This document shows positions 1-43,330 of a DNA stretch of 43,330 nt, piece by piece. Location: the IMG/VR virus record IMGVR_UViG_3300025764_000002, positions 1 through 43,330 of that record; one strand, given 5' to 3'. The notes under the pieces were generated by a model that did no database searches, was not told the DNA's origin, and saw nothing but the letters and a program-made list of their open reading frames with translations. Numbering within the stretch: the stretch's first letter is position 1; each line of letters opens with the position of its first letter. The translations under genes were made by a program, and so were the position numbers. This stretch comes from a virus.

Positions 1-127
1 CGGGGAAGACGGACATTTTTGACCGAAGCGGGGTTGCCCCGCTGGAGCGCGCCCGTGGGCTGACCAATTTGGATGAGGTTGTTCCGCCGTTGGAGGGACT
101 AATCTCTGTCTACATCGACGCCATCAG
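1..127. repeat. Terminal redundancy, left copy
   Basis: These 127 bases are identical to 43204-43330. The repeat lies inside the reading frame of the polyvalent protein gene, and the frame stays open across the junction when the ends are joined. A length of exactly 127 equals a common maximum assembler k-mer, so it most likely marks a closed circular contig rather than a biological direct terminal repeat. Confidence 0.95.
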
Positions 128-1709
128 GGCACAGGGCATTAACAACGCCAAGAAAGAGGCGGTGAAGTCGAGCAAGAGTGCCGAGGTAGCAACGACCGTC
201 CTTTCCGACAGTATCGTCCACCTGAAAGAAAATGGAGTAGACCGAGCGTATGAAGTCCATGACAAAGACGCTGGCGCTTCAATCAGAAACCTCACCCGTT
301 CCAAGTGGGAAGTTCCGTCGTTGGTAAAAAAGATATTGACGGCCCCGACAACGCTACTTCGCGTTACTGCCACTGGAATCAACATAGCCTTTGGTGCTTT
401 CAATCCCGTGCGAGATATTATACAGGCCGCCGGATTAGTTCCCTTCACCCCCGAGGGCTTAGTCAAGGGAACAGTGAAGGCGTTTAAGAGTCCTGGATTG
501 TCGCAGTGGAGTAAGGATTACCGCGACCCGACAAGAGCTACGGGGACTAAGGTAACGGAGGCCGTGAAGAAAATCGTCGAGTTTGTGTCCATTCCAAGCA
601 ATGTGGGGGAAGCGCTTAGCCGCGACGTTATTGCGGAAAGTATCGGTAGTCGGGGCGGAACGTATTTAGACCAGTTCTACGGCTATCACGCCGGTACCGG
701 CTTCTTTGCCCTGCATGGGACAATCTTCAATGACTTTATCTCTAGCCTTATCCCTTTCACGCGAGCCACGATCGCCGTTATCCGCGCCGCTTATCGCAAT
801 GCCTTCTTTGGACTCCCCATCGGGGGCAAGGGCGGAACGTTCTCGGGCAAGCAGGGGGCAGAGAAAATCTTGGGGAAAAACTTCCTCGCTACAATCATCT
901 TTACCATTCTCTCCATCATGGGTATCAAGGCTGCGGGGAAAGAGAAAGAGTATAAGCTGTTACGCAACCGCGCCTCATTTTTCTATCTTCCTCAGCCCTC
1001 GGGTGATTGGGTAAAATTGCCCGTTCCCATTGGCTCCGCACCCATTAAGGCTATTGTGGAGTCCCTCTTCGGCTACAAGAGCGACCCCATAAGTGTGGCG
1101 GGGCAGACGCTCAATGTTATCCCTGGACTGGAGGCCTTCATGCTCCCTCCCGCCCTGACCCTCTACCTGCAATATGAGTTTAACGTTAACTTCTTCACTG
1201 GGGCGCCCATCAGCACGAGCGCCGACACACCGCCCGCAAACCCCTTAGAAGCAGCCATCATGAAATTGGGGTATACGGAGGAACAGGTTTCCATGGCGCT
1301 ACGAGCCTTTTTTGCAGACATCCCCTCGCAGGTACAGTACGTCTTTGAGATGGTGACGCAGGGATCGTCTACTCAAGCCTTCCCCGCCTCCAAGCGGTTC
1401 ATCGTCAAAGACCCCACGACAAGCAGTAATGCCGCCGTTGATGACTTCTATGCCCTAGTGGACGCCACTAGCCACTCGAAGAACCCCGCGCTCGAACACT
1501 ACGTCAATGCGCGGGCCAGTGTCATTGGGAAGCTTCTTCATAACGCGAAAGCCTATCCCGCTGACGCAAAGATATACGTGACCACCGCGACAGACAATAT
1601 CATCGCCACCTTTGCGGTCATCGCGGAGAACCCAGAAACCTACGGCATCAAGAAGTTCGGGCCTTTCAGTTGGCGGCCTTCGGGCAATTATGAGGAACTG
1701 GCCCCATGA
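1..1709 (+). CDS. LPD38-type large polyvalent phage protein, C-terminal part (continues from 40350)
   Basis: This is the last 569 or so codons of a 1520-residue protein that starts at 40350 and crosses the artificial ends; the first codon is split (base 43203 plus bases 1-2). An ATG at 69 is internal and is not the start. The sequence has the hallmarks of the LPD38 polyvalent-protein domain: a helical region around full-length residues 1060-1120 (motif FNPVRDIIQAAGL), the IPFTRA segment, hydrophobic stretches near residue 1245 (ATIIFTILSIMGIKA) and a GDWVKLPVPIG segment. Proteins of this group are thought to be packaged in the head and ejected with the DNA. It is last but one in the late operon and overlaps the metalloprotease gene by 4 nt (ATGA). 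The family call is by motif memory, and no enzymatic residue is identified in this part. Confidence 0.85.
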   Translation, partial: GKTDIFDRSGVAPLERARGLTNLDEVVPPLEGLISVYIDAIRAQGINNAKKEAVKSSKSAEVATTVLSDSIVHLKENGVDRAYEVHDKDAGASIRNLTRSKWEVPSLVKKILTAPTTLLRVTATGINIAFGAFNPVRDIIQAAGLVPFTPEGLVKGTVKAFKSPGLSQWSKDYRDPTRATGTKVTEAVKKIVEFVSIPSNVGEALSRDVIAESIGSRGGTYLDQFYGYHAGTGFFALHGTIFNDFISSLIPFTRATIAVIRAAYRNAFFGLPIGGKGGTFSGKQGAEKILGKNFLATIIFTILSIMGIKAAGKEKEYKLLRNRASFFYLPQPSGDWVKLPVPIGSAPIKAIVESLFGYKSDPISVAGQTLNVIPGLEAFMLPPALTLYLQYEFNVNFFTGAPISTSADTPPANPLEAAIMKLGYTEEQVSMALRAFFADIPSQVQYVFEMVTQGSSTQAFPASKRFIVKDPTTSSNAAVDDFYALVDATSHSKNPALEHYVNARASVIGKLLHNAKAYPADAKIYVTTATDNIIATFAVIAENPETYGIKKFGPFSWRPSGNYEELAP

Positions 1710-2044
1710 GCCTTGTCGTCATCACGGTCGAGAAGGTGCCACGCAAGTTACTGGAAGTCTATAAAGACCTTCCGGCTTGTGAGGGAAACACGCCTCGCGG
1801 CATGACCCTCTCCCCAACTTCAACGAAGGGGTTTCGGAAGTTAGAGGTTTTGATACAAGAGAAGATGGGAAAGTACGAAACGCGCATGGTTCTGGCTCAC
1901 GAGCTTTTTCATTGCCTACAACACTTGACGGGGTGCGAGCTGGACGAAAAGAACAACAATGAGATTGACGTTGTGATGGCCGCCGCCCTCAAGGAGAAGC
2001 GCAAGAAGAAAGCGGGCCAGTGTGCCCCTTACAGAAAACACTGA
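1706..2044 (+). CDS. Small HExxH zinc metalloprotease-like protein
   Basis: A 112-residue protein with a clear zinc-protease motif, HELFH at residues 65-69, followed by an acidic NNNEID segment (residues 83-88) that could give the third metal ligand, as in minigluzincin and ImmA-like peptidases. There is no signal peptide and no membrane segment; the C-terminus is basic (EKRKKK). The start overlaps the stop of the polyvalent protein (ATGA), so translation is coupled, and this is the last late gene. It may process or be packaged with the ejected protein, or cleave a host target such as a repressor. Catalysis is inferred from the motif only. Confidence 0.7.
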   Translation: MSLVVITVEKVPRKLLEVYKDLPACEGNTPRGMTLSPTSTKGFRKLEVLIQEKMGKYETRMVLAHELFHCLQHLTGCELDEKNNNEIDVVMAAALKEKRKKKAGQCAPYRKH

Positions 2045-2202
2045 AACCCGTATACTAGTAGAGTAGGGTTGATGGTTCGCAGATGGCGACAGTCTGCGAT
2101 TAAATGGTTACGGGCCAGCCAGTGGGCCATAGGGTCAGAATACGGTGGCCACATCACCCCGCGAGGTGACTAAGGCAACAAGGCCCGCCAGCCTTGACCT
2201 CC

Positions 2203-2295
2203 TACCCATATCTTCCAAAGCTAAGGATCGGGCACACCAAGCCAGGCGGGGCGAACGGCCCGAAATGCTGGGGTTCAAGTTCCCTGCTATGGGTA
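2203..2295 (+). other. Candidate 93-nt structured RNA with tRNA-like features
   Basis: The ends pair perfectly: TACCCATA (2203-2210) with TATGGGTA (2288-2295). Inside are a CGGGC/GCCCG stem (2229-2233 with 2258-2262) and a GGGG..CCC arm whose loop contains GTTCAAGT (2273-2280), like a T-arm. It lacks a proper D-loop and a 7-nt anticodon loop and has no CCA end, so it is not called as a tRNA. It could be a degenerate tRNA, a structured phage RNA or chance. The strand is uncertain. Confidence 0.25.
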
Positions 2296-2353
2296 GTGTT
2301 TTTAGTTGTGGGCCGGATTCTTGTGCTTCAACGGCTTTCAATAGAACTGTTTC

Positions 2354-2392
2354 GCGAGACCAAGCCGATCCTGTCAGGGGTCGGCTTCTCGC
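2354..2392. repeat. Strong two-part hairpin
   Basis: A 10-bp stem, AAGCCGATCC (2362-2371) with GGGTCGGCTT (2378-2387, one G-T pair), has a 6-nt loop. It is extended by GCGAG (2354-2358) with CTCGC (2388-2392) after a 3-nt bulge. No U-tract follows, so it is not a classical intrinsic terminator, although it could help end late transcripts that read out of the metalloprotease gene. Confidence 0.55.
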
Positions 2393-2505
2393 ATTATGTA
2401 CCCTACCCCGCCGTCAAGTCGTTGCATCAATACTGCGCCAGGTGGTTCTGAGTGGAGTGGATACGCTCCATCTTTAGGCACAAACCCTAGTATTCATGGA
2501 GCAGA

Positions 2506-2559
2506 ACGCAGAATTATTCTTGTGGAATTATTCTAGTAGAATAAAAACGCATTCTGCGT
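2506..2559. repeat. AT-rich inverted and direct repeats
   Basis: ACGCAGAAT (2506-2514) is repeated inverted as ATTCTGCGT (2551-2559). Between them GAATTATTCT occurs twice in direct orientation (2511-2520 and 2525-2534), followed by GAATAAAA. This is the most AT-rich patch of the region and looks like an iteron-type or protein-binding array. Confidence 0.45.
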
Positions 2560-2629
2560 AACGCACTTTGTGTAACACGAAACGTGAACCCAGTTAAGGT
2601 TGCGTGTCCTTATTATCGGATAACCCCGA

Positions 2630-2662
2630 AAACAATAATAGCGAGTGCCGCTATTATTGTTT
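2630..2662. repeat. Perfect 14-bp inverted repeat
   Basis: AAACAATAATAGCG (2630-2643) and its exact complement CGCTATTATTGTTT (2649-2662) flank a 5-nt loop, with CCC and GGG just outside extending the pairing after a small bulge. As RNA this is a very stable stem; as DNA it could be an operator or an origin cruciform. The 3' side read on the plus strand ends in GTTTGGG, a weak terminator tail. Confidence 0.55.
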
Positions 2663-2688
2663 GGGATAGATACGCACTATGGTATAAA
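2661..2688 (+). promoter_or_regulatory. Possible plus-strand promoter in the non-coding region
   Basis: TTGGGA (2661-2666), a 16-bp spacer and TATAAA (2683-2688) resemble a sigma-70 promoter. No gene follows on the plus strand until parA, which has its own promoter, so any product would be a non-coding RNA covering the inverted repeats downstream. The -35 box matches only in part. Confidence 0.3.
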
Positions 2689-2712
2689 AGTCAGACGGCA
2701 AATGATATCTTT

Positions 2713-2770
2713 TGTGCGTTTAATGCACATTGCATTCAGTAAGTGCATATTTGACACCAACTTGAATGCA
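2713..2770. repeat. Cluster of nested TGCA-containing inverted repeats
   Basis: Three overlapping inverted pairs sit in under 60 bp: TGTGC/GCACA (2713-2717 with 2725-2729), ATGCAC/GTGCAT (2723-2728 with 2743-2748) and TGCATTCA/TGAATGCA (2731-2738 with 2763-2770). The density suggests a protein-binding site, for example an origin or centromere element. Confidence 0.4.
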
Positions 2771-2898
2771 GATGTTACACATCAATATTGTAACTTTTCC
2801 GCGAAGGCGTAGGTATTGTTTACTTTCTTGCACTCTTTTTGCAACTATGCGTGTGTCCTTGGCAGCGATTGGGATACAACATAATATCAGATGGTTCG

Positions 2899-2923
2899 AA
2901 CCGTTAAGGATTGCTTAACGGTT
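2899..2923. repeat. Perfect 10-bp inverted repeat with CCGTTAA half-sites
   Basis: AACCGTTAAG (2899-2908) and CTTAACGGTT (2914-2923) flank a 5-nt loop. A third CCGTTAA occurs at about 2959. Repeated half-sites fit an operator or centromere better than a terminator, because no T-run follows. Confidence 0.5.
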
Positions 2924-3061
2924 GCTCCTGAAAAGTGTGGTCAACTGTAGATTATGCACCGTTAAAGTGTGAGACGGTCATTCTGTTCCCCATTATTATG
3001 GCAAAATGGTCACTGGACACCTTCGGACAGACCGGACAAACTTCTGCATCTCCATGTCGGT

Positions 3062-3083
3062 AACTATACTAATCTGTATAGTT
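3062..3083. repeat. Perfect 8-bp inverted repeat
   Basis: AACTATAC (3062-3069) and GTATAGTT (3076-3083) flank 6 nt. It lies just beyond the terminator of the leftward gene pair. Operator-like; function unknown. Confidence 0.4.
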
Positions 3084-3116
3084 TGGAACATTGAAATGCA
3101 GAAAGGCCCTAAATGG

Positions 3117-3140
3117 AAAAAGCCCTCTCACGAGGGCTTT
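3117..3140 (-). terminator. Intrinsic terminator of the leftward pair 3741-3128
   Basis: Read on the minus strand, AAAGCCCTC, a GTGA loop and GAGGGCTTT form a 9-bp stem that runs into a T-run. The stop codon of the gene at 3128-3481 lies in the loop, so the terminator is embedded at the very end of the coding sequence. Confidence 0.8.
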
Positions 3141-3481
3141 GGCGTTTCACCTATGGCATACCATGCTTCAATCCACTTCTTGTTCAGCCATCCGTACTCT
3201 TTCCCGTGGTAATTGAACACGGCCCCGATTATGTTGTTGTCCTTGTCCATGCAAAACTCCACAAACACAATGGTCGGCGGGTTGGCATGCAGTTCCCCGT
3301 GCTGGCTCGCCGTAACGGGAACGATGACGAGGGGATCGTTGACCTGCGCGGGGTGGTTCAGTCGCCGCAATAGGTGATGCCCAACTTGACACTCCCCGCC
3401 GAACGCGGACGGGACGCCGTCCTTGACCAGCCGCTTCATGTGCCGCTGGAAATCCAAAACTCCTTGACTATAGGTTCCCAT
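3128..3481 (-). CDS. Hypothetical protein (117 aa)
   Basis: Second gene of a two-gene leftward unit; its ATG overlaps the stop of the upstream gene (TGATG). The protein is soluble-looking, with a basic N-terminal helix (RHMKRLVKDG) and a C-terminal beta-rich part (IVFVEFCMDKDNNIIGAVF). No domain is recognised. The stop lies within its terminator hairpin. Its position between the repeat-rich region and the partition cassette is suggestive of a role in maintenance, but that is only context. Confidence 0.7.
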   Translation of the reverse strand: MGTYSQGVLDFQRHMKRLVKDGVPSAFGGECQVGHHLLRRLNHPAQVNDPLVIVPVTASQHGELHANPPTIVFVEFCMDKDNNIIGAVFNYHGKEYGWLNKKWIEAWYAIGETPKPS

Positions 3482-3741
3482 CAGTCGTGGTAGTAGTGCG
3501 ACGTCATGGAGAAATCGTCATCAACATAGGGGGCTTTTGCCCTTTCCTGTTCCCGCCCCTCCTCCAGCCCCAACTTGAACCCTTCCGTTCTACCCTTGAG
3601 AAAGCCGTCCTTGCGGGCGGCAATGACGAGATTGGTAAGGCCCATTGTGATGCCGATAGAAATGTGTTCATGAATCTCGTTAAGCAATGTGCCCTCCGCC
3701 GCGTCTACTTCTTTCCCATAATCCGCATCTATGTTCTTCAT
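3481..3741 (-). CDS. Hypothetical protein (86 aa)
   Basis: First gene of the leftward pair, divergent from parA, with a good ribosome site (GGGAGG, 5 nt before ATG). It has an acidic N-terminus, a hydrophobic middle (ISIGITMGLTNLVIAA) and a charged helix (FLKGRTEGFKLGLEEGREQE). No family is recognised. It may be controlled from the same 116-bp divergent control region as parA. Confidence 0.7.
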   Translation of the reverse strand: MKNIDADYGKEVDAAEGTLLNEIHEHISIGITMGLTNLVIAARKDGFLKGRTEGFKLGLEEGREQERAKAPYVDDDFSMTSHYYHD

Positions 3742-3772
3742 AGTTTCCTCCCTTCACGAAATCCTCACATAA

Positions 3773-3787
3773 GGTTTACAGTAAACC
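3773..3787. promoter_or_regulatory. Palindromic operator over the parA -35 box
   Basis: GGTTTAC and GTAAACC are perfect 7-bp arms around a central A at 3780, covering the TTTACA -35 box. Small partition systems are commonly autoregulated by the ribbon-helix-helix partner binding such repeats; binding here is inferred. Confidence 0.6.
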
Positions 3788-3803
3788 CGAATGGTGCTAT
3801 ACT
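3775..3803 (+). promoter_or_regulatory. Promoter of the parA operon
   Basis: TTTACA (3775-3780), a 17-bp spacer and TATACT (3798-3803) are a near-consensus sigma-70 promoter. Transcription would start at about 3810, giving a leader of about 50 nt before the AAGGAGGT site at 3846-3852. Confidence 0.8.
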
Positions 3804-3857
3804 TCACTTAGTTGATTGTAGGAGGCATAACCTGTAAAAAGATTAAGGAGGTACGAT

Positions 3858-4610
3858 ATGATACTAGCCGTCGCAAATCAGAAGGGCGGGGTAGGGAAGA
3901 CGACGATTGCCTTCTCCCTCGCAAAGATGTCCGCTGCTGAGCGGGAAACGCTTGCCATTGACCTTGACCCGCAAGGAAACCTCACGTCCTGCTTCACGGA
4001 ATCTTTACCGGATTCCGCCAACGTGAAACTCCTGTGGGATAAGGATAAGGACGGGAACCCCGTTGACGGTGAACTCACGCCCGTTCCTCTTGCTAAGAAC
4101 TTTAGCCTCGTAGGGGCGGACATCTCCTTATCGTTCTGGGAGACCGGTGGAGGGGCCGCCGCGTATTTCAAGTTGAGCGGCTGGCTTAAGCGCCGGAAAG
4201 AGGAAGACTCATGGACGATTATTGACTGTCCACCCAACCTCGGTATTTTCAGCATCAACGCCTTCATCGCCGCGGACTATGTGCTGATTCCCGTGGACGC
4301 TTCCAAGTTCTGTATCCAGGGGCTTGACGCACTGTTCCGCTCCATGAAAGAGGTCAATCGGGAACTGCGTCAGGACGGTGGGCTGAAAGTGGCGGGCCTC
4401 CTGCTCTCTGCGGTCAACCCCCGAATGCTGTTCGTTCAGGAGATGCGGCGCCAGTTGCGGGGAATGTACCCCAAGCACGTCATGGAAATCAGTATTCCCG
4501 ATTCCATCCGCGTCAGAGAGGCGTTAGCCGAAGGGGAGCTGGTGCCACGCGGGGCGCCGTTTGTCTCCTTTCAGGCAATGTACCACGAACTAGAAGGGAG
4601 GATATCATGA
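3858..4610 (+). CDS. parA: ParA-family partition ATPase
   Basis: A 250-residue Walker-type ATPase that would segregate the circular genome to daughter cells using the nucleoid as a matrix. Visible motifs are the deviant Walker A KGGVGKTT (residues 9-16) at the very N-terminus, the AIDLDPQGN switch (33-41) and Walker B IIDCPP (121-126) followed by a helical region. With no N-terminal DNA-binding extension it resembles the short, type Ib ParA class, which works with small ribbon-helix-helix partners. It has a strong ribosome site (AAGGAGGT), its own promoter and operator, and a 4-nt overlap with the partner gene. It is on the opposite strand from the surrounding leftward genes, so the cassette is a self-contained unit. 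Confidence 0.93.
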   Translation: MILAVANQKGGVGKTTIAFSLAKMSAAERETLAIDLDPQGNLTSCFTESLPDSANVKLLWDKDKDGNPVDGELTPVPLAKNFSLVGADISLSFWETGGGAAAYFKLSGWLKRRKEEDSWTIIDCPPNLGIFSINAFIAADYVLIPVDASKFCIQGLDALFRSMKEVNRELRQDGGLKVAGLLLSAVNPRMLFVQEMRRQLRGMYPKHVMEISIPDSIRVREALAEGELVPRGAPFVSFQAMYHELEGRIS

Positions 4611-4819
4611 TGAATCGAGAGTCGGCGCTAGACCACGCCAAGCGGCGCAAGGCGGTGTGGCGGATCGAGGCCCTTATCTTCGACGAGGACTTGGCAAAAC
4701 AAATCAAGTACCGCGCCATCGAGGACGGGGTAACATATGGGGAAATGCTCCTCACGGGATTGAAGATGTATCTCATGCAAGGGCGCGAACCCATAAAGCA
4801 GGATGCTCGGTTGCCCTAA
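4607..4819 (+). CDS. Small ribbon-helix-helix-like partner of ParA
   Basis: A 70-residue basic protein coupled to parA by ATGA overlap. A short beta-like segment (WRIEALIF) is followed by two helices (DEDLAKQIKYRAIEDG and TYGEMLLTGLKMYLM), the order expected of a ribbon-helix-helix DNA-binding fold as in ParG-like centromere-binding proteins. The likely roles are centromere binding and repression at the operator 3773-3787. The fold is inferred from pattern and context; no family match could be tested. A second ATG at 4610 is an alternative start. Confidence 0.65.
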   Translation: MMNRESALDHAKRRKAVWRIEALIFDEDLAKQIKYRAIEDGVTYGEMLLTGLKMYLMQGREPIKQDARLP

Positions 4820-4859
4820 TCCACAAAGCGATATTTACGGAGATTGCCTACTTATCCAC

Positions 4860-4887
4860 AGCCCCCGAGAGGGGGCTTTTTATTTTC
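4860..4887 (+). terminator. Terminator of the partition operon
   Basis: AGCCCCC (4860-4866), a GAGA loop and GGGGGCT (4871-4877) form a 7-bp GC stem followed by TTTTATTTT. It is a classic rho-independent terminator for rightward transcription; on the minus strand no T-run follows. Confidence 0.9.
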
Positions 4888-4993
4888 CACGAGTCTTATG
4901 GAACTCGGCCAGCGTATCGCTTCCCCATCCTGGTGCGCCATCTTTCGGGCTGGTATAGTTATCTACGCGACTACTCCGTTTTTTGTTCAGCAT
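4880..4993 (-). CDS. Possible small protein (37 aa)
   Basis: An open frame starting at ATG 4993, overlapping the end of the gene at 4971-5189 by 23 nt. The peptide is hydrophilic (VDNYTSPKDGAPGWGSD) and looks protein-like, but the ribosome site is weak (GGAC, 12 nt upstream). It would be the last gene of the long leftward operon. The frame extends upstream to 5122, but that stretch overlaps the better-supported neighbour. Confidence 0.35.
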   Translation of the reverse strand: MLNKKRSSRVDNYTSPKDGAPGWGSDTLAEFHKTRGK

Positions 4994-5189
4994 TGTGTCT
5001 TCGTCCAAGTCCGCTAGTTCGTTTCTTTCCTGTACGCGGCGGCTGTGGTTTGCGTATTTTTTCCACCACTTTGCTGAGCGATTCGTCAGCCAGACGTTTG
5101 CCTTGCACCGACTCCTTGCCATCTAGTCTCTCCCTCCACAATCTCAAATAGGGTTTATCAATCGGGGCAAACTGGTCACCCTTACTCAT
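4971..5189 (-). CDS. Hypothetical protein (72 aa)
   Basis: The start is chosen at ATG 5189 because it overlaps the upstream stop (ATGA) and follows an AAGGA site. The protein is strongly basic, with a helical middle (RLADESLSKVVEKIRK) and an Arg/Lys-rich tail (GKKRTSGLGRR). No family is recognised; the charge would suit nucleic acid binding. It ends with TAG, which argues that TAG is a normal stop in this genome. Confidence 0.65.
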   Translation of the reverse strand: MSKGDQFAPIDKPYLRLWRERLDGKESVQGKRLADESLSKVVEKIRKPQPPRTGKKRTSGLGRRHNAEQKTE

Positions 5190-5446
5190 GGGGTTTCCTT
5201 GTGGGGAATGATGTCGTAGTCTTCCCACTTTCCACGCTTCACTTCTGCAATCCATGTCAGGCGACAGCGTTCTAGAGTGTCATGCAACGTATCGTCATGT
5301 TTGATCCTCAGTGTCCCCACGCTTGCCTCTCTGATGACGGCCTTACGAAGGGCGGCAACCTTCTCCTTATCTCTTGGGTACCCCTCAACCACATCTAAAT
5401 CTATCTCATTAAGCAACTCATCAGCACTCATCTCGCCGTAGTTCAT
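5186..5446 (-). CDS. Hypothetical protein (86 aa)
   Basis: An acidic, mainly helical protein coupled to both neighbours by ATGA overlaps. The segment KVAALRKAVIREASVGTLR resembles the one in the protein at 19672-19941 (IEKAICEAVIREASAGLC), so the two may be distant paralogues. The C-terminal KETP is the translation of the next gene's embedded ribosome site. Function unknown. Confidence 0.75.
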   Translation of the reverse strand: MNYGEMSADELLNEIDLDVVEGYPRDKEKVAALRKAVIREASVGTLRIKHDDTLHDTLERCRLTWIAEVKRGKWEDYDIIPHKETP

Positions 5447-5856
5447 CCCGCCACCTCTAGCACGATGGCGGCAAGAGCGGCAACAAGGGTCTCAGCATGG
5501 CATGTTGACAAGTTCGGCTCTGGCTTTTTAGCCAAGTCAGACGCTACACTCCAGCGCCGCTCGATGGGTTCGTAGGGTTCATAATAGGCGGTAATGAAAC
5601 GGCGTAGATTGTTCACGCTCAGCCATTCTTCTAGTTCGCCAGCCGTGGGGGCGGCACAGTGAAGCGTGCCGTGGTATTGACTGCCCGCAGAAACAACGTC
5701 CACATAAGGCGGCAACTCCTGCTCCGTATATCCATCCGCTCCGCGCTGGTATTCACCCTTCATTTCCACCCACACCATCGCCGTGTCCTGCGGGAACCCT
5801 GCGGCTTTCAACTGCTGGCAGACTTCAAGAGTTGGAACCAAGTCAGCGAGAGTCAT
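5443..5856 (-). CDS. Conserved phage protein of unknown function (137 aa)
   Basis: The layout resembles a widespread phage hypothetical family: an N-terminal helix with CQQLKAAGFPQDTAMVWVE, a variable middle, APTAGELEEWL, then a C-terminal helical part rich in alanine (AETLVAALAAIVLEV). Members often sit in early regions; their role is not known. ATGA overlaps couple it to both neighbours. Confidence 0.75.
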   Translation of the reverse strand: MTLADLVPTLEVCQQLKAAGFPQDTAMVWVEMKGEYQRGADGYTEQELPPYVDVVSAGSQYHGTLHCAAPTAGELEEWLSVNNLRRFITAYYEPYEPIERRWSVASDLAKKPEPNLSTCHAETLVAALAAIVLEVAG

Positions 5857-6062
5857 GGCTGCGCCTCGTCAGGAGCACGTGTATTGTCTGTCGTTATCAC
5901 GCGCTGATTGTTCGGTTGCAATGGCAACGGTTGAATCGTATAGACAGGCGGCGGGTTCTCGTCAAGATATGCAAGGATTGCCTCAATAAACTCCCCGTCC
6001 GTCCTTGGCTTGCTCCACTCGCCACACTGTACCAATTCTCTTATCCTATCGCTTGGCCTCAT
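5853..6062 (-). CDS. Hypothetical protein (69 aa)
   Basis: A small protein with an N-terminal helical part (FIEAILAYLDEN) and a proline-rich, probably disordered tail (PPPVYTIQPLPLQPNN). It is coupled to both neighbours by ATGA overlaps. No family is recognised. Confidence 0.65.
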   Translation of the reverse strand: MRPSDRIRELVQCGEWSKPRTDGEFIEAILAYLDENPPPVYTIQPLPLQPNNQRVITTDNTRAPDEAQP

Positions 6063-6376
6063 GGCTTCCCCTTTGTGGGCGCGAGGGCGGAGGCAACGGG
6101 AACCATCACATACTGCTTACCATCTACCTCAGTCTCTACTCTCAATCCCTCGCGTTCATCGTGAGGAAACGGATATAATTGCACCCGATATCCGTAAAGT
6201 TGAGCCTTCCATATATCGGCTTTTGCCCGCTCTGCCCCCTCTGCCGCCCCTTCGGCATGAGCAAGGTCAATAAGGTCAACCATACGGTTATGAAAGTAGG
6301 AACAATCCGGTGCCTTATTGCAGTCACCCAAGTCTCGGTCAATATCCTCTAATAAATCCTCTACCTTGCTAGTCAT
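6059..6376 (-). CDS. Hypothetical protein (105 aa)
   Basis: First gene of the block 6376-4880, with a strong AAGGAGG site. The segment LIDLAHAEGAAEGAERAKAD resembles the AHAEGVVEGTKREHDR segment of the protein at 8884-9123, and the two end in a similar region (YGYRVQLYPFPHD, then VMVPVASALA, against the other's LFALPITYGDALP). They are probable distant paralogues. Function unknown. Confidence 0.75.
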   Translation of the reverse strand: MTSKVEDLLEDIDRDLGDCNKAPDCSYFHNRMVDLIDLAHAEGAAEGAERAKADIWKAQLYGYRVQLYPFPHDEREGLRVETEVDGKQYVMVPVASALAPTKGKP

Positions 6377-6426
6377 GCTCGGCCTCCTTAGAATACATTA
6401 CACTAGCTCGTTTTTGAGTGCTGGCT

Positions 6427-6460
6427 GGCGGTCTTGCGTTCCTTAAGAGAACGTCCCGCC
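6427..6460 (-). other. Two-stem hairpin between genes
   Basis: GGCGG (6427-6431) pairs with CCGCC (6456-6460), and CGTTC (6437-6441) pairs with GAACG (6449-6453). It lies in the 182-nt gap downstream of the gene at 6559-7140. No T-run follows on the minus strand, so it may be an RNA-stability or processing element rather than a terminator. Confidence 0.4.
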
Positions 6461-6558
6461 ATTTAATCGGAAGCTGGTAAGTCAGTCCGAACCAGCCGAT
6501 CTATTCACCTACGAGATGTGCATCGAAAGTCCAAATCAGAAGGGCAAGGCGGGGGTCT

Positions 6559-7140
6559 TCATTCCCCACGAAAAGAAGCCGCTTCCTCGAATGAAAGCTC
6601 CTCGATATACTCCCGCCCGAACTTGCTCCACACTGCCGCGCGGGCGTTTGGAATATCGTCCTTGAACATCTTGACGATGGCCGCGTGCTGCTCGGTGGTG
6701 GACATTCTAACCCTCTTCTCCGTTTTCAGGAACTCGTCCATTGCGCGGAAGGTTGCCCACATCGCCCCCTGGCAGTCCTTTCCCTTCCCTGCGAACAAGT
6801 AACTTGCCGCGTTCAGGGCGTTGCCCCGCATGATGCGGGCTTCTTTGAGGGCTTCGGCAACGGGGTCTTTCTTAAAACCACCACCACCACCAAAAGCGGG
6901 CTTGTCCTCTTTCACCATGAGGTCGGTTCCGTAGGTATTGGTGACTTCCTCAAGCGCGGCGGTGAACTTCTTGCCAACCTCCCACACCGTCTCTCCCTTA
7001 TTAAACCACTTCTTGACGGTGGTAGAAATGTTACCGTCCGTTGCCTTGAAGGTCAGCTTGAACGAACCCATCTTGGACGGGCCGAAAGTGTCAATGATGT
7101 CACCCACAGTCCATTCGCGTGATGTATAATTTTCAGCCAT
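6559..7140 (-). CDS. Hypothetical early protein with Gly-rich linker (193 aa)
   Basis: First gene after the promoter at 7198-7225, with an AGGAGG ribosome site. The N-terminal 75 residues look beta-rich (FKLTFKATDGNISTTVKKWF), then comes a GGGGG linker (residues 84-88), then a helical part of about 100 residues with a conserved-looking region (ALKEARIMRGNALNAASYLF). The layout is reminiscent of phage single-strand DNA-binding or recombination accessory proteins, and its own strong promoter fits an abundant early protein. The function is not established. Confidence 0.75.
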   Translation of the reverse strand: MAENYTSREWTVGDIIDTFGPSKMGSFKLTFKATDGNISTTVKKWFNKGETVWEVGKKFTAALEEVTNTYGTDLMVKEDKPAFGGGGGFKKDPVAEALKEARIMRGNALNAASYLFAGKGKDCQGAMWATFRAMDEFLKTEKRVRMSTTEQHAAIVKMFKDDIPNARAAVWSKFGREYIEELSFEEAASFRGE

Positions 7141-7197
7141 AAGTGCCTCCTATGGGATGCCCCGCTAGGGACTTGCTCCCTCATACCCTATAACCCT

Positions 7198-7225
7198 ATT
7201 ATACGCAAAAATGTGTTTCCTGCAA
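7198..7225 (-). promoter_or_regulatory. Leftward early promoter, copy 3
   Basis: On the minus strand, TTGCAG (7225-7220), a 16-bp spacer and a perfect TATAAT (7203-7198). The spacer begins GAAACACAT and ends CG, as in the copy at 17189-17216, and the copy at 22155-22182 is similar. It drives the gene starting at 7140 about 50 nt downstream. Confidence 0.85.
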
Positions 7226-7238
7226 GGGCTACTTTACA

Positions 7239-7931
7239 CTAGCCCGCCCTTTCTTCACAATCATTTTGGAACGGGCAGTACACACAGAACGGGTCGCGCC
7301 CGTACCTCTTTGGGCTTGCCACAAATTCGCCTTCTTTGATGCAATCGAGTGTCGCGTCAATCAGGGCATCGGCCTTATCCATCTCCAACACACTAACCCA
7401 CTGGACTTTGTACTCTTCTGGACTAATCAACTCATACGCCCACCTTGTCGTGCATGGGGCGAAGCGGCGGTAGAACGCCAGTTGCAGTGCCTCTTTCTTG
7501 CGCCCCAGTTTCCCGACAAACTTGTGGTCGATGAGCGCGGGAACCTGAACGTAGTCGAGGAAGCAGTGAACATGCCCTAGTGCGGGGTCGTCTGTCCGTA
7601 TCTCAATTTCCACCCCATCGGGGCTTCGAAAGAGAGAGTTTGCTGACCAGACGCCCCATTGTTTCTCTGCCTGCTCCTTGACGGCAAAGGGGTCGGCGTC
7701 CGTTAGTGAACTCACGGAGTCCATGAGATCGCCCCATAGGGGAAACGACCCGCCCGTCAGAAAATCGGCAACGCACTCGTGGAGAAAACTCCCCGCCAGA
7801 GCAGGGGCAGCATCGGGAACTTCCCAGTGGTCGAGGTAGCGGTGTCGCCAACAAAGCGGGCAGTCAAGGAACAGGCTGATACTCGTCGGGCTTACAGTAA
7901 AGGTTCTCTCAATCTCTTTCGTATCAGCCAT
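7239..7931 (-). CDS. PD-(D/E)XK nuclease, Cas4/RecB-like, probable Fe-S protein
   Basis: A 230-residue member of the RecB/AddB/Cas4 exonuclease group, which trims DNA ends in replication and recombination. Motifs in order: an N-terminal SISLFLDCPLCWRHRY (Cys 24 and 27), the GSFLHE histidine (H51), FLDY (D126), LIDHK (D135, K137), QLAFY (Q150, Y154) and a C-terminal C-x2-C-x5-C (C216, C219, C225). The C-terminal three cysteines with an N-terminal one are the usual [4Fe-4S] ligands of Cas4/AddB. No Cas1, Cas2 or CRISPR array is near, so a DNA-metabolism role is more likely than spacer acquisition. The start ATG 7931 has a weak ribosome site and overlaps the small membrane peptide gene. Confidence 0.88.
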   Translation of the reverse strand: MADTKEIERTFTVSPTSISLFLDCPLCWRHRYLDHWEVPDAAPALAGSFLHECVADFLTGGSFPLWGDLMDSVSSLTDADPFAVKEQAEKQWGVWSANSLFRSPDGVEIEIRTDDPALGHVHCFLDYVQVPALIDHKFVGKLGRKKEALQLAFYRRFAPCTTRWAYELISPEEYKVQWVSVLEMDKADALIDATLDCIKEGEFVASPKRYGRDPFCVYCPFQNDCEERAG

Positions 7932-7981
7932 GTCGCCACGCCAACAAGCAGTGTATCAATTGTAAAGATAAGAATCGCCAT
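7892..7981 (-). CDS. Small membrane peptide (29 aa)
   Basis: ATG 7981 has a very good ribosome site (GGAGG, 6 nt upstream). The peptide is one hydrophobic segment (LIFTIDTLLVGVATWLI) followed by a basic end (RKRLRE), as expected of a single-pass membrane peptide. It overlaps the start of the Cas4-like gene by 40 nt and the end of the methyltransferase gene by 26 nt. Similar tiny membrane proteins occur at 10295, 17744, 17917 and 20140. Function unknown. Confidence 0.55.
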   Translation of the reverse strand: MAILIFTIDTLLVGVATWLIRKRLREPLL

Positions 7982-8627
7982 GTTTCACCTCCGGTGAATA
8001 CGGAATCTCTACCTGGACAGTGTACTTGTGGCCCCACTGACTTGCCATTGCCTCTGCTATTCCGGGGAAGGTCTTGCTCCGAACCCTTGACCTCTCTTCC
8101 GGTGACAGACTGAAGGCGTCAGCATACCACTTTGGCATTACGGCACCGCTTTTGTATGTCACCATCTCCCCTCGACCAACCCACTTCGTATGACGAAGTG
8201 GTGGCAGCCCCTTAAGCCAGAGACACGTTGTCTTGCTGAACTCGGCTCCGAACCACCACGGCTGGATAATCTGATCGGGCTTTCTCCAGAGCGTTGACAT
8301 GATGCCAACGGGGTTTTCAATCGCCACCCTCTTGCATGGGAGGTTAGTAAACTGCATGAAGAATGCGATACTGCCTTGTTGCCGCCCGTCAGCTCTCTTC
8401 TTTTCAAACCATGCCGCCCCAGAGACGGCCAAGTCGGTACATGGGGGGTGTGCAACAATCTAATCCCAGTCGTTTTTCTGCAAGAGGGGTAAGACGTCCC
8501 CTTGGATATGCCATTCAGAATGTCCGCCACTACAAGGTTGAAGATCACAAGAATACGCCTCATGCCCTCGATTTCTGAAAGCCTTACAGACGGTCTGACT
8601 TTCCTCACAAGCGACAAGAACCTTCAT
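7956..8627 (-). pseudogene. DNA (cytosine-5) methyltransferase-like gene interrupted by an in-frame TAG
   Basis: Read from ATG 8627 (TGATG overlap with the upstream stop) the frame gives a phage-type cytosine methyltransferase-like protein of 223 residues. It has an N-terminal MKVLVACEESQTV, then AHPPCTDLAVSG with the PPC catalytic signature, AIENPVG, KPDQIIQPWWFG, CLWLKGLPPL and RSKTFPGIAEAM. Codon 56 is TAG (8462-8460), four codons before AHPPC. Relatives have Leu or Met here, so one T-to-A change of TTG would explain it. A restart at TTG 8432 would lack the PPC motif. The gene is probably inactive in this assembly, unless the base is a polymorphism, an error or is suppressed. No partner endonuclease is nearby, so it was probably an orphan methylase against host restriction. 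Confidence 0.85.
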
Positions 8628-8896
8628 CAGTTATCCACAACACGAAAGCCATTGCCTGTCTCCATCAGATCCCCGTGTAACGCAACGGTCGGCAGGTATG
8701 ACCCCCTGTAGAGTTGATAAGTCGCGTTCATCCTATCGCTCCACCACGCGCAGTTGACGAGGAGGTCGTGAAGGCAATCCTGCGACAGGATGCGGCGGTC
8801 GGTGTGCCCCGTGTTGTTCATCCACGCCTCCACCATCCCGCCGAACTCTTCTTTGAGTTGTAAGTCCTCGTGATACACAAAGCCTAGCCGCTGCAT
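8627..8896 (-). CDS. Hypothetical protein (89 aa)
   Basis: Encodes a soluble protein with segments CLHDLLVNCAWWSDRMNATY and GDLMETGNGFRVVDN. No family is recognised. It overlaps the upstream gene by 13 nt and the methyltransferase start by 1 nt, so it belongs to the coupled replication block. Confidence 0.7.
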   Translation of the reverse strand: MQRLGFVYHEDLQLKEEFGGMVEAWMNNTGHTDRRILSQDCLHDLLVNCAWWSDRMNATYQLYRGSYLPTVALHGDLMETGNGFRVVDN

Positions 8897-9123
8897 GGAG
8901 GCTCCTTGATAGGCAGGGCGTCACCGTAGGTAATGGGCAATGCAAACAGCTTGTCTCCATCAATGGGATAACAACAGGCAGAACTCATCAACCCGAAAAG
9001 ACGGTCGTGTTCCCGTTTTGTTCCTTCCACCACGCCCTCTGCGTGGGCGGCGGCCTTAAGGAGGGAAATTGCCGATTCAAGGTCATCGTATAATTGATGT
9101 TGGGCTTCACTAATGGTTATCAT
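8884..9123 (-). CDS. Hypothetical protein (79 aa)
   Basis: An N-terminal helix (ISEAQHQLYDDLESAISLLKA) is followed by AHAEGVVEGTKREHDR, similar to the protein at 6059-6376, and a short C-terminal part. It is coupled to the helicase gene by ATGA. A distant paralogue relationship is likely; function unknown. Confidence 0.7.
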   Translation of the reverse strand: MITISEAQHQLYDDLESAISLLKAAAHAEGVVEGTKREHDRLFGLMSSACCYPIDGDKLFALPITYGDALPIKEPPCSG

Positions 9124-10298
9124 TGGTTCGCCTCCTCTCTCATCTTGCCATAATAAGCCGTCAGGGGAATTGGATAGTCGGCGGTCGTGCCCCAGTTTCG
9201 GTTCTTTTTCAGGCTATATGTCCACTCCCGCTTTTCCCTTTGCGTTTCGGGGTCGAGGCCCTTTGTCTCTGCTTCTACAAACACGACAACAGAGGCGGAC
9301 TGCTCGACGGCGGAACTACCCTTCAACCGGCTCAAACTAGCCTTCGAATCTCCTGGCATTCCTCGTGAAAACTGGGAAAGCATAATGATGGGCTGTTGCT
9401 GCGCACGGGCGCGGAGGGTGGTCGTCACCTGATTGACCACCTTCTCTTCTCCCGAGTTTCCACCAATCTGAATCAGTTGCAGGTAGTCCACAATAACCAC
9501 ATCGGCCTTGACCTGACGAATGTAGCCGAGGACGGCGGAGAGTTCGTTACTGGGGCTTTCCTGAACCCACAGGTTGTTCAACCACTCGTTCTCGATGAAC
9601 ATCTTATAAAAGAAGGACAAGAACTGTGGGTTTCCATAGTCGCATTGATCCAGTGGAAAGTCATAGAGCATATTGACCAGACGGATAAAGATTTGATAGT
9701 AGGTCATTTCCAGAGAGACGAACAGCACCTTCGCTCCCTGGTCGCGGCAAAGGTTCACCGCCATATTGAGGGCCATCTGCGTCTTGCCGTGGGAAGTCTC
9801 CCCCGCCAGCACCCAGTATTCTCCCTTCATCAGCTTGGTGAACTTGTCGAGGGTGGTGAAGCCGGTTTTGTAGATCTTCATCTTGCTTAGCCCTTCGATC
9901 TCGTCCATGTTGAAAAGCTGGCTGATAGGTTTCGCCTGCCCGACCGTCCTCATGCTCTGAATAAAGGCTTCGATGGCGAGGGGGTCGGGGTTTTCCTGTT
10001 GGCTTTCCAGCATACGGATTAATTCGCGCCCCTGCGCCTTCTGCGCCAAGTCCTGCCACAGGGGTTCGATGTCCACCACTTCCACGCACAACTCGTCCAC
10101 GAGGCGGGCCTTGTTGACCTTGGCAAGCTCAATCTCTAGCCGTACCTTGTCGTTAAACCCCGCCTTGATGAGTTTCCACATCAACTGGTGGTCGGGAAAG
10201 AAGTAGTCGGAAGGGACTAGGGGTATCTCGTCCTTGGGGTGAGTAACCGCCCAAGACAACACCGCCAATTCCTCGTTCTTACTCACGCGTTCAGTCAT
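9120..10298 (-). CDS. dnaB: DnaB-like replicative helicase
   Basis: A 392-residue RecA-fold helicase expected to form a ring and unwind the phage replication fork. Visible: an N-terminal helical domain, Walker A AGETSHGKT (165-173), the VSLEMTY region (194-200), Walker B VVIVDYLQL (267-275), SQFSRG and the DnaB-type AVEQSASVVVF segment. It is somewhat shorter than bacterial DnaB (about 450 residues), mainly in the N-terminal part, as is common in phages. It is coupled by ATGA overlap on both sides. With the Toprim primase at 14320 it forms a primase-helicase pair; no DNA polymerase gene is recognised, so the host polymerase is probably used. Confidence 0.93.
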   Translation of the reverse strand: MTERVSKNEELAVLSWAVTHPKDEIPLVPSDYFFPDHQLMWKLIKAGFNDKVRLEIELAKVNKARLVDELCVEVVDIEPLWQDLAQKAQGRELIRMLESQQENPDPLAIEAFIQSMRTVGQAKPISQLFNMDEIEGLSKMKIYKTGFTTLDKFTKLMKGEYWVLAGETSHGKTQMALNMAVNLCRDQGAKVLFVSLEMTYYQIFIRLVNMLYDFPLDQCDYGNPQFLSFFYKMFIENEWLNNLWVQESPSNELSAVLGYIRQVKADVVIVDYLQLIQIGGNSGEEKVVNQVTTTLRARAQQQPIIMLSQFSRGMPGDSKASLSRLKGSSAVEQSASVVVFVEAETKGLDPETQREKREWTYSLKKNRNWGTTADYPIPLTAYYGKMREEANQ

Positions 10299-10456
10299 CT
10301 CTTGCCCTTTGTAGCAATTCCGTTTTCCAAATCAGATGTAATACAGGCAAGCCCTAGAACGATTCCCGCACCGATAGCATAGACGGCTTCTGCGGTAGTT
10401 GTCATGGCATAGCAAGACCTTATGAAAAGGTAGCGAGATACTAACCAGAGCATCAT
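10295..10456 (-). CDS. Small single-pass membrane protein (53 aa)
   Basis: The start at ATG 10456 (or the next ATG, 10453) overlaps the stop of the Cys-rich protein, and its own stop overlaps the helicase start. A hydrophobic segment (YAIGAGIVLGLACI) lies in the second half, and the N-terminus is also hydrophobic. No family; the place between the 3D-domain protein and helicase is only context. Confidence 0.6.
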   Translation of the reverse strand: MMLWLVSRYLFIRSCYAMTTTAEAVYAIGAGIVLGLACITSDLENGIATKGKR

Positions 10457-10599
10457 TTCTTCACCTTCTCCTGCATTTTGCATTTCATCGGCATCATAGT
10501 GATGGGCATGTTCTTTGCCGTGACGCAGCACATTGGCTGACCATTCAGGGTCAGGTAGAAGCGGCACGTCCAGCACGCGGGGTTTAGGGCTTTTCTCAT
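10453..10599 (-). CDS. Small Cys-rich protein (48 aa)
   Basis: Starts at ATG 10599 by ATGA overlap with the 3D-domain gene. Cys 9, 12, 24, 25 and 40 in a 48-residue basic protein suggest a small zinc-binding fold. The N-terminal PACWTCRFYL and the GQPMCC turn resemble short zinc-knuckle proteins of phages. DNA, RNA or protein binding is plausible but untested. Confidence 0.65.
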   Translation of the reverse strand: MRKALNPACWTCRFYLTLNGQPMCCVTAKNMPITMMPMKCKMQEKVKK

Positions 10600-11114
10600 C
10601 GCGCCACCTTCGGCACGTACAGCACCCGCACTTCAACGTTGTGCCGGCGCCCCCAGTGAATGGCCTCGTGCGTCGAATACATGAACACGTCCAGCTTGTT
10701 TCCCTTGATGGCAGAGCCGGTGTCGATGACGGTGCAGGGATCACCGTTATTATAATTAGGGATAATGACGATGCTGCCGAAGGGTAGAACCCGCAAGTCT
10801 GCTGCGATACCGCCCACCCTCACCCTCTGCCCTGACGCAGTAATAAGCGGAGCTGCGTCACATTCTGACACAGTGGGGGAATAGGCCGTGATCTCCATGT
10901 ACAAAATCTTGACAGGCTCGGCAGCCATTCGGCGGGCAGCCCTGAAATTGGTGATGTCGCCCGCCATGGCCACCCTAGGGTTCACGATGATGAGTAGCAG
11001 AACAATCACGATTGCAATGATGAGACAAATGGCTAACGTCACGTACATGACATGCAAGATGTCAAGCCATGTGTAGTAATCGAGACAATGATTGCGAGAC
11101 TTAGCCCACTTCAT
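10596..11114 (-). CDS. Membrane-anchored 3D-domain protein
   Basis: 172 residues: a membrane segment (about residues 22-45, YVTLAICLIIAIVIVLLLII) then a 3D domain (about 72-167). The domain is a double-psi beta-barrel named for three conserved aspartates, here about D107, D131 (VIDTG) and D142 (KLDVF). It also has ITAYSP, the ASG turn and PFGSIVIIP. Such domains occur in lytic transglycosylases and resuscitation-type cell-wall enzymes, mainly of Gram-positive bacteria. Finding it among replication genes is unusual, since the lysis genes are in the late operon. It may act on the wall at infection or be a maintenance factor. The start is set by ATGA overlap with the upstream gene. Confidence 0.85.
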   Translation of the reverse strand: MKWAKSRNHCLDYYTWLDILHVMYVTLAICLIIAIVIVLLLIIVNPRVAMAGDITNFRAARRMAAEPVKILYMEITAYSPTVSECDAAPLITASGQRVRVGGIAADLRVLPFGSIVIIPNYNNGDPCTVIDTGSAIKGNKLDVFMYSTHEAIHWGRRHNVEVRVLYVPKVAR

Positions 11115-11374
11115 GCGGTCTCCATGAACTGCCCTTTCGTTGTTTCAAGGGCCTCGACCAGCGGACGCCACCTTTCAAGCAGAGCGGTCGCGGTGGCGAG
11201 TTGCTCCTTGAGTCTTGGCAGGGTGTGGCTATACCCGCCCGCGCTGTGGAACTTCCCCGCGTTGAAGCCGTCGGTGTACCCATCTTTATATTGAACGTCT
11301 GAACTACGGACGGTGGCGGCAAGTTCCGCATACTCCGCCTCACTCATAAGAACTAACCTACCCAGTTTTTTCAT
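11111..11374 (-). CDS. Hypothetical protein (87 aa)
   Basis: The start is placed at ATG 11374 after a GGAGG site, rather than an upstream ATG, giving 87 residues. It has a YADxxxxGF-like segment (DGYTDGFNAGKFHS) and a C-terminal helix (LPRLKEQLATATALLERW). Possibly coiled-coil. Unknown function. Confidence 0.7.
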   Translation of the reverse strand: MKKLGRLVLMSEAEYAELAATVRSSDVQYKDGYTDGFNAGKFHSAGGYSHTLPRLKEQLATATALLERWRPLVEALETTKGQFMETA

Positions 11375-11714
11375 CGGGCCTCCATATGCGGTTGTCCATA
11401 ATCTCCGCAAAATCTTTCAGTTGTAGAATGACAAGCCAGTCCTCGTTCTTCCTGCCCCCATTTCGATGTAGCCCAACGACCGGCAATCTCCCCTTGCATT
11501 CTTTGTAAGAGAGGGCCTGTGCCATGGCGTCCTGAATCAGTTTGGGGAAGCCGCTCTTGCGCGACTTGGATTCCAGCAAGAGTGGGGGGCCCTTATACTC
11601 GAACCCCCCAAGTGCGTCGGGGCACACCGCGCCCCAGTTGGTTTTCGAATGTTCAAGGCGGGTGAGGCCGAGGGCGTCGGCGAACTTGTGCTCGCTATGA
11701 ACCCACGCCTTCAT
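11358..11714 (-). CDS. PD-(D/E)XK nuclease, Holliday-junction-resolvase-like
   Basis: 118 residues from ATG 11714 (ATGA overlap, AAGGAAA site). The arrangement PD (32-33), then LLLESK (E48, K50), then helix LIQDAMAQALSY and RLPVVGLHRN is that of the PD-(D/E)XK fold as in small phage resolvases that cut branched replication or recombination intermediates. The size fits an Hjc-like or VRR-type resolvase. The specific substrate is inferred. Confidence 0.7.
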   Translation of the reverse strand: MKAWVHSEHKFADALGLTRLEHSKTNWGAVCPDALGGFEYKGPPLLLESKSRKSGFPKLIQDAMAQALSYKECKGRLPVVGLHRNGGRKNEDWLVILQLKDFAEIMDNRIWRPDEKTG

Positions 11715-11905
11715 GGGGTTTCCTTCGGCGTAATCGTTATCGTTGCTCCGTTGGGATAAGCAGAAAGGCATTCGATACAGCGTTGAGGATACCCCTCTGC
11801 CCACACACCATCGAAGAGGGTACAAGTTCTTATATCAACGGTATCGTCGTTGTCCCAATCAAGATAGGCACAACCTTCGCAGGTCTTCCCTGCTGGTATC
11901 TCCAT
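11711..11905 (-). CDS. Small Cys-rich protein (64 aa)
   Basis: The start at ATG 11905 overlaps the upstream stop (TGATG); a longer reading to 11974 is possible but unlikely. Cys 9, 12, 28, 43 and 46 form CxxC pairs, suggesting a zinc-binding fold. The C-terminal KETP comes from the embedded ribosome site of the next gene. Unknown function. Confidence 0.65.
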   Translation of the reverse strand: MEIPAGKTCEGCAYLDWDNDDTVDIRTCTLFDGVWAEGYPQRCIECLSAYPNGATITITPKETP

Positions 11906-12126
11906 CAGTTTGTTGTCCTGTCGTGCTTCGGCCAGTCGGAAATGTCGGGGCGGAGGCTTATATACATGTAGCACGCCGCCGCCATCCGCTCTGCTGCGGA
12001 AGGGGCACCGCTCAGGACTTGGGAAAGGAGGAAGACCATGCCGGAGTCGGTGGTGTTGATTAAACCCTCTCCCACTTCCTGCGATAACTTGTTGCAGAAA
12101 TCTTCAATGGGGTTCATGCTAGTCAT
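11905..12126 (-). CDS. Hypothetical protein (73 aa)
   Basis: The start is taken at ATG 12126, overlapping the upstream TAG by 8 nt; ATG 12117 is an alternative. The protein looks helical (DFCNKLSQEVGEGLINT, GMVFLLSQVLSG, AAERMAAACYMYI). No family is recognised. Confidence 0.6.
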   Translation of the reverse strand: MTSMNPIEDFCNKLSQEVGEGLINTTDSGMVFLLSQVLSGAPSAAERMAAACYMYISLRPDISDWPKHDRTTN

Positions 12127-12469
12127 CCCAAGTAAGGCGCACAACCCTGTCTCCCTTGAACGTATCCTGATAGAGCCCTGCCTTGTACCAAGCGCCATCA
12201 CCCGAATAATAGATAACCAGTTTTCCGTCCTTGTTGACTATGCCCCATGTATCCTGTTTCACGGGGACGGGAACGAGGTCATCTGGATTATTGGGAGAAC
12301 CCCACGGGAACACTCTGCCGTCTGCCGACCACAAACCCACAATCTCATTGTCGTCCGTCAGGGTAATCGTGCCGATTACGCATATTGCCCCCGCCTTGAA
12401 GTCAGTTGCCAGAAGCCTAACGACCCGACCATCTCTTGTCTGATACTTCCCCTCCATAGTTATCTTCAT
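12119..12469 (-). CDS. Conserved hypothetical protein, paralogue A (116 aa)
   Basis: The N-terminus ITMEGKYQTRDGRVVRLLAT is almost the same as that of the gene at 15381-15764, and both contain a tryptophan-aspartate or -serine turn, a PDDLVPVP/PLDLVSAP segment and a W-containing second half (DTWGIVNKDG / EMWAVVCADG). Both appear all-beta, and each ends in VVRLTWDD or VVLVTWEY. The two genes therefore arose by duplication. Similar proteins are common in phages without known function. Confidence 0.75.
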   Translation of the reverse strand: MKITMEGKYQTRDGRVVRLLATDFKAGAICVIGTITLTDDNEIVGLWSADGRVFPWGSPNNPDDLVPVPVKQDTWGIVNKDGKLVIYYSGDGAWYKAGLYQDTFKGDRVVRLTWDD

Positions 12470-13443
12470 CAGTTCACCATCTGGGAGGTACCGAACGTAC
12501 CGTCCAGCGGGTCAATCTTGGTCACGCTGTGCCCGTCGGGGGTGAGGACAACCCACCCAGGAACCCACTTGCAGTACGGCTTGTCCGTGAAGTAGCGGTA
12601 GGGCATCTTGCGTTCGTCTACTAGCCCGCCCACGTCAATGGCACAATACCCGCCCTTGCTGTTGCTCTCATTCGTGACGTGGCTGTGGCCACAGATGGTA
12701 TTGCTGGAATATTCATCGGCAAACTCCCGCGCTACGCTTCCAGGAACGACACGGTAGCTGTCGGGATGGTGAAGCACCCACTTCTGCTTGCCGAGTGCGA
12801 GATAGGCAATAGGGAACTTGCTGAACACTACCCTGTCGCCGTATTTCGCTTTCGCCCACGTGTTGATGAGCGCCCACGGGCCGAGTGCCCCATTCGTGAT
12901 GCGCGAGAGAAAGTAGTCGTGGTTGCCAGGGATCTTCACGACCCTTTCGGCCACTTGGAGTTCAAGGTCAATATCCTGCTCAATCCACTCGACCGTCTGG
13001 GCGAGGTCGTCCGAGCCGGAAGAACGGGATGCGAACTTGGAAAAGGCGTCGTACTGCCCGTCATCGCCAAGGTCGATAATTGTGTCGCACCCTTGACAGG
13101 CATCGAGAAAGTAGTAAAATAAATTACGGTTCATAAAAGGTTCATGTTTGTCCCCACTCACGCCCGCCCTCTCCGCTTCAATGTGGAGCACCTGACTTGC
13201 GAGGTCAGGAACAGGCGGGCGTTGCCATAGTGCCTCGAGCGCCTGTTTGTTCAACCTGATTGGGGGAAGGCCAAGAGAGCGGGCGTACTTCCGCACGGCG
13301 TCGGGATTGCTGACCCCGATTTCGGCGGCAATCTCTTCCCAGACCCCGCTTGTCTTGCCCGTTGCAATGGCGTCAGTAACCATCATCGCCACCAAATCCC
13401 GATCTTCCTCCGAATACACATGGTCGTTTGTATTTAGCATCAA
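12469..13443 (-). CDS. Calcineurin-like metallophosphoesterase with N-terminal HTH
   Basis: 324 residues. The N-terminal 75 residues resemble a helix-turn-helix (WEEIAAEIGVSNPDAVRKYARSLG), and the rest is a dinuclear-metal phosphoesterase: GDKH (97-100), DLGDD (about 124-128), GNHD (173-176), HH (225-226) and GHSH (252-255). Phage members of this type act on DNA, RNA or nucleotides; whether this one is a nuclease or a nucleotide phosphatase cannot be told. The HTH suggests it is brought to nucleic acid. It is coupled to its neighbours by 1-nt and 4-nt overlaps. Confidence 0.88.
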   Translation of the reverse strand: MMLNTNDHVYSEEDRDLVAMMVTDAIATGKTSGVWEEIAAEIGVSNPDAVRKYARSLGLPPIRLNKQALEALWQRPPVPDLASQVLHIEAERAGVSGDKHEPFMNRNLFYYFLDACQGCDTIIDLGDDGQYDAFSKFASRSSGSDDLAQTVEWIEQDIDLELQVAERVVKIPGNHDYFLSRITNGALGPWALINTWAKAKYGDRVVFSKFPIAYLALGKQKWVLHHPDSYRVVPGSVAREFADEYSSNTICGHSHVTNESNSKGGYCAIDVGGLVDERKMPYRYFTDKPYCKWVPGWVVLTPDGHSVTKIDPLDGTFGTSQMVN

Positions 13444-14030
13444 GCCTCCTTTAGTGCTGCTACAACTTCTTGTTGAAACAAAAAGTTGTAAGCAACGGCG
13501 TTTATCTTTGCCATACCCCGACCGTCTGTTTGACGGTGGTAGATACTCCGATGTAACGTGTGTGGCATATTGATGACCTGTTCGTTGTCAACGTGATGTC
13601 CCTCGCAGCCAAGGAACCAGGGATTCAGGTATACATAGCCGAGACCGCGGCGCTTGGCTTTTTCCTTGTGAAGATATCCGCGCCTCTTTTCTGGAGTAGC
13701 TCCGCCCTGCCAGAAACGACTAAGTGGCCCCGCCTGTGCCCTTGAAATCTTTGCCCGCGTTTCGAGAGACACCACATGCCCCATCAGGGCCGCAGCCATA
13801 TTGGCTCGTGCCTCAGGGGTAAAGATATGGGTGATCCCCATGTGTGATACAGACATCTTCGCTCGCGTCTCCACTGAATGAGGAACCCCAAGATGGCTTT
13901 TATTCCCCATCATCGCTATGGACATCTTTGCCTTACTTTTTTCTGAGTGACGACGCCCAAGCCATACCGTATTCCCCATATTCGCCGCAGATATTTTTGC
14001 ACGAGTCTCAAAAGATTGTGGATGCCCCAT
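13440..14030 (-). CDS. NUMOD3-repeat HNH endonuclease-like protein, copy A
   Basis: 196 residues from ATG 14030 (TAATG overlap with the upstream gene). The first 120 residues hold five NUMOD3-type repeats of about 17 residues (pattern S-x-ETRAKIS-x-A-x-x-G), which bind DNA in homing endonucleases. The C-terminal part has an HNH-like His cluster (EGHHVDN, LHRSIYH) and ends MAKINAVAYNFLFQQE. It is a clear paralogue of the gene at 16259-16987 and is probably a free-standing homing endonuclease. No intron is visible next to it. Confidence 0.85.
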   Translation of the reverse strand: MGHPQSFETRAKISAANMGNTVWLGRRHSEKSKAKMSIAMMGNKSHLGVPHSVETRAKMSVSHMGITHIFTPEARANMAAALMGHVVSLETRAKISRAQAGPLSRFWQGGATPEKRRGYLHKEKAKRRGLGYVYLNPWFLGCEGHHVDNEQVINMPHTLHRSIYHRQTDGRGMAKINAVAYNFLFQQEVVAALKEA

Positions 14031-14371
14031 TATTGCCTCTTTTGCAGTTGGGAAAGAGTTATTGAGCAATATTTAATTTGAGAATGAGCTTGTTTGCTCA
14101 TACCCTCTAGAACTTCGATAAGGGCACCTAAATCGGCTCGCTTAATCTTTGCTTCCTGAAGGACCGTCTCTAAAAAATCCGTATGAGCTTGAAAAACCTC
14201 AAGTTGTTCATAACCCATGTCACTTTCTAGTACCCCCGTCTCCCGCAGTTCATTCAGGCGAAGGCGAGCAGCCTCAAAGTCGGTGAGCTGATAGGTACTA
14301 ATTATGTCTGCTCTAGTCGTTAGGCACCCCCTTGCACCACGTATCCTGAAACGTGGCGTGACCAGCACCAC
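14030..14371 (-). CDS. Hypothetical protein (113 aa)
   Basis: A helical, probably coiled-coil protein (DFEAARLRLNELRETG, FLETVLQEAKIKRADLGA, LIEVLEGMSKQA). The ATG at 14371 overlaps the primase gene by 52 nt; no better start was seen, so the N-terminus is uncertain. Its stop overlaps the start of the endonuclease gene. Unknown function. Confidence 0.55.
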   Translation of the reverse strand: MVLVTPRFRIRGARGCLTTRADIISTYQLTDFEAARLRLNELRETGVLESDMGYEQLEVFQAHTDFLETVLQEAKIKRADLGALIEVLEGMSKQAHSQIKYCSITLSQLQKRQ

Positions 14372-15381
14372 TCCCGCGCTTTCAGCGGGTCAATGTCGTG
14401 TGGAAAAATGTACCAACCATACCCGTCTTTCGGCGTAAATGAGGTCGGCGCCCCTTTCGGCACTTCCGGCGGCCACCAGCCCAGCCAAAGACCCTCGGGT
14501 GCGGAAGCAAGGGAACCCTCAATGAACTCCAAGTCGGAGGTACGGTCGCGCTCAATGGGGTTGCTCCCCAAGCCCTCGCCAGAACAAAGCAACTCGTTCG
14601 CGTCTTTGTACTTGCCATAGAGTTGCAGACGGTGAAATTGCTGGTCGGGGAACATTGCAAGGACTTTCCTTTCGGCCTCGCGTCCAGCGGGGTCAGCGTC
14701 AAAGCAAAGAACGAACTCACATTTTGTGTGGGGGACTACCTCCTGTAACCCTGACAAGGTGGATGCCGAAAGAACGCCCACAACCGTTCCATAGGGCGCC
14801 AGCGTGTAGGAATCTGTCGCCCCTTCGCAGATAAAAAGAGGGTTTGGCATTGTCCAGCTTCGGTTCAACATGCTCACGTTCTGCTTGGGTGGATAGAACA
14901 GCCCACTTGCGTCACTCCCCGCGAAACACCTGTTCTTCGGCGTTCGCCCATCAATGAAGCGGCGCTGTATCCCCACCATCTTGTCGCCATGCCAGAGGGG
15001 AAAACACACGGCGGGGCCATCCGACTTCAACCCCTCGGTTGAAATCTTGCGGCCCTCCAGGTATTCTCTCCCTTCGGCGGTCAAGGGTTCGAGTTCGTTC
15101 CAGACCTTCTGAAACCTCCCCTCGGCGGCCTCCTCCAAGTCGAGATAGGTTCCAATGGGCTTCAGGCCAAGTTCGCTCCAGCCGCTCTTGTCCTCGGCCC
15201 AATCCCGATAACCACCATCTCTAAATACTTCAACGGAAGGAGTTCTATCGGAATGGAATGGTTTGGACAGGAGTACATAATCGCTTCCCTGCTGCGCGTG
15301 CTCAAGGGAACTACCGAGTTTCTCTAGGGCTTCCACGGCGCGGAACTGCGGGCCGCGAAGTCTCTTTTTATCTACGGCCAT
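14320..15381 (-). CDS. Toprim DNA primase
   Basis: 353 residues. The N-terminal region has KPFHSDRTPSVEV (40-52), the position of the CHC2 zinc ribbon in DnaG-type primases, but the usual cysteines are missing. The middle holds GREYLEGRKIS, and the Toprim core has ICEGATD (184-190, E186) and FDADPAG (227-233). It would make primers for the fork opened by the DnaB-like helicase. The C-terminal part is short. The missing zinc ligands suggest template recognition by another protein or by a different fold. Confidence 0.88.
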   Translation of the reverse strand: MAVDKKRLRGPQFRAVEALEKLGSSLEHAQQGSDYVLLSKPFHSDRTPSVEVFRDGGYRDWAEDKSGWSELGLKPIGTYLDLEEAAEGRFQKVWNELEPLTAEGREYLEGRKISTEGLKSDGPAVCFPLWHGDKMVGIQRRFIDGRTPKNRCFAGSDASGLFYPPKQNVSMLNRSWTMPNPLFICEGATDSYTLAPYGTVVGVLSASTLSGLQEVVPHTKCEFVLCFDADPAGREAERKVLAMFPDQQFHRLQLYGKYKDANELLCSGEGLGSNPIERDRTSDLEFIEGSLASAPEGLWLGWWPPEVPKGAPTSFTPKDGYGWYIFPHDIDPLKAREWCWSRHVSGYVVQGGA

Positions 15382-15764
15382 CAGTACTCCCAGGTGACGA
15401 GAACAACGTGTGCCTTACCGTGGGTTAGCGAGGGGCGCTCTCGGTTTTCCGCATCTGCGGCCCCTTGTGCAAATGCCTCAGTAGAAAAAAGGATTCTGTC
15501 TTTGACGGCGGTACGATAATCCCCGTCAGCACACACAACGGCCCACATTTCACGCTTCGCAGGCGCGGATACAAGGTCAAGAGGATTATCGCCCTTAGAC
15601 GTAAAATACCTCTCGTCTGCATCCCACGAACAGAGCTGCTCTCCGCCGTCCATGTTCGTAACGATGCCCGCTATCGGGCGGACACTCCTTATTTCTGTTG
15701 CCAGAATCCTCACCGCCCGCCCGTCGCGGGTCTGGTACTTACCTTCCATCGTAATCACCATCAA
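15381..15764 (-). CDS. Conserved hypothetical protein, paralogue B (127 aa)
   Basis: Paralogue of the gene at 12119-12469, with a shared ITMEGKYQTRDGRAVRILAT start. It is slightly longer, with an insertion near FSTEAFAQGAADAENRERPS. The first or second Met may be the start. It directly precedes the primase gene, overlapping it by 1 nt. Function unknown. Confidence 0.75.
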   Translation of the reverse strand: MMVITMEGKYQTRDGRAVRILATEIRSVRPIAGIVTNMDGGEQLCSWDADERYFTSKGDNPLDLVSAPAKREMWAVVCADGDYRTAVKDRILFSTEAFAQGAADAENRERPSLTHGKAHVVLVTWEY

Positions 15765-15943
15765 TTTTCCCCATGCAGTTCGCCGATGTTGTCTCTCATG
15801 TATTGGACACCGCTCTCGAACTGTTCGTTAAGGGCCTCATTCCACAGGGCTTCAGCCGCTTTCAAGTCGCCCATTACCATCAAGGCGTTGATCTTCAAGA
15901 ACTGCGGGTCGTGTGAGTTCACTTTCGTTTCAATGACCGTCAT
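15761..15943 (-). CDS. Hypothetical protein (60 aa)
   Basis: The start is chosen at ATG 15943, with a GGAGG site and ATGA overlap. A small helical protein (FLKINALMVMGDLKAAEALW, then NEALNEQFESGVQYMRDNI) with a TPR-like look. Unknown function. Confidence 0.65.
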   Translation of the reverse strand: MTVIETKVNSHDPQFLKINALMVMGDLKAAEALWNEALNEQFESGVQYMRDNIGELHGEN

Positions 15944-16053
15944 GGTTTCGCCTCCTTGAGGATTTTGATGACTGCTTTGAGGGCTTGTGCCTCGGTACAG
16001 TCGTGCTCCATAAACCAAGTGACAATGGCCTGCGCCAAATCTTTATCACTCAT
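15940..16053 (-). CDS. Hypothetical microprotein (37 aa)
   Basis: ATG 16053 overlaps the upstream stop (ATGA). An all-helical peptide (KDLAQAIVTWFMEHDCTEAQ, ALKAVIKILKEAKP). The tail LKEAKP again encodes the next gene's ribosome site (AAGGAGG). Too short for any family call. Confidence 0.55.
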   Translation of the reverse strand: MSDKDLAQAIVTWFMEHDCTEAQALKAVIKILKEAKP

Positions 16054-16262
16054 TTTTTCATCGACCCCGCGGCCTGAACAGAGTTTGCCCGTTCCAATTC
16101 CCCTATATAGTCTTTGGTGTTTTCTTCCCAATCCTTAATAACCGTCCGCATTGTTCCAGCCTCAGTCTCACATGCCTGCAGTCGTTCATTGAGATTGAGT
16201 TCTCTCTTATTAAATAAATCATTTATTTCATCTAACACGTCGTCCATTGTTCCTATCATCAC
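16050..16262 (-). CDS. Hypothetical coiled-coil protein (70 aa)
   Basis: An acidic helix-rich protein (VLDEINDLFNKRELNLNERL, then TVIKDWEENTKDYIGELERA) likely to form a coiled coil. It is coupled by ATGA overlaps to both neighbours. Unknown function. Confidence 0.65.
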   Translation of the reverse strand: MMIGTMDDVLDEINDLFNKRELNLNERLQACETEAGTMRTVIKDWEENTKDYIGELERANSVQAAGSMKK

Positions 16263-16987
16263 TTCTCCTTTGCCGCCATCGCGGCTTCTACCTCTTGCTT
16301 AAATAAGAAGTTGTAGGCGACGGCATTTATCTTTGCCATACCTTGTCCGGTGTGTTGATTGTGATAAACGCTGCGGTGTAGGGGTTTTGGCATATAGATA
16401 ACCCGATCGTTATCTACGTGATGCCCCTCACAGCCCTCGAACCAAGAGTTTAGTGGGGTAAACCCTAGCAAACGACGCTTAGCACTTGCCTTGTGCGCCC
16501 ATATTTGCGCCCCACCCTTCCAGTTTGGATTTAGTGAGCCAACAAATAAACCCATGCGTGCGGCGGACATATGCGCTACCGTTTCAGGAGTTCTTTTAAG
16601 ACCAAGGTTTGCAGCGGACAGCCTTGCCCTCGTCTCGGGAGACTTGATGCGCCCCCTACTTGCTGCACTTATCTTTATCTTTGTTTCTTCCGATGGGTGA
16701 AAACCAAGCGAGTTAGTATTTCCCATTCTTGCAGCCGACATCTTAGCCCTAGTAGCGACAGAGGGGTAATATCCAAGTGTGTACTGGTTCCCCATTAACG
16801 CAGCGGATTTCTTCGCCCGCGTTTCTGACGAGTCCTTATGTCCCAGATGTGCGGCAGAGTCTTTTGCCCGCGCCGTAAGTGACATGGTGTGTCCCATTGT
16901 CGCCGCAGATATCCGCGCCCGTGTTACGAGAGATTTTGGTCTTCCTATCAGCGCGGCGGATATTTTCGCTTTCTGTTCATCCGTCAT
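16259..16987 (-). CDS. NUMOD3-repeat HNH endonuclease-like protein, copy B
   Basis: 242 residues; eight NUMOD3-type repeats (about 16-22 residues each) precede an HNH-like C-terminal domain with EGHHVDNDRVIYMP and LHRSVYH. The last 35 residues are nearly the same as in the gene at 13440-14030, showing recent duplication with a change in repeat number, which would alter the length of DNA contacted. It is coupled to both neighbours by ATGA. No intron or intein host gene is adjacent. Confidence 0.85.
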   Translation of the reverse strand: MTDEQKAKISAALIGRPKSLVTRARISAATMGHTMSLTARAKDSAAHLGHKDSSETRAKKSAALMGNQYTLGYYPSVATRAKMSAARMGNTNSLGFHPSEETKIKISAASRGRIKSPETRARLSAANLGLKRTPETVAHMSAARMGLFVGSLNPNWKGGAQIWAHKASAKRRLLGFTPLNSWFEGCEGHHVDNDRVIYMPKPLHRSVYHNQHTGQGMAKINAVAYNFLFKQEVEAAMAAKEK

Positions 16988-17154
16988 TTTTGATGAAAGG
17001 CCTTTATTGCCTCGTTAAACATTTCAGTGAGGCTCTTCACATCCGACGCCAGCCCCGATACAAGGTAGGTTCTTTCTCCCTCACGGCTTATCTGGCAATA
17101 GTCGGGCAGCGTGTCATCTGAAACTTTGACTGCATACTTTTGTGTGATAATCAT
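16984..17154 (-). CDS. Hypothetical protein (56 aa), first gene after early promoter copy 2
   Basis: The start is set at ATG 17154, 7 nt after AGGAGG and about 30 nt after the expected transcription start. A small mixed protein (MIITQKYAVKVSDDTLPDYC, SGLASDVKSLTEMFNEAIKA). Unknown function. It leads the transcript that carries the primase and the phosphoesterase genes. Confidence 0.7.
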   Translation of the reverse strand: MIITQKYAVKVSDDTLPDYCQISREGERTYLVSGLASDVKSLTEMFNEAIKAFHQK

Positions 17155-17188
17155 GGATTTCCTCCTTAGGCTAATGTCCTCTATTACT

Positions 17189-17216
17189 ATTATACGAGAA
17201 TATGTGTTTCCAGCAA
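17189..17216 (-). promoter_or_regulatory. Leftward early promoter, copy 2
   Basis: On the minus strand, TTGCTG (17216-17211), a 16-bp spacer starting GAAACACAT and ending CG, and a perfect TATAAT (17194-17189). It is almost identical to copy 3 at 7198-7225, including bases outside the core boxes. Confidence 0.88.
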
Positions 17217-17743
17217 GCCAAAAAGTAAGGAAATTGTGAACCCTAAGTGAAGGGTCATCGGGCGCCCTGTTCTCCCTTATCCTTTCTTGACGGTGGGGGT
17301 GAACCATGCCAACGGTATGCCCGTCTGACCGTCGGGCGTGTTCATGGTGAGGCAAAACTAAGGAAGTTGGGGAAACGGAAGGCCAGCGGGCGAAATATCA
17401 ATGGCGGGCTTAGAAATGACCCTACAGAGTATATCAACGGAAATTGATATGCCACAGCGACTTGTCTTTTTTCGGTGAGTAACGTGCCAGTGGAAAGGTT
17501 CGTCAGTTAATAAATAAGGGCTGTTCCGACCTGTTCCGCTCTTCCGAGCGTATTCAAGGTAAAGACTTTGACATGATTCCCTTCGAAAAATGGGGAATTA
17601 GAAGAGGAAGACAGAACAAACAAACTTTCTCTCTATACTCTCTCTTTAAGGATGGTCTTTATATATATTTATATAGGTCTTTTAAAGAAGGAGTACTTAG
17701 TACTTGTACTAATCTTAGTACTGCACAAAGTGTGCCAACTGGT
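17217..17743. other. 527-nt non-coding, partly AT-rich region
   Basis: No convincing gene on either strand; plus-strand frames here lack ribosome sites. Contents: a directly repeated CTGTTCCG (17521-17528 and 17531-17538) next to GCTCTTCCGAGC, an AT-rich stretch at about 17640-17690 with GGTCTTT repeated, and a palindrome at 17706-17721. It lies inside the early region and is a second candidate for the replication origin. It may also be where transcripts from the promoter at 22155 end. Confidence 0.5.
17706..17721. repeat. Palindrome GTACTAA-TC-TTAGTAC
   Basis: A perfect 7-bp inverted repeat with a 2-nt centre, preceded by two further AGTACT copies (from about 17691). Near the end of the gene at 17744-17920 it could be an operator or a processing site; as a hairpin the loop is too small without opening a pair. 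Confidence 0.45.
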
Positions 17744-17920
17744 TTATTTAACCCTGTGGCCCGCTAGTAGAAAGAGCTTGGAGTCTTGTATCCTCTTGCG
17801 GCGCGCCCTCCACTTCTCGGCGAGGGTACAGACGAGGATGGCCCCGTTCAGATAGGCCATGTAGAGAAGGGCGAGAACAAGGCAGAATTGAAACAGTACC
17901 GTGCCTGGATCGTACATCAT
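17744..17920 (-). CDS. Small membrane protein (58 aa)
   Basis: The start is taken at ATG 17920, 6 nt after GGAGG. The N-terminal segment VLFQFCLVLALLYMAYLNGA is followed by a basic region (EKWRARRKRIQ), giving a likely single-pass protein with the C-terminus inside. It is coupled to another membrane peptide upstream by ATGA. Holin-like, anti-receptor or superinfection roles are possible; none is shown. Confidence 0.7.
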   Translation of the reverse strand: MMYDPGTVLFQFCLVLALLYMAYLNGAILVCTLAEKWRARRKRIQDSKLFLLAGHRVK

Positions 17921-18036
17921 CTTTGCCTCCACTCGCTACGGTTTGTAATGTACCAGTCAATCAAACAAAAAAGAACGATTACAATAAGAAAGACGGCGCC
18001 TATAATGATATTTCCGGTCAGCGATGTCCAATCCAT
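17917..18036 (-). CDS. Small membrane protein (39 aa)
   Basis: ATG 18036 with an AGGGAGG site. The peptide is a single hydrophobic segment (GNIIIGAVFLIVIVLFCLID) with a short basic tail (NRSEWRQR). Its stop overlaps the next membrane protein's start, so the two are made together. Unknown function. Confidence 0.65.
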   Translation of the reverse strand: MDWTSLTGNIIIGAVFLIVIVLFCLIDWYITNRSEWRQR

Positions 18037-18046
18037 TCTTGCCTCC

Positions 18047-18370
18047 CTAGTTCCAGAGTCTTGCCACTTGCGCGGGTAGTCCTGGCTGATTTACCCGTCT
18101 TGCATAGTCCGCCAGTGCGGCGGCGTTGGAATTCCATATCCCCATTGTAGTTATGTGGGGCAGCTCGTCAAAAAGGAAACGGCGTGAATGTTCAATCTCG
18201 ACTGACAGCCTTTCCCATCCCACGGCCATATCAAGATCGCCTGCGCGGGTTCTTGCGCGGGAGTATAGGTCGGCTTCCTCGCTATGCAGTCCAACGTAGT
18301 CGGGTGTGCAGAGACCCGACGCCTGCACATCGCAGGCCATCTCACAAATGGAGCGATTTGTCTCCTGCAT
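18047..18370 (-). CDS. Hypothetical protein (107 aa)
   Basis: A soluble helical protein (GLHSEEADLYSRARTRAGD, RLSVEIEHSRRFLFDELPHI, AAALADYARRVNQPG). One base separates its ATG from the upstream stop (TGACATG). No family is recognised. Confidence 0.65.
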   Translation of the reverse strand: MQETNRSICEMACDVQASGLCTPDYVGLHSEEADLYSRARTRAGDLDMAVGWERLSVEIEHSRRFLFDELPHITTMGIWNSNAAALADYARRVNQPGLPAQVARLWN

Positions 18371-18371
18371 G

Positions 18372-18554
18372 TCAGTATGGCCTCGTCAATGACCCGTTAC
18401 TGTAGAGGTATTCGTACAGGCCTTCACGAAAAGAATACGTTGCTTCGTCTTTTTCTTGCTGCATAATGTCTCTGATGCGCTTTTCAAAGTCATGGCACTT
18501 CTCCGGCGGGGCGTATTGTGAGAACTCGCCCATAATTTGTTCAAGCCGCTCCAT
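18372..18554 (-). CDS. Hypothetical protein (60 aa)
   Basis: ATG 18554 follows GGAGGCACAAC. The protein is charged and helical (KRIRDIMQQEKDEATYSF, EGLYEYLYSNG). It overlaps the upstream Cys-rich gene by 14 nt. Unknown function. Confidence 0.65.
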   Translation of the reverse strand: MERLEQIMGEFSQYAPPEKCHDFEKRIRDIMQQEKDEATYSFREGLYEYLYSNGSLTRPY

Positions 18555-18738
18555 GTTGTGCCTCCAAAGGGAAACACTTTCCGTACAGTCCGCAGTTGCG
18601 GCAGGTGTCGTACGACTGCCAAGGACATGAATCAGCGGGTTTTGCCTTGAGGAACCCTTTGACGGCTGCGTTCATCGCGTTCCGTTCCAGTTCTTCGCCA
18701 TGAGAGATTCCCTTGTCTGGAATGTTCAGGCTTGCCAT
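18541..18738 (-). CDS. Small Cys-rich protein (65 aa)
   Basis: Cys 38, 46, 49 and 55 (SCPW, CRNCGLYGKC) make a likely zinc or Fe-S site in the C-terminal half, after a helical N-terminal half (EELERNAMNAAVKGFLKAK). The CxxCxxxxxC spacing recalls the C-terminal cluster of Cas4-like proteins and small zinc-binding proteins. It overlaps its neighbours by 13-14 nt. Confidence 0.65.
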   Translation of the reverse strand: MASLNIPDKGISHGEELERNAMNAAVKGFLKAKPADSCPWQSYDTCRNCGLYGKCFPLEAQHGAA

Positions 18739-18857
18739 ACGCTCACCAATGGGTTATACTCCCTGCGGTCAGCCCTGACCAGTGCCCTCCGCCTTGAACA
18801 GCGGGGGGTTCTTTCAATCTTGTCGTAGAACGTCCAGCGGTTCCGTGTCTTACTCAT
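18726..18857 (-). CDS. Hypothetical basic microprotein (43 aa)
   Basis: ATG 18857 follows AAGGAGG. The 43-residue peptide is Arg-rich (RTPRCSRRRALVRADRREY), and it overlaps the next gene by 13 nt in another frame. It may bind nucleic acid; it may also serve only to couple translation. Confidence 0.5.
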   Translation of the reverse strand: MSKTRNRWTFYDKIERTPRCSRRRALVRADRREYNPLVSVWQA

Positions 18858-18930
18858 TGCATACCTCCTTAAGGATTTTGTTGATGATCTCCTGCCGCCT
18901 TCGGGCGGGTAGTGCGCTCCATAATCTCAT
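18850..18930 (-). CDS. Possible microprotein (26 aa)
   Basis: ATG 18930 has a GGGAGG site 7 nt upstream, and the stop (TAA) overlaps the next ATG region; the ribosome site of the next gene lies within its last codons (KEVCNE). A short helical peptide (RRRQEIINKILKEV). It may be a leader peptide for the gene at 18726-18857. Confidence 0.4.
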   Translation of the reverse strand: MRLWSALPARRRQEIINKILKEVCNE

Positions 18931-18966
18931 GTTTTGTGCCTCCCATGCGCCTGGCCGTGCGGCCCT

Positions 18967-19089
18967 CTAGCGCCGTAAACCTTCAATAATTGCGCGGGCG
19001 TTGTCAATTCGTGTGACTGTGGCAAAGTCCCCGCCAAGCCATGCGCGTTCCCATTCGATCTGTAACGCTTGCAACGTTGCGCCGCTCAT
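18967..19089 (-). CDS. Hypothetical microprotein (40 aa)
   Basis: ATG 19089 overlaps the upstream stop (ATGA). The peptide (ATLQALQIEWERAWLGGDFA, TRIDNARAIIEGLRR) is helical with a TPR-like spacing. Unknown function. Confidence 0.55.
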   Translation of the reverse strand: MSGATLQALQIEWERAWLGGDFATVTRIDNARAIIEGLRR

Positions 19090-19295
19090 GGGGTCGCTTT
19101 CTTGGCTTCGGCTTCCAGCGCCTTGCTGTCTGCCCTCATTGCTGCGGCCCATGTTTGCATAGGGTCTTCTGCAAGCGCTTCACGGTGTGCGGCCTCAATC
19201 TCTGCGGCTTCGGCTGCGTCAATGGTCGCCTGTTCGGTGGCGCTGATAGTCATGGCGTCTGCGGTGTGGAACTGTTTGGCTTTGGTGTTTTGCAT
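19086..19295 (-). CDS. Hypothetical Ala-rich protein (69 aa)
   Basis: The start at ATG 19295 is preferred over 19343 because a GGGAGA ribosome site and a CCCC-GGGG hairpin precede it, as in other genes of this block. The protein is an alanine- and glutamate-rich helix (TIDAAEAAEIEAAHREALAE). Unknown function. Confidence 0.65.
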   Translation of the reverse strand: MQNTKAKQFHTADAMTISATEQATIDAAEAAEIEAAHREALAEDPMQTWAAAMRADSKALEAEAKKATP

Positions 19296-19309
19296 GGTGT
19301 TTCTCCCTT

Positions 19310-19321
19310 CCCCATTCGGGG
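19310..19321 (-). promoter_or_regulatory. Leader hairpin before the Shine-Dalgarno site (gene at 19295)
   Basis: On the minus strand CCCC-GAAT-GGGG directly precedes AAGGGAGAAACACC and the ATG. It has the same layout as the hairpins at 21022, 21333, 21709 and 21962. Confidence 0.55.
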
Positions 19322-19349
19322 CAATTCTAAGCGGTACGTTCACGGTGGC

Positions 19350-19568
19350 CTATTGCTTGAAGCCGCCGAGCTGAAACTCGACAATACCAAACCAGCAGCG
19401 TAAGCGCCTTGTTTCGTGCGTGTAGCGCTTAGCGTAAAGACTAAGGGCCGCATATTCGTTGCCTTGAATAGAAAACGGCAACTTAGGGAGTGGAACGGGA
19501 CAGAAGGTGTGAAACTGCTCGATGTAGCCTCTTGATTCTTTGTTCAGAAACTCGGCCAGTGTATTCAT
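19350..19568 (-). CDS. Hypothetical protein (72 aa)
   Basis: ATG 19568 follows AAGGAGAACGAC, the same ribosome site wording as at 21947. The protein has basic and aromatic segments (YAKRYTHETRRLRCWFGIVE). It begins MNTLA like the protein at 21111-21320, but the rest differs. A GC-rich stem (CCGG repeats, about 19583-19599) sits upstream of the ribosome site. Unknown function. Confidence 0.65.
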   Translation of the reverse strand: MNTLAEFLNKESRGYIEQFHTFCPVPLPKLPFSIQGNEYAALSLYAKRYTHETRRLRCWFGIVEFQLGGFKQ

Positions 19569-19633
19569 GTCGTTCTCCTTGTCCGGCTCTCGGCTCCGGC
19601 TGCCGTCTGTAGGGTAGGCTGTTGGCCTGCTCG

Positions 19634-19654
19634 CGGGAACCTTCGCGGCTCCCG
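19634..19654 (-). other. Strong intercistronic hairpin
   Basis: CGGGAACC (19634-19641) pairs with GGCTCCCG (19647-19654; one G-T), with a 5-nt loop. It lies between the genes at 19672-19941 and 19350-19568. No T-run on the minus strand; probably an RNA-stability or processing element. Confidence 0.5.
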
Positions 19655-19671
19655 TGAATCGGTCAAGCGGC

Positions 19672-19941
19672 TTAGAGTTTTTTCGGTATTAGTTCATAGG
19701 CACCAGGCAGGAGGCGGTAAGTCGTTGCAAGGGTTGTGCTTTTTCCGTCTGCATCGCGTGGGTGGCTTGGCATTGCATAACACAAGCCCGCACTGGCCTC
19801 CCTAATCACTGCTTCGCAAATGGCTTTTTCAATGGTGGGCAGGTCGCTTGGAATCTTTCGGTTGAAGTGTTGCTGCATGGCTCCATCATGAGAGGCCAAT
19901 AAAACAAGGTCGTGGACACTCATTTTTCCGTAGTCGCTCAT
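19672..19941 (-). CDS. Hypothetical protein (89 aa)
   Basis: Begins MSDYGKMSVHDLVLLA and contains IEKAICEAVIREASAGLCYA, similar in order to the protein at 5186-5446 (MNYGEMSADELLNEI, then LRKAVIREASVG). These look like two diverged copies of one early gene. It ends before a strong hairpin. Unknown function. Confidence 0.7.
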   Translation of the reverse strand: MSDYGKMSVHDLVLLASHDGAMQQHFNRKIPSDLPTIEKAICEAVIREASAGLCYAMPSHPRDADGKSTTLATTYRLLPGAYELIPKKL

Positions 19942-20135
19942 GGCGTTGCCTCCTTAATCGGGCAATTTGCCATCTGCTTCTCCCAGCACTCAAACTCTAT
20001 ACAGGGCTCGCGTGGACTGATACATTCGCCCTTATCTTCTTCTCTTTGCAGGACGCAACCGTCGCTTTCTCTGTCCCTAAGATGGCAATACAAGCAATGG
20101 TCTGGTTTCTTGTCCAGCGTTATTTGATATGTCAT
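19938..20135 (-). CDS. Small Cys-rich protein (65 aa)
   Basis: The start is taken at ATG 20135 after AGGGA; a longer reading to 20300 would overlap the membrane protein gene. Seven cysteines (14, 17, 27, 38, 45, 50, 58) in 65 residues, with CLYC and CIEFEC, suggest one or two bound metals. It ends KEATP from the embedded ribosome site of the next gene. Unknown function. Confidence 0.65.
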   Translation of the reverse strand: MTYQITLDKKPDHCLYCHLRDRESDGCVLQREEDKGECISPREPCIEFECWEKQMANCPIKEATP

Positions 20136-20139
20136 GTCC

Positions 20140-20400
20140 CTACACCATCGAGTCGGGGGTCTGTTTGGCATATCCTGCGTTTTCAATGGAGCAACCCTCT
20201 GAAGTGACGGGCCCCTCATGATTGGAGATGGTTTTACTGGGAACAATTCCGCTGTAAGGAAATATTCCTCCGCGCTTGTTTTCTGCTCTTTGTTTGTCAA
20301 GTTTCGTGGTCAGTCTTACGCTGCGGTAGTAATCTGCGGCGGTGAAACCAGCAATTATAGAGAGTGCAATACCGGTGACTGCTTGCCAGAAGTTAAACAT
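20140..20400 (-). CDS. Small membrane protein (86 aa)
   Basis: ATG 20400 follows GGGAGG and a small CCG-CGG hairpin (20410-20419). An N-terminal membrane segment (FWQAVTGIALSIIAGFTAAD) is followed by a basic, hydrophilic C-terminal part (SVRLTTKLDKQRAENKRGG). Unknown function; a Rz-like spanin layout is possible, but the position in the early region argues against lysis. Confidence 0.65.
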   Translation of the reverse strand: MFNFWQAVTGIALSIIAGFTAADYYRSVRLTTKLDKQRAENKRGGIFPYSGIVPSKTISNHEGPVTSEGCSIENAGYAKQTPDSMV

Positions 20401-20435
20401 TTGAACCTCCCGTGTACGGTGCCCGCTATGGGGTC

Positions 20436-20735
20436 TTATCCGTTTACTACCGTCAATGGCTTGAACTTGCTCGGCTCGCTGCTCTTGTAGAACTTGCTCG
20501 GATCGTCGGATGGGTCATCATCCTCAAACCATGTCTGGTACGCTTTCGGGTCGCGCTTCTCTAACTCTTCGAGCAGAAAGTCCCGCACCTGCGCAACGGC
20601 TAGGAAGTCGTCATCGGTCTTCGCCTCTTCCATCTTGACGGTGGACAGGTTCCACTCAATCACAAGATCGGTGGTGTTTAAGGTGTGGATGAGCGCGCGC
20701 ATTCCTGCCTTGAGTGTTGCCACGTTGTTTCTCAT
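20436..20735 (-). CDS. Hypothetical protein (99 aa)
   Basis: A helical, acidic protein (LKAGMRALIHTLNTTDLVIE, AVAQVRDFLLEELEKRDPKA) with a Ser/Asp/Lys tail (DDDPSDDPSKFYKSSEPSKF). It is coupled to the upstream gene by ATGA. Unknown function. Confidence 0.7.
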   Translation of the reverse strand: MRNNVATLKAGMRALIHTLNTTDLVIEWNLSTVKMEEAKTDDDFLAVAQVRDFLLEELEKRDPKAYQTWFEDDDPSDDPSKFYKSSEPSKFKPLTVVNG

Positions 20736-21001
20736 GATGATATCTCTTTGCCAAATGTTTCTTCAAGTTGGAGCAGGTAGGCGCCAATGGCCGTCCAGTT
20801 GCACCAGAAAAACAGGCGGGAGCTGTCGGTATGGTTTACCTTGTCGGAGACTTGTAGAACCTTGTGCGCCATTTCGCCAACGGCGGCGGGTGAGCGTTCT
20901 CCTTGGTATTGCTCCATAACGTCAAGAAAACCGTTGCTGATGCGCGAGACAAGGCCAAGAATGGTGGCCGTTGCGTTGATGTCTTCGGCGGTTTTGTTCA
21001 T
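20732..21001 (-). CDS. Hypothetical protein (89 aa)
   Basis: A helical protein (TAEDINATATILGLVSRISN, AAVGEMAHKVLQVSDKVNHT, LFFWCNWTAIGAYLLQLEET). ATG 21001 follows AAGGAG and the hairpin at 21022-21033. Unknown function. Confidence 0.7.
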   Translation of the reverse strand: MNKTAEDINATATILGLVSRISNGFLDVMEQYQGERSPAAVGEMAHKVLQVSDKVNHTDSSRLFFWCNWTAIGAYLLQLEETFGKEISS

Positions 21002-21021
21002 GTCAAACTCCTTATTCCCCT

Positions 21022-21033
21022 ACCCTTTCGGGT
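21022..21033 (-). promoter_or_regulatory. Leader hairpin before the Shine-Dalgarno site (gene at 21001)
   Basis: On the minus strand ACCC-GAAA-GGGT, a GNRA-type loop on a 4-bp stem, lies just upstream of AAGGAG. It belongs to the leader hairpin family of this operon. Confidence 0.6.
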
Positions 21034-21046
21034 TGCGGGGTTGTTA

Positions 21047-21112
21047 GACTGCGACACGGCGCGGTGTGTTACTGTTGGCCGTGTTTCGCCGTTTCCGGCT
21101 CGTCAGGCAGTC
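21047..21112 (-). other. Structured intercistronic spacer A
   Basis: GACTGC (21047-21052) pairs with GCAGTC (21107-21112), and inside it ACGGCG (21056-21061) pairs with CGCCGT (21087-21092). It has the same nested plan as spacers B and C. The 3' arm touches the stop codon of the gene at 21111-21320. Confidence 0.4.
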
Positions 21113-21320
21113 AGTCGTTCCAGTCAATGTGCTCGTATTTGGGGCACCAATTCCTTTTGGTCTTGCGGGGTGCTCCGTTGATTGGGTCAAGAACGCAACG
21201 CTCAGAAATGCTGCATTGCTCGCAGTTCAAGCAATTCTCGCCACGTTCGAGGGCGTCGGCCTTGCTGTCCATTCGTTGCGTTGCTTCGATGTTTGAGAGT
21301 GTGGCGGCTAGTGTATTCAT
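21111..21320 (-). CDS. Small Cys-rich protein (69 aa)
   Basis: Cys 30, 33, 36, 42 and 59 (NCLNCEQCSISERC, NWCPKY) suggest a zinc site in the middle of the protein. ATG 21320 follows AAGGAG and the hairpin 21333-21344. Unknown function. Confidence 0.65.
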   Translation of the reverse strand: MNTLAATLSNIEATQRMDSKADALERGENCLNCEQCSISERCVLDPINGAPRKTKRNWCPKYEHIDWND

Positions 21321-21332
21321 TAGTTCTCCTTT

Positions 21333-21344
21333 GCGCTTCTGCGC
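21333..21344 (-). promoter_or_regulatory. Leader hairpin before the Shine-Dalgarno site (gene at 21320)
   Basis: GCGC-AGAA-GCGC on the minus strand, directly before AAAGGAGAAC. Stem bases differ from the CCC-GGG members, yet the pairing is kept, which supports a real structure. Confidence 0.55.
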
Positions 21345-21355
21345 TCGTTCTGTGT

Positions 21356-21412
21356 GATACGTTCACACAAGGCGCGGGAGTGAAAGTACCCCTGCCCTTG
21401 TGTCAGCATATC
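21356..21412 (-). other. Structured intercistronic spacer B
   Basis: GATACGTTC (21356-21364) starts the element; ACACAAGG (21365-21372) pairs perfectly with CCTTGTGT (21396-21403), then CAG, and TATC (21409-21412) closes on GATA. It shares GATACGTTCAC and GTCAG wording with spacer C. Confidence 0.45.
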
Positions 21413-21692
21413 AACCCCTCAAGTCGTCAGGGTCTGGCTCCTCCCTCCATGCCCGTACTTCCTCTTCGGCATTTAGTACCCCCCGCTCTTCGTCCTCTGC
21501 GAGAGTTTCAACGTGTGCGGCGTTGTACCCTTCTTCCTTGAGTGCCAATTTTTCAGCATAAGAGAGCAGATCGTCAATGTTGATGAGCAAAAGCCCCAGC
21601 GTGTCGCTGGTCAGGTTCGCGTCGATGCGGTCGATGGCAAACAGTGCAGCCCTTAGTCCTTCCTTTGGTGTCGTCAACGGTGTTTTTGTCAT
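21411..21692 (-). CDS. Hypothetical protein (93 aa)
   Basis: An acidic helical protein (EGLRAALFAIDRIDANLTSD, LLLINIDDLLSYAEKLALKE, AEEEVRAWREEPDPDDLRG). ATG 21692 follows AAGGAGAG and the hairpin 21709-21718. Unknown function; the strong negative charge could suit a DNA mimic, but this is speculation. Confidence 0.7.
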   Translation of the reverse strand: MTKTPLTTPKEGLRAALFAIDRIDANLTSDTLGLLLINIDDLLSYAEKLALKEEGYNAAHVETLAEDEERGVLNAEEEVRAWREEPDPDDLRG

Positions 21693-21708
21693 GTTGTCTC
21701 TCCTTTTT

Positions 21709-21718
21709 CCCTCTTGGG
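21709..21718 (-). promoter_or_regulatory. Leader hairpin before the Shine-Dalgarno site (gene at 21692)
   Basis: CCC-AAGA-GGG on the minus strand, directly upstream of AAAAAGGAGAGAC. A short-stem member of the leader hairpin family. Confidence 0.5.
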
Positions 21719-21737
21719 GTTGTTCTAGGTGATAAGG

Positions 21738-21947
21738 TTACATCTGGTTCCAGTCGCGGCGCTGTGTATCACTGATATAAGTTCCGTACCACTCCTCAAC
21801 TCCCTGCGCCATGACTCTAACGCAGTCAATGTGTGGCTTGCGTTTCTGCTTGCGTAGGAACGCTTTTGTTTCAGAAATTCCGGGAAGCTGTGCGATTGTG
21901 AGCCATTGGTCGGTCAGTTCATTGTGTAGTTGTACTCTTGTCTCCAT
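21738..21947 (-). CDS. Hypothetical protein (69 aa), first early gene
   Basis: First gene after early promoter copy 1. The protein (ELTDQWLTIAQLPGISETKA, FLRKQKRKPHIDCVRVMAQG) is basic in the middle and resembles small phage proteins without known role. ATG 21947 follows AAAGGAGAAACGAC and the CCC-GGG hairpin. As the first product made, it might act on the host. Confidence 0.7.
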   Translation of the reverse strand: METRVQLHNELTDQWLTIAQLPGISETKAFLRKQKRKPHIDCVRVMAQGVEEWYGTYISDTQRRDWNQM

Positions 21948-21961
21948 GTCGTTTCTCCTTT

Positions 21962-21971
21962 CCCTTTCGGG
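21962..21971 (-). promoter_or_regulatory. Leader hairpin before the Shine-Dalgarno site (gene at 21947)
   Basis: CCC-GAAA-GGG on the minus strand, followed by AAAGGAGAAACGACATG. The stem and GAAA loop match the one at 21022-21033. Confidence 0.6.
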
Positions 21972-21980
21972 TCCCTCTGC

Positions 21981-22024
21981 GATACGTTCACGGGGGCTGT
22001 GTGTACGGCTCCCGTCAGTGTATC
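21981..22024 (-). other. Structured spacer C in the early leader
   Basis: GATAC (21981-21985) pairs with GTATC (22020-22024), and ACGGGGGC (21990-21997) with GCTCCCGT (22008-22015, one mismatch or G-T). It lies in the roughly 200-nt leader between promoter copy 1 and the first early gene. Confidence 0.5.
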
Positions 22025-22052
22025 ACTTAGTGGTGTGGGGTCGGCTTAACCT

Positions 22053-22075
22053 CAGACCGCGATAGCGGCAGTCTG
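22053..22075 (-). other. Hairpin in the early leader
   Basis: CAGA (22053-22056) and TCTG (22072-22075) close over a CCGC/GCGG stem with a tetraloop; one side has a 3-nt bulge. Second structure in the same leader; possibly protects the 5' end of the early mRNA. Confidence 0.45.
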
Positions 22076-22154
22076 CTCGGTGGCTCTCCTGTGGTTGGTT
22101 GTCAAGGCGCTTGTTCTTCTGGTCGCGGGCTGTGTGTTCTGCTCGCCTGTCCAT

Positions 22155-22182
22155 ATCATACGGGTATCTGTGTTCCTGTCAA
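22155..22182 (-). promoter_or_regulatory. Leftward early promoter, copy 1
   Basis: On the minus strand a consensus TTGACA (22182-22177), a 16-bp spacer (GGAACACAG...CCG) and TATGAT (22160-22155). The spacer shares the GGAACACA and terminal CG wording with copies 2 and 3. It starts the whole leftward early operon. Confidence 0.88.
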
Positions 22183-22327
22183 GTAGGGAATCCTAAGTCA
22201 AGGCTCTTCGGGTGATAGGGCAGGCAGGGTGTATAAAGATCATGCCAGGCGCGGCTAGTGTGTAGTGCGGGCATATCCAATTCCCTATCTATTCATTGCT
22301 TGCCAATACACCAATGGCTAGCCCCTC

Positions 22328-22369
22328 TACGCGCGCACGTGGTCTTATTCTTTACCCTGCGTGCGCGTA
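22328..22369. repeat. GC-rich inverted repeat
   Basis: TACGCGCGCACG (22328-22339) and CGTGCGCGTA (22360-22369) pair except for a 2-nt bulge, around a 20-nt loop. It is a candidate operator, or the structure of a late-leader RNA. Confidence 0.45.
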
Positions 22370-22532
22370 GGTGGGTTTGTTTGTGTTCCTTGGGTTCAAG
22401 GTTCGGGATGTGGGTGTACTACCCCTCCCTTCCCATGCGGCCCCCTACAAGGGAGAGGGTGGGGTGGGTGGGTATATATATCACTCTCCGACTGCTTCTC
22501 CAACCTTTTAGAAACCCCCTCTACTGACCCTT

Positions 22533-22560
22533 AAGAAAGGCGGGGATGGCCGCCTTTCTT
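22533..22560 (+). terminator. Terminator-like hairpin upstream of the late genes
   Basis: AAGAAAGGCGG (22533-22543) and CCGCCTTTCTT (22550-22560) form a perfect 11-bp stem with a 6-nt loop. The T-rich 3' side lets it work in either direction. It lies 258 nt before the first late gene and no gene ends here on either strand, so it may block rightward transcription until antitermination. Confidence 0.65.
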
Positions 22561-22818
22561 CTGGGAAGTGTCGTTTCGGGAAAAAAGGAAGCCGCTCTGG
22601 AACAAATGAAAGGCATGTTTTAGGGGGGTCTGGAGACAACCCTTTTGAGGGCTGGCGGGGAAAAAATAAAAGTTAGGAAAGACAGCGGAGGAAGGGGAAG
22701 AATCGGCGGGGCCTGTTCCTGACTGCCCGTGGGCCACAGTGAAGAAAAGGTGAAGATAAGGGCGCCCGAACTTGCGTATATATGTATGAGAGGGCATATA
22801 AACCCCGAGGAGGAGACT

Positions 22819-23331
22819 ATGGAAAAGAAAAGCCACCACAAGAAGCCCCAAATCTCCCCAGACGGTACCCTCGAAACCCCCGTCAAAAAGACGTTCACCC
22901 GCCAGGAGTATACCTTCGCACAGCATGAGGCTTGTCGCGAGAGCTATCTCATGCTTGGCCGTGACCGCTCCTTGCTCAAGGTAGGTTTCTACGCAGGAGT
23001 CAAACTCTCCACACTGAAGGGTTGGTCTACCTCTGAACACTGGGATGAGTGGGTCAACGTCATGGAAGGGGTCTTAAACGACCTCGCCCTCAAGGGCTTG
23101 TATGATGCTGGCGTGGCAAACAAGTGCGAAGAGGCGAAGGCCACGCTCATCCAGATTATCAGGAGAGGGTCGGAATTGTTGGAAGAGAAGAAAATTATGC
23201 TCAGGGCGGCAGACATCACAACCGCTGCGAAGCTGCTTTTAGATCTGGCGGGAGAGACGAAGCAAGACACAAAGGAACAGCTTCCTGATTGGCCCGTAGA
23301 GGTTACCGCAAAGGACTCTATTGCTGATTGA
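22819..23331 (+). CDS. Putative terminase small subunit
   Basis: 170 residues from ATG 22819 (GAGGAGGAG site); the frame is open further upstream, but that part has no ribosome site. It has an N-terminal basic region (KKSHHKKPQ), a helix-turn-helix-like part (RSLLKVGFYAGVKLSTLKGW) and helices suited to oligomerisation (LNDLALKGLYDAGVANKCEE). Position right before terL supports a role in recognising phage DNA for packaging. The call rests on context plus the HTH pattern. Its end overlaps terL by 11 nt. Confidence 0.7.
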   Translation: MEKKSHHKKPQISPDGTLETPVKKTFTRQEYTFAQHEACRESYLMLGRDRSLLKVGFYAGVKLSTLKGWSTSEHWDEWVNVMEGVLNDLALKGLYDAGVANKCEEAKATLIQIIRRGSELLEEKKIMLRAADITTAAKLLLDLAGETKQDTKEQLPDWPVEVTAKDSIAD

Positions 23332-24652
23332 CGCGAAAGGAAAGCCCGTTCTGTGGAAGGTGGATGACACCGGACACATTCTTGAAGACCCAAATGCGTT
23401 TCAGCGCGAATACCTCGACGACAGTCTTACGACCTACCTGATGTTCATCGCTGGTTCGGGCGCGGGCAAGTCTTCTTCAATCCCCATCAAGCTTCTGCGC
23501 CTGATGCGGAAAAAGCACGGGGGCAGATACCTCGTAACGGAACCTTCTTTCCAGTTTGTCGAGCAGATTGCCAAGCCGTATGTCCGAGAATACTTCGACC
23601 ACACCCCGCTCAAGGGTCTCTGGTCGGAGAAGAGGCGCTGCTACGCCGGCACGAACTACGAAATCTTCTTCGGTTCTGCCGACAAGCCCGACCTTCTCGA
23701 AGGCGGCCAGTATGACGGCATTATCATCGACGAGATAGCCCAGTGCCGCAGGCAGGTGTGGATAGCCCTTCAGTCTCGCATTCTTATGAGGGATGGGCAG
23801 CTCTGCGGACTAAGCACCCCCTATCCAGGGAAGACGCAGGCTTGGTTGGCAGACGAGCCGTACGAGGAATGGAAGAGCGGCAACCCCGCCTACAAGTTTA
23901 TCCAGTGTCCTTCTACTGCCAACCCCGCTTTTCCAAAGGAAGAGTTCGAGCGGCTGCGGAAGGAAATGGCGCCCGCAGAGTTTGCGATGCGGTACCTGGG
24001 AGAGTTCACGGCAGCGATAGGACTGGTCTATGACCTGAAAAAAGATGTCATCATCCCCTACCGCGAACCCCCACCCAACGCCGAAGTCTGGTGCGGGATG
24101 GACTTCGGATTCGGGCACCCTACGGCCCTCGTTTACCTGTTTGAGGAAAACGGGGTCGTGTACCAGTTCAGGGAATACGAGGCGTCCGCTATCGACTATG
24201 AGACGCACGTTGAGAACAATCTAGAAGCCCTGATGAAGTACCGAGTAAGACGGGTGTATTACGACCCCTCCAACCCACAGGGCGCGGCAGAGATGAAGAA
24301 GTGGCTGAAGAAGAACGGACTTGAGATTTCCTTCCTTGCCGCCATCAACGATGTGGACAAGGGGATCTCAGAGGTTTCCAAACTGATGAACACGGGCGGG
24401 TATTGTCTCATGGACTCCTGCCTTCAGACGAAAGATGAGGCACGGAACTATGTCTGGCGAAATGGAAAGCCCCTCAAGGAAGCGGACGACCTGATGGACG
24501 CCCTGCGTTACGGTCTCATGGGCCGGAAACAATACAAAGCACAGATGGAGCGGGCGCGAGTCAATCCAGAACCGTTGATGACAAGGGCGGCCGAAAGAAT
24601 CGCTCACATTTTCGAGAGGAAAGAAGAGAGCACGTGGATGAGGAGGGTTTGA
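23321..24652 (+). CDS. terL: Terminase large subunit
   Basis: 443 residues; the packaging motor ATPase and nuclease. Walker A is AGSGAGKSS (44-52), Walker B YDGIIIDEIA (131-140), followed by the LSTPYPG coupling motif region. The C-terminal RNase H-like nuclease has GMDFGFGH (D261), VYYDPSNPQG (D315) and ADDLMDALRY (D390 or D393). The start is a TTG at 23321 after AAAGGA; no ATG lies upstream of the ATPase core. The gene is complete and intact. Confidence 0.95.
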   Translation: MLIDAKGKPVLWKVDDTGHILEDPNAFQREYLDDSLTTYLMFIAGSGAGKSSSIPIKLLRLMRKKHGGRYLVTEPSFQFVEQIAKPYVREYFDHTPLKGLWSEKRRCYAGTNYEIFFGSADKPDLLEGGQYDGIIIDEIAQCRRQVWIALQSRILMRDGQLCGLSTPYPGKTQAWLADEPYEEWKSGNPAYKFIQCPSTANPAFPKEEFERLRKEMAPAEFAMRYLGEFTAAIGLVYDLKKDVIIPYREPPPNAEVWCGMDFGFGHPTALVYLFEENGVVYQFREYEASAIDYETHVENNLEALMKYRVRRVYYDPSNPQGAAEMKKWLKKNGLEISFLAAINDVDKGISEVSKLMNTGGYCLMDSCLQTKDEARNYVWRNGKPLKEADDLMDALRYGLMGRKQYKAQMERARVNPEPLMTRAAERIAHIFERKEESTWMRRV

Positions 24653-24798
24653 TGGCATTTACCGGTCGCCCCAATGTTACTGATGCGGAACGGAAACGAA
24701 TGAAAGATGCAGTCAGTCCAAAATCTATTTTGTACCAAGTGGTTAAAAATAGGTTAAAGATTATTCCTGACACGAAAATTGCCCCGACACAGCAATAA
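24652..24798 (+). CDS. Hypothetical small protein (48 aa)
   Basis: ATG 24652 overlaps the terL stop (TGATG) and follows AGGAGGG. A basic helical peptide (NVTDAERKRMKDAVSPKS, LYQVVKNRLKIIP). It ends just before, and in another frame than, a protein-like stretch that has no start of its own (24771-24914); the two may once have been one gene. Confidence 0.6.
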   Translation: MAFTGRPNVTDAERKRMKDAVSPKSILYQVVKNRLKIIPDTKIAPTQQ

Positions 24799-24914
24799 CA
24801 ATCGGACAAACCCCCAATAAGTGGGACTTGCTGACCATCGATGCCTCCGCTCCCCAAGGAACGTTCAAGAAGTTTTTTGTTAAACCCTTTCTTCCAAAAT
24901 CAGGGAAAGCCTAA
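24771..24914 (+). pseudogene. Open frame without a normal start (fragment or frameshift product)
   Basis: The frame from 24771 to the TAA at 24912-24914 encodes a protein-like stretch (WDLLTIDASAPQGTFKKFFV, KPFLPKSGKA), but has no ATG or GTG. A TTG at 24828 would give only 28 residues and has a poor ribosome site. It lies at -1 relative to the gene at 24652. A lost start, a sequence error or a -1 frameshift would each explain it. The stop overlaps the next ATG (TAATG). Confidence 0.4.
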
Positions 24915-25117
24915 TGGTTGAGCTGGAGAATGGTGACCTTGCGCTGGACGATGGCACAGTCATCCCCGCAGAGAAACGTCAGCCTTGCGAAGTCTACAGC
25001 CGCGTTGTCGGTTATCTGAGACCAGTGAGGCAGTGGAACAAAGGCAAGAAGGCGGAATGGGCGGATAGGGTTGACTTCAAGGTAACACGGGAGGGGCAGC
25101 ATGGCACTACTTCATAA
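24914..25117 (+). CDS. Free-standing NrdD C-terminal-like microprotein
   Basis: 67 residues. The region CEVYSRVVGYLRPVRQWNKG (25-44) with the following KKAEWADRVDFK closely resembles the last segment of anaerobic ribonucleotide reductase (NrdD). No catalytic NrdD domain, no NrdG and only one cysteine are present, so it cannot be a reductase. Similar small genes occur in phages, where they are often named as NrdD. It might replace or compete with the tail of the host enzyme, which would fit an anaerobic host. It overlaps the portal gene by 17 nt, an odd place for a nucleotide-metabolism gene. Confidence 0.7.
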   Translation: MVELENGDLALDDGTVIPAEKRQPCEVYSRVVGYLRPVRQWNKGKKAEWADRVDFKVTREGQHGTTS

Positions 25118-26582
25118 ATATCAGGACGACTACGAAACGGCCAAGTCCTTTGCATCGGCTTATCTGGCCGATTGTCGTTCATGGAGAGATTACTACCTTG
25201 GCGATCATTGGAGCCACGTTGGTGGCGTTGATGATTCTGCATCCAAGCCCGAGATAAACTATATCAAGCCAAACGTCCTTCAACTCCTCGCCATGTTGCA
25301 GTTGAAGCACCCCTCCATCCTTGTTAACCCCGCCAAGTCTGTGAATATGCCAGCGGCGGAACTACTCTCGGTCGCTCTTAAGGCGGTTTATGAGAACAAG
25401 GACGTGGCAGAGGACGTGAAACGGGCCACGTTGGACATGCTCATCTATGAGAGAGGCTATCAGGGTATCTTCTGGGACGCACAGGACGACGGCGGGGCGG
25501 GGAATATAGGCTCTTACACCATTTCCCCTTTCAATATGTTTGTTGACCCCCTTGCCCACACCATTGATGACGCTGAATACTGCCACGTGCGCCACCTGCG
25601 CTCTCCCTTCTATGTTCTGACCAAGTATGGTGTGGAGATAGAAGCGGACGCCAAGGACGAGTTCACCAATGCCGAGGGCGTTGAGGTCATCGAGTCATGG
25701 TACAACCCCGATGCGACTCTTCCGAATGGAAGGCACGTTATCTGGGCCGCCTCTTCCCCAACAAAGCCATTTGTCGATGAAGAACTGACCTATCCCTTCC
25801 GGCGTATCCCCATTGTGGACTACGTGGTTGATGATACCTCGACGGGAGAACGTAGGTCGATGGTCGGTGATCTGTGGGGCAGCCAGAAATCATTTATGAA
25901 GACGCTGGGCTACCTCCTCGACAACCTGATGCTGACACAGAACAACCAGTACATCACCAAAGACCAGCAAATGCCCGACCATCTTTCTAATGAGCCTGGG
26001 CTTGTCCATAAGAGCGACTTCGACCTTCTTCCATTGAGGACTATTCCCCTTTCTCCCGCCTGGCAGAACACCGTTGGGATGCTTCAGGGCATCATGCCCG
26101 ACATCAGCGGTGTCCGGCAGGTCAACTACGGCGCGACTTCTGGCGGCGTAACGGCGGCCAGTGCCATCGTTGCTCTGCAAGAAGCGGGCAAGACCATCAA
26201 GGAACTCAAGGCAGATGGAATACAGCGCGCCGTTGGACTATGGGGCCTCATGGCCGTTGAACTGATGCGGTGGTACACAACCGACCAGTGGGTAGCCATT
26301 GCGGGCGCACAGCCCGACCCGACACAGATGGACAGCGTGTTTGACGTGTCTATCTGCTACTCGGAAGCCCTTCCTGCGGACAAGGAAATGAGGATGAACC
26401 TTGGCAACCAGTTTGTCAATCTGAAAATCCTCGACCCCGAAGGGCTGGGCGAACTTACGGGCGACCCCGTTCTCATTGGAATCATCGGTCGCGCACAGGA
26501 GCGCATCAAGGCGGCGGCTCTTGCACAGATTCAGGCGGGAGTCCCGCAAGGAGGGGCCAGTGTACCAACCCCAGTCCAATAA
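25101..26582 (+). CDS. Portal protein
   Basis: 493 residues, with a good GGAGGGGC site. The dodecameric ring at the head vertex through which DNA enters and leaves. Identified by place after terL and by content: an N-terminal part typical of podovirus-type portals (RSWRDYYLGDHW, INYIKPNVLQLLAMLQLKHP), mixed beta and helical middle with ISPFNMFVDP and RIPIVDYVVD, a long helix region (SQKSFMKTLGYLLDNLMLTQ), and a Gln/Ala-rich C-terminus. It resembles P22-like and related portals in order of features. Confidence 0.85.
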   Translation: MALLHKYQDDYETAKSFASAYLADCRSWRDYYLGDHWSHVGGVDDSASKPEINYIKPNVLQLLAMLQLKHPSILVNPAKSVNMPAAELLSVALKAVYENKDVAEDVKRATLDMLIYERGYQGIFWDAQDDGGAGNIGSYTISPFNMFVDPLAHTIDDAEYCHVRHLRSPFYVLTKYGVEIEADAKDEFTNAEGVEVIESWYNPDATLPNGRHVIWAASSPTKPFVDEELTYPFRRIPIVDYVVDDTSTGERRSMVGDLWGSQKSFMKTLGYLLDNLMLTQNNQYITKDQQMPDHLSNEPGLVHKSDFDLLPLRTIPLSPAWQNTVGMLQGIMPDISGVRQVNYGATSGGVTAASAIVALQEAGKTIKELKADGIQRAVGLWGLMAVELMRWYTTDQWVAIAGAQPDPTQMDSVFDVSICYSEALPADKEMRMNLGNQFVNLKILDPEGLGELTGDPVLIGIIGRAQERIKAAALAQIQAGVPQGGASVPTPVQ

Positions 26583-26769
26583 CGGAATAAATCCGAAGAA
26601 CGTGCTCGTACAGCAAATTGCGAAACGGCGACTGGGAACCACTTCGGCTGTACCGACCGTTCCCGCGACTCCGCCCGCGATGCAGGGAATATTTCCCAAC
26701 CCCGACACCACAATGCAAGAAACACTTCAGCGAATTGCGGGACTCAGGAATCAGTTAGGCATCCAATAG
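26560..26769 (+). CDS. Hypothetical small protein (69 aa), GTG start
   Basis: GTG 26560 follows AAGGAGGGG at the right spacing; it overlaps the end of the portal gene by 23 nt. The peptide is Pro/Ala/Thr-rich and probably unstructured in the middle (TSAVPTVPATPPAMQGIFPN), with a short helix at the end (QETLQRIAGLRNQLG). Unknown structural or assembly protein. Confidence 0.65.
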   Translation: MYQPQSNNGINPKNVLVQQIAKRRLGTTSAVPTVPATPPAMQGIFPNPDTTMQETLQRIAGLRNQLGIQ

Positions 26770-26777
26770 GAGGATAC

Positions 26778-27056
26778 ATGGCCTTTAACGCAAAAATGCT
26801 CGGAAACGCACTGGCGAACAGAAGTCGCGGACTTGAAAACGACTTAAGCAAACAGATTAACCCCGGCAATATGCCCCTCAATGCCACGCCCGACAGACAG
26901 CCCATTGAAACGGCGGGTACGTTTGATGTTCCGATAGATACCCTTCCCACCGTTATTGAGGGAGACGTTCTTACGGTGACCGCCATCGTGGGCAACACGG
27001 TGACGCTCGCAAAAGCGCCTTCTTCAACGGAACCGACAGTTACACCAGCCCTATAA
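26778..27056 (+). CDS. Hypothetical small late protein (92 aa)
   Basis: ATG 26778 after AGGAGG. The N-terminal half is charged, the C-terminal half beta-rich (TVIEGDVLTVTAIVGNTVTL). Between portal and scaffold; perhaps a head accessory protein. No family is recognised. Confidence 0.65.
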   Translation: MAFNAKMLGNALANRSRGLENDLSKQINPGNMPLNATPDRQPIETAGTFDVPIDTLPTVIEGDVLTVTAIVGNTVTLAKAPSSTEPTVTPAL

Positions 27057-27068
27057 CAAGGAGAACCT

Positions 27069-27917
27069 ATGCCTGACAATACTACCGGCAACGTTGTATC
27101 ACCAGCATCTCCCGAGTCTTATTTTGCAGACGAACAGGTAGATACTGCACAACAGCCCGCAACTCCCGCAAACACAGATTTAGAGCAGCCGTCATCAACT
27201 GAGAACACCCCTTCGCAAGAGGCGCAGTGGGATGGCGCTCCGTGGAAGTTCAAGGCAGCGGGGAAAGACTGGACACCGAAGGACAAGGCCGAGCTTCTGA
27301 AGTGGGCCTCGTTCGGCGTCAACTACGACACCAAGGCGCAAGCCTTGAACCGCCAGAAGGCAGAACTTTACGCACTCAAGAAGCAACTGGATACACCGGC
27401 GGCTCCCGCGAAAGAGGAAGCCCAAACCTTTGACCCATTTGCTGCTCAACCCGACCCCGAAGTAACTGCGCTGAAAGCCAGACTTGCGGAGTTGGAAGAG
27501 GGCGTGAAATCTTCTCTCTCGTATGCAGAGAAGCAACAGCTCGGTGAAACGGATACCGCACTCGAAAGTGGCCTTACGGCCCTTACAAAAGAGGGTGTTG
27601 AGTTATCTGATTCAGAACGCGATGAGCTGTTCCTCGAATTACAGGAGAGAGTCGATGCACTGTCCGACAAAGCGGTGGACTCACCTGAAAAAATCATACG
27701 TCTCGTGAAGGCAACATATTACGACCTCCACCCTGAAGCACTTGATTCCATTGTGGAGAAGCGGGCCAACACCCGTCTTGACGAACTTAAAAAAGGCATC
27801 AGTGGCAAGACCGTCGTAGAGGGCGGCTCCAAGGGTGCAGCGAAAGGCACTCCGCGTCCCAGGGATTTCCGCGAGGCGGGAGACCAACTTGAGGGTGCTT
27901 GGGATAGCTTGGCATAA
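27069..27917 (+). CDS. Putative scaffolding protein
   Basis: 282 residues, acidic. It has a disordered N-terminal 60 residues (Pro/Thr/Gln-rich), a WKFKAAGKDWTPKDKAELLK segment, long coiled-coil stretches (QKAELYALKKQL, EVTALKARLAELEEG, ELFLELQERVDALSDK) and a basic C-terminus (GSKGAAKGTPRPRD). Composition and position directly before the capsid gene are those of a head-assembly scaffold. No protease is fused, and no maturation protease gene is seen nearby. Confidence 0.75.
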   Translation: MPDNTTGNVVSPASPESYFADEQVDTAQQPATPANTDLEQPSSTENTPSQEAQWDGAPWKFKAAGKDWTPKDKAELLKWASFGVNYDTKAQALNRQKAELYALKKQLDTPAAPAKEEAQTFDPFAAQPDPEVTALKARLAELEEGVKSSLSYAEKQQLGETDTALESGLTALTKEGVELSDSERDELFLELQERVDALSDKAVDSPEKIIRLVKATYYDLHPEALDSIVEKRANTRLDELKKGISGKTVVEGGSKGAAKGTPRPRDFREAGDQLEGAWDSLA

Positions 27918-27935
27918 TTTATAGGAGGACTCACA

Positions 27936-28868
27936 ATGTCCATTATCAGTCAACTCGATGCCGCAACTACGGCATATTATCTCCCTCTCGTCAACAACAT
28001 TTATCAGGATGACCCGCTCATCAAGCGGTTCATGGCAAAGTCGCGCAAGGTTGGCGGCGGCAGCGTCATCAAGGTTCCGCTCATCAACTCGCAGGCGTGT
28101 TCCGGCGGCCCGTACGTCAAGACCGATACACTGACCATTACTCAGAGCGACGTTCTGACCGAAAACCACTTCCACTGGTCGCACTACTTCAGTGGCAACG
28201 CCCTGAACAAGATTGACATTATGGAAAACTCTGACAAGGCGCAGATTGTCAATCTTCTGACCGTCACGATGCAGAGCATCAAGGAAAACCTCCAGAGCAC
28301 CCTCGCAAGCGACCTTATGGTTCCTGGCGCAACGGGCGCCATCACCTCCGTCAAGGAACTCCTTGATTACACCAATTACGCCACGGTCGGTGACATCAAC
28401 CGCAGTATTCCTTCTGGCTACTTCTACAAGTCCAACCTCACGGCCACAGTGGGCGCTCTCACGTATGAGATGCTCGCGACCAAGATGAACGAGTGCAAGA
28501 AGCTTGGCAAGAAGTTCCCCGATCTGATTGTCACCACGCAGGCCATCTGGGAAAAGCTTTGGAGCATGAACTTCGCCAAGGTTGGCTTTATGAACACGCA
28601 GCAAGCCGTCAGCGAATCCGGCCCCAAGTTCTGGGGTACCGACATTATGTGGTCTGACAAGGTTCCAACCGGCGAGATTTACTTCATCAACACCGACCAC
28701 ATGTTCCTTATCGTTCACCCGAAGGACAACCTTCAGTGGAGCGGCTGGGTAGACATGGAGCCTATCAAGCGCACGAAGGTCATCGAGGGTTCAGTTGGTA
28801 TCACCCTTCAGCTCGTCTGCGACTTCCCCATGTCTTGTGGCATGTTGCAGGGTGTCACGGTTGCCTAA
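27936..28868 (+). CDS. Major capsid protein
   Basis: 310 residues with a strong AGGAGG site. Assigned as major capsid protein by size, place after the scaffold and an HK97-like course: an N-terminal helical part, VIKVPLINSQACSGGPYVKT, a long central helix (IVNLLTVTMQSIKENLQSTL), FPDLIVTTQAIWEKLW, GEIYFINTDHMFLIVHPKDN, and a beta-rich C-terminus. It resembles the capsid proteins of many phages that have similar segments. Confidence 0.85.
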   Translation: MSIISQLDAATTAYYLPLVNNIYQDDPLIKRFMAKSRKVGGGSVIKVPLINSQACSGGPYVKTDTLTITQSDVLTENHFHWSHYFSGNALNKIDIMENSDKAQIVNLLTVTMQSIKENLQSTLASDLMVPGATGAITSVKELLDYTNYATVGDINRSIPSGYFYKSNLTATVGALTYEMLATKMNECKKLGKKFPDLIVTTQAIWEKLWSMNFAKVGFMNTQQAVSESGPKFWGTDIMWSDKVPTGEIYFINTDHMFLIVHPKDNLQWSGWVDMEPIKRTKVIEGSVGITLQLVCDFPMSCGMLQGVTVA

Positions 28869-29099
28869 GTGCTAGTTAGAAACGCATCTGAACAGGACAT
28901 AATCCTCTCCATCTCCGGTCGAACCGAAGACTGGAAACAGGGCGAGTCCATCGAACTCTCTGAAGGCGAGTGGAACCTGATTATGGGTTCTTCCGACGAA
29001 GAGAAGACGCAGGCAAGAACTTACTGGGAGGGGCAGTTTCCTGACTGCCTCCCCAGATTAATCCCGCAACGCGGGAGAGTATCCAAGGAGGTTCATTAA
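28869..29099 (+). CDS. Hypothetical small late protein (76 aa), GTG start
   Basis: GTG 28869 follows the capsid stop without a gap, so it is translated by coupling. The protein (ISGRTEDWKQGESIELSEGE) resembles short head accessory proteins; W and acidic residues are frequent. No family is recognised. Confidence 0.6.
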   Translation: MLVRNASEQDIILSISGRTEDWKQGESIELSEGEWNLIMGSSDEEKTQARTYWEGQFPDCLPRLIPQRGRVSKEVH

Positions 29100-29100
29100 C

Positions 29101-29529
29101 ATGGCAACAGTATATGATGCAAAGACGCCCGTTCAGGGGGAACCCGTTTTTGGAAACGCGCAACTCCAGACGGTAAAGAGTAAGACATTCGTTTATGACT
29201 TCGCCAAGATGGGCGGGGCCGCTGGGGGCTATATTCTTGGTAAACTCCCCATGAACGCGGTTATTCTTGATATCTCCGCTTACTGGCCGACCGTTTCGGC
29301 TGGTGGTTCCGCTTACAAACTCGGTTCTGCCGAGGCCGGAGAACAGTTCATTACCGATATGGGCGCCGCTGCAACGGCGGACGCGCTGATTCATGGCACG
29401 GCCATCATGGACACGTCCTCAAGGCTTGCCCTTGCCGCCGATTCAGACGTTATCCTTACCATCGCGGGTACCGGAACGGCAGGGAGATTCGTCGTCACCT
29501 TTATCTATTTCGTAACCGACATCGCCTAG
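29101..29529 (+). CDS. Phage head decoration or structural protein (142 aa)
   Basis: ATG 29101 after AAGGAGG. Beta-rich with Gly/Ala (SKTFVYDFAKMGGAAGGYIL, ILDISAYWPTVSAGGSAYKL, VILTIAGTGTAGRFVVTFIY), like small head decoration proteins that trimerise on the capsid. Inferred from composition and place after the capsid. Confidence 0.6.
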   Translation: MATVYDAKTPVQGEPVFGNAQLQTVKSKTFVYDFAKMGGAAGGYILGKLPMNAVILDISAYWPTVSAGGSAYKLGSAEAGEQFITDMGAAATADALIHGTAIMDTSSRLALAADSDVILTIAGTGTAGRFVVTFIYFVTDIA

Positions 29530-29540
29530 GGCGGTGATGT

Positions 29541-29918
29541 ATGGCTAAGGGACATCCCTTTTTTAACGATGCGGACATTGCGGTAACAACCGCAATGATT
29601 GTTGACGCAAATGTTACCACCGCGAAGATTGCCAATGCGAACGTAACTCTCGCCAAACTGGCAGCGGGTATCGCTCCCGCGTTTATCGTGGTTGCTGCTG
29701 GAAGCGCAAGCCTTCCGAACGCTGCCGCAACCTCTGACGTTACATTGTCGGGTCTAGTCAGTACCGACATTTTTATTGTTTCGCCCTCCGTGATGGGAAC
29801 CAAAACAACCACTCTACAGGCTCTTTATAAGAGTGCAACCGCGATGACCATTACCAGTTCGGCCAATACCGCGACCAATGACAAAGCCTTCTATCTCGTT
29901 TTGAGGGCGGCTGCCTAG
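29541..29918 (+). CDS. Phage structural protein, possibly decoration or fibre (125 aa)
   Basis: The N-terminal part has a short repeat (DADIAVTTAMIVDANVTTAK, then IANANVTLAKLA) of the kind seen at the base of phage fibres and beta-helices; the rest is beta-rich. It overlaps nothing and is followed by a strong hairpin. Function inferred only. Confidence 0.6.
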   Translation: MAKGHPFFNDADIAVTTAMIVDANVTTAKIANANVTLAKLAAGIAPAFIVVAAGSASLPNAAATSDVTLSGLVSTDIFIVSPSVMGTKTTTLQALYKSATAMTITSSANTATNDKAFYLVLRAAA

Positions 29919-29928
29919 TAATTCAAAC

Positions 29929-29951
29929 GGGCGGGGTCGATAACCCCGCCC
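29929..29951 (+). terminator. Perfect GC-rich hairpin after the head genes
   Basis: GGGCGGGGT (29929-29937) and ACCCCGCCC (29943-29951) pair perfectly with a 5-nt loop; TACTTCTT follows, a weak T-rich tail. It could reduce transcription into the fibre and lysis genes or protect the upstream capsid mRNA from decay. Confidence 0.6.
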
Positions 29952-29969
29952 TACTTCTTGGAGGCACCT

Positions 29970-30149
29970 ATGCCGTGGACGGCGCAGAGTTCTGAAAACG
30001 AGGCATACGTCAAAAACGAAAGGCTTGTTCTGGATGCTAGGATCTATTGCAATAGTGGAGAGCAGATTTTTGCCCTTGACGGTTCTCCCGTTTTGAAATG
30101 GTTCCTCTTGTGGATAAGCCAAGTAGCAGAGATTGAAAGATGGGTATAG
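29970..30149 (+). CDS. Hypothetical small protein (59 aa)
   Basis: ATG 29970 follows GGAGGCACC. The peptide (NERLVLDARIYCNSGEQIFA, WFLLWISQVAEIERWV) has a hydrophobic C-terminal part. It lies just after the hairpin and before the fibre gene. Unknown function. Confidence 0.6.
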   Translation: MPWTAQSSENEAYVKNERLVLDARIYCNSGEQIFALDGSPVLKWFLLWISQVAEIERWV

Positions 30150-30158
30150 GGGGAAAAG

Positions 30159-32681
30159 ATGTTGCATAAAGATTTGACGGGTGCCGATTTACACGTTCCA
30201 AAAGCGCACGTCCACGTCAAGGCTGACATCACCGACTTCCCCGCCTTTGTGACGGGGCCTGCTGGCCCAACTGGGGCAACGGGTGCCGATAGTGAGGTTC
30301 CTGGCCCTACTGGCGCGGCAGGTGCTAAGGGAGACCAAGGTATTCAAGGCATTCAGGGAACTGCCGGAACTAACGGCACCAATGGTACTGACGGCACTGA
30401 CGGGGTAGACGGTGATGCGTTTGTCTATGCTGACTTTACCGAAGGGCAACTTGCCGCTCTCGTGGGGGCACAAGGCGAACAGGGTATCCAGGGGATTCAG
30501 GGTACAGCGGGTTCCAATGGCGCGAAGGGAGATACTGGTACAGCGGGTGCGGCGGGTGCCAAAGGTGATACCGGAACTACCGGCGCCGCTGGTTCCAATG
30601 GAACAAATGGAACTAATGGTGCCAAGGGAGATACCGGTTCCGCTGGTGCCACGGGTGCCGCTGGAGCTAAGGGCGATACAGGCAGTGCTGGGGCGGCTGG
30701 CGCAAAAGGTGATGCGGGCGCAGGTGTTGTAGTAGGCGGAACGGCTACACAAGTTCTTGCCAAGATCGACAGCACGGACTTTAACACCCACTGGGTTGAC
30801 CCTGCGACGGGCGGGGGTGATACCACCGGTTTGCAGGCTCAATTAGACGGGGTTCGTCCCTTCCCTGCCCCCGTTGTAACTGGCACTTATGCCGTACCGC
30901 TTACCATCGAGCATACGGGTGCAACGGAGGTAAGTGCGGCGCTCAATGCTTTCATTGCAAGTGTTCCCAACGGTTCAATCATCTCCTTCCCGATTGGGGC
31001 AACCTATCTGCTCCATGCGAGCATTCTCATTTCAGACCGCAACAATCTCATCTTTGAGGGGAATGGAACGACATTGCAGGTTGACACAACTGCCGCAGGG
31101 AATAGTGCGTATACTTCTCCGTTCTTTAGTGGCTATGAGCCAGGTCATCCCAATAGGGACATCGTGATTCACGACTTCATTATTATTGGGAATGACCCGA
31201 CCCCGGGCGTCTTTGATGACGATTATCAATCTCAGGCCAACCTGCAAATCTACATCACCACACGAATTGAAGTCTACAACATCACGGGTTCGGCAGCGTA
31301 TGGCGACTTTGCCCACCTTGAACAAGTTGGCGGGGTGTGGATTCATGACTGTCATGCGCTGACCGCAGGTCGGCAGGGCGTTTCTGTCCTCAGTGGTTCT
31401 GACATTCTCGTGGAAGACTGTGCGTTTGATGTCTCAGGGTACTGTACGTTTGATGTCGAACCAAACGACATAGGTGATGCTTGCTCAAATATAACCATCC
31501 GCAACAACACAGCGGGGACATGGGGGTGGCTCTTTCTCGGAGTCGAGGGTGCCCATACGGGTGCGCCCATCGACCAAATTACTGTAGACAACAACACCGT
31601 GACAGGTGGTTCGCTTCTGATGGGTGTTGACAATTACGGAGTTGCCGATACTCGCATGACGCGTATCGCGTTCACCAACAACAAGGGAACAGTAGCGGCT
31701 GGCCCCGTCCTCAACTTCGCTCACGTTGATGGTCTGACCGTCTTTGGGAACGACCAGCCCCTCAGTTCGGGCGTCCTTGTGAGCGCTATCGATTGTACGG
31801 GAATTGGAACGGGAGTACCGATGGCGGGGTTGCAGGTAGGCACGTTTGGTGGCGAGGGATATGCCACATATCCAGGAGAAATCTTGGTTGGAAATGGTGG
31901 GCATAATGGGCCAGACACTCCTTATGGAATAGAACTTGAAAGTTCTTTTGGGGGCACGGGAGCCGCAACAAAATTGTATACCGACAACGCCAGCGATTCT
32001 TTCGGCATTGCAACAAGGTTTTTGTCTGCGACCTGGGTGAAGCGAGTAACTGTCAAAGAAGAGACCGGCAACGTCGGAATTGGGACGGTTGCTCCGCTTA
32101 GCAAGTTGGCAATCAATGGCGGCCTCCATGTTGGTGGCGATTCAGATGCGGGAGACAACAACGCAATTATCGACGGATCACTGACAGTTGGCGCAAGCCT
32201 CGTCTCTGCCGCTGGTCTTGCCCTCATTGACGACGCCAACGCAGCGGCACAGTTAGCCACGTTGGGCGCTGCTGCTGCATCAGCCATCACGAATGTCAAC
32301 AATACTTCTGACGCTACCAAGAACGCGGCAGCCGTGACGGTAACGAACCACAGGTTTACGAGACGGGTAAATACGCAGACGACGACAGATACCATCACCC
32401 CTGAGATTTCCACCTACGACATCTTTGTCAGAACAGCTCAGGCGCATGCACTCGTCATCAACAACCACTCCACGAGTACTCCTGTGGATGGGGATATGCT
32501 GTTATTCGAGATTTTGAGCGATGCTACTCCACGAGCAATCACCTATGGCAATAAGTACGTTGCCAAGGCAGGCGTAGCCCTTCCAGCGGCTACGGTAGCC
32601 AGCAAGAACTTGACCATGCTGTTCATCTGGCGTAACGATTTGACCGTATGGAATCTCTTGTCGGCAGGACAGGAAGCATAG
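30159..32681 (+). CDS. Collagen-like, beta-helical tail fibre or spike
   Basis: 840 residues. The N-terminal 30 residues are followed by Gly-X-Y collagen-like repeats (about 33-190, with an interruption near 87-110, AKGDTGTAGAAGAKGDTG type). Then comes a likely right-handed beta-helix of the pectate-lyase type (about 245-600, short turns such as NLIFEGNGTTLQV, DIVIHDFIIIG, ITIRNNTAG). The C-terminal part has NVGIGTVAPLSKLAINGG and a final domain (DGDMLLFEILSDA, FIWRNDLTVWNLLSAG). This plan is that of a receptor-binding fibre or depolymerase spike. No catalytic residues were identified. The collagen part is repetitive at DNA level too. Confidence 0.85.
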   Translation: MLHKDLTGADLHVPKAHVHVKADITDFPAFVTGPAGPTGATGADSEVPGPTGAAGAKGDQGIQGIQGTAGTNGTNGTDGTDGVDGDAFVYADFTEGQLAALVGAQGEQGIQGIQGTAGSNGAKGDTGTAGAAGAKGDTGTTGAAGSNGTNGTNGAKGDTGSAGATGAAGAKGDTGSAGAAGAKGDAGAGVVVGGTATQVLAKIDSTDFNTHWVDPATGGGDTTGLQAQLDGVRPFPAPVVTGTYAVPLTIEHTGATEVSAALNAFIASVPNGSIISFPIGATYLLHASILISDRNNLIFEGNGTTLQVDTTAAGNSAYTSPFFSGYEPGHPNRDIVIHDFIIIGNDPTPGVFDDDYQSQANLQIYITTRIEVYNITGSAAYGDFAHLEQVGGVWIHDCHALTAGRQGVSVLSGSDILVEDCAFDVSGYCTFDVEPNDIGDACSNITIRNNTAGTWGWLFLGVEGAHTGAPIDQITVDNNTVTGGSLLMGVDNYGVADTRMTRIAFTNNKGTVAAGPVLNFAHVDGLTVFGNDQPLSSGVLVSAIDCTGIGTGVPMAGLQVGTFGGEGYATYPGEILVGNGGHNGPDTPYGIELESSFGGTGAATKLYTDNASDSFGIATRFLSATWVKRVTVKEETGNVGIGTVAPLSKLAINGGLHVGGDSDAGDNNAIIDGSLTVGASLVSAAGLALIDDANAAAQLATLGAAAASAITNVNNTSDATKNAAAVTVTNHRFTRRVNTQTTTDTITPEISTYDIFVRTAQAHALVINNHSTSTPVDGDMLLFEILSDATPRAITYGNKYVAKAGVALPAATVASKNLTMLFIWRNDLTVWNLLSAGQEA

Positions 32682-33383
32682 ATGGCTGCCGCACACGTTC
32701 AACTGCTTGGTTCTGTCGTTGTTGGTAGCGCGGCAGCGACAACAACGGTCATTGTTCCCTCAAGCAAGACCGTTACCGCTGGAAACACTATTGTTGTCGG
32801 TTGGGGATGTTACTACGCGGGAACTCCAACGGGAGTTGCCGACAACCTAGGGAACACCTATGTTCACATAGAGCGAACGACACGAACGGGTTCAACTGCC
32901 GATCTATGGTACGCTCCCGTTACGGTTGGTGGTTCAATCACGGCAATTACAGTTACGCATGATTCACGCGCATATCGTCTTGGCATCGCTTCCGAGTTTA
33001 GTGGGGTTGATGCTTCTTCTGCTGCGGCAGGCGCGGGAGGAACGGGAAGTGGCACAACGGGCACGTGGATGACCAACAAGACCATTCCCGCCTCTGGACT
33101 GGCGGTGGGAGTGATGAAAGTGGATGGTGCAAGCGCAAACGCTGCTGGTGCGGCCAGTGGTTCACCAAGCACCTCCATTTCAGAGTCGGGCGAACTGGAT
33201 GATGCACCCAATGGAATGTCGCTATCTCTCGACTATGCACTTGCAGGGGCATCTTCCGTTACATCATTCACTGGGACGACAACATGGACGACCAGTCAGG
33301 CGTGGGCTGGCGCTGGTGGTCTGTTCAATCCTGCCGCCGCCGCCGCAGTCTCACCGAACTTCATTCCATTCTTTTGGGCGTAG
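32682..33383 (+). CDS. Putative virion surface or adhesin-like protein (233 aa)
   Basis: The ATG directly follows the fibre stop. The protein is Ala/Gly/Ser/Thr-rich and beta-rich, with GNTIVVGWGCYYAGTPTGVA, NLGNTYVHIER and a C-terminal SPNFIPFFWA. Such all-beta proteins with a regular Ser/Gly pattern occur as accessory fibre proteins next to tail fibres. Assigned by composition and place. Confidence 0.6.
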   Translation: MAAAHVQLLGSVVVGSAAATTTVIVPSSKTVTAGNTIVVGWGCYYAGTPTGVADNLGNTYVHIERTTRTGSTADLWYAPVTVGGSITAITVTHDSRAYRLGIASEFSGVDASSAAAGAGGTGSGTTGTWMTNKTIPASGLAVGVMKVDGASANAAGAASGSPSTSISESGELDDAPNGMSLSLDYALAGASSVTSFTGTTTWTTSQAWAGAGGLFNPAAAAAVSPNFIPFFWA

Positions 33384-33396
33384 GAGGGCAAGATGA
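33381..33396 (+). repeat. Repeated translation start region TAGGAGGGCAAGATGA
   Basis: The same 16 bases occur at 33381-33396 and 33873-33888, covering the ribosome site and start codon of two neighbouring coiled-coil/TM genes. They could mark a tandem duplication, and they could allow deletion of the 492 bp between them. Confidence 0.7.
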
Positions 33397-33847
33397 GCGT
33401 GAGCGATGGGAACGAGCGCAATATATTAGATGAGTCTTTCCGTGACCGTGGTAAATCAAACGAGGAAAAGATTGCTTCTTTGGAACGAGATGTCAACGGT
33501 CGCGGAGGTATATCTGTTCGGTGCCCTCATCTATTTTGCCGCCATGACAGACCAGGTAAACTACGGAATACTTTTAACGAAAAACGAGACCGTTTATACA
33601 TATATCGGCATGAATAAATCATCTGGAACTACTGGTCACGGGTGCTCTGCGTCTAGCGTCATCAGTCTGAATGGAACAACGGATTTCGTTGAATTGCTCG
33701 TGTTTCAGGAATCAACCGGCGCCCAAACACTACTTGCGGGCGGGGGAACGCTCTGCAACTGGTGGGGATGCAGAATTGGATAAGTTAGCATGGGCCGCAC
33801 TGATTGCCGTAGTGCTGATGGACGTGGTGATTCTGAGCAAGTGGTGA
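33393..33847 (+). pseudogene. XhlA-like holin accessory gene, apparently split by a 263-bp insert
   Basis: The frame from ATG 33393 gives an XhlA-like N-terminal half (NILDESFRDRGKSNEEKIAS, LERD), then turns into non-protein-like sequence and stops at 33617. At 33745, in another frame, sequence resumes as ELDKLAWAALIAVVLMDVVI (TM helix) and stops at 33847, the C-terminal half expected of XhlA. GGAACG occurs at 33482-33487 and 33745-33750 in matching codon phase. Joining these gives a 63-residue protein with coiled coil and C-terminal TM segment. The 263 bp between carry half of a C1q-like domain. It could also be two overlapping small genes, with a TTG (33776) start for the TM peptide. Confidence 0.5.
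33490..33783 (+). CDS. Truncated C1q/jelly-roll-like domain protein
   Basis: 97 residues from ATG 33490. The sequence (VYLFGALIYFAAMTDQVNYG, ILLTKNETVYTYIGMN, SVISLNGTTDFVELLVFQES) is the second half of a domain common at the C-terminus of phage fibres and bacterial exosporium-type proteins. The first half, normally 60-70 residues, is missing. The frame is open from 33430, but the upstream part is the shadow of the XhlA-like coiled coil. Whether this fragment is made is uncertain; the ribosome site is poor (GGAACG). Confidence 0.45.
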   Translation: MSTVAEVYLFGALIYFAAMTDQVNYGILLTKNETVYTYIGMNKSSGTTGHGCSASSVISLNGTTDFVELLVFQESTGAQTLLAGGGTLCNWWGCRIG

Positions 33848-33884
33848 TGGTCATACGAGAACGATACGGGCATAGGAGGGCAAG

Positions 33885-34382
33885 ATGACTGAAAAAAGCG
33901 ACCCGACACCGAACACATTGCTGCTAATCAACACGACAATCAACGGTTTGACCCTCTGGTTCAAAGCGGAAATGAAACGTGTTGATGAGCGAAGCGTTGC
34001 CGAGACCAAGCGCATTGACTCCATCAGGGAAGTAGATGCGACCGCCGTTCGCGTTGCGGCAGAGCGTGCGCTAGACACGCAAGCGACCTTGGCGACGCAG
34101 GTGAGCTCCTTCAATGAAACCCAGAGAGGACTCGTAAACATGACCGCCGATGTGGTCGCAAAGAATCTACAGCAGGTGACTAAAGAAATAAACGACAAGG
34201 CACAAGAGCAGATACGACAACAGCAACTAAAAGATGATGCCTTCCTTGCGAGCATTGCGCTTCTTCAAAAGGCGCAGAACGAGAGTCAAGGAAGGTCTGG
34301 CATTTCCATTCCGCTGCTTCTGGCGCTCGTTGGTCTCGTTTTCGGCATCATTGGGTTCGTTATCAATGGGTTCCTAAAATGA
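33885..34382 (+). CDS. Coiled-coil protein with C-terminal membrane anchor, holin-accessory-like
   Basis: 165 residues with an AGGAGGGC site. A long helical coiled coil (KAEMKRVDERSVAETKRIDS, ATAVRVAAERALDTQATLAT, LQQVTKEINDKAQEQIRQQQ) ends in one membrane helix (IPLLLALVGLVFGIIGFVIN). This plan, next to an endolysin and an LLH-type holin, suggests a lysis-accessory or anchoring protein. It overlaps the endolysin by 4 nt. Confidence 0.75.
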   Translation: MTEKSDPTPNTLLLINTTINGLTLWFKAEMKRVDERSVAETKRIDSIREVDATAVRVAAERALDTQATLATQVSSFNETQRGLVNMTADVVAKNLQQVTKEINDKAQEQIRQQQLKDDAFLASIALLQKAQNESQGRSGISIPLLLALVGLVFGIIGFVINGFLK

Positions 34383-35083
34383 AGGGTCTCGACTATTCTC
34401 ACTCGCGCCCCGACCCTCGCAAGGTCAAGGCGGCAGGTTATGGGTTCGTGGCCCGCTACCTGTTTGGCTTAGCACCTGGCGGGAAGGGGATTTCAAAAGT
34501 CGAGGCCACCGCCATTCGCCAAGCGGGTTTGGGGCTCGTTGTCGTTTATGAGGAATACGCAGGAAGAGCGAGAGAGGGCTGGGGTTCGGGCGTTGCTGAC
34601 GGCAGGATTGCTCTAGCGTTTGCCCGCGCTATCGGCTTTCCTGAAACCAGACCAGTCTACTTTGCCGTGGATTTTCCAGCCACAGCAGGGCAGCAGCCAG
34701 CCGTAGATGCATACCTGAAAGGCGTGGCAAGTGTCATTGGCCTCAGTCGCACCGGCGTGTACGGTTCATATTACGTGGTGGAGCGCTGCTATGCCAGCAA
34801 GACCGCTCAGTGGTTCTGGCAGACCTACGGATGGAGCGGCGGGAAGGTCTCGCCTCATACCCACTTTCTGCAATACAACAATGGACAGATCGTGGCGGGC
34901 GCAACGGTGGATCTGAATGAGTCACGGCAATTTGACTTCGGAGCTTGGGAACCGATTGTTAAACCCGCCATAATCCCGCCAAAGCCGCCAGTGGTGGTCA
35001 AACCCGCTGTAGCAAAGCCGACATTCCATTTGATGACCCCTGCGGAACTGTTGCAGATGGTCAAGAACGCACTTAAGAAATAG
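34379..35083 (+). CDS. Endolysin with DUF1906 (glycoside hydrolase-like) domain
   Basis: 234 residues. The catalytic-type domain (1-190) has GLDYSHSRP (D5), AAGYGFVARYLFG, a YEEY acid pair (E58/E59), RPVYFAVDFP (D98) and GVYGSYYVVERC. This is the DUF1906/Rv2525c-like hydrolase fold, which is related to GH25 lysozymes and used as a phage endolysin in Gram-positive hosts. A proline-rich linker (IIPPKPPVVVKP) follows, then a short C-terminal helix (TPAELLQMVKNALKK) that may help wall binding. It sits between a coiled-coil/TM protein and a holin. Confidence 0.85.
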   Translation: MKGLDYSHSRPDPRKVKAAGYGFVARYLFGLAPGGKGISKVEATAIRQAGLGLVVVYEEYAGRAREGWGSGVADGRIALAFARAIGFPETRPVYFAVDFPATAGQQPAVDAYLKGVASVIGLSRTGVYGSYYVVERCYASKTAQWFWQTYGWSGGKVSPHTHFLQYNNGQIVAGATVDLNESRQFDFGAWEPIVKPAIIPPKPPVVVKPAVAKPTFHLMTPAELLQMVKNALKK

Positions 35084-35092
35084 GAGGCATAC

Positions 35093-35521
35093 ATGATTGA
35101 CTGGAATCCCATAATCTTAGCTATTGTCGCGCTTATCAGCACCGTCATTGTCACATTGGCCCCCGTGTTTGTCAAGGCCATTTTCGATGCTCAATCGGCG
35201 GCCTTACTCAAGGTGAAGATACTTGCCGACAGCAATCAGGCCATTGCCAATGGAATCGTGGGGGTCGTCCAGAATGTGTATAAGACCTACACAAACAGTG
35301 AGAAGTTCCAGGTTGCGTTCGAGAAATTGAACGAACAGCTTCATCTTCCGGCTGGTCAGTTGCAGCAGCTCATTGAGCAGGCCGTTTCGGGTCTGACGCT
35401 GGCATGGGGAGATTCTTGGACTGCGCTCGGTGAAACGACTACTGCGACAGACATTCCCGCACAGCCCGTTCCGCAGGAGACTCCCGTTGCAGATGAAACA
35501 GTAACCCCGCCCGTTGCTTGA
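35093..35521 (+). CDS. LLH-type holin
   Basis: 142 residues with an AGGAGG site. One N-terminal membrane segment (PIILAIVALISTVIVTLAPV), then a long helix with VVQNVYKTYTNSEKFQVAFE and a Pro/Thr-rich tail. The order and length match LL-H-type phage holins. It would form holes that let the endolysin reach the wall. Confidence 0.82.
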   Translation: MIDWNPIILAIVALISTVIVTLAPVFVKAIFDAQSAALLKVKILADSNQAIANGIVGVVQNVYKTYTNSEKFQVAFEKLNEQLHLPAGQLQQLIEQAVSGLTLAWGDSWTALGETTTATDIPAQPVPQETPVADETVTPPVA

Positions 35522-35544
35522 GGGGTAAGAACTAGGGGGTAAGA

Positions 35545-37146
35545 ATGGCAAGAACTCTATCGTCAAACACAGAGCGGCTCGCACAGACCAACGCCTACCA
35601 AGAAGACCATCTTGGCCTGAAAGGTATCTTCGCGGGGATTAACGATGAACTTATCCCCGAGGGATATGTCCCCGATATGGAGAACCTTAAGATAACGCAG
35701 GAGGGTATGGCTGCCGCCATCCCGAACCCCACCACCATTGCTCCCCCTGCGGGAGAGACGGCTCTCACCTCCATGTACGTCTGGCAGAAGGACGATGGAA
35801 CGACCACCCTTCTGGCGCAGTATGGGGCGAAGTTATATAAAAGGGTTGGAAGCCCTCTTGCTTGGGTAGAGGTTCAGCGGGCGGCAGGCAATGCCTTCGC
35901 TTCCACCAAAAAGGCTAGTTATGCCGCTGGCATGAACAATCAACTCTTTATTGCACAGGAAGATACCCAGTGTATGGCCTATGACGGTACCACGCTAGCC
36001 GCGATGTGGAACGGCCCGAAAGGGAAGTACATCACCCTCTGGAAGAACCGTCTTTGGGTTGGGTGCCTCACCTCTTTTTATGGAATGTCAACGACGGCAA
36101 CCTCAAACGGAACGGAGACAACTGCCGTTGCGGGCGGGGCGCTCAAGTCAGCCGTGATATGGAGCAACATCAACCTTGCCGAAGTTCTGCACGACACGGA
36201 CGCCTCTCACTATGATGGCGGCTGGTCTACCCTCAGTATGATTGAACTCAAGACGCCGGAAAACTCTATCTGTACTGGCCTTCTTCCCGCACAGGAAACC
36301 CTCCTGATGTTCACGGCGAGCGCCGTCTTCAAGTTCTCTGGCTACTCGGAGACCACCTTCACCTCCTTTAACTCCTACAACGGGGCGGATACCCCTGAAG
36401 ATGGGGCCGTTATCACTGCGGGGGGTGTGTTCTACATTTCAGGCGATGGGTTCTTTGTCCTGAGCGCACTTAAAACCGAATATGATACCCCCAAGAAGAT
36501 TTCAGAGGCGGTCAAGCCGCTGATTAACCTGACGAGCGGGGTTGTTTCATGCGCCAATTTTGACAGCAGGGTCTGGTTCTGTACCGGTGGCACCCTCGTT
36601 GCCCTTAATTCTGGTACGGGCGCATGGGAGAAGTATAAACTCGGTGGACTCTACGGGGCGACGGACGTGGGCGTTCAGAATATCGTGTACGCCTTCGACC
36701 ACCTGTATGTCGGAACCTCAACCGGTTACATTTTGGAACCAGATGTTCCCGCCGTGGGTTATCGCCCATGGTATCTCCAAACCCCGACACTCAATCAGGG
36801 AATCACAACGACACCGAAGCGATATACCTCCCTGTTTGTCTATGCCAAAAACACAAGCGACACGATGTATTCCTCTTATAGCGCTGACCGTGGAAATAAC
36901 ATGACCATTAACCCAGCCATTGCGGGCGTTACGCTCGGAGACTTATGGGGAGTGATGTTGTGGGGCGCAGAAGCGACAACGGGCCACGGCCACTGGTCAC
37001 TCACAAACGTGGGAATGATGGTCTACAAGAGATTTATTTCCCTTCCTCTTGCGAGGACTATTAGTTTTTTGTTCACCGGAACCGGAGACGGCGCTCTGTT
37101 GGGGTACGCGGTGGTATACCGCTACAAGCGCAAGGCAGGGGTATAG
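35545..37146 (+). CDS. Beta-propeller-like tail or neck protein
   Basis: 533 residues, mostly beta with repeated short blades (SMYVWQKDDGTTTLLAQYGA, LFIAQEDTQCMAYDGTTLAA, GVFYISGDGFFVLSALKTEY, LYVGTSTGYILEPD). Proteins of this kind in P22-like and other short-tailed phages (gp10 type) plug or build the neck. No sheath or tube genes are present, so it may form part of the tail machine. The blade count is not certain. Confidence 0.7.
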   Translation: MARTLSSNTERLAQTNAYQEDHLGLKGIFAGINDELIPEGYVPDMENLKITQEGMAAAIPNPTTIAPPAGETALTSMYVWQKDDGTTTLLAQYGAKLYKRVGSPLAWVEVQRAAGNAFASTKKASYAAGMNNQLFIAQEDTQCMAYDGTTLAAMWNGPKGKYITLWKNRLWVGCLTSFYGMSTTATSNGTETTAVAGGALKSAVIWSNINLAEVLHDTDASHYDGGWSTLSMIELKTPENSICTGLLPAQETLLMFTASAVFKFSGYSETTFTSFNSYNGADTPEDGAVITAGGVFYISGDGFFVLSALKTEYDTPKKISEAVKPLINLTSGVVSCANFDSRVWFCTGGTLVALNSGTGAWEKYKLGGLYGATDVGVQNIVYAFDHLYVGTSTGYILEPDVPAVGYRPWYLQTPTLNQGITTTPKRYTSLFVYAKNTSDTMYSSYSADRGNNMTINPAIAGVTLGDLWGVMLWGAEATTGHGHWSLTNVGMMVYKRFISLPLARTISFLFTGTGDGALLGYAVVYRYKRKAGV

Positions 37147-37155
37147 GAGGATTAC

Positions 37156-37713
37156 ATGGCAAACATAGTCAAAACTTACACCTTAGTGAACGGCCAGCCT
37201 GCCGATGCAACACAGGTTAATAAAAACTTCGATGACATCATTGAGGGTGTTGGAGACCTAACTACCTTGCGCCCCACGGTGGCGACTCTCGGTCTTGACG
37301 CCGACTTAACAAGTCTTGCCCTTCCGGTAAATACAACAATCTCCGCCGCTGGAGCTGAGTTGGTGAACGATGCCGATGCAGCCGCACAGATTGCGACCCT
37401 CGGCGCCGTTGCGACGGGAGACGCAAGATTGAGCGATGCTCGCGTTGCCTCTGATGTTTCTGCGTGGGCAAAGGCGGCAAGCAAACCAGCATATACCGCC
37501 GCTGAAGTTGGGACAAGAGGAATAAGCGCGGGAAACTTTACAGCAACCGGAGCTACAGGGAATACGGAAGTTGCCCACGGATTGGGCGCCACTCCGACCA
37601 CTGTTATGATTACTCTTGGTGCCCAGGTTATAAACGTTGTGGCAAAAACTTCAACCACTTTTACATATTACGCCACCACGGGTCAAACTATTTCCTGGAT
37701 TGCGGTTGCCTAA
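37156..37713 (+). CDS. Tail fibre-like protein (185 aa)
   Basis: The N-terminal part (VNGQPADATQVNKNFDDIIE) is typical of short fibre anchors. The middle has DARLSDARVASDVSAWAKAA and KPAYTAAEVG, a motif seen in many phage fibres, and the C-terminus is beta-rich (NTEVAHGLGATPTTVMITLG). AGGAGG site. It may be a short tail fibre or spike. Confidence 0.75.
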   Translation: MANIVKTYTLVNGQPADATQVNKNFDDIIEGVGDLTTLRPTVATLGLDADLTSLALPVNTTISAAGAELVNDADAAAQIATLGAVATGDARLSDARVASDVSAWAKAASKPAYTAAEVGTRGISAGNFTATGATGNTEVAHGLGATPTTVMITLGAQVINVVAKTSTTFTYYATTGQTISWIAVA

Positions 37714-37714
37714 T

Positions 37715-38389
37715 ATGACCCAACTAGAGGCTCTGCTTCAAGTAAGAACCGCGATCGCCGAACCCACGGCTGGCTATTGGCTAGACGCGGAACTCAACAC
37801 ATACATCAACGAGGGGCTTCATGCCATGTGCGAAAGCAAGGGCATTGAGGACGTACAACGGCTCGTTTTGGACGCCGACCTTCGTATCGGCCTTCCCGCC
37901 CTTTGCAAGTATGTAGAGAGTATTTACTTCTATCCGATTACGGGTGTTTTTTCGTTCGTGGGGACTGCCCCCGCCACACCGTCAGTGGGCGACAAATACA
38001 TTGATTCAACGACGATGCGGTTGTATACCCGCACCTCGACTGCGTGGGTAGCGGGAGACCTTCCAGAACGGGAAATCTTGCAAGAAACTAGGCGGCTGAA
38101 AGAAGTCCGCGACGACTACATGGTGTTCACTGAAAAATTGAGCGGGCTGCTGGAAGTCCTTATGTACCGCTTTCCGACGCCACTGGCGTCACCGACTGAC
38201 GCGATGGAACTCCCCGAATCCTACTGCGTGGGAGTGGCGGCCTACGCCACCGCGCAGGCCGTGTTGAAGGACGATAATTTCAACCAGTTCGACCGCAGAA
38301 TGATGGAGTTTGTTCGTATACGGCTCGCTTGGGAAAAAGAGAAGTCATATAAAGTCTCAAGGTTCATTTCGTTGTGGGGGGGGAATTAA
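37715..38389 (+). CDS. Head-tail adaptor protein (DUF6682-like)
   Basis: 224 residues from ATG 37715, right after the TAA of the fibre gene. The N-terminal motif LLQVRTAIAEPTAGYWLDAE followed by LNTYINEGLHAMC is the hallmark of a family of phage adaptor proteins that join portal and tail. The middle carries a small beta insertion (SVGDKYIDSTTMRLYTRTST), and a helical C-terminus follows. It fits a short-tailed virion. Confidence 0.75.
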   Translation: MTQLEALLQVRTAIAEPTAGYWLDAELNTYINEGLHAMCESKGIEDVQRLVLDADLRIGLPALCKYVESIYFYPITGVFSFVGTAPATPSVGDKYIDSTTMRLYTRTSTAWVAGDLPEREILQETRRLKEVRDDYMVFTEKLSGLLEVLMYRFPTPLASPTDAMELPESYCVGVAAYATAQAVLKDDNFNQFDRRMMEFVRIRLAWEKEKSYKVSRFISLWGGN

Positions 38390-38390
38390 A

Positions 38391-40346
38391 ATGGCGTACA
38401 AAATCCTGACACCTAAGGAGTTGCTTGCACAGACGCTCGCGCAGGCGAAGAAACAGACGACGACAGGGTATGTTGACCCCAACGCCTCGAAAGTGCCGAC
38501 GACTACGGCGGCACTTGTAACGCCCGCGCCTACTGGTGGGTTCACGAGCTTCGATGCCCCTAAGACTAATAGTGAAAAGGCCATACTTGCCCAGTTCTAT
38601 GGCGCAGACGGCGCCGCCACGACGGGGACTGCCACGACAGCAGCCATTGCTGCCAATGCCCAATATCAGCAAAGTGCGACGAACGCCGCCAACAATGCCC
38701 TTGACGCACAGGTAGCCCAGCAGGACTCCATCATCAATAGCGGTGGAATATGGGCTGCCCTGCAGCCGATAGCAGAGAAACAGATGAATGACTCCATTGC
38801 ATCCCTTACGGCGATTTCAACCACCGCCAAGGCGAACGTGGAATCAAGCAGGGTTGCCTTGAACGCTCAGGACGCCGCCGATTACGCCAAAGTCATTGAA
38901 ACTCTTGACCAAGCCGTCATCTCCTCTCGTCAGCAAACAACGGAACAGATGAACCAGCGTGGGATGTTCTTCTCAACCGTTCTTGATTCTGTCATGGGGC
39001 AGGTCAATGCCGCTTACACGACCCAGAAGGGTCAGGCGGCACAGCAGGACAAGGCCTCGCTTGCCAAGATTGCCTCCGACATGGCGGTGTTGTCTGGCAA
39101 TATTGACATTGAAACCATCAAGGGGAACGCTTCCGCCGTAGCACAATACACGGCCTCGATGCTTTCAGTTGTTGCACAGGACGCGCAGACCAAGCAGACC
39201 GCGCAGGCCCTCCTTGCCTCGCTGAATGTTCAGAAGGCGGGAGTCGTTGATACGATTGCGGCACAGGTCTTTACAACCCAACAGCAGGTGCTGGCAACGG
39301 CGGCCACAGCAGACGCCAACACTGCGGCAACGGCCTTTAATCAACAGGAACAACTCAAGGCTGACGCGGCCAACGCTTCAAATACGGCGTTCACGCAGAA
39401 TCTGCAGACCAATGCTGCCACTGCCGATGCAACAACGGCGGCCCAACAGGAGTTTGTCAACACGATGGGGCAGTATGCCAACGACTATCAGGCGGCTGCC
39501 AATGCGCTTGACCCCAACGATCCCCTGTACGCCTTCAAGGAAGGGATGCTTGAATCGGCACACAATCAGAAGGCCTCGGCTACGACTGCGGCTCAAGCAG
39601 CGGCAGTGTTACAGGCAGCCAAGGATAAGGCGGCAGCGGCACAGCAGACGTTCGACAACCTCATAGAAACCGCCAAGGTTAATATCTCGGGTGCCACGCA
39701 ACAGGCCACCGCCGCATATCAATCAGGGCAACTTAACGTTGCTCAGTACAATGCGGCAACGTCAAGGATTAACTCTGGCATTAGCCAGCAGAACGCCAAC
39801 ACTTCCGCGTACAATGCCACCAAACCCACCGCTGGTGCGGCGGGGGGGGGCCTCACCTACACGCAGGCGATGGGGAATATTGACGACTACACGAAACTTC
39901 AGACAACGCTGGGGAATCTTACGCAGGGAGCCGATGGGAAATGGTATACTACGGCGCCCAATACGGCCATGCTTAGCAACGCACAGCTCGGCAACACCGT
40001 GAATAAAGACGCTCTGAAAATCATTCCCGCAACCATTCCCGTCGAGGTAAACGCTGCGACCCTCAAGCAGCAGATCGCGGAATTGGAACCCGCATATCGT
40101 GCCTCTATTGCAGTTCGCGACAAAACATCGGGAACAACAACCCCCCTGCCCATAGGGGCAGACGATTTGGCGGACGTGGTCGGATTTATTAAGAAAGTAG
40201 ATGAGGCTTCCGGCGGACAAAATAGGGGGGCATGGGCGAACGAACTTTTGAGTAAGTTGCCAGCCGGTTCCCTTAGCCAAGCCCAACTTACGGCTCTCGA
40301 TAATTATTTCAACAAGGGTGACAGAAGCGTCTATAACGGGAGTTAG
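38391..40346 (+). CDS. Ala/Gln-rich internal virion or ejection protein (651 aa)
   Basis: The start is chosen at ATG 38391 (a long G-run site precedes it). The N-terminus is YKILTPKELLAQTLAQAKKQ; the rest is strongly Ala/Gln/Thr-rich helix (AATAFNQQEQLKADAANASN, QAAAVLQAAKDKAAAAQQTF) with many coiled-coil heptads. It is like ejection or internal core proteins that leave the head with DNA. It is encoded directly before the polyvalent protein. It could also act as a tape measure in a short tail. Confidence 0.7.
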   Translation: MAYKILTPKELLAQTLAQAKKQTTTGYVDPNASKVPTTTAALVTPAPTGGFTSFDAPKTNSEKAILAQFYGADGAATTGTATTAAIAANAQYQQSATNAANNALDAQVAQQDSIINSGGIWAALQPIAEKQMNDSIASLTAISTTAKANVESSRVALNAQDAADYAKVIETLDQAVISSRQQTTEQMNQRGMFFSTVLDSVMGQVNAAYTTQKGQAAQQDKASLAKIASDMAVLSGNIDIETIKGNASAVAQYTASMLSVVAQDAQTKQTAQALLASLNVQKAGVVDTIAAQVFTTQQQVLATAATADANTAATAFNQQEQLKADAANASNTAFTQNLQTNAATADATTAAQQEFVNTMGQYANDYQAAANALDPNDPLYAFKEGMLESAHNQKASATTAAQAAAVLQAAKDKAAAAQQTFDNLIETAKVNISGATQQATAAYQSGQLNVAQYNAATSRINSGISQQNANTSAYNATKPTAGAAGGGLTYTQAMGNIDDYTKLQTTLGNLTQGADGKWYTTAPNTAMLSNAQLGNTVNKDALKIIPATIPVEVNAATLKQQIAELEPAYRASIAVRDKTSGTTTPLPIGADDLADVVGFIKKVDEASGGQNRGAWANELLSKLPAGSLSQAQLTALDNYFNKGDRSVYNGS

Positions 40347-40349
40347 TTC

Positions 40350-43330
40350 ATGCCCATTGATTTCTCCAAAATAAACCTGTCCGTTCTTCCGAAGGGGGGT
40401 AACGTTGTGAAGGCCCCTCCCAAAAAGGGGCGTATTGACTATGGTGCCATTAAGTTGGGCAATATCTATATCACCTCCGCCGTTAAAACTACGCCAAAGC
40501 CCGTGGCGATATCGGCGCCGCCTACTTCGTTCACAGGGCGTCCCTTGGTAACACCCGTTGAACAGCGGGGGATGAAGGCGGCTATCCCCGCGATTCCAAA
40601 GAACCAGTCAAATCTATACGCCCCGAGCAATCAACCAACCCAAACGACGTTGGAGGTGATGGACTCCTTCAACGCTGCCATTCAGGGGTTGACGCCCCAC
40701 GAACCAGGAAAGGTCAATCAGTATGGGCGCAATACCATCGTGGATTTTGTCGGGAGTCTCGCTACGGTTGCTTTCGGACTTTATGAAGTTAAATCGTTAG
40801 TCGGCGCGGTAAAAAACACGGCCCAGTGGAACAAGTATACTAAACTCGGCAGTGAGGTTTCTACCCGACTTGATGAATTACAAAAAACCGACCAGAACTT
40901 AACGAATGCTGGTATCGGCAAAATTGAGATAGATGGTAATCTTGTTGCTCCGCTGCAAGAGGCCGGAGCAAGAGCGGCGGCAGATTTAACAATGGTGAAT
41001 GGTCGGGCCGTTATCCCTAACGCTACAGCCAAACTTGACGGGCAGATAAGGATACTTGAAGCCGCACGGGATTTACTCAACAGCGCCCACCTAGCGGAAG
41101 TCGGGACAGGAACCACAAATGCGATAGCGATTCCAGCAGGAGCCTTTACTAATCTATCGTCTCTCACTCCAGGCGTTTCCTCCAACGCCCTAGCACTTCA
41201 AGGCGTTTCACAACTGGGCGCGGCGGCACTTGGGCAGAACCCAGTTCGGGTACCCGCCATCCCCATGCCCGCCGGTCTCGTTCATTCAACCGCCCCCGCC
41301 ATTCCGATGGGAGATGGAACACTACCCGTTCCAACTTCTCTTCAAACTCCCGCGCCCGTGGTGGCACCTGTGGCAAAACCAGCCCCCGCTGTCCCCAATA
41401 TTATAGCAAAGAAGGGACAAGTACCCGCTTTCACAACTCCTCGCCCGATTGATAAAACTATTCCTGCCTTTGACGTCAAGAAAGCAAACCTCGTTGATGT
41501 CACGGGCAAGGTGGATCTGAAATCCATTCAAGTCAAGTACCCTAAGACCGACACGGTTGTCTTGGATACCAAGCGGCGGGTAGTGATGTTCATGCACGGC
41601 ACGACCCCGCTTGAGGCGGTAGGGGTAGACAAACCCCAACTGAATGAGTGGTACGGCATCGAGGGGGCTAAGCTGCTGGGGGGGGCAACACAACCCGTCG
41701 CCCCAGTTGTTGCACAAGTTGCACCAACTCTTTCCAAAATGGAAACACCTGCCGCAGTTAAGCAACCGTGGGAGATTACAAGGGAAGAGTTTATCTCCGC
41801 CGAACCAAAGAGAGCTGGAACGAAAGGACAGGCATATCAAGCTGGAGTTCAACATTCGCTTAGCGTTAAGCAAGCGATAGCCGAAGGCAAACCCGTACCC
41901 ACCGAAGTCCTCGCCGACTACCCCGATTTATCAACTACCCCTCAAAAGGGTACCGCCACGACAATCTCAAATCAAAAGACCAGTATAGATACGTCTCCCG
42001 CCGTTTCCCTTCAAGGCGAAGCCAAAACAGGGGCTAGTGCGGTCAAGTGGGGCAAGTGGATTGACGCGGTAGGTTCCCGCCGGACAAGTGGCGTGGGTAC
42101 GGGGCAGGTTGACACTATCAAGACCCCCGTGACCTATCGGCTTGGGTCGGGCGAGGTATCGTTCAGAAGTTATGCCAATGGTGACGAGGGATTATGGAAA
42201 ACGAACACGGGGAAGGCGCTTCAACTGAAAGGAGACCCCCACACATATTATATCCGCACAATAGAAGAAGATAACCCGAAGTATAATCAATACGTAGTTA
42301 TCGAGGCCCGCTCTGGTATGGGCATGGGGAGACCCGCCGGCACCGTAAAGAACGCTATAGCCAATGCACAAGAACAAGCCCTTGCGCACAAGGCGGATTT
42401 TGATGGCATCATAGGCGAGGCGGTTACGAAGAATGGAGACGCAAACCCCGCCAGTGTTCCAACCAATCTCTTGACTTCAACCTCTGCGCCAGCGGCAGCA
42501 CCGTCACTCGGAAATGCTACCCCCGCGCACGGCCTCATTGACTATTCCAAAATAGAACTGAACGGAACTACCAGCGTCACTAGTCCCGCCGTGTTAAAAA
42601 GTGTTAGCAATACGGGCAAGGGATTTGAAAACTACATTCAGAATATCCCCGGAACGACCAAGACATCCCTTTCCCTCGCCACTAAGCTCAAGGAGATAAG
42701 AGACGGCTATATCCGCTTCATCGCCAACGAGTATAATTGGTTCTTCAAATCCCCCCTCGGCGGAGAGTGGATGACTATCGCGGTAGCAGCAGACGATTTA
42801 ATACTAGAGGAATATAAAAACCCCTTCTATATCGACGATGCCGGAGAGCAGGTTTTTGTCGGGGGAGAGTTTGGCCCCGCTATCTTGGCCCGTTACTTGA
42901 AACAGTACGGCCCCAACTTCGGAAAGTTTCTCCAGCACTTGCAGCGGGCGGGGATTTCCACTGAACCGACACTGGGCCTCTCGGCAGAGAAAGAGGCGCT
43001 GAAACAACTGCATATCGCGAACGCGAGAACAAGCTTGGTCAACTTCCAGAAGAACGATCCGCAGTTGTCCAAGGCGTACATGGCCGCTGCACACGAATTA
43101 GGTGAAGCCAACCGCCTGCTTCCAGAGTTCTACAAGGGGATTACCACACCAGAAACCTATGCCAGTGAAAAGGCATACCCCAACTATTATGTCTCCCTTT
43201 CAGCGGGGAAGACGGACATTTTTGACCGAAGCGGGGTTGCCCCGCTGGAGCGCGCCCGTGGGCTGACCAATTTGGATGAGGTTGTTCCGCCGTTGGAGGG
43301 ACTAATCTCTGTCTACATCGACGCCATCAG
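40350..43330 (+). CDS. LPD38-type large polyvalent phage protein, N-terminal part (continues at 1)
   Basis: ATG 40350; the frame is open to the window end and continues at 1-1709, giving 1520 residues. The N-terminal 450 residues are Pro/Ala-rich, with a linker-like composition and a short helix with AVKNTAQWNKYTKLG near residue 150. A stretch at about 474-527 (WEITREEFI, GKPVPTEVLADYP) recurs in phage polyvalent proteins. A beta region follows (GLWKTNTGKALQLKG, YVVIEARSGMGMGRPAGT), then a helical part near residues 750-950 (TSLSLATKLKEIRDGYIRFI). Many of these proteins are packaged and ejected into the host at infection. The start is 4 nt after the previous stop. Confidence 0.85.
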   Translation, partial: MPIDFSKINLSVLPKGGNVVKAPPKKGRIDYGAIKLGNIYITSAVKTTPKPVAISAPPTSFTGRPLVTPVEQRGMKAAIPAIPKNQSNLYAPSNQPTQTTLEVMDSFNAAIQGLTPHEPGKVNQYGRNTIVDFVGSLATVAFGLYEVKSLVGAVKNTAQWNKYTKLGSEVSTRLDELQKTDQNLTNAGIGKIEIDGNLVAPLQEAGARAAADLTMVNGRAVIPNATAKLDGQIRILEAARDLLNSAHLAEVGTGTTNAIAIPAGAFTNLSSLTPGVSSNALALQGVSQLGAAALGQNPVRVPAIPMPAGLVHSTAPAIPMGDGTLPVPTSLQTPAPVVAPVAKPAPAVPNIIAKKGQVPAFTTPRPIDKTIPAFDVKKANLVDVTGKVDLKSIQVKYPKTDTVVLDTKRRVVMFMHGTTPLEAVGVDKPQLNEWYGIEGAKLLGGATQPVAPVVAQVAPTLSKMETPAAVKQPWEITREEFISAEPKRAGTKGQAYQAGVQHSLSVKQAIAEGKPVPTEVLADYPDLSTTPQKGTATTISNQKTSIDTSPAVSLQGEAKTGASAVKWGKWIDAVGSRRTSGVGTGQVDTIKTPVTYRLGSGEVSFRSYANGDEGLWKTNTGKALQLKGDPHTYYIRTIEEDNPKYNQYVVIEARSGMGMGRPAGTVKNAIANAQEQALAHKADFDGIIGEAVTKNGDANPASVPTNLLTSTSAPAAAPSLGNATPAHGLIDYSKIELNGTTSVTSPAVLKSVSNTGKGFENYIQNIPGTTKTSLSLATKLKEIRDGYIRFIANEYNWFFKSPLGGEWMTIAVAADDLILEEYKNPFYIDDAGEQVFVGGEFGPAILARYLKQYGPNFGKFLQHLQRAGISTEPTLGLSAEKEALKQLHIANARTSLVNFQKNDPQLSKAYMAAAHELGEANRLLPEFYKGITTPETYASEKAYPNYYVSLSAGKTDIFDRSGVAPLERARGLTNLDEVVPPLEGLISVYIDAI
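43204..43330. repeat. Terminal redundancy, right copy
   Basis: Exact copy of 1-127. See the left copy; unique circular length is 43,203 bp. Confidence 0.95.

What the first reader, a model, noticed from the sequence alone, without database searches (positions are those of the whole stretch)
19310..21971. Recurrent stem-loop placed directly before the Shine-Dalgarno site in the early operon
At least five genes (starts at 21947, 21692, 21320, 21001, 19295) have a 3-4 bp stem with a 4-nt loop immediately upstream of AAAGGAGA-type sites. Stem sequences vary (CCC/GGG, GCGC/GCGC, CCCC/GGGG) while pairing is kept, and loops are GAAA, GAAT, AAGA or AGAA. A weaker version occurs before 20400 (CCG-CGG). 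Genes coupled by ATGA overlap lack it. It looks like a translational leader module, perhaps an RNA-stability or ribosome-standby element, or a binding site for a phage protein.
Basis: seen in the sequence. Interest (0 to 1): 0.72.

Follow-up and report, generated by a model that had tools for sequence, protein, structure and literature searches.

The report
Phage leader cassettes with hammerhead ribozyme

Summary
The stems are real at the five named genes and exceed chance: 7 of 11 tested early leaders with a Shine-Dalgarno (SD) site have one, against 0 of 10 late genes and about 10% in shuffles. The weaker sixth case (20400) is not supported. Each stem is only the 3' end of a leader cassette of about 90-120 nt. 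Leaders of 21947, 21692, 21320 and 19295 are copies of one element ("type A"): an imperfect hairpin of 17 pairs, an AGA-containing linker, the short stem, then the SD. The leader of 21001 is a type I hammerhead ribozyme, predicted to cut 52 nt upstream of the start codon and leave a nested hairpin near the new 5' end. Relatives keep the leaders, with compensatory changes, although the genes behind them have been replaced. A distant relative (terminase 63%) has a canonical hammerhead in its early operon, and unrelated phages place hammerheads 22-38 nt before start codons. Best explanation: gene-by-gene processing of early mRNA, the short stem capping the new 5' end before the SD. Hammerheads near phage genes are known. 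Type A has no Rfam match and was found only in this genus; its cleavage or binding partner is unproven.

The parts
21945..22032 (-). Type A leader cassette of gene 21947 (P1, CUG/GAA internal loop, P2, linker, short stem, SD, start codon)
   Evidence: CM R1 89 bits (training sequence)
21962..21971 (-). short stem CCC-GAAA-GGG before AAAGGAG
   Evidence: sequence, enrichment
21690..21778 (-). Type A leader cassette of gene 21692, diverged; 5' half lies inside the preceding gene
   Evidence: CM R1 E 2e-5 to 9e-5, not in the training set
21709..21718 (-). short stem CCC-AAGA-GGG
   Evidence: (shuffle P 0.016)
21318..21420 (-). Type A leader cassette of gene 21320; the preceding gene's stop codon lies in P1
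   Evidence: CM R1 75 bits (training sequence)
21333..21344 (-). short stem GCGC-AGAA-GCGC
21047..21112 (-). Type I hammerhead ribozyme: stem I GACTGC/GCAGTC, CTGACGA, stem II GCCG-GAAA-CGGC, GAA, stem III ACACGGC/GCCGTGT, C17; predicted cleavage between 21053 and 21052
   Evidence: descriptor with controls; CM from unrelated phage hammerheads E 8e-5; fold
21017..21040 (-). nested hairpin CCCC-GCA-ACCC-GAAA-GGGT-A-GGGG, the first structure of the cleaved mRNA, 3 nt before AAGGAG
   Evidence: the relatives' version (AGCC-GAGA-GGCT inside CCCC/GGGG) has a compensatory change
19569..19671 (-). Type C leader of gene 19568, starts right after the previous stop codon; 75 bp 97% identical to relatives while the genes differ
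19293..19413 (-). Type A leader cassette of gene 19295, diverged; 5' half inside the preceding gene
   Evidence: CM R1 E 6e-5 to 3e-4, not in the training set
19310..19321 (-). short stem CCCC-GAAT-GGGG
22155..22182 (-). sigma-70-like promoter TTGACA-16-TATGAT upstream of the early operon
   Evidence: consensus scan, 11 of 12

Best explanation
The early operon is read from one strong promoter as a long mRNA. Several of its junctions that are not translationally coupled carry exchangeable RNA leader cassettes, laid roughly from the previous gene's stop codon to the next start codon. Each has an upstream processing element, then a short hairpin, then the SD. In the 21001 cassette the processing element is a type I hammerhead ribozyme. 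By homology it should cut itself between 21053 and 21052 and leave a 5'-OH mRNA with 52 nt upstream of the start codon, whose first structure is the nested hairpin (shown: anatomy, conservation, covariation; inferred: cleavage). In the type A cassettes the same position is taken by an imperfect hairpin of 17 pairs with an invariant CUG/GAA internal loop. I take it to be a functional substitute, most simply a duplex cut by host RNase III as in the T7 early mRNA (own knowledge), or else a site for a phage protein (inferred). After processing, the short stem would act as a 5' cap that slows end-dependent decay and keeps the SD open (inferred).
For: Hammerhead in the 21001 leader: all core nucleotides and three stems present; the descriptor gives no hit in a reversed-sequence control of 2.8 million strand-bases or in 40 shuffled windows. 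A covariance model from hammerheads of unrelated phages finds it at E 8e-5 and that of relative L066 at 2e-10, far ahead of any non-hammerhead match in 130 kb. L066 has the ribozyme in its early operon, with three double changes in stem III. Placement: 22 of 37 listed hammerhead rows (some near-identical copies) lie 22-46 nt before an SD-start pair, six each in the contigs L091 and L101 of another phage group. Type A: consensus hairpin with five P2 pairs showing double changes; only 1 of 119 strand permutations pairs as well for P2, and 23 of 5039 for the short stem. Leaders B and C are 91-97% identical in relatives although the early genes of the window have no detectable homologue there. One good operon promoter, and terminator-like sites no more frequent than chance.
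Against: No cleavage or transcript data. The hammerhead core in relatives L006, L007, L009 and L010 is CCGACGA (U4C), which may weaken or abolish cleavage, so the fold there may be kept for another reason or be decaying. The MFE of the whole 118-nt leader pairs part of the ribozyme with the SD region instead, although the ribozyme alone folds as drawn. Rfam gives only a sub-threshold hammerhead match. Type A has no demonstrated link to cleavage, its P1 helix shows conservation rather than covariation, and it rests on few independent sequences from one genus.
Confidence: 0.6

Rival explanations
1. The cassettes act mainly on translation: the structured leader with its short stem holds a ribosome standby site open and insulates each SD from upstream coding RNA. 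The hammerhead fold is only a structural spacer.
For: Position directly before the SD; stems absent at coupled starts and at late genes; the U4C core in relatives would keep the fold without cleavage.
Against: An intact catalytic core in the window, in L066 and in many unrelated phages is not expected of a mere spacer.
Confidence: 0.2
2. Type A (and perhaps the short stem) is the binding site of a phage RNA-binding protein, for example an autoregulator or an N/boxB-like antitermination system acting on the early operon.
For: Invariant CUG/GAA internal loop and conserved UGAACGUAYC strand across copies; A-rich, partly GNRA loops and GCCC/GCGC stems recall lambdoid boxB hairpins (own knowledge).
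Against: The loops are not one sequence class; no boxA-like site lies at the leaders, and there are fewer in the window than chance gives (9 against 14); a copy before each of several genes is unusual for nut sites.
Confidence: 0.15
3. The repeated leaders are kept as recombination joints that let early genes be swapped, with no RNA-level role.
For: Genes are replaced while leaders are kept, and L006 and L007 carry the same gene behind different type A leaders. The first codons ATGAATACACTRGCC are shared too.
Against: Type A stems change sequence while keeping pairing; a joint needs identity, not complementarity.
Confidence: 0.05

Closest known systems
Type I hammerhead ribozymes in phages and prophages (Perreault et al. 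2011, PMC3088659)
   Same: Core, three stems, intergenic place in phage operons; mRNA processing into operon- or gene-length units was proposed there. In haloviruses HF1/HF2 a hammerhead variant lies 13 nt upstream of an early helicase start codon, and a 5' end was taken there as a sign of activity in vivo.
   Different: Here the ribozyme shares its kind of place with non-hammerhead cassettes in the same operon and is followed by a second hairpin before the SD.
Start-associated and extended start-associated sequences of cluster K mycobacteriophages (PMC3203893)
   Same: Repeated element with inverted repeats directly before the starts of a subset of non-structural genes, conserved between phages, function unknown.
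   Different: There the repeat sequence itself is conserved; here stems covary, one leader type is a ribozyme, and the sequences are unrelated.
RNase III sites between phage T7 early genes (own knowledge, not tested)
   Same: Imperfect duplex of about two turns between early genes, followed by a clean leader and SD.
   Different: No RNase III data here; type A has a conserved internal loop and linker of its own and a second short stem.

Membership tests
Hammerhead ribozyme, type I | Core CUGANGA, GAA, and A15.1-U16.1 followed by H17 | tested here: met
   CTGACGA, GAA, A/T pair and C17 in the window, CTGATGA in L066; relatives L006/L007/L009/L010 have U4C
Hammerhead ribozyme, type I | Three stems, open end in stem I, pairing kept by compensatory change | tested here: met
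   fold; double changes in stems I, II and III over four sequences
Hammerhead ribozyme, type I | Score with a family model | tested here: inconclusive
   Rfam Hammerhead_3 18.3 bits, below gathering 48.5; no gathering hit; own model from phage hammerheads E 8e-5
Hammerhead ribozyme, type I | Self-cleavage at the predicted site | not testable with these tools
   needs in vitro transcription
Lambdoid boxA/boxB (nut) antitermination site | boxA next to a boxB hairpin | tested here: not met
   no boxA-like site at the leaders
RNase III processing site | Imperfect duplex of about 20 bp | tested here: met
   type A P1+P2: 17 consensus pairs with C-A and G-G mismatches
RNase III processing site | Cleavage by RNase III | not testable with these tools
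   no transcript data; host unknown

The most novel reading that the evidence does not exclude
Type A (and perhaps type C) is a new class of self-cleaving ribozyme, or a dedicated phage RNA-processing element, standing in for the hammerhead at the same kind of site. PMC10085705 argues that places holding one self-cleaving class can hold others.
Probability: 0.12. Interest if true: 0.88.

Novelty: new variant of a known kind. Interest (0 to 1): 0.6.

Why it matters
What hammerhead ribozymes do in prokaryotes and their phages is called an open question (PMC6155905). Here one belongs to a set of exchangeable leaders that end in hairpin and SD, and unrelated phages place hammerheads one by one 22-38 nt before start codons. 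That points to mRNA processing at start sites and makes it directly testable by mapping 5'-OH ends. Type A is a candidate for a new processing element.

Tried and rejected
Type A as a general phage motif: two scans of 2.9 million viral contigs gave, outside this genus, only hits without the structure, and model R1 found none in L066 or in the other hammerhead phages tried. Type C elsewhere: only the same genus. Host by terminase in bacterial genomes: no relative. Annotated phages: no DNA match. boxA/boxB: not met. The P1 covariation printed was an error of register; the corrected table has 46 of 56 cells paired and no firm covariation. In alignment A4 two of the short-stem rows are shifted by one base, so its short-stem pair counts were not used. 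Type A as a reduced hammerhead (CUGA...GAA without stem III): noticed, not supported. PHROGs and Pfam give no function for the early genes.

Full report
What is there. The window is a 43,330-base virus record with a leftward early operon behind a sigma-70-like promoter at 22182-22155. With a fixed rule, 7 of about 11 early leaders with an SD have such a stem, 0 of 10 late ones do, and shuffles give about 10%. The 20400 case does not stand out.

The stems are ends of longer leaders. Relatives were found through the terminase (L005 identical; L006, L007, L009, L010 at 87-91%; L066 at 63%). Reading their early operons showed that leaders, not genes, are shared: 75 bp before gene 19568 are 97% identical and 70 bp before 21001 are 91% identical, while none of the window's early proteins from 21947 to 19295 has a detectable homologue in the relatives.

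Type B is a hammerhead. The leader of 21001 reads GACTGC-CTGACGA-GCCGGAAACGGC-GAA-ACACGGC...GCCGTGT-C-GCAGTC, a complete type I hammerhead, and folds so on its own. The descriptor gives nothing in reversed sequence or in shuffled windows. A covariance model made only from hammerheads of unrelated phages hits it (E 8e-5) and hits L066 (E 2e-10). L066 carries its hammerhead in its early operon with compensatory changes. In four closer relatives the core has C at position 4. Rfam scores the window copy below threshold. The predicted cut leaves 52 nt before the start codon: stem I's 3' strand, then the nested CCCC-ACCC-GAAA-GGGT-GGGG hairpin, then the SD. Relatives have AGCC-GAGA-GGCT inside the same outer stem.

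Type A. Leaders of 21947 and 21320, of the first gene of L006, L009 and L010, and of two genes of L007 align to an imperfect hairpin of 17 pairs with an invariant CUG/GAA internal loop, a UGAACGUAYC strand, an AGA linker and the short stem. P2 has five and the short stem two pairs with double changes. P1 is conserved without firm covariation (the P1 table was in the wrong register). It has no Rfam match and was not found outside the genus.

Hammerheads before start codons elsewhere. A pattern scan of viral contigs and the descriptor list 37 hammerhead rows, 22 of them 22-46 nt before an SD-start pair. In L091 and its relative L101 several genes each have their own. Clusters of hammerheads around prophage genes, and processing as their role, were proposed in PMC3088659; the role remains open (PMC6155905).

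Interpretation. The economical reading is a set of exchangeable RNA leaders that process the early mRNA at gene junctions and leave a short stem before each SD. The hammerhead's identity is well supported; its activity here is inferred. That type A is a processing site, and that the short stem caps the 5' end, are inferences; standby and protein-binding roles remain possible.

Noticed in passing
21320, 19568 and L006/L007 early genes: Non-homologous early proteins share their first codons (ATGAATACACTRGCC, MNTLA), so the conserved leader runs into the coding sequence.
   Followed up: partly
L091 and L101, reverse strand (starts listed): Several genes in a row each carry a type I hammerhead 26-38 nt before the start codon; L091 has no match among annotated phages.
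   Followed up: partly
L006 8378-8321 (-), and same leader in L007, L009, L010: Hammerhead core has U4C (CCGACGA), so activity is doubtful; an extra hairpin GGTCTCG-AAA-CGAGACC lies behind the ribozyme.
   Followed up: partly
L066 about 7790-7697 (-): A second early leader shares CTATCTGGTGGCGACCTA..ACGCGGA with the hammerhead leader of the same contig but has another upstream structure.
   Followed up: no
window 22090-22040 (-): The 5' UTR of the early operon has a hairpin (AGACTGCCGCTATCGCGGTCT) whose counterpart in L006 keeps pairing with changed bases.
   Followed up: no
window 16259-16987 (-): ORF with repeated ETRAKxSAAxxG-like units, of the kind seen in homing endonucleases with NUMOD repeats (from memory, not tested).
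   Followed up: no
window 3858-4610 (+): ParA-like partition protein (phrog_164, E 1e-40): possibly a plasmid-like prophage.
   Followed up: no
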